The notes beneath the pieces are model-generated. The model was not told the origin of the DNA. It made no database searches and saw only the letters and a program-made list of their open reading frames with translations. A DNA stretch of 29,914 bases from a virus: the IMG/VR virus record IMGVR_UViG_3300025141_000511, positions 1 through 29,914 of that record; one strand, written 5' to 3'. Position 1 is the first letter of the stretch; each line of letters starts with the position of its first letter. The position numbers and the translations under genes were made by a program. Below are positions 1 through 29,914 of the stretch, in pieces.

Positions 1-927
1 TTCGACTGCACCACCAAGGACCTTGGTGATATGCAGTTGCCCAAGATGAAGGATATAGAAGGTAACGACTACGTACGGTTCGCGCCGAATGAGGAGTTGG
101 GCATACACCTCAACAAGCCGGTCATAGTAATGTTTGACGAGATCGGTAAAGCTAACCCCGCCGTTAAGAACGCCGCCAACGGTATCATGTTGGGGCGGCG
201 GCTGGGTACGAAACATCTACACCCTGACAGTATCGTGTTCGCGACCACCAACCTAGGCGCGGAAGGTGTGGGAGACTTGCTACAGCCACATTCGCGTAAT
301 CGGGTTACGGTGGTACGTATGCGTAAGCCGGATAACATGGAATGGATAGAATGGGGTATTGAAAATGACATCGAACACACGCTCTTGGGTTGGGCGAAAG
401 ATAACCCGCAAATATTCGCGTCTTTTGAAAATATCGAAGACCCCGACGAGAACCCCTACATCTTCCATCCCCGCGCTGTTGGAAGGGCAGCGTTTGTTAC
501 ACCCCGGTCGTTGGAAGCGGCGTCCGATTGGCTCAAAGAAAAAGAACACATAGACAGTCACTCTATGACTGCGTTGCTGATGGGTACGATAGGCGACCGT
601 GCGGCAATGGACCTCATGGCGTTTGTCAATCTGGCGGATCAGTTACCGTCACTCGACAGCATCAAGAGTGATCCCATGAACGCGAAGGTTCCCGATAGTG
701 CAGCCGCCGTGTGCATGGTGGTCTACCGCACGCTTGTAAACATTGAGCGTGGTTGGGTATCGGCGTGGATGAAATACCTTGGGCGATTAAACACAGAAGC
801 TCAGGGCATGTTCGCTAATGGTGTTCGTGCCAAGAAGTATTCGAAACAGTCGATGGTCATGACGAACCGCGACTTCACCGAATGGGCGCGGAACAACAAC
901 TATATGTTCGCCGCGGACAAGGTTTAA
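1..927 (+). CDS. MoxR-like AAA+ ATPase, 5' end missing
   Basis: C-terminal 308 residues of an AAA+ ATPase. The frame is open to base 1, so the ATG at 31 is internal and the Walker A part lies upstream of the window. Visible are a Walker B segment (VIVMFDEIGKA, Asp-Glu about visible residues 46-47), a sensor-1-like FATTN segment (about 80-84) and an Arg-rich HSRNR segment (about 97-101) where the arginine finger is expected. The rest is a helical lid. The fold and the VWA/metallopeptidase-like gene that follows match the MoxR-VWA pairing, in which the ATPase remodels or inserts metal into a partner. That role in a phage is inference. The gene ends 69 bp before its partner. It could also be described as a generic phage AAA ATPase (AAA_5 type). 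Confidence 0.85.
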   Translation, partial: FDCTTKDLGDMQLPKMKDIEGNDYVRFAPNEELGIHLNKPVIVMFDEIGKANPAVKNAANGIMLGRRLGTKHLHPDSIVFATTNLGAEGVGDLLQPHSRNRVTVVRMRKPDNMEWIEWGIENDIEHTLLGWAKDNPQIFASFENIEDPDENPYIFHPRAVGRAAFVTPRSLEAASDWLKEKEHIDSHSMTALLMGTIGDRAAMDLMAFVNLADQLPSLDSIKSDPMNAKVPDSAAAVCMVVYRTLVNIERGWVSAWMKYLGRLNTEAQGMFANGVRAKKYSKQSMVMTNRDFTEWARNNNYMFAADKV

Positions 928-930
928 CTA

Positions 931-948
931 GTTAGTCTTAGGACTAAC
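931..948. promoter_or_regulatory. 18-bp palindrome, copy 1 (one mismatch)
   Basis: GTTAGTCTTAGGACTAAC, directly after the ATPase stop codon and 48 nt before the start of the VWA gene. It differs from the perfect palindrome of copies 2 and 3 by one C-to-T and is identical to copy 4. The flanking A (930) and T (949) extend the dyad to 20 bp. It could be a protein operator or a 7-bp-stem RNA hairpin. There is no U-tract, so it is not a simple terminator. Confidence 0.7.
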
Positions 949-955
949 TTCTTAC

Positions 956-977
956 GGGGTGGGGTAAGACCCACCCC
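956..977 (+). promoter_or_regulatory. GC-rich hairpin in the VWA gene leader
   Basis: Perfect 8-bp stem, GGGGTGGG (956-963) with CCCACCCC (970-977), and a 6-nt loop. It sits between palindrome copy 1 and the ribosome binding site GGAGGA (982-987) of the VWA gene. Without a following U-tract it is more likely an mRNA-stability, processing or translational element than a terminator. Confidence 0.6.
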
Positions 978-996
978 AAAACGGAGGAAAACCAAC

Positions 997-2184
997 ATGT
1001 TAGCATTAGGTAATAACAAGTTATCTCCGCAACAACGGCTTGACAAGGCCGTGGTTGCCATAATGGGTAATGAAAAGTACCGCGCACTGGCCGGTATTCT
1101 TATGATCGGAGACCGGTCGATTAAGGGTGATGTACCGACAGCGTGTACCAACGGGCGTGATGAGATGTACGGCCATGACTTTGTGGATACGCTGGCTGAC
1201 GCCGAATTACGTTTCGTGGTACTGCACGAAAGTTTCCACAAATTATACCGACACCTGACTACGTGGGAGTGGATGTGGAAAGAAGACGCGGGCCGCGCAA
1301 ACAGGGCGTGCGACTACGTTATCAATCTTCAGATATCTGATGAAAATAAAGACGGCTTCGCGACGATGCCCGAATGCGGTCTGATAGATGAGAAGTACCG
1401 AGGCATGAACACCCCACAGGTATACAAATTGCTGGGAGATGAACCACCCGGCGGCGGAAGCGGTGGAGGTAGCGGCTTCGATGAGCATGATTGGGAAGGT
1501 GCCAAGGAACTGACCGACGCCGAACAACGTGATCTCGAACGTGACATTGACGAGGCCATACGACAAGGCGCATTGATGGCGGGTAAGTTAGGTACGGGTG
1601 CTGAACGTGACTTCTCAGATCTTCTCAAGCCTCAAGTAAACTGGAGAGAAGTAATGCGTGAGTTCGTTACGTCTACGTGCTCGGGTAGCGACTACTCCAC
1701 ATACCGACGCTTGAACCGGCGCTACGTAGCGTTGGATTTACCCATGCCCACCGGCATAACCGAGACTGTCGAAGGTATTGTGGTCGCGGGTGATATGTCT
1801 GGTTCGATTGGTCAACGGGAGATGTCGGTAGTAACCAGTGAGGCGAAGCACTGCTTCGATGCTGTCAAACCGGATTGGGTACGGATGCTGTACTGGGATA
1901 CCAAAATTGCCGGTGATGAGAAGTACGACAACGCCGAATTGGATAATTTCGTCAATACCACCAAGCCGCGTGGTGGAGGTGGTACCGATGTTAACTGTGT
2001 CCCGCCCTACATGCAGGAACATGGCATCAACCCGCAAGCCATAATCATAATAACTGACGGACATCTTTATAATGGGTGGGGGCAGTGGTCGCATCCAGTC
2101 CTGTGGGTAATCATCGACAATGAAAATGCCAAGCCCGACTACGGCAAATACATTCACGTAACCAGCGAAGAACTCAGGAGGTAG
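997..2184 (+). CDS. VWA-domain, DUF2201-type metallopeptidase-like protein
   Basis: 395 aa with two recognisable halves. The N-terminal half has a zincin-like HESFH motif (residues 77-81) and a downstream ANRACDYVIN segment (101-110), as in the putative metallopeptidase domain of DUF2201 proteins. A Gly/Ser-rich linker follows (about 151-160). The C-terminal half is a von Willebrand A domain with an intact MIDAS: DMSGS (D266, S268, S270), GGGGTDV (T330, D331) and ITDGH (352-356). Such proteins pair with MoxR-type AAA+ ATPases, and the ATPase gene lies just upstream. GGAGGA nine bases before the ATG supports the start. The phage substrate is unknown; chaperoning or remodelling of a protein or nucleoprotein complex is the general expectation for the pair. 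Confidence 0.85.
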   Translation: MLALGNNKLSPQQRLDKAVVAIMGNEKYRALAGILMIGDRSIKGDVPTACTNGRDEMYGHDFVDTLADAELRFVVLHESFHKLYRHLTTWEWMWKEDAGRANRACDYVINLQISDENKDGFATMPECGLIDEKYRGMNTPQVYKLLGDEPPGGGSGGGSGFDEHDWEGAKELTDAEQRDLERDIDEAIRQGALMAGKLGTGAERDFSDLLKPQVNWREVMREFVTSTCSGSDYSTYRRLNRRYVALDLPMPTGITETVEGIVVAGDMSGSIGQREMSVVTSEAKHCFDAVKPDWVRMLYWDTKIAGDEKYDNAELDNFVNTTKPRGGGGTDVNCVPPYMQEHGINPQAIIIITDGHLYNGWGQWSHPVLWVIIDNENAKPDYGKYIHVTSEELRR

Positions 2185-2188
2185 AGCA

Positions 2189-2386
2189 ATGAATTCGCTA
2201 GAGGAACTCCTTTCCGCAATTTTGGCTGAAGACACGCGCCTACCGCGCGCACATGGAGAAATTGATATGACAAACTTACCAACTTTCGGCGGGAAAGAGC
2301 CTACCGACACGACAGGAATTTGGTCATGGGATCAGACCCGCTTGCTCGTTGGTGGTAGTGTTAATGATTTGGAAATCGTGACATGA
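2189..2386 (+). CDS. Small conserved-looking phage protein (65 aa)
   Basis: Starts four bases after the VWA gene stop, with an AGGAGG site (2175-2180) inside the end of that gene. An internal ATG at 2267 is the only obvious alternative start. The C-terminal half holds a NLPTFGG segment and a GIWSWD...LLVG segment with aromatic and hydrophobic residues typical of a small beta-rich fold. No catalytic motif is visible and I cannot name a function. Its stop overlaps the start of the zinc-finger gene (ATGA), so it is probably co-translated with the VWA gene and what follows. Confidence 0.65.
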   Translation: MNSLEELLSAILAEDTRLPRAHGEIDMTNLPTFGGKEPTDTTGIWSWDQTRLLVGGSVNDLEIVT

Positions 2387-2562
2387 AATCACGCAAACCA
2401 ATCTGGCTTCCAAAACGGTACCGTGGAACCAACAAGAATACAAACGGGACAACGAGAAGGTTACCGAAGGCAGGCCTACCGTGCAGGGTGTGCGGTAAGG
2501 TTTTCAAAACCGATGACGGTTTGACCCACCACATGAAAAACAAACATGGAGATAAGTTATGA
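2383..2562 (+). CDS. Single classical C2H2 zinc-finger protein (59 aa)
   Basis: 59 aa, overlapping both neighbours by ATGA junctions. The N-terminal 30 residues are very basic. The C-terminal half is a classical zinc finger, C34-x2-C37-x12-H50-x4-H55, with the Phe at 41 and Leu at 47 that form the usual hydrophobic core. That spacing is the eukaryote-like C2H2 pattern, which is uncommon in bacterial proteins outside the Ros/MucR type. It probably binds nucleic acid; a transcriptional or host-takeover role is inference. The basic tail fits DNA or RNA contact. Confidence 0.75.
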   Translation: MKSRKPIWLPKRYRGTNKNTNGTTRRLPKAGLPCRVCGKVFKTDDGLTHHMKNKHGDKL

Positions 2563-2768
2563 GTAGTAGCGAGGTGATTGTGGTTCGACCGAATCAGTCG
2601 CACTACAAATTAAAGAACGGCAACTTCGCAATGGTGTGGAGTTGCCCTAACTGCTACGCGGATATCTACCAAGGGTTTGATCACGGGTATGAGTCCGCCG
2701 TGGAGTCCGGTACTTGCCCTGCCTGCTGGAAAAGGGCTGGAGTCGGCACGGATGGAGATAACGTATGA
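2559..2768 (+). CDS. Small zinc-ribbon-like protein (69 aa)
   Basis: Starts at the ATGA overlap with the C2H2 gene. Two Cys pairs, CPNC (29-32) and CPAC (53-56), 20 residues apart, make a plausible single zinc ribbon. Aromatic residues lie between them. The C-terminal tail is short, Gly/Asp-rich and probably disordered. No enzymatic motif is seen. It is part of a run of translationally coupled mini-genes; a role as adaptor or nucleic-acid-binding factor is a guess. Confidence 0.65.
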   Translation: MSSSEVIVVRPNQSHYKLKNGNFAMVWSCPNCYADIYQGFDHGYESAVESGTCPACWKRAGVGTDGDNV

Positions 2769-2869
2769 CGATAGCTGTCATCAAGATAACCGTAATCGTG
2801 GCGTTGGTATTGTGGTTATGCGCCATGATCGCACTAGTCGATATGTTCCTGTGGGTTTTAAGTAGTTAG
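2765..2869 (+). CDS. Tiny single-pass membrane peptide (34 aa)
   Basis: 34 aa, starting in an ATGA overlap with the preceding gene. Nearly the whole peptide is hydrophobic (residues 5-32, rich in Ile, Val, Leu, Ala, Trp and Met) with a Lys at 7 and one Asp near 26, as in a single transmembrane helix. Its TAG stop lies inside palindrome copy 2. Small phage membrane peptides act in lysis, superinfection exclusion or envelope modification; none can be chosen here. The coupled start and uninterrupted hydrophobicity support it as real, but it is short. Confidence 0.5.
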   Translation: MTIAVIKITVIVALVLWLCAMIALVDMFLWVLSS

Positions 2870-2882
2870 TCCTAGGACTAAC
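2865..2882. promoter_or_regulatory. 18-bp perfect palindrome, copy 2
   Basis: GTTAGTCCTAGGACTAAC, a perfect dyad, ending 30 nt before the ATG of the next gene, whose ribosome site AAGGAG lies in between. It overlaps the stop codon of the 34-aa membrane peptide. Identical to copy 3, including flanking A and AA (a 21-nt shared string). Confidence 0.75.
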
Positions 2883-2912
2883 AAGACAACTGATATCAAG
2901 GAGAACCCGGTT

Positions 2913-3950
2913 ATGAAACTCAATACCTTTAATGATGTAGAAAAACGGTACAGTGAAATCAAACCGTTGGTTAGTAGGTACCACACGCTAGAAGATGACG
3001 TTCGTCCGATAGCTGATCGTCGCCACAAACATGAACGGATAGAACGTGTTAATAGTAATAAGTATATTCTGCGCAATACGTTGCCGCTTAAATCTACCCC
3101 ACAATATGTTAACAGTCCGTTCTACACGAACTACCTAAAACTCGCTATAGAGCGCCCACCGATTATTTGGGAGAGAAAAGGTAGCCCAAGCGAACGCTCA
3201 ACATACGAACAAATTACCGTACGTGGTGGCTTAATCCATAGCCACGATAACTCCCGGTATAACTTCTTATGTGAATACCTACCTTGGGATTTACATTTCC
3301 ACTCAGGGTCAAGACATTTCATTCGCCACAAAGTGGTTGCTATTGAGAGAGGCGTGAAAGCTGGCGAGGAAGGAATTGTTAGATCGACCACTGAAGAATA
3401 CGTGGATAGATATATGCCACGCTCAGAGATGGAATGGCGTAATTTTGTTAGCACTGATGCACATCCACTCGATGTTGTTCCCAAGCAAGCACAGGACTAC
3501 TTACTCACCTTCCGCCGCGGGGATAAATGGCCGATTGGGGTTTGGGATTTTTCCGGTCCGTTCTGGCCCGAACCCAGAGTACGTATAGACAAACGCAAGA
3601 AGAAATCCCTCAAGCCGCACATAGATAAATTCTATGAGTGGATGTGCATCATTGGCCCGTTGGTGCCATACGACGATTGGGATTATCGGGAACGTATGAT
3701 TACCGAAATAGCCGAGTATAGTGGTCAGCGCTGTATAATCGGCAGCATAACGGCAGAGCTTGCAACAGAGATTGTTATGGATTATAATCACCCACTAAGA
3801 ATACACCTTGCGTGGCATTTCTTAACACAAACAGATATAAGGGGGGTTGATACTCAAGAAGCCATGCGTAAATTCCGAAATGATTTTAACCGTAGAGCAA
3901 ACAAGACGTTTGATCTGCAATACACAGAGATGGTCCAACAGGAGAACTAA
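2913..3950 (+). CDS. Hypothetical protein (345 aa)
   Basis: Preceded by AAGGAG nine bases upstream of the ATG and by palindrome copy 2, so it probably begins a transcription or processing unit. The protein is soluble and rich in Arg, His, Tyr and Trp. A His-dense central stretch (about residues 108-140) contains HSHDN and LHFHSGSRHFIRH, which could bind metal but matches no signature I recognise. A basic KRKKK patch lies near residue 228. I see no membrane segment or Walker motif. It is followed one base later by the next gene, suggesting co-expression. Function unknown. Confidence 0.7.
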   Translation: MKLNTFNDVEKRYSEIKPLVSRYHTLEDDVRPIADRRHKHERIERVNSNKYILRNTLPLKSTPQYVNSPFYTNYLKLAIERPPIIWERKGSPSERSTYEQITVRGGLIHSHDNSRYNFLCEYLPWDLHFHSGSRHFIRHKVVAIERGVKAGEEGIVRSTTEEYVDRYMPRSEMEWRNFVSTDAHPLDVVPKQAQDYLLTFRRGDKWPIGVWDFSGPFWPEPRVRIDKRKKKSLKPHIDKFYEWMCIIGPLVPYDDWDYRERMITEIAEYSGQRCIIGSITAELATEIVMDYNHPLRIHLAWHFLTQTDIRGVDTQEAMRKFRNDFNRRANKTFDLQYTEMVQQEN

Positions 3951-3951
3951 A

Positions 3952-4848
3952 ATGACATTCACTTACCTAGTTGAAAATTACGAAAGTCAAGCCGTTTCCG
4001 TGGGTTCTTTTATTTTACATGCCGAATTGTCGGGAGAACTCAAAATGTTCGCTGCACGGGTGGGGAAACTTTTCCCCCGTGCCAAGTTCAGTATTTATGT
4101 TAGATACGGGTACAATAACTTATTGGTGTACCACCCGAATAAACCGCTGTGTATGGGGTGGATCGGTTATGGCGACTACACCAACTCAGATACAGCTTCT
4201 GGGTATAAGTATGTTGTGTTTTCCGAAAACATAACAAACTGTCAGTACGCGTCACACTCATGGCAGCGGCACCTAATGTCATCAGGCAATTTAAATCAGG
4301 CAGTTAAGAACGTCAGCAGACACCTACGAGACTACTCTGTGGAAAACGTAGCCAAATCACTGTCGAGGGAAGTAAGAAGCGAATGGCATAAGGAATACAA
4401 CGACAGTAGGAATGAGATATCTATGGCGTTCAATGCCCTACGTTATGACGATGATTTGCGTGATGAACTTATTCGGCTACATGCCGCGGACCATATGTTC
4501 ATTACTGAAAAGCTGCAACGTAAGGTAGATGAACTCGCCGCTGCGCATGATACGGAGCGCGACGCCTCTAAATACAGACTAAATCGTGTGTCGATGGTCT
4601 GTGTTACCTCTACTCTACGTGGTGAACAAGTTTTCGAGGTATGCACGGTACCAAATATCCTAGGGTTCGACGGTCATGGAAATAAATTCATAGCGGAACA
4701 AACATACACCGAAAACGAATTACCAGAAGATTTGAGGGATAAGCTGGGCGTTCTCAATATTACCGAGAAGCAACAGTTCGTGCCGGGTGTGGGATATAAA
4801 CTCACAGATGGTATACTGTTTGTAGCACGGGGAGAAGTTGCTCAGTGA
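3952..4848 (+). CDS. Hypothetical protein with C-terminal domain shared with next gene (298 aa)
   Basis: The frame is open from 3847, but the ATG at 3952 sits just after the stop of the upstream gene (3950) behind AGGAGA, so it is preferred. The N-terminal half is rich in Tyr, Ser and His; residues about 140-210 look helical and charged. The last 90 or so residues contain LPEDLRDKLGVLNI followed by VPGVGYKLTDGILFVARGE. The next protein carries the same pattern (LPGWVQDKLAVLMI, then VSGVG and FWIDVDG). This indicates a shared domain of unknown function. The stop overlaps the GTG start of that next gene. Confidence 0.7.
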   Translation: MTFTYLVENYESQAVSVGSFILHAELSGELKMFAARVGKLFPRAKFSIYVRYGYNNLLVYHPNKPLCMGWIGYGDYTNSDTASGYKYVVFSENITNCQYASHSWQRHLMSSGNLNQAVKNVSRHLRDYSVENVAKSLSREVRSEWHKEYNDSRNEISMAFNALRYDDDLRDELIRLHAADHMFITEKLQRKVDELAAAHDTERDASKYRLNRVSMVCVTSTLRGEQVFEVCTVPNILGFDGHGNKFIAEQTYTENELPEDLRDKLGVLNITEKQQFVPGVGYKLTDGILFVARGEVAQ

Positions 4849-5210
4849 CCGAATACTTTGACCATAAGATATGCAGGGTGTTAGTTCGTATTGACGGCAC
4901 CGTGTGTATCTTATGTGTTGGGGGCATAGACGCTCCTGACATTAGTGGCGCTTATTCGGGGGTTAACGATCTACCCGGTTGGGTGCAGGATAAACTCGCG
5001 GTACTTATGATCTGTGACCCTACACCACCGACAAAACAAGTAAGTGGTGTGGGTAGACGCATCAACACCAACACATTCTGGATAGATGTTGATGGGACAA
5101 TACCGCCCGATGTCAGGGTTGGCATTGGTAACTTTAATAAACTACAAAAGCTAACTTTTGGTCACGACCAAGATGAAGCTGATGCTAGGGTTGGCATTAG
5201 TAAGTTTTAA
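4845..5210 (+). CDS. Hypothetical protein, stand-alone copy of the shared domain (121 aa)
   Basis: Starts with GTG at 4845 in a GTGA overlap with the preceding stop. GGAG at 4831-4834 is a usable ribosome site. The protein is nearly all the domain seen at the C-terminus of the preceding protein: a strand-rich N-terminal part (CRVLVRIDGTVCILCVGG), then LPxxxxDKLxVLxI, then a xVxGVG turn and a hydrophobic FWIDVDG strand. It looks like an intragenomic duplication that has diverged. No catalytic residues are evident and the function is unknown. Confidence 0.65.
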   Translation: MTEYFDHKICRVLVRIDGTVCILCVGGIDAPDISGAYSGVNDLPGWVQDKLAVLMICDPTPPTKQVSGVGRRINTNTFWIDVDGTIPPDVRVGIGNFNKLQKLTFGHDQDEADARVGISKF

Positions 5211-5249
5211 ATAGTCGATACCAGTTTCTACTAAACATTGGAGATAGCT

Positions 5250-5438
5250 ATGAGTCAGAAAACCAAACCGCTTTCAGATTTTACAGTCTGCCCTTGGTGT
5301 GGGGCGCACACAAGATTGGAATACATACACGGTCACTATGCGTGTATGGCTTGCCATAGACCTGTAGTCGATTGCTGCAATGGGGAGGAAGCAGCGTGTA
5401 GTACGGAGGAAGAAAATGCAACTACACACAACCGATGA
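5250..5438 (+). CDS. Zinc-ribbon mini-protein (62 aa)
   Basis: The frame opens with a TTG at 5238, but the ATG at 5250 has GGAG just upstream and is preferred. Two Cys pairs, CPWC (14-17) and CMAC (32-35), form a likely zinc ribbon. Three more Cys (42, 43, 50) and an acidic Glu-rich tail follow. This resembles small phage zinc-ribbon proteins of unassigned role. Its end overlaps the start of the next gene. Confidence 0.65.
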   Translation: MSQKTKPLSDFTVCPWCGAHTRLEYIHGHYACMACHRPVVDCCNGEEAACSTEEENATTHNR

Positions 5439-5595
5439 GGCTTTCGATAAGGCTCACGAATTGGTTTCTGGTAAGAAATCCAACATCACTGTAAAGCGGT
5501 CTATGTTTATGAACCTACTGATGGATCATTCCTCAATGGTAGGGAAGTTACAGGACCACGGAGAAAAATTAGAAAAAGGGCGGCGTGCTGAATGA
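5416..5595 (+). CDS. Small helical protein with C-terminal QDHGEKL motif (59 aa)
   Basis: The ATG at 5416 follows GGAGGA; the in-frame ATG at 5380 would overlap the upstream gene much further and lacks a better site. The protein is charged and probably alpha-helical (FDKAHELVSGKKSNITVKRS...). It ends in LQDHGEKLEKG, which the next protein repeats at its own C-terminus. The underlying DNA is a 23-bp exact repeat. Function unknown. Confidence 0.6.
   Translation: MQLHTTDEAFDKAHELVSGKKSNITVKRSMFMNLLMDHSSMVGKLQDHGEKLEKGRRAE
5551..5573 (+). repeat. 23-bp direct repeat, copy A
   Basis: Exact repeat of 5781-5803, in the same reading frame and encoding QDHGEKL in both genes. It contains GGAG and an A-run, so it could also act as a translation signal. 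Confidence 0.85.
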
Positions 5596-5825
5596 ACGAT
5601 CACAATACCGATATTGCAGACGACACCTACCGGAATTATTACGCGTGCGCGTGCGGCCACGCGTGGTCTGACGATTATTCGTGCAAAATCGGTGATCGGT
5701 GCCCGAGTTGTGGCACGGCTACGGAGCCGCACACGTCAGAAATATTGATGACAGAACCGGAATGGAGGATTTTAATGGATCAGGACCACGGAGAAAAATT
5801 AGATAGGGGGAAGGAGGTAAAGTAA
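5592..5825 (+). CDS. Zinc-ribbon-like mini-protein with QDHGEKL tail (77 aa)
   Basis: Starts in an ATGA overlap with the previous gene. CACGHAW (C19, C21, H23) and RCPSCG (C37, C40), with another Cys at 31, suggest a zinc-binding ribbon; the W-S-D-D spacing resembles FmdB-like or rubredoxin-like ribbons of small regulators. The C-terminus MDQDHGEKLDRG repeats the tail of the preceding protein. The repeated tail on an otherwise unrelated domain suggests a swapped or copied segment. Confidence 0.6.
   Translation: MNDHNTDIADDTYRNYYACACGHAWSDDYSCKIGDRCPSCGTATEPHTSEILMTEPEWRILMDQDHGEKLDRGKEVK
5781..5803 (+). repeat. 23-bp direct repeat, copy B
   Basis: Exact match to 5551-5573, ending shortly before the strong AAGGAGG site of the next gene. 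Confidence 0.85.
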
Positions 5826-5828
5826 CGT

Positions 5829-5972
5829 ATGGCACATAAAGTTGTTCACACATACTCGAAGAAGACGCCCGCACGACGCCGAAAGAAAGTCAGGCCGTTA
5901 AACCACCGTAAAAGTTTAGGGGCTAGGTCGGCATTTGCCGGGATAAACAAACGTAGGCGGGGGCAGGGATGA
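5829..5972 (+). CDS. Very basic 47-aa protein
   Basis: Preceded by a strong AAGGAGGT ribosome site about ten bases upstream of the ATG. Roughly one third of the residues are Arg or Lys (ARRRKKVR, NHRK, NKRRRGQG), as in small nucleic-acid-binding proteins. No Cys pairs or hydrophobic segment. Its stop overlaps the start of the next mini-gene. The strong site and tight spacing argue that it is translated; function unknown. Confidence 0.55.
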   Translation: MAHKVVHTYSKKTPARRRKKVRPLNHRKSLGARSAFAGINKRRRGQG

Positions 5973-6058
5973 ATAAGAAAACACGGAAACATTGGGGACC
6001 GATAAAACTTGAAGACTTCTTGGCAGAATATAAAGCGGGGGGGTTCCAAGATGGCTAA
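5969..6058 (+). CDS. Tiny 29-aa ORF coupled to neighbours
   Basis: Begins in an ATGA overlap with the basic 47-aa gene and ends inside the start of the VRR-NUC gene (ATG at 6051). It encodes a mixed-charge peptide (MNKKTRKHWGPIKLEDFLAE...). It may serve mainly to carry ribosomes to the nuclease start, which has only a G-run upstream. Weak candidate by length alone. Confidence 0.4.
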   Translation: MNKKTRKHWGPIKLEDFLAEYKAGGFQDG

Positions 6059-6356
6059 CACGCCAGAAGGTAGGGTTAAACGGGTGGTCACTAAACAGTT
6101 GAAGGAGCTTGGTGCCTATTACTTTTTCCCTATGACCGGGGGCTATGGTAAAAGTGGTGTTCCAGACATAATAGCCTGTTACAACGGGCTATTCTTTGGG
6201 ATAGAATGTAAGGCCGGTAAGAATAAACCAACAGTCCTACAGGAAAAGAATTTACGCGATATAAAAGAAGCAGGGGGGCGTTCGTTCGTTATAAACGAGG
6301 AAAATATGTATGCAATCACCGCGGTAATGAAGAATGCCATTAATAAGGAAGTATAA
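6051..6356 (+). CDS. VRR-NUC domain nuclease
   Basis: 101 aa, the usual length of a stand-alone VRR-NUC nuclease. Core motifs: GKSGVPDI (33-40, catalytic Asp39), IECK (51-54, Glu52 and Lys54 of the E-x-K half) and Gln64 in a helix. These are the PD-(D/E)XK residues of the family, which includes structure-specific and Holliday-junction-type nucleases. The start chosen is the ATG at 6051; the frame continues upstream to 6009 but overlaps the small upstream ORFs. It probably processes replication or recombination intermediates of the phage genome. Confidence 0.85.
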   Translation: MANTPEGRVKRVVTKQLKELGAYYFFPMTGGYGKSGVPDIIACYNGLFFGIECKAGKNKPTVLQEKNLRDIKEAGGRSFVINEENMYAITAVMKNAINKEV

Positions 6357-6735
6357 CACACAACCGCTAGAAGACCGGTTACTACACGAAGCCGTGGAAG
6401 CGGAGCGGGGCGGTGACCATGATTTAGCAGCTAGGAAGCTACATAAAGCGATACATTCGGATTATTATATGGGCATATCCAAAGTGTGCGTTGGGGGTAG
6501 TTACCTCAAATACGATCTATATCCGTTGGACGATGAACTCCTTGCACAATGGACGTTGCCCGAAGATATCAATTGGTCTGACACGCCTGACTTACAACAT
6601 ATGAAATACAACATGTTTGGACCTAATACCGCCGCCTTAGCGAGAAAACGTCTAAGCGCGAGAAGACGTAAAATAATTAAAACATTCAAAAAGAAAAACG
6701 TCGATACAGATAAGGAGAACAATTATGGTTTGTAG
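6334..6735 (+). CDS. Hypothetical protein (133 aa)
   Basis: ATG at 6334 overlaps the nuclease gene by 23 bases. The N-terminal 40 residues read as two charged amphipathic helices (LEDRLLHEAVEAERGG, LAARKLHKAIHS). The middle is Tyr/Leu/Asp-rich, and the C-terminus is highly basic (RKRLSARRRKIIKTFKKKN), suggesting nucleic-acid contact. No known domain recognised. A tiny ORF with a good ribosome site overlaps its end. Confidence 0.6.
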   Translation: MPLIRKYNTQPLEDRLLHEAVEAERGGDHDLAARKLHKAIHSDYYMGISKVCVGGSYLKYDLYPLDDELLAQWTLPEDINWSDTPDLQHMKYNMFGPNTAALARKRLSARRRKIIKTFKKKNVDTDKENNYGL

Positions 6736-6793
6736 TAACATCTTTTCGCGTGGGCTTTGGGTGTGTCCCCTCGCGCGACGACTAAGCGGATGA
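6725..6793 (+). CDS. Possible 22-aa leader peptide
   Basis: ATG seven bases after a good AAGGAG site (6712-6717), encoding a 22-residue Arg/Leu/Cys-containing peptide and ending just before a structured non-coding region. It overlaps the end of the 133-aa gene in another frame. The strong site is the only positive evidence. It could be a leader peptide controlling the hairpins downstream, or chance. Confidence 0.25.
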   Translation: MVCSNIFSRGLWVCPLARRLSG

Positions 6794-6841
6794 GAGGTCG
6801 TAAAAAAATCCTTCCGCAGTGTTAGGTCGGTGGGTTTCAAG

Positions 6842-6870
6842 TCTATAGGTTTCATGGGTATACCTGTAGA
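6842..6870 (+). promoter_or_regulatory. 9-bp hairpin
   Basis: TCTATAGGT (6842-6850) pairs with ACCTGTAGA (6862-6870), with one G-U pair and an 11-nt loop. It lies in the structured leader ahead of the 7035 gene. Confidence 0.45.
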
Positions 6871-6918
6871 TGGACCTCCCCCCCCGATACTGACACCGGA
6901 GAAGCACGTTACGTTAGA

Positions 6919-6979
6919 CCCCGCTGTAGACCATGATAATGTTCCTAATGAGAGGTACTGTTCTTGGTCTACAGTGGGG
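6919..6979 (+). promoter_or_regulatory. 15-bp stem, 31-nt loop hairpin
   Basis: CCCCGCTGTAGACCA (6919-6933) pairs with TGGTCTACAGTGGGG (6965-6979): 15 of 15 positions pair if one G-U is allowed. The G-U suggests selection on RNA rather than DNA. It ends nine bases before palindrome copy 3. No U-tract follows. Confidence 0.65.
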
Positions 6980-6988
6980 CACCTCCGA

Positions 6989-7006
6989 GTTAGTCCTAGG
7001 ACTAAC
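6989..7006. promoter_or_regulatory. 18-bp perfect palindrome, copy 3
   Basis: GTTAGTCCTAGGACTAAC, identical to copy 2 including the flanking A and AA. It ends 28 nt before the ATG at 7035, with the AAGGAG site between them. Confidence 0.75.
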
Positions 7007-7034
7007 AAACACAATAAAATAAGGAGTCCACAGG

Positions 7035-7406
7035 ATGCCCGACAACGTATTGAAGTTTCCAGAACGCAAGAAAGACCCCTTTGGAATAGTTCGTACTGAG
7101 GAAGCTATAAAAAAGTTAAACAGGGCTATCGAAGAAAAATGTAGGTTTTTAGAAGTGGAAGCGGAGAAGGAAGCGAATACCGCGGTAGTCCTACCGTGCG
7201 GTCACACAACAGCACATATCATGGAGAGCGGAGATGTGAAGTGCGCGGAGTGTGGTAAGAGTCCTATCAAAATAATCCACGAACGGACTGAAACCGGCTT
7301 TAGAGATTGGTGCGAGGTGCCTATCGTTATGTGGGGTGTTATAGACCCTGACGATGTTGATATAGAGAACACAACCCTCATTAACCCAAACCCAGAGGTA
7401 AATTAA
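7035..7406 (+). CDS. Hypothetical protein with zinc-binding residues (123 aa)
   Basis: First gene after the structured leader and palindrome copy 3, with AAGGAG upstream of the ATG. It has a charged helical N-terminus, then CGH (55-57) and CAEC (70-73), a possible Cys/His zinc ribbon in the middle. The C-terminal half is acidic and hydrophobic with no recognised motif. It is directly followed by the DUF6378 gene with no gap, so it probably heads the polymerase operon. Function unknown. Confidence 0.65.
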   Translation: MPDNVLKFPERKKDPFGIVRTEEAIKKLNRAIEEKCRFLEVEAEKEANTAVVLPCGHTTAHIMESGDVKCAECGKSPIKIIHERTETGFRDWCEVPIVMWGVIDPDDVDIENTTLINPNPEVN

Positions 7407-7742
7407 ATGGCAGAGCAGTTGGAGCTACCTTTATGGGATACGCCGGATAAAGAACCGCGTGTTCGCGAGCGGTCAATCATACTACGTACGGCAGAAGAAT
7501 ACGTCACGAAGCAGCGCGCTCAAGACTATGGTGACATGAGTACAAATTTTGCTGTCATAGGTAAGTACTGGTCAACACACTTAGGTATAGAGATAAGCAG
7601 CGAAGATGTTGCTGTGATGATGGCGTTGTTAAAGATAGCTCGTGTAAAGGCTAACTCATCTACCAAAGACAGTTTCGTGGATGGGTGTGGATATCTGGCA
7701 TTGGCAGGAGAACTAGCCGAACTCAAAAACGGGGAGGGATGA
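7407..7742 (+). CDS. DUF6378-type phage protein
   Basis: 111 aa starting immediately after the preceding stop. The segment AEEYVTKQRAQDYGDMSTNFAVIG...W, then SSEDVAVMMALLKIARV and DSFVDGCGYLALAGE, matches the conserved DUF6378 pattern of phage proteins (R-x-x-x-YG, DVAxxMxxxKxAR, DxxxDxxGYxAL). The helical layout is reminiscent of all-alpha NTP pyrophosphatases (MazG-like), but the acidic ExxE metal-site pattern is not clear here. Its place beside the DNA polymerase fits a role in nucleotide metabolism; that is inference. Confidence 0.8.
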   Translation: MAEQLELPLWDTPDKEPRVRERSIILRTAEEYVTKQRAQDYGDMSTNFAVIGKYWSTHLGIEISSEDVAVMMALLKIARVKANSSTKDSFVDGCGYLALAGELAELKNGEG

Positions 7743-7746
7743 GCAA

Positions 7747-9579
7747 TTGGACCTGATAACGGTAGATTTCGAGACGTATTATGATAAAAAGTACTCGCTA
7801 ACAAAGATGACCACAGAGGAGTATATCAGGGACCCTCGCTTTGAAGTTATAGGAGTGGGGGTCAAGGTCAATAACAACAAAACGGAGTGGGCTAGTGGAA
7901 CGAACGACCAGATCAAACAATTCTTACAGACATTCGACTTCGAAGCGTCTTGTGTGCTTGCTCATAACACCATGTTTGATGGTGCCATTCTTGATTGGCA
8001 TTATAATATTAATCCTAGGTTTTATACCGATACTCTGTGCATTGCCCGCGCTGTGGACGGGGTGGAAGTTAGCGGAAGTTTGCGGGCGCTGGCTGAAAGG
8101 TATCAGCTTGGTGCTAAGGGAACAGAAGTCATCGACGCAATCGGGAAACGTAGAGGTGATTTCACCGAAGAAGAACTGTCACGTTACGGCGACTACTGTA
8201 TAAACGATGTGGATTTGACCTACGACCTGTTCAGGAAAATAGGTAATGGCTTCCCCAAACAGGAGCTTCGGCTCATTGATCTGACATTACGCATGTTCAT
8301 AACGGCAACATTGGTGTTGGAACGTGCCCGGTTAGAACAACATCTTGTGGAAATACGTAACCACAAAGATAGTTTGTTAAACTCCGCCGGAGTAACCAAA
8401 GACGACCTTATGAGTAACCCCAAGTTTGCTACGTTACTTGAAAGTGTGGGTGTCGATCCGCCTATGAAGATAAGTCTGACCACTGGCAAAGAAACCTTTG
8501 CTTTCGCTAAATCTGACGAAGATTTTATAGCTCTACGAGACCATGAAAACGCTGACGTTAGAAACCTCGTAGAAGCCCGACTAGGTAATAAGAGTACGCT
8601 AGAAGAAACTAGGACGCAGCGATTTATAGATATATCGAAGCGTGGTCCGTTACCCGTACCGGTGAGATACTACGCTGCACATACAGGTAGGTGGGGTGGA
8701 GATGATAAGATCAACCTGCAGAACCTACCAAGTAGGGGGTCTTCTGGTAAGAAGTTAAAGCGTAGTATACTAGCTCCCGAGTCGTGCTCCTTAATCAACG
8801 CCGATTCCTCCCAAATTGAAGCGCGTATACTTGCATGGTTGGCAGGACAGGATGATCTCACAGAGGCTTTTGCTTCCGGTAAAGATGTATACAGGAGTAT
8901 GGCTGCACGGATTTATGGCTACGCTCCTACCGCGGAAGATCATGTATCAGACGAGCAAAGGTTTGTTGGGAAGACCACTATCCTAGGCGCTGGTTATGGT
9001 ATGGGAGCAGTTCGTTTTCGGGAACAGTTAAAGAACTTCGGCACCGAGATAAGCGAGTGGGAAGCACGTAATGCTATCAACACCTACCGTAATACTAACT
9101 GGCAGATCACTAGGTTATGGCGCGATGCCCAACAAACCCTAACTAATATATCCCGTGGTGACGACGGTTCACTTGGCGTTAACGGACTTATACGTATCGT
9201 TGGTCGAAGGTTTTTATCTTTGCCGTCTGGGTTACGTCTACGATACGACGGGCTTGAAACCACCACTACACCGCAAGGTGTGGAGTTTGAATATAAAACA
9301 AGGCGCGGTATGACGAGAATTTACGGTGGGAAAGTCGTAGAGAACGTGTGTCAAGCACTCGCACGTTGCGTTATTGGTGAACAAATGTTAAAAATAGCTA
9401 AGAAATACAAAGTTGTGCTAACTGTGCATGACTCTGTGGTTTGCGCTGTGCCAGACAGCGAAGTCACTGAAGCCAAAGAATACATGCAGGAATGTATGCG
9501 TACGATACCTGATTGGGCTGAAGGATTACCTCTGGATTGCGAGGTGGGTGTGGGTAAATCATATGGAGATTGTGAGTGA
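7747..9579 (+). CDS. polA: Family A DNA polymerase with 3'-5' exonuclease
   Basis: 610 aa, starting with TTG at 7747 behind GGGAGGG; no in-frame ATG lies upstream. N-terminal DnaQ-like proofreading domain: DFET (7-10), N74-x3-D78 and Y150-x3-D154. Polymerase domain: motif A DSSQIEAR (from D353); motif B R-x3-K409-x3-L413-x3-Y417; motif C HDS (561-563). By alignment to the E. coli Pol I O-helix, L413 occupies position 762 (Phe in E. coli), placing it among Leu762 viral polymerases. Motif C has Ser where HDE is usual; the catalytic Asp is kept. No 5'-3' exonuclease domain. It replicates the phage genome with the primase-helicase and SSB candidate encoded downstream. Confidence 0.95.
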   Translation: MDLITVDFETYYDKKYSLTKMTTEEYIRDPRFEVIGVGVKVNNNKTEWASGTNDQIKQFLQTFDFEASCVLAHNTMFDGAILDWHYNINPRFYTDTLCIARAVDGVEVSGSLRALAERYQLGAKGTEVIDAIGKRRGDFTEEELSRYGDYCINDVDLTYDLFRKIGNGFPKQELRLIDLTLRMFITATLVLERARLEQHLVEIRNHKDSLLNSAGVTKDDLMSNPKFATLLESVGVDPPMKISLTTGKETFAFAKSDEDFIALRDHENADVRNLVEARLGNKSTLEETRTQRFIDISKRGPLPVPVRYYAAHTGRWGGDDKINLQNLPSRGSSGKKLKRSILAPESCSLINADSSQIEARILAWLAGQDDLTEAFASGKDVYRSMAARIYGYAPTAEDHVSDEQRFVGKTTILGAGYGMGAVRFREQLKNFGTEISEWEARNAINTYRNTNWQITRLWRDAQQTLTNISRGDDGSLGVNGLIRIVGRRFLSLPSGLRLRYDGLETTTTPQGVEFEYKTRRGMTRIYGGKVVENVCQALARCVIGEQMLKIAKKYKVVLTVHDSVVCAVPDSEVTEAKEYMQECMRTIPDWAEGLPLDCEVGVGKSYGDCE

Positions 9580-10247
9580 TGTCTGCGATAGTGCCGTGGT
9601 CGTACAGTCGTATCAAAGCGTTTGAACAATGCCCAAAACAATTCTACCACATGAAAGTGGCTAAGGATTATGAGGATCGGGTTACTGACGCAATGCTTTA
9701 CGGTTCATCATTCCATACTGCCGCCGAAGAATATGTTCGTGACGGCACCCCCATGCCAGAAAGATTTGATTACGCGGTGTCTGCCATAAACAGCCTGATA
9801 GATAAAGAAGGCGATAAGTTATGCGAATATGAATTAGGTCTCGACGAAGGGCTGAAGCCTTGTACCTTTTCTGGTAAAGATGTTTGGTTCAGAGGTATAG
9901 CCGACCTGATAATAATAGACGACGATCTGGCGTGGGTAATAGATTACAAAACAGGTAAATCTGCGCGGTACGCGGATACAGGCCAACTAGAGCTTATGAC
10001 TTTAGCGGTGTTTAAACACTTCCCCGAAGTTAATAGTGTTAGAGCCGGGCTGTTATTTGTGGTATCTAAAGACTTGATTAAGAGTTCGTATACGAGAGAA
10101 CAAGAAAATACTTTATGGGATAAATGGATTACTTCATTTAACCGTATGAAAGAAGCGTATACGAACGACTACTGGAACACCAAACCCAGTGGTTTATGTA
10201 GACGACATTGCGCGGTTACAGAGTGCGTGTACAACGGTAGGAGTTAA
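9579..10247 (+). CDS. RecB/Cas4-like PD-(D/E)XK nuclease with four-Cys cluster
   Basis: 222 aa from the ATG at 9579, overlapping the polymerase stop by one base (a GTG three bases upstream is possible). Nuclease core: GSSFH (42-46), GIAD (106-109), IDYKTGK (121-127) and Gln136. One Cys near the N-terminus (C18, in FEQCPKQFY) and three at the C-terminus (C207, C211, C216) match the arrangement that holds a 4Fe-4S cluster in Cas4, AddB and related exonucleases. Likely a DNA end-processing or recombination exonuclease acting with the neighbouring polymerase and helicases. No Cas genes are present. Confidence 0.88.
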   Translation: MSAIVPWSYSRIKAFEQCPKQFYHMKVAKDYEDRVTDAMLYGSSFHTAAEEYVRDGTPMPERFDYAVSAINSLIDKEGDKLCEYELGLDEGLKPCTFSGKDVWFRGIADLIIIDDDLAWVIDYKTGKSARYADTGQLELMTLAVFKHFPEVNSVRAGLLFVVSKDLIKSSYTREQENTLWDKWITSFNRMKEAYTNDYWNTKPSGLCRRHCAVTECVYNGRS

Positions 10248-10250
10248 ATT

Positions 10251-10514
10251 ATGGCTTACACCAAATCGAAACGACCCTACAAAAAAGAATACCAGAAGCA
10301 GAAGGGCAGAGGCGAACATCCTGATAGGATGGAACGGCAACGGGCTAGACGGGCGTTCGATAAGAAAGGTGTGTCTCGTAAAGGGAAAGATGTTAGCCAT
10401 AAAAAGATGTTGAGCAAAGGAGGCTCTAACAAAGACGGCTACAAACTAGAAAGCCCCAGTAAAAACCGTAGCAGAAACGGCAAACGTAAAAGAGTTGTTA
10501 AACGCAAGGTGTAG
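10251..10514 (+). CDS. Basic HNH-like small protein (87 aa)
   Basis: Three bases after the nuclease gene, with TAGGAG upstream. It is extremely basic. The middle reads GKDVSHKKMLSKGGSN...YKLESPSKNRSRNG, similar to the DxxH...LSKGGxN...L...NRS pattern of small phage HNH-fold proteins. The expected second His or Asn metal ligands are not obvious, so it may be a non-catalytic DNA-binding relative. The context (polymerase, nuclease, helicase) fits a replication or recombination accessory factor. Confidence 0.65.
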   Translation: MAYTKSKRPYKKEYQKQKGRGEHPDRMERQRARRAFDKKGVSRKGKDVSHKKMLSKGGSNKDGYKLESPSKNRSRNGKRKRVVKRKV

Positions 10515-10531
10515 GGTGTAGGAGGAAAGTA

Positions 10532-10696
10532 ATGGTGTCTAAAAAGTTACCCGATGAAGATTGGGGAGCGCAAACCCACGTACCAAAAACCCGTAAATGC
10601 TTATCGTGCCTAGAAGAATTTGAAAGTGAGTGGGCTGGTGAACGGGTTTGTAAAAAGTGTAAAGCGACGAACATGTGGAGGACCGGCGCGCTCTAA
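10532..10696 (+). CDS. Zinc-ribbon mini-protein (54 aa)
   Basis: ATG at 10532 behind a strong GGAGGA. CLSC (23-26) and CKKC (40-43) flank an acidic loop (LEEFESEWAGERV); this RKCLxC...F.SE..GERVCxxCK layout is common in small phage proteins of unknown role. Followed by a 120-bp structured gap before the helicase gene. Likely a zinc-binding nucleic-acid or adaptor protein. Confidence 0.7.
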   Translation: MVSKKLPDEDWGAQTHVPKTRKCLSCLEEFESEWAGERVCKKCKATNMWRTGAL

Positions 10697-10816
10697 CTTA
10701 GGAACAGAATAAAGCGCGTTTAACAGAAAGGAATTCCCCGGCCTCGCGCTTTAGCTGGGGTGGGACTTCCCATCTCACCCCAGCACCCTTGCCGTTCACC
10801 AGCACAGGAGAACTCA
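10697..10816 (+). other. Structured leader of the SNF2 helicase gene
   Basis: 120-bp gap with two perfect hairpins: AAAGCGCG (10711-10718) with CGCGCTTT (10745-10752), and GCTGGGGTG (10754-10762) with CACCCCAGC (10776-10784). They lie back to back, one base apart. The loop of the second contains GGGACTTCCC, giving a nested alternative stem. No U-tract follows either, and the helicase ribosome site AGGAG (10806-10810) comes after them, so they belong to its 5' leader. Confidence 0.6.
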
Positions 10817-12352
10817 GTGCAAATAATAAAAAATAAGGCGTTATTACTTAAACTAAAAAACCCCGAGACTGTAACAAATAACATACCAAAAAGTAGTATA
10901 GTGGGGGACAATGGAGTTCTTGTGAGCTGGGGTCTACAAGAAGCACACACACTTAATAGCCTTGATATAAAAGCGCCCTCACCAATAACCGCGCAGTACA
11001 ATTGGCCGGGGCAGCACAAACCATTTGACCACCAGAAAACAACATCAGCTTTTCTCACCCTTAACCACCGAGCTTTTTGTTTTAATGAACAAGGCACGGG
11101 TAAAACGGCATCTGCCATATGGGCGTCCGATTATCTTTTGAACAAAGGTATAATAAATAGAGTTCTAGTGATCTGCCCCTTATCGATCATGGACAGCGCG
11201 TGGCGTGCGGATTTATTCACGTTTGCTATGCACAGGTCTGTAGATGTTGCGTATGGGTCTGCCGAAAAACGTAGACGCATAATAGCGAATGGTTCTGACT
11301 ACGTGATAATAAATTATGACGGTGTTGATATAGTGTCTGACGTTATCGAGGAAGGTAATTTCGACCTTATAATCGTGGATGAAGCAACGCACTATAAGAA
11401 CGCGCAAACTAAACGGTGGAAAACTCTCAATAAACTTATTAACCGTAATACATGGGTGTGGATGATGACGGGCACACCCGCTGCACAAAGTCCTGTTGAT
11501 GCCTACGGTCTAGCCAAGATAGTAAACCCTGCAAAGACACCGCGGTTCTTTGGTTCGTTCCGCGATATGGTTATGTACAAGGTATCTAATTTTAAATGGA
11601 TACCGAAAGAAAGCGCAACGGACACAGTATTCAACATATTGCAGCCCGCCATCCGGTTCACCAAAGCAGATTGCCTAGACCTACCAGATATGGTGTACGT
11701 AAAACGTGAAGTGGAGATGACCAAGCAGCAAAAGAAATATTATGGGGAACTAAAAAAATACATGGTGTTACAAGCAGCGGGTGAGGAGATAACCGCCGTT
11801 AACGCCGCTGCGAATATGAACAAACTATTGCAGATATCCTGTGGTGCAGTATACACCGATAAAGGTGACGCATTAGAGTTCGACGTAAAGCACAGATACA
11901 AAGTTCTTCGCGAGGTGATAGACGAGTCAAGCCAAAAAGTTCTGGTGTTTGTTCCTTTCCGCCACGCCATCAGTATTCTGTCAAACAAACTAACCGCCGA
12001 TAATATCAGTAGCGAAATTATCCAAGGCAATGTATCCGCACCGCGCCGAACCGAGATTTTCAAAGCATTTCAAGAACAGCAACACCCCCAAGTTCTGATA
12101 ATCCAGCCAGCCGCCGCTGCACACGGGGTAACCCTGACCGCTGCGAATACGGTGGTGTGGTGGGGTCCAACTAGTTCGTTGGAAACTTATTCTCAGGCTA
12201 ATGCCCGCGTCCATAGGTCCGGGCAGCACTACAAGTGTACAGTGATACAACTACAAGGTTCTACCGTGGAAAAGCACGTTTACAATTTATTAGACAGTAA
12301 AATTGATGTCCACACACAAATACTAGATTTATACAACGAATTACTTGACTAA
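10817..12352 (+). CDS. SNF2-family DEAD/DEAH-like helicase
   Basis: 511 aa from the GTG at 10817, behind AGGAG; the frame is open from an ATG at 10760, but that ATG sits inside a leader hairpin with no ribosome site. Superfamily 2 motifs in order: HQ in KPFDHQKTT (Q-like, about 68-74), GTGKT (93-97), VDEAT (187-191), TGTP (218-221), a long helical second lobe, and ANARVHRSGQ (about 461-470, motif VI). The compact layout is that of phage SNF2-type translocases. Such enzymes move along duplex DNA to remodel protein-DNA complexes or aid branch migration; here it sits among replication genes. Confidence 0.9.
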   Translation: MQIIKNKALLLKLKNPETVTNNIPKSSIVGDNGVLVSWGLQEAHTLNSLDIKAPSPITAQYNWPGQHKPFDHQKTTSAFLTLNHRAFCFNEQGTGKTASAIWASDYLLNKGIINRVLVICPLSIMDSAWRADLFTFAMHRSVDVAYGSAEKRRRIIANGSDYVIINYDGVDIVSDVIEEGNFDLIIVDEATHYKNAQTKRWKTLNKLINRNTWVWMMTGTPAAQSPVDAYGLAKIVNPAKTPRFFGSFRDMVMYKVSNFKWIPKESATDTVFNILQPAIRFTKADCLDLPDMVYVKREVEMTKQQKKYYGELKKYMVLQAAGEEITAVNAAANMNKLLQISCGAVYTDKGDALEFDVKHRYKVLREVIDESSQKVLVFVPFRHAISILSNKLTADNISSEIIQGNVSAPRRTEIFKAFQEQQHPQVLIIQPAAAAHGVTLTAANTVVWWGPTSSLETYSQANARVHRSGQHYKCTVIQLQGSTVEKHVYNLLDSKIDVHTQILDLYNELLD

Positions 12353-12401
12353 CCTATTTTACGATACTAGAATGCCCTTCCCACAACGAAGGAGGGTTTA
12401 G

Positions 12402-12800
12402 ATGGGTGCGGAACAGGTAGAGTTGGAAAAACTCACTAAGGTTTACTTGAAAATAAAAGACCGTCGAAACGAAATATCTAAACAGTTCAAAGATGAAGAC
12501 GGCGACTTAAAAGAACAGCAGGAGATCATCAAGCGTGCGCTGCTAGACCACTGCAAAGAACATAATGTCGAGAGTGTACGTACGTCAGAAGGACTTTTCT
12601 ATAGAAGTGTCAGGACGCGTTACTGGACCTCGGATTGGGAAAGTATGTACCGGTTTGTCCATGAAAATGGTGTACCGGAGTTCCTCGAAAAACGATTGAA
12701 CCAAGGGAATGTGAAACAGTTCTTGGAAGAAAACCCAGAATGTGTACCCCAAGGTTTGAATGTCGATAGTGAGTACGTAATTTCTATAAGGAAAAAATAA
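12402..12800 (+). CDS. Conserved phage replication-module protein of unknown function (132 aa)
   Basis: ATG preceded by AAGGAGGG; the site lies in a small CCTTC/GAAGG stem (12376-12380 with 12388-12392) that could hide it. The N-terminal half is a long charged helix likely to form a coiled coil (about residues 4-55, with KDEDGDLKEQQEIIKRALLDHCKEH). The C-terminal half includes RTRYWTSDWESMYRF, FLEKRLNQGNVKQFLEENP and PQGLNVDSEYVISIRKK. I recognise this as a recurrent aquatic-phage protein near helicases but know no function. It ends one base into the next gene. Confidence 0.7.
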   Translation: MGAEQVELEKLTKVYLKIKDRRNEISKQFKDEDGDLKEQQEIIKRALLDHCKEHNVESVRTSEGLFYRSVRTRYWTSDWESMYRFVHENGVPEFLEKRLNQGNVKQFLEENPECVPQGLNVDSEYVISIRKK

Positions 12801-13045
12801 TGAATGACCCGGCGTATGTGCCAATAGAGGATGTGTCTAAACATTTTAGTGTTAGCGTATCCACAATCCGCGGTTGGATAAGGCGTGAGCATATCCCCCC
12901 TTCTACATATATCAAGGTTGGGAATACGTATCGGTTCTCTATACCGGCAGTCGTATCTGCACTGTCTTCTGTAGATGATACCCCCACACCAGAAGAAGTT
13001 AGTCTTAGGACTAACTTTAGCCTCAATCCTGACGAGGACTTTTAA
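12800..13045 (+). CDS. Excisionase/MerR-like helix-turn-helix DNA-binding protein
   Basis: 81 aa. Residues 6-55 read as a winged HTH of the excisionase type: YVPIEDVSKHFSVSVSTIRGWIRREHIPPSTYIKVGN..RF. The start overlaps the preceding stop (TAATG). The C-terminal 25 residues are acidic and look disordered; their coding sequence contains palindrome copy 4. Such proteins act as phage excisionases or regulators. With no integrase in view, a regulator is more likely, and the palindromes are natural candidate sites. That link is inference. Confidence 0.75.
   Translation: MNDPAYVPIEDVSKHFSVSVSTIRGWIRREHIPPSTYIKVGNTYRFSIPAVVSALSSVDDTPTPEEVSLRTNFSLNPDEDF
12998..13015. promoter_or_regulatory. 18-bp palindrome, copy 4 (inside HTH gene end)
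   Basis: GTTAGTCTTAGGACTAAC, identical to copy 1 and sharing its flanks (AG before GTTAGT, TT after). It lies in the last codons of the HTH gene and ends 35 nt before the GTG of the next gene. Its presence inside coding sequence argues that the site itself is under selection. Confidence 0.7.
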
Positions 13046-13050
13046 GTAAA

Positions 13051-13698
13051 GTGCTACGTTTAGATATCCACGATAAACTCTTTCGAGATGCGGCGACTAT
13101 TAAATCTACATACTTTGGTGTGTTAGTGAACGCCGCGCCGATATCTAGGTCTTATTATGAGGAGGAATACGATCCAGACAGATTAAATACCCCTGCGTGT
13201 TGGTCCGCCGACACACAAACGCCATCGCCAGATGTACCCTCGCACCAACGCCAATCGGTAAGGTGTATGGATTGTAGACACAACATAAGGGGTTCTGGTT
13301 ATGGAAGTAGCCGTGCGTGCAGGTTTTCACAGCGGCTAGCTATATTACCTGAAGAAGATTTCGGTATAGTTTACCAGTTACGTTTGCCAGCTACCTCTAT
13401 CTTCGGTGAGGCTCGTGACGGTAATCTGCCTATGCAAGCCTATGCTCGTTTTCTCAAAGAACACGACACACCGGCTATAGCGGTTATCACACATATGTAT
13501 TTTGATGATGCTAGCCCTACACCGAAACTTTTTTTCAAACCCAAAAGACCTCTGACAGAGGATGAACTGCGCGAAGCTGGTGGCATGATAAACCATGTCG
13601 ATACAATTCGTGCCATAACATTAGAATTCACACCTTTTGAGAATTCTAAAATATCCCCGTTTGTTGAAACAGACGGTTTTCAATCCACTAAACTCTAG
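13051..13698 (+). CDS. Conserved phage protein with four-Cys site (215 aa)
   Basis: GTG start at 13051, five bases after the HTH stop and 35 nt after palindrome copy 4; a GAGGA lies rather far upstream. Four Cys in the pattern C50-x21-C72-x2-C75-x14-C90 (PACWS, RCMDC, RACRF) suggest a zinc or Fe-S site. A strand-rich region follows (VYQLRLPATSIFG, then AVITHMYFDD and KLFFKPKRPL). I recognise the PACW...C..C...GS...ACRF...QLxLPATSIFG pattern from aquatic phages, always near the SSB-type gene. It may be a partner of the single-strand binding protein; function not established. Confidence 0.7.
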   Translation: MLRLDIHDKLFRDAATIKSTYFGVLVNAAPISRSYYEEEYDPDRLNTPACWSADTQTPSPDVPSHQRQSVRCMDCRHNIRGSGYGSSRACRFSQRLAILPEEDFGIVYQLRLPATSIFGEARDGNLPMQAYARFLKEHDTPAIAVITHMYFDDASPTPKLFFKPKRPLTEDELREAGGMINHVDTIRAITLEFTPFENSKISPFVETDGFQSTKL

Positions 13699-13708
13699 GA
13701 GAATAAGT

Positions 13709-14419
13709 ATGGCTGAAGCCAGCCCAATATTTCTTATCGATGATGTTGAGGCTTTGTGGCCTCGGATTAACCGTTGTTACAGGTTCGACAACAAGAAGAA
13801 AAAGTCGGTCCCTTGCGGCGCCTTTGACGACGGAGCTAAGTACGAAACAAGTTTCCGTATGAATAAGGCCCAAGCTAAAAAACTATGGGCCGCTATGCTT
13901 ACGGCGTATGAAGAAAAGGCAGCTACTCAAGACGGCTGGCCGGATAAGTTTGATAACCCCTTCACCAAGGATGAGGACGGCGCGTTTACTTTTAAAGCGT
14001 CTCTCAAGGGCGCTTACGGTAAAGATGCCACACGTAAACCTACGCAGTACGATGCTAGGAATACCGTACTTGATGAAGATTTCATGCTTACAACGGGTAG
14101 TACGGTTAATATAGCCGTGTCATTCACGCCATACAATGGTAGTATCGGCACCGGAGTATCCTTACGTCTACGTGCAGTACAGGTTATCAGGTACGCTATC
14201 ATGAAAAGCCGTTCCCCCTTTGGTACCACTGAAGGGTTCGCAGTTACAGCAGAGGTTGAAAATCCTTTCGATGCCAACGAGCGTCATCCCACCCCCGAAG
14301 ATACCGAAAGTGGTGACGAAGTAGTTATTGATGAACCGGTGAAGGTCAGTAAAAAGGTCACACCAGCCAAGGCTACGAACAAAGACTTGGATTCATTGGT
14401 GGACGCTTGGGACGACTAA
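13709..14419 (+). CDS. Single-stranded DNA-binding protein (gp2.5/DUF2815-like)
   Basis: 236 aa from the ATG at 13709 behind AGGAG; the open frame extends upstream to 13637 but overlaps the preceding gene. The core has an OB-fold-like, strand-rich region with FTFKASLKGAYG, DARNTVL, TTGSTVNIAVSFTPYN and GVSLRLRAVQVI, as in DUF2815 and T7 gp2.5-type proteins. The C-terminus is acidic and ends DSLVDAWDD, the typical acidic tail by which phage and bacterial SSBs recruit polymerase and helicase. It coats single-stranded DNA during replication and recombination. Followed by a structured non-coding gap. Confidence 0.8.
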   Translation: MAEASPIFLIDDVEALWPRINRCYRFDNKKKKSVPCGAFDDGAKYETSFRMNKAQAKKLWAAMLTAYEEKAATQDGWPDKFDNPFTKDEDGAFTFKASLKGAYGKDATRKPTQYDARNTVLDEDFMLTTGSTVNIAVSFTPYNGSIGTGVSLRLRAVQVIRYAIMKSRSPFGTTEGFAVTAEVENPFDANERHPTPEDTESGDEVVIDEPVKVSKKVTPAKATNKDLDSLVDAWDD

Positions 14420-14433
14420 AGTAAATACATATA

Positions 14434-14515
14434 ACTACGGCCATACATTTTTTGGGTTAGCCGGTGGGTGACTTTCCGCCGGGGTAAGCACCTCTATAAA
14501 GTGTATGGTCGTAGT
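14434..14515 (+). ncRNA. Candidate structured RNA / cis-regulatory element
   Basis: 82-nt element in the 116-bp gap before the primase gene. Outer stem of 18 consecutive pairs (14434-14451 with 14498-14515), two of them G-U. Inner stem CCGGTGG (14461-14467) with CCGCCGG (14476-14482), one G-U, loop GTGACTTT. A short 4-bp helix (14454-14457 with 14490-14493) is possible, and GGTG (14463-14466) could alternatively pair with CACC (14489-14492), a pseudoknot or switch possibility. G-U pairs point to RNA. It ends about 20 nt before the primase start. It matches no riboswitch class I can recall. Confidence 0.6.
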
Positions 14516-14535
14516 ATCTCTTCAAAGGAAATGGG

Positions 14536-17361
14536 ATGGATACAAATGATTTTCTTGGGGAAGCGTTAGGAGACGATGGGTTTTATTGTGTGTTTGCCTC
14601 GCACGCTACGGAAAACAAGCGTGTACAAAATTTCTATACCTCTAAAGACGCTCTCATAACCGCAGCCGAACAATTAGATAAAGATGGGTTCGATACATAT
14701 TTTGCACTAGCTACCTTCCATACCGATAACTCCCGAAAAGCTGATAACGCGCACCAACTTAAATCTTTCTTTCTGGATTTGGATTGTGGTCCCGATAAGG
14801 AATACGCAGATCAATCCGCCGCCTTATCCGCGCTACAAAAATTCTGCATATCGCTAGACATACCTAAACCCACGCTGGTTAGTTCCGGTCGTGGAATACA
14901 CGCATATTGGTTTTTGTCAGAACCTATTAGTGTACAGGAGTGGTCGCAAACTGCGGAGCAGCTAAAGGTCGCATGTGCTAAATATAACTTATTAGCAGAC
15001 CCTGCCGTAACCGCCGACGCAGCACGGGTGCTACGTGTTCCTCATACACACAACCATAAGGACGATCCGCCGACTGAAGTCATCCAGTTGGGTAGCAACA
15101 TACTCTCAGCACCAATAAATCTGGACGTATTCGTTGAGTATCTTGCCGATGTGCCGATACCAGTTCCGACGAAACATATTCCAGTGGGTAGTAACGCTGT
15201 GATGGATGCGCTACTCGGCAACAGAAAAAACGTATTCAAAGATATAATGGTGAAGACCCGCAACGGTGTAGGTTGTGGGCAGTTGGCGTACATACTAACA
15301 AAGCAGGATGAAGTCAGCGAACCACTCTGGCGTGCGGGACTATCTATAGCAAAATTTTGTGAAGACGCGGATCGCGCAGCGCGGAAGATATCGGAAAACC
15401 ATCACGAGTTCAGTTTAAAAGACACGATGGATAAGATGGATAGGATCAAAGGTCCTTACCATTGTAGCAGGTTTGACGAATATAACCCCGATATATGTAC
15501 CGAATGTTCGCACTGGGGGGAGGTGAAATCACCCATAGTCCTCGGTAGTAGGGTGCGCGAGGCGACGGAAGAAGACAATATCGTGGAAGCCCCGGCTCTT
15601 GAATTACCTGATACACCCGTTAACACATACAAAATACCGTCCTACCCAGAGCCTTATTTCAGAGGTGCAAACGGAGGGATATATAAGAGGGTTAGCTTAC
15701 CAGACGGAAGCATAGAGGAAGCTCAAATATACCATAATGATTTATATGTAGATAAACGGTTGTGGGATAAGGAACAAGGCGAGAGCCTTGTCATGAAACT
15801 ACACCTACCTCGCGATGGTGTAAGGGAATTTACCATACCGTTTTCGGCGGTGAATTCCCGCGACGAATTTAGAAAAGAAATGTCACATTACGGTGTGGCC
15901 ATAGGAAAAATGGAGTTACTTATGACATATACGAATTCTTGGGTTAACGAACTGCAAGCGGATAGTGCAGCGGAAGAAGCCCATAAACAGTTTGGTTGGA
16001 CTGACGATGATTGTGAATTATTCATTCTAGGCAACCAAGCGATATCTGCAAATCAGGTTGATTTTAACCCGCCATCCAGCCAGACCACCGCGTTGTTCCC
16101 GTCTTTTGAGCCTAAAGGTACGCTGCAAGATTGGAAAGACACCATAAATTTCTATAACCGTGACGGGTTTGAAGTACATCAGTTCGTGGTCGGTTCTGCT
16201 TTCGGTAGCGCGCTTATGAACCTAGCCCCTGTGAATTGCGCGGCTTTACATCTACACAGTAAGGAGTCTGGTGTAGGTAAGACGACTGCTATGTCTGCTG
16301 CGGTCTCGGTATGGGGTAGACCCGAAGACCTTGTTCTACGCAAAGAAGATACGTTTAACACTAAGATGCACCGGGGCGAGATATACCACAGTCTACCTCT
16401 GTACTTAGACGAGTTAACCGAAGCTAAAGCGTCTGAACTAAGTAACATGGCATACCAATTAACAGGTGGTCGCCAACGCGGTCGAATGACAAGCAGTGGT
16501 AATGCTGAACGGTACCGCGGAGACGCTTGGAAGTTGTTGGCTGTAACTACCGGGAATACCAGCATCATCGAACGAATAAGTATGACGAAAGCTATGCCAA
16601 AAGCGGAAGCGCAGCGCATATTGGAAGTCAAGGTAGACCGCATGTTCGATGAGGTTGAGGATAAAAAAATACAGGATGATTTCCTCGCAGCCGTAAATAA
16701 CAACTACGGTCACGCGGGTAAAATATACATCCAATACATTCTGAACCACATGGATGACGTAAAAGAGATATTGGAGCAAGTGCGGGAAAGGGTTGACAAG
16801 GGAGCGGGGCTTACCTCCGAAAATAGGTTTTGGTCTGCTTTCGTTACGAACACTATGGCGGGTCTTATGCTGGCAAAAAAGGCTGGACTTATAGACTACG
16901 ACATAAAGAAGTTATTCAAGTGGGCTATAAACATGCTCGAATATAGTAAGAACTATGTCTCTGGCATGAACACCTCGGTCGAGGAGACCTTGAACGACTA
17001 CATTATGGAGCATTACTCCAACGTCTTATGGATCAAAAGCACGGATGATTTACGTAAAAAAGATAATGCTGGGATGGACTCCCTGATCGTGCCGGAAGCA
17101 CTGCCGCGAGGTCAGATGGTGGCTAGATATGAAACCGATTTGAAACGAGCGTATCTCCTACCGAAACCCCTTCGGGTATGGTGCGGTGAACAGCAAATCA
17201 ACTATGCCTCGTTTGTCGAGGACCTACAGAAAAAACTGGGAGCTACTAAAATTAAAATGCGGTTGAGCAAAGGTACGCATATGCAGCTACCGCCAACCAC
17301 CGTGCTAGTGGTCAAATGTGATCTGGAGGTAGACGATGTGCCAAGGGGTGTTGAAGACTGA
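14536..17361 (+). CDS. Primase-helicase: AEP (PrimPol-like) primase fused to DUF927-type ATPase
   Basis: 941 aa, ATG behind AAAGGA. The N-terminal AEP primase has FFLDLDCG (DxD, D81 and D83), SSGRGIHAYW (116-125, His122) and VTADAARVLRVPHTHNHK (158-175, the third catalytic Asp). A Cys/His cluster near 310-326 (C, C, C, H around ICTECSHW) may bind zinc. The C-terminal helicase domain is DUF927-like: SKESGVGKTT Walker A (575-584), LYLDE Walker B (D625, E626) and TTGN sensor 1 (about 675). It should prime and unwind DNA at the phage fork, replacing separate DnaG and DnaB proteins. The next small gene overlaps its end by 26 bases. Confidence 0.9.
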   Translation: MDTNDFLGEALGDDGFYCVFASHATENKRVQNFYTSKDALITAAEQLDKDGFDTYFALATFHTDNSRKADNAHQLKSFFLDLDCGPDKEYADQSAALSALQKFCISLDIPKPTLVSSGRGIHAYWFLSEPISVQEWSQTAEQLKVACAKYNLLADPAVTADAARVLRVPHTHNHKDDPPTEVIQLGSNILSAPINLDVFVEYLADVPIPVPTKHIPVGSNAVMDALLGNRKNVFKDIMVKTRNGVGCGQLAYILTKQDEVSEPLWRAGLSIAKFCEDADRAARKISENHHEFSLKDTMDKMDRIKGPYHCSRFDEYNPDICTECSHWGEVKSPIVLGSRVREATEEDNIVEAPALELPDTPVNTYKIPSYPEPYFRGANGGIYKRVSLPDGSIEEAQIYHNDLYVDKRLWDKEQGESLVMKLHLPRDGVREFTIPFSAVNSRDEFRKEMSHYGVAIGKMELLMTYTNSWVNELQADSAAEEAHKQFGWTDDDCELFILGNQAISANQVDFNPPSSQTTALFPSFEPKGTLQDWKDTINFYNRDGFEVHQFVVGSAFGSALMNLAPVNCAALHLHSKESGVGKTTAMSAAVSVWGRPEDLVLRKEDTFNTKMHRGEIYHSLPLYLDELTEAKASELSNMAYQLTGGRQRGRMTSSGNAERYRGDAWKLLAVTTGNTSIIERISMTKAMPKAEAQRILEVKVDRMFDEVEDKKIQDDFLAAVNNNYGHAGKIYIQYILNHMDDVKEILEQVRERVDKGAGLTSENRFWSAFVTNTMAGLMLAKKAGLIDYDIKKLFKWAINMLEYSKNYVSGMNTSVEETLNDYIMEHYSNVLWIKSTDDLRKKDNAGMDSLIVPEALPRGQMVARYETDLKRAYLLPKPLRVWCGEQQINYASFVEDLQKKLGATKIKMRLSKGTHMQLPPTTVLVVKCDLEVDDVPRGVED

Positions 17362-17563
17362 CGACTTAAACCCAGACGGTGTACGGATCGTAGTAAACTG
17401 GGACGATATGGTTGCTGGGGCTTCGGTGTTCATACCATGTATAAATACTGACGAAGCTATGAAGCAAGCGGCTGCTATAACCTTAGAAAAAGGTTATAAA
17501 ACGGAAGGGCAGGTTGTGGTAGAAAATAGCATTTTAGGTATTCGCATTTGGAGAACCGTGTGA
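17336..17563 (+). CDS. Small conserved phage protein at the end of the replication operon (75 aa)
   Basis: ATG at 17336 inside the end of the primase gene, with CTGGAGG upstream. The sequence LNPDGVRIVVNWDDMVAGASVFIPCINTDEA...LGIRIWRT is compact and alternates strands and a helix. I have the impression of seeing the GASVFIPCIN and RIWR segments in other phage replication modules, but know no function. It is the last + strand gene; its final codons form the left arm of the first terminator stem. Confidence 0.7.
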   Translation: MCQGVLKTDDLNPDGVRIVVNWDDMVAGASVFIPCINTDEAMKQAAAITLEKGYKTEGQVVVENSILGIRIWRTV

Positions 17564-17611
17564 TAGTATAATTAGTGACAGTCACCCTCCCTGACTGTCG
17601 GTTCTCCTTTT
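17550..17611 (+). terminator. Two-tier hairpin terminator
   Basis: Outer stem GGAGAACCG (17550-17558) with CGGTTCTCC (17599-17607) followed by TTTT. Inner stem GACAGTCA (17577-17584) with TGACTGTC (17592-17599), loop CCCTCCC. The left arm overlaps the stop of the last + strand gene. Confidence 0.7.
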
Positions 17612-17639
17612 GTAGTGGTTTGTACTGCTACACCCATCT

Positions 17640-17679
17640 TCCCCTCGTGGTAACGCCAATAACCGCGGGGGGATTTTTT
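17640..17679 (+). terminator. Rho-independent terminator
   Basis: 11-bp stem TCCCCTCGTGG (17640-17650) with CCGCGGGGGGA (17663-17673), two G-U pairs, 12-nt loop, followed by six T. Confidence 0.8.
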
Positions 17680-17704
17680 ATGGTGTTGAGTATATAGCTA
17701 CGGA

Positions 17705-17737
17705 AATTCGCCGCCTAAATTCGCCGTTAATTCGCCG
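17705..17737. repeat. Three direct AATTCGCCG repeats
   Basis: AATTCGCCG at 17705-17713, 17718-17726 and 17729-17737 (spacing 13 and 11 bp). The third is the left arm of the next terminator; the others could pair with the same right arm. Confidence 0.7.
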
Positions 17738-17757
17738 TGTTTTTACGGCGATTTTTT
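17732..17757 (+). terminator. Rho-independent terminator at the convergent junction
   Basis: TCGCCGT (17732-17738) with ACGGCGA (17745-17751), loop GTTTTT, then six T. It reads for + strand transcripts. On the - strand the same hairpin is not followed by a T-run, so no clear terminator for the virion operon is visible. Confidence 0.75.
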
Positions 17758-17758
17758 A

Positions 17759-20700
17759 TTAGAAGTCCAAATCCAAATCTAGGAACTTCGCTAGGTTCAT
17801 ACCGCTCTCTCCCCAGAAATCATTACTATGCGCCAGTAAGTCGGCGCTTAGACTTGGGTTGATGGTCACACCATTGTGCATTTTAGCGGCGGTTTTAAAC
17901 CTCATAGCCATAGACTTCTGTATGGTAGAACCTGCGATAGCCCAACTAGGATGTTTTTTGTTGTAAGAAATAACATCTTTAAACGCTGACTCCACATCAC
18001 TACCGTCGCCCATAGCAAGAGCCATGTGAAAATCATCTAACGCCCTTTTGCGTCTCTTGGCAGTGCCGCGTTCAATTTCTTTTTTGCTCCGGTTTATATC
18101 CGATTGCAATGTGTAACCTGTAGGGGCAAAACCAAAGAACTGGAATAGTAATTCGCCCGTAGTAACATCGTCATATATGGGGTTACCTTTTCGGGTATGG
18201 ATACCGCCTGCGTCCAAACCAGAATATCTGTACGTTTTTGCTATATTACGGAAGGCTGCAGGTAGCGTATTCTCTATCCCACGCTGTAACTCACCATTCA
18301 TCATATCCTTTACACCCCGTGCGAACTGCGAACCCACACTCCACGCGGGTCCACCAACAGCCTGCATAGCTATATCTGCCGCGGATTGGTTTTGAGCATA
18401 TGGGTTCAACCTAAATATTAAGTTACCAAGCCCGATACGATTGGCTACATCTACACCAAGTGTTGCGTTGAATGCGCCCTTATACCAACCTTCACCGATA
18501 TATTGACGCACAATGGTTTCGGCATCTTCTTCATCGTCATCCAAGAACATATTTGCAACTAAGAGGAACGCCCCGAACATGGGTATACCCTGTACTCCAG
18601 ACAATAAGACGGACATTCCTAATATACCTACTAGTTGTTTCTGTGCGGTACGTCTCACAATCGGATCTGCGTCTTTGAAAGCTATCTTACCCGTTTTCAG
18701 TATCGTGTAGTACATCTGCACGCCGAAAGTCTTATACATCGAGGCTACACGCCCAATATGGGTTTGGGCTATACGGGGGGCTGTGGCTAAGAATGCACCA
18801 CCATTCATCTCCTGTGATCGGTATATAGCCTCTGTAGAGGCGGCTTCCTGCATCTGGGCATCGGACATGCCCCGTTCCGCTTCAGTAGTTTTCTTCGGGT
18901 CTTTAGCTCTTAAACGGTCCAATTCCAGCTTATAAACCGTGGTCATAGCAACCTGCCGGTTGAAACGCTCTACCTGATGGAACATAAAAGCAGAATAGGC
19001 GTTCGTCATATCCCATTTACTTTTGGCGCGCCCAGACATTTCGACACCCAGAGTATCATAGAACAACGAGCGGTTGAGCTGCCCTTGGGCCGACGCCTTC
19101 TCTACGAGAGTTTGTAGGTCACGTATCTCTTTAATTTTATCTTTACTTAACCCTTTAAGTTTTTCTTCCCGTATCCTAAAGCTACCATCCCCACGCAGTT
19201 CAAAATAGTTATCTATAGACGGCATACCCCCAACCTGTACGGATTTATCTTCTCCTAGGGGAGTTATTTTCCGTGTCATCCCACTATTTTTTATAAGCCC
19301 CATAGAACTACCTAAGATTTCTGTAGCTGGACCTATACCGTATTTACCTATCAAGATGGGGTACATCATCAAGGGTATTTGTGACATATTGACCAGTGCA
19401 GATGACACGTTGAAACCAATCGTGCCTATAAAAGCAACGCGGTTAGCCTGTGCTGCTAATCTGTTCGCTGCGTCTCTAGGTGGGGATTTAGCAAAGGAAG
19501 CACGTAGCTGTAGTTCTTCGTAGAATATCCTAGCAGACCTTTTATCTGGGCCGTTCTTGCCCTTTTGTTCTGTTTCGTACTCTTTCTTCAGGTCCGACAT
19601 AATGTCGTTTATTTCTCTAGTATGCTTCATACGGGCTATCTGTGCGCCCATATCATATGCCCTTTGTCGGAACGCCAGTTCAGCGTCTTCTATATGCCCC
19701 AGTTCACCTTGGCCTTCCCTACCGCGGCTGATAAGTTGTTTGGCGAATGAAGATTCAGGCATGGTGTGTAAGAAAATTTGCAGAAACTCTTGTTGCACGT
19801 CTTCTGCAACCTTGGCATTACCTAATAACTGTAGGGTTTCTGCTACAAACGTATCAGATACTTTTCCTCCACCCTTAGTCATTTCTCTAGGGTTAGAGTA
19901 TTGATTTATAGTACCTTTAACAACGTCAGGGTCTCCCTCAATATTCTTTATAAATGCGTTTCGCTCTCCACCACTCTTGAACGCCATGTACACGGTTTCG
20001 GGTTTACCGGTGTTGGGGTCCTTCCCGGTAAATGATAACCAGTAATCACCTTCACGGGTAAGGGGGAAGTACGGTTCAATACGGTTCTTCTCAAATATCT
20101 TATCGAACACAGTCTTTTTAAGTTCTTTCTTAGCATCCTCACTTATATTGTTACCATCAGCATCCTTAACATTATCAATAGCATCGGTTAAAACTTCTTG
20201 AAGTTGTTTTGCTTGCCTAGCGTACGTATTCCGCAATAACGTGTATATTTCTTTACCACCCGTATCTATAGTCTTGACATCTTTCCGCATGTCTTTCCAC
20301 ACCGCTAACTTATCGGCGTTGTTTTCATATTTTTCCTCAAGCGCATACGGGTCTACCTGCTGGGTGGTGCTTCGGTATACGAGGTTGTTAAAGGCTTTCT
20401 TAGTGGCGTCAGGTTTTCCTTTAAGCCAATTGGTTAACCGATCAGCGGCAGCATCCAGATGCGTATCAGACATACCCTGTGAACCATTCATTAGTTGTAT
20501 AGCGTCATGCAGTTTTTGCGCTGATCGTAAACCGAACCCTCCCGCCATATCGGCTAGGGCTTGCATGGGGGATATATACCCCAATGTTTCTTTGGCTTTG
20601 TCGCTTATAATCGATTGCTTTACAGCGTCTACAAAGTCTTTTCGGTATCCCTTCGTAAGTTTAGGGAAACCCTTAGAGAAGTTACCTAGGTTCTTCATAA

Positions 20701-23700
20701 TACCCGCAACTGATGCAGGGTCAGAATTCATATATAGAATGCCAGCGTCACGATGCTGCGGAGCCGGGGCCAGTATAGAATTTACAAGTTGGTCAGTTCT
20801 ATCCAACACCGAATCCGATTTTAACGGCTTCGTATTCATACCCAGAATACTACGTACAAAATTAGTTACGATGTTAGCGAACCGTTGCAGGGCGCTTATG
20901 GGTCCACCCTTAGGGTTTATGCCTGCGAGGAATTGTTGGAATTCGACATTACCGAATGCTTCCGATACGAACTCGTCTACATTACGCGCGCCGTACACAT
21001 CTCCAAGAGAATCTTGAATATCGTTGAATAGTTTTTCTAGCTTCTTGGTAACAGTGTGAGACTTGTTTGCAAGCGTGGCGGAAGTCAGCGCGTGCGTCGT
21101 CTCATGTAATACGGTGTGCGTGTTGATACCAGTTTTAGCGTCGAGCCTTATGGTGTTCGTCTTGGGATCAAAATGCCCAGCCATAGGCACGCCAAGCTCG
21201 TCCGTAAGGTTCTCGACTACCTCTACCTTGGTATCGCCCAGTTTATCGCCTAACCGTCTAGCGACGTTGGCAAGCCGTTTGTTACCCGTAGTAGCTGCGA
21301 TTATACGTAGCGCATTCTTAATATCCCCTTGTATAAGCGACACACCTACCATCGGGTGGGCATCTACATCTACAGCGGCTACTGCATCGGCAGCTAGGTA
21401 TTTTTTAGTGCCCCCTCGTTTAGCTTTTTCTACGTTAGGACGCTGTCCTAGGTCCGCCCTATAAGATAGAGCCCAACTGTGTGCGCCCTCAGACAAGTTA
21501 TTCTTAACCCACGCTAAGGCTGATTCACCACTAACCGCGTTCATCCCCCCAAAATATTCTTTCTGTATGTCAGTCATACCTTTTAGGTTGGCTGTTCTAC
21601 CTCCGGTCAGGGCATAAGCTATCTCTACTAAACCGTTTACAGGGTCGGGTTGCCTACTAAAAAACAACCTAGGTTTACCTCCCTTGGTTTTAGTCTGACC
21701 TAATAACTCCCGTACTTTGCGGATATCTTCTTCGGTTAATGGGTCTGGGTTATTCCGCAAGGCACGCTGTAAACGTTCGTGTATGTAACTTCTTACATCC
21801 GTAGCAGACACAAATACCTTCAAATTATTAGAAGCAGTCTCATCCCATGCCTTGGTAAACTCTTTTATCTCCCTATTCTGCCCTTTCGTACGTCTTTTTT
21901 GAGCGGTTTCCTGCGCCTGACTTTCTTCTGTGACAGGAGTAAAGGGTTCACTTAGTCGCGTAGCCAGAGGACCCGGCGGTAATCCCCAAGCCCTTAGCTG
22001 TTCGGGGGTATGGAATATCTGACCTTCTATTTCTTGTTCACCTGTAGCGTCCCGTGCTTCGGCAACAGCGTTTTCTGCCTTTTGTACGGACGGCGGGAAC
22101 TCGGTTATAGTAACCCCTTGGACTTTTCTAGCAGCAGCTTCTTGTGCCACTCTTTTTTGTCTTAATGATTTTCCTGTTTTTGGTTTTGGTGTTTCTTCTG
22201 TCTTTGCGGAAGCAGCGCGCCTTTGTGGTTTTTTTCGTGTCTTTGCAGAAGCAGCGCGTGGTTCGACAGGAGTGATAGGAGTGATAGCAGTATCAAAATC
22301 TATTTCTAACTGCTCGCCAATTGTAGAAAGCTCGGCGTCAACATCTTCGTTAATAAACGCACTCTCTGGAGCAACACCTAAATCTTCCGTAATAGGCGGT
22401 TCTAATTGAGCTTGTTCTCTTCCTTCTCTAACATCAGGTGTTCCAGTATCAGGCTCAACGCCCACCACTGGTGCGGGATCAAGTGCCGGAGTTCCTTCGG
22501 TATCTCCGGGTACAGGAGCGGAGGTCCCTTCGACAATATCCTGAACGCGTGCTCCACTTGTTCCGTCGTCAGTTCTTGGAGCCACAGATACTGCGCCCCT
22601 AGCAATTTCTCTAGGTGCTGGTTGTCTAGCATCTGGACCTCGTACTTCTTCTAATTCTCGTAAATCAGTTTGGGGCGCGCGTAGTCGTTCTCCTTTTTCG
22701 TTTAGCCGCATTTGGTATTGTTGACGAGGCTTAATAGGTTTAGCAAGAGCAGCATCTTCAGCACGGGTAGCAGCTACAACATCAGTAGCCCTATTTATTG
22801 CTCGTAGTTCTGGCCCAGTTGGAGCCGTCTTAGTAATACCCTCGTCTCTTAACGCGGAAATAAAACGCCCCCGTGCTATTTCTGGATTAGGATCACGTAA
22901 GTCTGTCAGCACCGAATCTAGTATGGCACCCCGTTTTGCAGCAGTTTCCTGCTGTTGTTGGGTATCAAGCTGCCCCCCGATAGTCTCTAAATCTGATTCG
23001 GCACGAAGTGTTTCGTCTGCCGCTACCATTTCTTCTAGTTGGGCAGTTTCGGTATCTCCTTGTTGGCGAGCGGCAATAGCATCTTCGATATCAAGCTGTT
23101 CAGCTTCAGGAACAGGAGCTACTTCTGCTTCTTCCTGTACATCCATAAACTGATCCGCGGGCCAACGGGGAGTACCAAGCCTACGATCTTCTTGTTCTTG
23201 TTGTAGTGCAAATAAATCAGGCTGCTCAAATGCGGCTTCATCACCACGTTCAACAGCGCGTAATGCGGCTCGTTCCCTAGCAGCAGCTTGTGCTGCTTGT
23301 TCAGCTTCAGCACCGGGTACAGATTCAAACGGCAATTCTTCTTGTGTTGGTTCCCTACGCCGCTCTAACTCTGCAAGACGCCGACCTACTTCAGGAGAAC
23401 CAGCGGGTCCAAATAAATCAAGTTGAGTGTCTTCGACAGGCGCACGCCCTAAATCCACAGCACGGCTTTCTAGCTCACCCGCATAACGGGGGAACAGCTC
23501 ACCTTGCTCTCTGTTTGTTTGTTCAAGGACGCTAGCTACGATCTCGCGCTCTGAAGGTGGTGTAATACCTAAATCGGCATCAGGAGAAAACAACTCACCT
23601 TGTGTAGGTTCAACAGGTTTAGCGGGTTCGGTAGGTGTAGTAGTTGAAGGTCTACGACGCCCCCCAAGTACCTCACCTGTACCGCGTACTGTGCCACCGA

Positions 23701-24589
23701 TAAGACCTGCCGCTACTGCAACTTCAAAATATTCATCTAGTGCTTCGTCACTAGTAAGCTCTTGCCCTGCTTGAACCCGTTCTAATACCTGTTGGCCAAT
23801 TTCTGTAGGTACCTCTGCAACTATACCTTTACCAACACCTGTAGCAGCCCTAGTAAATATGCCACCACCAGTAAGGGCTTTTCCAGTAAATCCAGAAATA
23901 AGAAATCTATCAGCTATAAAGTCAAGAACTGACTGTGGTATTGCTGTAAGTGCTGCGGCGCTATTACTTACTTCTAACCGATTTCCTTTTTCAATTTCTT
24001 CTTTTTGGGCCTCACGATTAGCACCAAAGAAGTAAGGTAAATTAGCAGCAATACCGCCTGCTATAGCCCCAGCACCCGTACCGATAATTGGTACAATAGA
24101 ACCAATAGCAGCGCCCGCGGCAGAGCCAGCTAGTGTACTACCTAGTTGGGGGATTTGTGCTCCAAAAGTTGCTGGAACATATTCCGTAACAAAACTACCT
24201 AAGCCTTCAATGTCTTTTGTGCTACGCGCAGCGGCGGCAGTTTCTTCTAGCTGCCGCCTATTTTCTTCTAATACATCAGCCCCGTATTGTTCTAGCCCTT
24301 CAAGCCCAGTAACATCACCTACACCTTCTAAAGCAGAGCCATACGCTTCTTGGAGTTGGTCAATACCCCTCCCAATATTAGTAAGAAATAGACTCTCATC
24401 TTCAGGTTCTGGCTGTATTTCTTCTCGGTTACGTAAATAGGCTAAATACTCAGCACGTTTTTCTTCGATATCTGACTCAAAAGAAATAACGTCTTCTATA
24501 GCGGCTAATACTTCTTCCTGAGTAGCCCCTGGAGGACCCTCAATTTCGTATCTCGCACCATCAGAAGCTACGGCTGAATATGTAGGCAT
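17759..24589 (-). CDS. Giant polyvalent, probably injected virion protein with zincin motif (2276 aa)
   Basis: Last gene of the - strand block. The N-terminus (MPTYSAVASDGARYEIEGPP) matches the short domain that opens many phage internal virion proteins. Glycine-rich hydrophobic stretches (about 150-195 and 285-305) look membrane-active. Residues about 310-850 are Glu/Gln/Pro/Ala-rich and disordered, with QxxLF motifs at 330, 362, 389 and 456 and two RAASAKT copies. HETTH (1162-1166), after an IRLDAKTGINTHTVL segment, marks a zincin metallopeptidase-like domain. The C-terminal third resembles the large polyvalent LPD38-type region, with hydrophobic segments (about LVGILGMSVLLSG and FLLVANMF). 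Likely an ejected core protein acting on the host envelope or proteins. Confidence 0.8.
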   Translation of the reverse strand: MPTYSAVASDGARYEIEGPPGATQEEVLAAIEDVISFESDIEEKRAEYLAYLRNREEIQPEPEDESLFLTNIGRGIDQLQEAYGSALEGVGDVTGLEGLEQYGADVLEENRRQLEETAAAARSTKDIEGLGSFVTEYVPATFGAQIPQLGSTLAGSAAGAAIGSIVPIIGTGAGAIAGGIAANLPYFFGANREAQKEEIEKGNRLEVSNSAAALTAIPQSVLDFIADRFLISGFTGKALTGGGIFTRAATGVGKGIVAEVPTEIGQQVLERVQAGQELTSDEALDEYFEVAVAAGLIGGTVRGTGEVLGGRRRPSTTTPTEPAKPVEPTQGELFSPDADLGITPPSEREIVASVLEQTNREQGELFPRYAGELESRAVDLGRAPVEDTQLDLFGPAGSPEVGRRLAELERRREPTQEELPFESVPGAEAEQAAQAAARERAALRAVERGDEAAFEQPDLFALQQEQEDRRLGTPRWPADQFMDVQEEAEVAPVPEAEQLDIEDAIAARQQGDTETAQLEEMVAADETLRAESDLETIGGQLDTQQQQETAAKRGAILDSVLTDLRDPNPEIARGRFISALRDEGITKTAPTGPELRAINRATDVVAATRAEDAALAKPIKPRQQYQMRLNEKGERLRAPQTDLRELEEVRGPDARQPAPREIARGAVSVAPRTDDGTSGARVQDIVEGTSAPVPGDTEGTPALDPAPVVGVEPDTGTPDVREGREQAQLEPPITEDLGVAPESAFINEDVDAELSTIGEQLEIDFDTAITPITPVEPRAASAKTRKKPQRRAASAKTEETPKPKTGKSLRQKRVAQEAAARKVQGVTITEFPPSVQKAENAVAEARDATGEQEIEGQIFHTPEQLRAWGLPPGPLATRLSEPFTPVTEESQAQETAQKRRTKGQNREIKEFTKAWDETASNNLKVFVSATDVRSYIHERLQRALRNNPDPLTEEDIRKVRELLGQTKTKGGKPRLFFSRQPDPVNGLVEIAYALTGGRTANLKGMTDIQKEYFGGMNAVSGESALAWVKNNLSEGAHSWALSYRADLGQRPNVEKAKRGGTKKYLAADAVAAVDVDAHPMVGVSLIQGDIKNALRIIAATTGNKRLANVARRLGDKLGDTKVEVVENLTDELGVPMAGHFDPKTNTIRLDAKTGINTHTVLHETTHALTSATLANKSHTVTKKLEKLFNDIQDSLGDVYGARNVDEFVSEAFGNVEFQQFLAGINPKGGPISALQRFANIVTNFVRSILGMNTKPLKSDSVLDRTDQLVNSILAPAPQHRDAGILYMNSDPASVAGIMKNLGNFSKGFPKLTKGYRKDFVDAVKQSIISDKAKETLGYISPMQALADMAGGFGLRSAQKLHDAIQLMNGSQGMSDTHLDAAADRLTNWLKGKPDATKKAFNNLVYRSTTQQVDPYALEEKYENNADKLAVWKDMRKDVKTIDTGGKEIYTLLRNTYARQAKQLQEVLTDAIDNVKDADGNNISEDAKKELKKTVFDKIFEKNRIEPYFPLTREGDYWLSFTGKDPNTGKPETVYMAFKSGGERNAFIKNIEGDPDVVKGTINQYSNPREMTKGGGKVSDTFVAETLQLLGNAKVAEDVQQEFLQIFLHTMPESSFAKQLISRGREGQGELGHIEDAELAFRQRAYDMGAQIARMKHTREINDIMSDLKKEYETEQKGKNGPDKRSARIFYEELQLRASFAKSPPRDAANRLAAQANRVAFIGTIGFNVSSALVNMSQIPLMMYPILIGKYGIGPATEILGSSMGLIKNSGMTRKITPLGEDKSVQVGGMPSIDNYFELRGDGSFRIREEKLKGLSKDKIKEIRDLQTLVEKASAQGQLNRSLFYDTLGVEMSGRAKSKWDMTNAYSAFMFHQVERFNRQVAMTTVYKLELDRLRAKDPKKTTEAERGMSDAQMQEAASTEAIYRSQEMNGGAFLATAPRIAQTHIGRVASMYKTFGVQMYYTILKTGKIAFKDADPIVRRTAQKQLVGILGMSVLLSGVQGIPMFGAFLLVANMFLDDDEEDAETIVRQYIGEGWYKGAFNATLGVDVANRIGLGNLIFRLNPYAQNQSAADIAMQAVGGPAWSVGSQFARGVKDMMNGELQRGIENTLPAAFRNIAKTYRYSGLDAGGIHTRKGNPIYDDVTTGELLFQFFGFAPTGYTLQSDINRSKKEIERGTAKRRKRALDDFHMALAMGDGSDVESAFKDVISYNKKHPSWAIAGSTIQKSMAMRFKTAAKMHNGVTINPSLSADLLAHSNDFWGESGMNLAKFLDLDLDF

Positions 24590-24604
24590 TAATACTAGCC
24601 CCTA

Positions 24605-26383
24605 TTAACTGTGTTCTGCTTGTTGCTTTGCAGGAGGACTTACAGGTTTAACGCTACTACCCCACCCACCAATTTGCCTACTTAGTGCTGCTCGTAGTCG
24701 TTCTAACTCATTTAGTGTATTGCTAACTTCTGTATACGCTTCTTCTCGGGCTTTCTTTTTAAACGCTTCTACTTGAGCTATAGCTTTTGGGTCTCCCTCC
24801 CTAGCTGCTTGGCGTATCGGAAGCATACTAACGTCCCCCGAAATTCTTTCTTCGACATCCGCGGAATTTTTTTGTTTTAGTTCCGCTATAGCCTTAGTTA
24901 CATTTACAAATAGTTTTTGCCTTGCTGAAGCAGAAGTAGCATTTTTTTGCTGTCGCCTAATATCATTAAGGGTATCTCGAGCCGCTTTCTCCAACGCCGC
25001 TTTAGACGCAGCCGTGCCCGCTATAACTTGGGCTGTAGCAATATCCACATCACCCTTAATACCTTTTTCTTCTAGACCTAATTCTCTAGCTAAATCAGCT
25101 TTATCTTCTCTACGCGCCGCGGTACGCATATCGGCAGCGCCTCTTGCTATATTAGATAATGCCCCCTGTCCCCCGGCTCGGGCAAGCATATCGTTTAATG
25201 CCCAGTATTCGCGCTCTTCTCCAGAAACACGATTGTCTTCTTGCAGCCTACGTAACATATCGGCGCGTTGAGCAGCATGTCCTTCTCTATTTAATACTCC
25301 TCCAGCCCAATCTACAGCATCTCTTCGCGCAGTTTCTGCTCCTTGGGCGTCTTGTAATAATGATCCAACCCCTGCTGTAGCTGGCCCCACCGAAGCTATA
25401 TTTGGGATAGGTATCGCGGCCGGTATACCCGCGTTTGGTTTGGCAGCACCCCCCACCGCAGGGTTCAGCGTCCCCATAGCAGGGCTCAGCGTCCCCACAA
25501 TAGCTTGCTTCTGGTCTATAGCTTTTTTTTGATCCGCTTCAGCTATATCCCCCCAAAAATCTTCTGGACCTAATGGCCCAATATCTTCTGCAGCTAGCGG
25601 CAGTGCCTGCTGCCCTGCAGGCGAAGGCGTAAATTCCCGACGCTGAAAAGCGATGTTTTTTCTTATTGGATTGTTTGCTTGAAGTTCATTCCTTCTTCTT
25701 ATCTTTTCTTCATAGCCTTCGGGCACACCCCCAAGCTCTGGTGCGTAATCTAAAGGGTTGTACCCATATCCCGCTGGGCGTCTAGGAGGAACCTTAAAAC
25801 CAACACCTTTTCGTATCTTATTAAGAAGGCCGGAAGAGCTACTAGGAACAGCAGACATAGCAGCGCGTAACTTATCAGGAGTCATACTTGCTATTTGTGC
25901 ATCGTTTAGTCCCTTACTTCTAAGAAATTGTATTTGTTCTTCTGTTAAGTTTTGTGCGTTAACTAGAGAGCCATCTGCAAAAGCAACAATACCACCACCG
26001 GCCATACGCGCCATATTCGGTGCGGGTTGGGTAGCAACGCCCTGTTGAGCTACCCTTTGCATGTTTTGCTGCTGTCGCTGTGCTTCTTGGTTATTTGTAG
26101 CACCTACCCGTGCAGCAACATCTTTGATCCCCCCCTGTATTTCTTTTTTAGTATTCTCTAAAGCCTCGGCCATACGTTGATCTGCAATAGTACCTTGTTG
26201 ATTCGGCATAGACGCTTGAAGTTCTTGCTCTCTCTGTCTTACATCTCGGTTTAACTTTTCTATAGCTAATAATTTTAGGGTATCCGGGTTTAGTTTTTGC
26301 TCTTGTATTAACGCATTAGGATTACCATAATTAGCGTCTACTAAATTCCGAAGCTGACTATCTATACCGCCTGTATAACTCAT
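24605..26383 (-). CDS. Virion-type protein with AGGGIVAFADG motif (592 aa)
   Basis: Fifteen bases upstream of the giant gene on the - strand. The N-terminal 110 residues are Gln-rich and helical, probably coiled coil. RMAGGGIVAFADG follows near residues 125-138, a signature I associate with aquatic phage virion proteins. The middle is Pro/Ala-rich with a repeated GTLxPAxGG... segment, and the last 200 residues are Ala/Arg/Glu-rich helices (RAGGQGALSNIARGAADMRTAAR...). No enzyme motif. The position between the 303-aa virion protein and the giant protein suggests an internal virion or ejection protein. Confidence 0.65.
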   Translation of the reverse strand: MSYTGGIDSQLRNLVDANYGNPNALIQEQKLNPDTLKLLAIEKLNRDVRQREQELQASMPNQQGTIADQRMAEALENTKKEIQGGIKDVAARVGATNNQEAQRQQQNMQRVAQQGVATQPAPNMARMAGGGIVAFADGSLVNAQNLTEEQIQFLRSKGLNDAQIASMTPDKLRAAMSAVPSSSSGLLNKIRKGVGFKVPPRRPAGYGYNPLDYAPELGGVPEGYEEKIRRRNELQANNPIRKNIAFQRREFTPSPAGQQALPLAAEDIGPLGPEDFWGDIAEADQKKAIDQKQAIVGTLSPAMGTLNPAVGGAAKPNAGIPAAIPIPNIASVGPATAGVGSLLQDAQGAETARRDAVDWAGGVLNREGHAAQRADMLRRLQEDNRVSGEEREYWALNDMLARAGGQGALSNIARGAADMRTAARREDKADLARELGLEEKGIKGDVDIATAQVIAGTAASKAALEKAARDTLNDIRRQQKNATSASARQKLFVNVTKAIAELKQKNSADVEERISGDVSMLPIRQAAREGDPKAIAQVEAFKKKAREEAYTEVSNTLNELERLRAALSRQIGGWGSSVKPVSPPAKQQAEHS

Positions 26384-26394
26384 AATATAATTCC

Positions 26395-27306
26395 CTAATC
26401 CCCAAAAATACTGTTAACAAGGCCCATAATTCCACCACTACCACCACTACCACCACTGCCACCACCCATAAGTTGGTTAACCAGACTACCAACCCCGGAC
26501 GTTCCACTCATAATATTGGCTAAAGCACTGGGTTGGGCATAAGTGTAACTCTGTGTCTCTAGTGGTAGTCCCTGCAAAAGAGAACTTTTCCACTGCTCCA
26601 TTTTATAGGGATATTCGCGCTCCTTCTCAAATTGTGCTCTATCCGCAGCTATACCTTCAGTTTCAATAGTCCGTTGTTGTTGGCCTAACGTCGCTTGTTT
26701 GGTAAGCGCATCTAATCCAAATCGATTAATTAATTCTTGAGCCTGTCGCTCTCTATCCTGTTCTAGATTAAATTGTTTACGCGCATCTTCATACGCCTGT
26801 AATTGAGCTTGGCCTCGCGTACGTGCTATACGATCTAGTAGCCCCCTATTTCGTTCGGCTTCCATAACAGCTTGCCGTCCACCACCATAGGCACCGGCTT
26901 GGCCTAATCTTCCAACCTCTTGTATACGTTGGATTTCCGATTGCCGCCGCATATCAGCTATTTGCGGGTCTAAGGCAGTATCAATAAAAGGGTTTATCCT
27001 TCTTGCAGCTTCTTCCGAAGTAAATTCAGTTGGGGTAAATGCCCCCATCTCACTAGTAGGTACAGCAAGATTAGCAATCCCTTGAAATGCTTGTGTTTGA
27101 GGCGCGGCTTCCCCAGCCGTTAATTGCCCTGTATAGGCTTCATAAGGTTGATCTGCTAAGGCTTCGGCACGCCCCAACATATTGGTAACATAAGGACCTA
27201 CCCAAGTAGATAGAGCAGATTCCTGACCAGTATTTTTTCCTACAATACTTGTAGGCGCTGTACTTGTAGCCGAGGGAAGAGGGGTAGTAGGAGTAGTAGT
27301 TGCCAT
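26395..27306 (-). CDS. Conserved virion-associated protein with Gly/Ser tail (303 aa)
   Basis: The N-terminal 30 residues are Thr/Pro/Ser-rich. The central region, with AGAYGGGRQAVMEAERNRGLL, QQRTIETEGIAADRAQFEKEREYPYKMEQW and SLLQGLPLETQSYTY, is a pattern I recognise from aquatic phage virion gene clusters; it is predicted mostly helical. The C-terminus carries GGGSGGSGGSGG before a hydrophobic IMGLVNSIFGD end, suggesting a flexible linker to a small anchoring helix. The exact structural role is unknown; core or tail-internal protein is likely from context. Confidence 0.7.
   Translation of the reverse strand: MATTTPTTPLPSATSTAPTSIVGKNTGQESALSTWVGPYVTNMLGRAEALADQPYEAYTGQLTAGEAAPQTQAFQGIANLAVPTSEMGAFTPTEFTSEEAARRINPFIDTALDPQIADMRRQSEIQRIQEVGRLGQAGAYGGGRQAVMEAERNRGLLDRIARTRGQAQLQAYEDARKQFNLEQDRERQAQELINRFGLDALTKQATLGQQQRTIETEGIAADRAQFEKEREYPYKMEQWKSSLLQGLPLETQSYTYAQPSALANIMSGTSGVGSLVNQLMGGGSGGSGGSGGIMGLVNSIFGD
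26432..26466 (-). repeat. Short ACC-rich tandem repeat (Gly/Ser linker)
   Basis: Imperfect 9-bp units (ACCACCACT-like) on the + strand, encoding the GGS repeats near the C-terminus of the 303-aa protein. Prone to length change. Confidence 0.7.
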
Positions 27307-27316
27307 ATCTATATTC

Positions 27317-28246
27317 CTAAACAGGTAACATTTTGTTAGGGTTTATCTGTCGTCCCTGTTGTTCTGTACCCGTGCGGGCCTGACGTACACGATCCATCAT
27401 GTTGTATAAAACATTTGCACCGGCATTAGAGTTTCCATTACCAAGATGACTTACAATATCTGCGGGCATTACAAATTCGCCATCACTTAATCTAGCTTCC
27501 TGTTGTCCATCTATACTAGCAGGTACTGAATCAGCCATACCATCACTAGACCCGGCAAAGTATCTTGGGTCTACTTGGGCTATACCTCCTGCAGCCATTC
27601 CAGAAGTTGTATCAGGCACCCAATCATCACTGGGGGGTGTCCATCCTCCTGAATTAGTTATGTATGTCTCCCCCGTTTTATTATTACGCCAATATTGAGC
27701 AGTTTGAGAAACCATCGCATCGGGGGGTGGGGGTAACCAACCATCTTCACTTCGTTGTTCACCACGTAATCTGAGCAGTTCGTTGGCAATACCGCTTTTT
27801 TCTTGTTGTAGCTGTGGAGAGGTAAGTTTGTTTAAATCAGCAAACGTATTAATATTAGAAATACCACCAAGTGCGGGGCGCGCTGCCCGTGTATCTTCTC
27901 TTACGGGGTTAAGTATATTTTGTGCAGCGAGCACAGATGGGTCTTCAGGGGTTCTGGAAAACCCTACATCAGTAAAATATCGTTGCCCACTACTACCGGG
28001 GCGTCGATATGGATCATCTGTATAGGGAACTCTTTCTCGTGAAGATGTGTATTTAGGAATACCTCCTTGGTACCCTGCTTTTTCAATCTGTGGATCGTTA
28101 CCCCCCAAAAACTGAACAGCGCTGGCTACACCTAAATTAGCAAGATTATTAAAAAGGGCATTACTAATACCACCACTGTCATCACCACTGTCATCTCCAG
28201 TGTTGTAACCACCAACGTCTTCAGCACTATCCTTTTTTTCCGCCAT
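27317..28246 (-). CDS. Virion-type protein with SDxxPAxLSxGEFVMPA motif (309 aa)
   Basis: Abuts the upstream gene with no gap. The N-terminus has GDDSGDDSGG and a short hydrophobic helix (about 27-45). GGIPKYTS...RVPYTDDPYRR follows, then a Trp-rich WRNNKTGETYITNSGGWTPPSDDW segment. The C-terminal part has GMAAGGIAQVD and then SDGMADSVPASIDGQQEARLSDGEFVMPADIVSHLGNG, a form of the sDsIPA-LSdGEfVipA motif found in phage tail and tape-measure-related proteins, and ends in MMDRVRQARTG...NPNKMLP. Probably a tail or internal virion protein; the motif's mechanism is not known to me. Confidence 0.7.
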   Translation of the reverse strand: MAEKKDSAEDVGGYNTGDDSGDDSGGISNALFNNLANLGVASAVQFLGGNDPQIEKAGYQGGIPKYTSSRERVPYTDDPYRRPGSSGQRYFTDVGFSRTPEDPSVLAAQNILNPVREDTRAARPALGGISNINTFADLNKLTSPQLQQEKSGIANELLRLRGEQRSEDGWLPPPPDAMVSQTAQYWRNNKTGETYITNSGGWTPPSDDWVPDTTSGMAAGGIAQVDPRYFAGSSDGMADSVPASIDGQQEARLSDGEFVMPADIVSHLGNGNSNAGANVLYNMMDRVRQARTGTEQQGRQINPNKMLPV

Positions 28247-29914
28247 CTATCTACCCTCTAATACCCGTAATATTGTATCTGTTTTATCTTCTATAAGTCC
28301 ACCAGCCGCGGCTTGTCTTGGCTCCCCCGAAGTACCATAAGGCGAAGCCTGTTCATAAAGGTTCCTCTGCGGTCCAGCAAATATACTATCACCGAACGGA
28401 TCATATACATACTCTATTTTTTTCGGGTCCGGTGTATCTACTTTAACCGGTGTTGTTTCTAGTAATTGACCCATAAACTGCTGGTCCGCTGCTTCTTGCC
28501 GTCTTTGATTTTCCGCCGCTGTTTGCGTAGCAATAGCTGTTTGTACGGCTGTTTGCGTAGCCGTTTGTGCAGCCGTTTGTGCAGCCGTTTGTGCAGCCGT
28601 TTGTGCAGCCGTTTGTGCAGCCGTTTGTGCAGCCGTTTGTGCAGCCGTTTGTGTGGCTAGTTGACCTTGTATCCCTGTAGCTGCGAATGGGCTTGTAGTG
28701 GCAATATCTGCTCTAGAAGTAGTACCTGCCATAACATCTTGTAACATAGTTAGGTCAGCTTGATCTACTATCTTATCCCCTGTTACGTCGTACCCCAATT
28801 GTTTGGGAGTTAGGGCATAAGTTCCAGCATCAGCGGCCATTTGGTCAGCAATAAGACTTTCAACTATAGCTATATCGTCTTGTGTTACATCTTGTCCGGG
28901 TACCCCAAGTGTATTGGTTAAAAGATTATATGAAGCTGTAGGTAGATATTTTTCTATCGCAGCGGGTAACTGAGATTCGTCACCTGCCCCAACAAACCTA
29001 TCTATATCGGCTGAAACCGGGTCTAGTATCCCTAAGTCTTTGTAGGCTTGCCTAGCTTCACCCTCTAGAATATATCTGGGGTCTACATCGGTTATAATTC
29101 TACCGAATGTATCTTCTTCTAGGGGGTCCGCAGATACCCCAACGTATTTAGCAACTTCCGCATCAAACGCAGCGGCACCTTCAGGATCAGTCTCGGCATC
29201 GGGGCGCATATAACCCTGATCTGCAAACTTAGCTATTACCTCATCTGTAGTTACTTCGCGTAGTCCACGATAATCTTGTATTACTTTGGTTTGGTCTGCT
29301 TGGAAAGTAGGCCCACCTTGCCCCGTTAGTGCCGCTATTTGCTCTGGCGTAGCGGGAACACCCCCCAAAAGTTCGGTTACTTTGTCGGAAGTAAGCTGTC
29401 GTTTATCTATGTGAGATATAAGCGCGCTGTTTATATCGGCAGGGGAAGACACACCTTCGTCTAATCCTGCTACAAAAGAGGCTAACTCATCAGGACCTAG
29501 TGTGTAACCAGCTTCGGCAGCGATACGATTTGCGTCGGCTGTACCGAAAGTAGCGTTATCGACAACATCACGTATAGTATCTAGGTCTAAAGTGTTTTCC
29601 CCAGTGTAAGGCAATAATTGATCGTCTGTAGGCGTAAAATCAGTCACGCCCGGTATGTTATTTAATTCGGTATCCGCATCGGCAAACGCTGCCTTAACTT
29701 CATCTAGCGTAGTGTACTTATCGGGGTTTGCAGTGTTTAAAACTTCAGTTGCAACATTTAGGGTGTCACGCCATACCCCTTCGGAATCTCGCTCAAAATC
29801 AAGGAGTGTACCATCGTCAGCAAAAAACTCATTCCACCCAAATACATCTTTTAACTTATCTTCACCTGCTTGTTGTGTAGCCGAATCATAATTAGGATTA
29901 CTGGGGTCTTGAGA
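28247..29914 (-). CDS. Large Asp/Ala-rich virion-type protein, 5' end outside window
   Basis: At least 555 residues. The frame is open to the last base of the window, so the GTG at 29647 is internal and not the start. Repeated helical segments (DEVKAAFADADTELN, DEVIAKFADQGYM...EVAKYVGV, PEQIAALTG) suggest divergent internal repeats. DVTGDKIVDQADLTML, near the middle, resembles a dockerin/EF-hand calcium loop (D, T, D, D, D spacing). A QTAA tetrapeptide run follows, then a Gln-rich linker and a C-terminal AAAGGLIEDKTDTIL tail like the AGG motifs of the next genes. Probable structural or adhesion-related virion protein. Confidence 0.65.
   Translation of the reverse strand, partial: SQDPSNPNYDSATQQAGEDKLKDVFGWNEFFADDGTLLDFERDSEGVWRDTLNVATEVLNTANPDKYTTLDEVKAAFADADTELNNIPGVTDFTPTDDQLLPYTGENTLDLDTIRDVVDNATFGTADANRIAAEAGYTLGPDELASFVAGLDEGVSSPADINSALISHIDKRQLTSDKVTELLGGVPATPEQIAALTGQGGPTFQADQTKVIQDYRGLREVTTDEVIAKFADQGYMRPDAETDPEGAAAFDAEVAKYVGVSADPLEEDTFGRIITDVDPRYILEGEARQAYKDLGILDPVSADIDRFVGAGDESQLPAAIEKYLPTASYNLLTNTLGVPGQDVTQDDIAIVESLIADQMAADAGTYALTPKQLGYDVTGDKIVDQADLTMLQDVMAGTTSRADIATTSPFAATGIQGQLATQTAAQTAAQTAAQTAAQTAAQTAAQTAAQTATQTAVQTAIATQTAAENQRRQEAADQQFMGQLLETTPVKVDTPDPKKIEYVYDPFGDSIFAGPQRNLYEQASPYGTSGEPRQAAAGGLIEDKTDTILRVLEGR
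28561..28644 (-). repeat. 12-bp tandem repeat encoding QTAA
   Basis: Seven perfect copies of CCGTTTGTGCAG (+ strand sense), with one degenerate copy after (28645-28656) and diverged copies before (about 28525-28560). In the - strand protein this gives seven QTAA units, then QTAT and QTAV. Being in-frame, expansion changes length by four residues per unit. Confidence 0.9.

Follow-up and report, generated by a model that had tools for sequence, protein, structure and literature searches.

A hairpin occupying positions 14434–14515 (+ strand) of a 29,914-nt stretch of viral DNA (IMG/VR record IMGVR_UViG_3300025141_000511; hereafter, the window) is a real RNA structure, conserved by position between the genes for a single-stranded-DNA-binding protein (SSB) and a primase-helicase. 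Relatives carry the int-alpA RNA (Rfam RF02996) at this same gene border, and the window hairpin is most likely, by inference from sequence comparison, a rearranged descendant of an int-alpA-type RNA that kept the outer stem, tail and spacing and lost the junction core. As an intercistronic leader of this descent, it probably acts in cis on translation of the primase-helicase gene.

The hairpin and its genomic surroundings

Folding and alignment within the window's clade placed 18 consecutive pairs in the outer stem (14434–14451 with 14498–14515), exactly two of them G-U (14440–14509 and 14448–14501), and a GC-rich inner stem, CCGGUGG(G)/(U)CCGCCGG (14461–14468 with 14475–14482), of 7 bp plus a terminal G-U pair, both much as the initial annotation had described them from the sequence; one of the seven inner base pairs is U-G. 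The structure of minimum free energy (MFE) contains a further helix between these stems, GGGUU (14454–14458) with AGCACC (14487–14492), in which A14490 is bulged, and an apical loop, UGACUU (14469–14474), that is identical in all five clade phages. An alternative pairing of GGTG (14463–14466) with CACC (14489–14492, within the middle helix) had also been proposed; it is possible, and its eight bases are invariant in the same five phages, so that the clade offers no test of it. The + strand folds at −43.5 kcal/mol (z −6.1), a value that none of 200 dinucleotide shuffles equaled, compared with a weaker −27.5 kcal/mol (z −3.2) for the − strand.

The hairpin fills the gap between the two genes. 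Upstream lies a T7 gp2.5-like SSB gene (13709–14419, + strand; phrog_112, E 3e-18; Pfam SBB_T7 below cut-off), whose start was read as ATG 13709 (the ORF list begins at TTG 13637) and whose end precedes the hairpin by 14 nt. Downstream, a DUF927-type primase-helicase gene of 941 aa (14536–17361, + strand; PF06048, E 6e-26; phrog_25314, E 6e-109; phrog_8841 DNA primase/helicase, E 6e-42) starts 20 nt after the last hairpin base, as originally estimated. The intervening 3′ tail, ATCTCTTCAAAGGAAATGGG, holds the Shine-Dalgarno (SD) sequence AAGGA of the primase-helicase gene (14525–14529, + strand, read from the sequence; 6 nt before ATG 14536). No ORF of at least 60 aa crosses the hairpin; a conserved coding frame there had been named as counter-evidence by the initial annotation. 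An intrinsic terminator was considered and rejected, as 14434–14535 contains no terminator-like site and the tail ATCTCTTCAAAGG has no T run after the GC-rich stem. A promoter search confined to the sigma-70 type returned no site in 13600–15200. The region has no DNA similarity to deposited phages; the cultured phages with related primases, namely Pseudomonas phage Rollin and Rhizobium phages, are distant, with only ~20 nt ahead of the primase gene in Rollin and a different hairpin in a Rhizobium phage.

Other repeats and hairpins were observed in the window. An 18-nt near-perfect palindrome, GTTAGTC(C/T)TAGGACTAAC, occurs in four copies (931–948, 2865–2882, 6989–7006 and 12998–13015), three of which lie shortly upstream of a gene start, and once each in the examined portions of clade members L001, L007, L051 and L052; it is a candidate operator for a small HTH protein (12800–13045) or a candidate RNA hairpin. 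Right after one copy, and directly before the gene at 997–2184, lies a second intercistronic hairpin, GGGGTGGGGTAAGACCCACCCC (955–976). A twelve-base tandem repeat (28523–28677) inside the − strand ORF 28247–29647 translates into an AAQT repeat of a putative virion protein.

Int-alpA-like RNAs at the primase border of relatives

Searching with the window primase identified 52 viral loci, which further scans with the relatives expanded to ~190; extraction of all upstream regions gave 79 that were non-redundant. Folding z-scores fell below −2 in 61% of these regions; among 468 control windows drawn from these loci, 8.5% did so. Most regions carried a three-way junction, P1 (9–10 bp)–UA–P2–GAARA–P3–CU–P1′, and at the primase border of four loci the Rfam int-alpA model reached its gathering score (L037, 40.3 bits; L046, 38.5; L034, 36.8; L006, 35.8), with two others under the cut-off of 35.8 bits (L038, 35.7; L043, 29.8). 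The initial description of the element as unrecognised thus holds for the window copy, which has no Rfam match, and not for its counterparts at the same place in relatives.

A model built from 14 of the relatives' three-way-junction copies (R1) matched >40 loci and recovered int-alpA from a Klebsiella phage record as well (E 4e-4). Thirteen of 17 phage records tested contained a single R1 copy, and the window none. A scan with a DNA pattern yielded 102 viral contigs, and R1 matched 76 of 80 loci, nearly all directly ahead of the primase start. In an alignment of 52 R1 matches, 98.2% of cells were paired, 151 cells were double-changed and 15 of 17 pairs had changed on both sides, counts that are biased toward the model structure because the alignment had been fitted to the model; with partners slid as controls, pairing fell to 32–56%. 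A MAFFT alignment of 14 sequences agrees with this picture (97.3% paired; 11 of 22 pairs). The relatives' arms hence diverge with compensation, in line with the structured RNA initially claimed.

P1 of the relatives contains ten G-U and no A-C cells, and the + strand folds with lower energy in 67 of the 79 upstream regions, both of which favor an RNA over a DNA hairpin. As shown by this comparison, the relatives' element is under RNA-level selection. The argument that retained G-U pairs signal an RNA function thus finds support in the P1 helices of relatives; in the window clade, the outer stem provides only one G-U to A-U change. Spacing is similarly constrained, with a median of 13.5 nt from the upstream stop codon to P1 and of 22 nt (range 18–29) from P1′ to the ATG, the window values being 14 and 20 nt; comparison thus shows the placement of the relatives' element, flush against the ribosome-binding site (RBS), to be fixed. 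Some clades have simple hairpins at the primase slot in place of the junction, and so do L123 and L124, sisters of the junction-bearing L002 with 87–90% primase identity, which exemplify such decay among close relatives. In L008, L011, L015, L021 and their kin, whose slot hairpin is simple and perfect, the end of the SSB gene, around 100 nt upstream of the primase gene, is spanned by an inverted repeat, GTTCGATTATTGA...AGTAATCGAAC, that could form an alternative structure together with the slot hairpin.

RF02996 gave no match in the window at gathering score (35.8 bits) or at E ≤ 5, and 0 matches in its own genome; R1 likewise found nothing at 14434. The sole hit of an Rfam search of the window, a microRNA precursor with E 3.2, was dismissed as a chance match. 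The window copy lacks the three-way junction with its UAG, CGAAAAG and CUG joins as well as P2 and P3, and its MFE structure shows a single inner hairpin. A profile of the P1 arms and first tail bases, derived from 27 distinct relatives with window sequences excluded, nevertheless found its best window site at 14433/14508, with 28.0 bits, a score within the range of the family members themselves; by comparison, the runner-up on the + strand had 15.1 bits, the top − strand site 21.0 bits and the highest of 100 shuffled windows 24.5 bits. By this profile, the base of the 5′ arm, AACTACGGC (14433–14441, + strand), appears homologous to P1 of the int-alpA-like RNAs of phages, and the base of the 3′ arm plus tail, GTCGTAGTATCTCTT (14508–14522, + strand), to their P1′ and tail, GYCGYRGTRTCTYT; the 3′ part scored 17.3 bits, top among all + strand positions (next, 9.3). 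Placement is also int-alpA-like, i.e. intercistronic and ~20–40 nt before a co-directional start codon (20 nt in the window, 19–42 nt in satellites). The reading as a rearranged descendant follows from the best profile site exceeding all shuffles and from the same distances to both genes.

Covariation within the window clade itself is weak. The clade has five members, and a DNA scan for more returned the same four contigs only. Besides the single informative change in the outer stem, the middle helix contains one informative pair (14457–14488, as UG, CG or UA), and the inner stem shows one break (pair 14463–14480, in L052). As the outer stem contributes so little, the case for the window structure rests on the relatives: the covariation check that had been suggested for homologous phage intergenic regions is passed by the family, but not by the window clade alone.

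Loop pairing with the tail and the ribosome-binding site

The tail of junction-bearing copies contains, 4–11 nt past P1, a segment that pairs with the P3 loop. Loop/tail pairs in phages were ACCGA/UCGGU, GCCGA/UCGGC, GCCGG/CCGGC, GUGCCG/CGGCAC, GUGUCG/CGGCAC and UGCACC/GGUGUA, and those in satellites GCCUUA/UAAGGC, ACCUUA/UAAGGU, CCCUA/UAGGG, CCUUC/GAAGG and CUCCU/AGGAG. On a custom energy scale, a simplified stacking sum, own loop/tail combinations were compared with swapped ones, and as good a result arose in 0 of 5000 permutations for 46 sequences, in 1 of 5000 when only one sequence per distinct loop was kept, and in 0 of 5000 for nine satellite copies. Comparison thus shows the loop/tail pseudoknot to covary in the wider family, with six junction-bearing relatives (L003, L004, L006, L042, L043 and L092) having no convincing loop/tail pairing. 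Pairing of the tail with the GAAAAG of J23 instead of the P3 loop was also tried; it suits some marine copies, but was rejected since it fails for L090, L162 and the satellite L201.

One clade (L216, L218, L224, L230, L244 and others) differs in its upstream gene, which is an ORF of ~78 aa and not SSB. Here, the P3 loop (mostly GCCGUC) can pair with a GACGGC-type site between SD and AUG (AGGACGGCUAUG) in 18 of 18 distinct sequences, over 5–8 bp, and most of these offer the loop a second, similar partner sequence upstream. Changes in the loop are tracked by its partners, e.g. UCCGUC with GACGGA in L216 and GCCGUA with the upstream UACGGC in L268. In L216, L218, L224, L244 and their kin, two copies of the GACGGC-type sequence separate the int-alpA-like RNA from the primase ATG, of which the second overlaps the spacer between SD and start codon. 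Satellite int-alpA RNAs have loops (CCUUA, CCCUA, CCUUC, CUCCU) that fit a purine tract upstream and, in most cases, the true SD too; the SD matches are weaker evidence, because the SD is purine-rich and a loop complementary to an SD-like decoy fits the SD by default. For the window, pairing of the apical loop with the SD (UUUCC/GGAAA) was discarded as evidence, as 1412 of 5000 shuffled loops (28%) did equally well.

Two further contexts were noted among these copies. In L200, L203, L204 and L209, a small hairpin (GCGT...ACGC or ACGT...ACGT) whose loop contains the SD lies between a satellite int-alpA RNA and the start codon, immediately ahead of the latter. In L207, a Planctomycetota bin, an int-alpA-like RNA at 4248 lies ahead of a gene for a DnaD-like/replication-initiation-like protein (phrog_2514, E 6e-7), which gives it a replication-related setting outside Proteobacteria.

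Proposed function and comparison with known systems

Taken from these comparisons, the following scheme may be proposed. The ancestral element would have had P1 closing a three-way junction (UA–P2–GAARA–P3–CU) and, behind it, a tail engaged in a pseudoknot with the P3 loop. Within the window clade, P1 would have grown to 18 bp and one GC-rich hairpin would have taken the place of the junction core, with loss of P3. The apical loop may pair either with the upstream tail, leaving the RBS free, or with the RBS, blocking it, the two states being mutually exclusive; the leader would thereby adjust or toggle how strongly the gene after it, in this case the primase-helicase, is translated relative to the preceding SSB gene. 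Translational control by the window copy is extrapolated from the relatives, the window itself providing evidence for position, outer stem and tail only. Of the three functions initially considered, a cis-regulator fits best, because the element lies 18–29 nt before the start codon in relatives and the loop of a sister clade is complementary to the RBS; an origin hairpin and a free small RNA are less supported.

An alternative that we consider a minor possibility is a processing or stability element, i.e. an RNase III-type cut or a block to 3′ exonucleases that separates and stabilizes the SSB mRNA from the primase mRNA. The location between the gene for a likely abundant protein and that for an enzyme, the 18-bp stem of the window and the retention of a perfect hairpin alone at the slot in other clades, where the hairpin as such is seemingly enough, would suit such a role. 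P1 in most relatives is nevertheless short for RNase III at 9–10 bp, processing would need neither the invariant junction bases nor the loop/tail pseudoknot, and the upstream gene is not SSB either in the L216 clade or in satellites. Quite improbable, in our estimate, is a free small or antisense RNA like P4 CI or P1 C4, which would be released from the transcript by processing and target phage or host mRNAs in trans: Rfam classes int-alpA as 'Gene; sRNA', and P4 CI RNA governs replication genes and pairs with seqA and seqC (PMC4825925), much as int-alpA-like loops have two complementary sites nearby, but those sites lie in cis, adjoining the element, the spacing to the next start codon is fixed (18–29 nt), 13600–15200 holds no sigma-70-type promoter-like site, nor the hairpin a terminator-like one, and P4 has no Rfam int-alpA match.

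The unmatched core and the negative Rfam and R1 searches would also be expected of an ordinary intercistronic hairpin of the window clade with no int-alpA ancestry, its likeness in arm and tail being coincidental; we hold this to be highly improbable given a profile score within the family range and above all 100 shuffles, and distances to both genes that equal those of relatives. Finally, the position between SSB and primase genes would befit a DNA-level structure, such as a replication origin or a single-strand hairpin recognized by the adjacent SSB or primase proteins. The strand asymmetry of folding, the G-U over A-C excess in P1 and the unrelated genes adjoining satellite copies make this extremely unlikely.

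A cis-acting leader hence remains our preferred reading of the window hairpin. More tentatively, int-alpA-type RNAs might constitute a class of cis-acting two-partner switches of phages and satellites, in which the loop offered by a three-way junction has two alternative partners, an upstream tail copy and the RBS of the next gene, and a signal (protein, ligand or ribosome traffic) times translation of a primase or satellite regulator, the window copy being a minimal or rearranged offshoot. RF02996 is on file as a small RNA without known function, and the literature searched mentions it without assigning one; the comparison gives it a common position in marine phages directly ahead of the primase-helicase gene, and adds RBS-complementary loops and a covariation-backed pseudoknot, which may already figure in the original int-alpA description. 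What was an orphan RNA family could then be tested as a translational switch for phage replication and satellite genes, and its members can apparently decay to a plain hairpin, as seen here.

Among known systems, int-alpA RNA itself is closest. At the corresponding gene border, the element of relatives attains the gathering score of this family and shares its architecture (P1–UAG–P2–CGAAAAG–P3–CUG–P1′); in both groups the RNA sits between two co-directional genes, 20–40 nt before a start codon, and forms a loop/tail pseudoknot. Unlike the phage copies, those of satellites occupy the gap between int and the gene adjoining it, upstream of alpA and 19–42 nt before a start codon, not ahead of a primase gene, and the window copy differs in having no junction or P3, a P1 of 18 bp and no score. 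The P4 CI/P1 C4 antisense RNAs (RF01695), with their c4-a1b1/isrK targets, are likewise phage or satellite RNAs before replication genes in which one loop has two complementary sites. P4 CI RNA works in antisense and brings transcription to a premature end (PMC4825925), whereas pairing here would occur in cis with tail and RBS; neither RF01695 nor c4-a1b1 matched the window or the relatives searched. P4 was itself considered as an int-alpA carrier and rejected, its leader holding isrK/c4-a1b1 instead. A third parallel is the translational operator of T4/RB69 gene 32, a pseudoknot 5′ of the RBS that is bound by the phage SSB protein (PMC535899, PMC3014915). Both are phage pseudoknots in the intercistronic leader 5′ of a replication-gene RBS and both involve an SSB gene, a neighbor that other int-alpA copies lack; in T4/RB69, however, SSB is itself controlled, while here the SSB gene lies upstream and the primase is the putative controlled gene.
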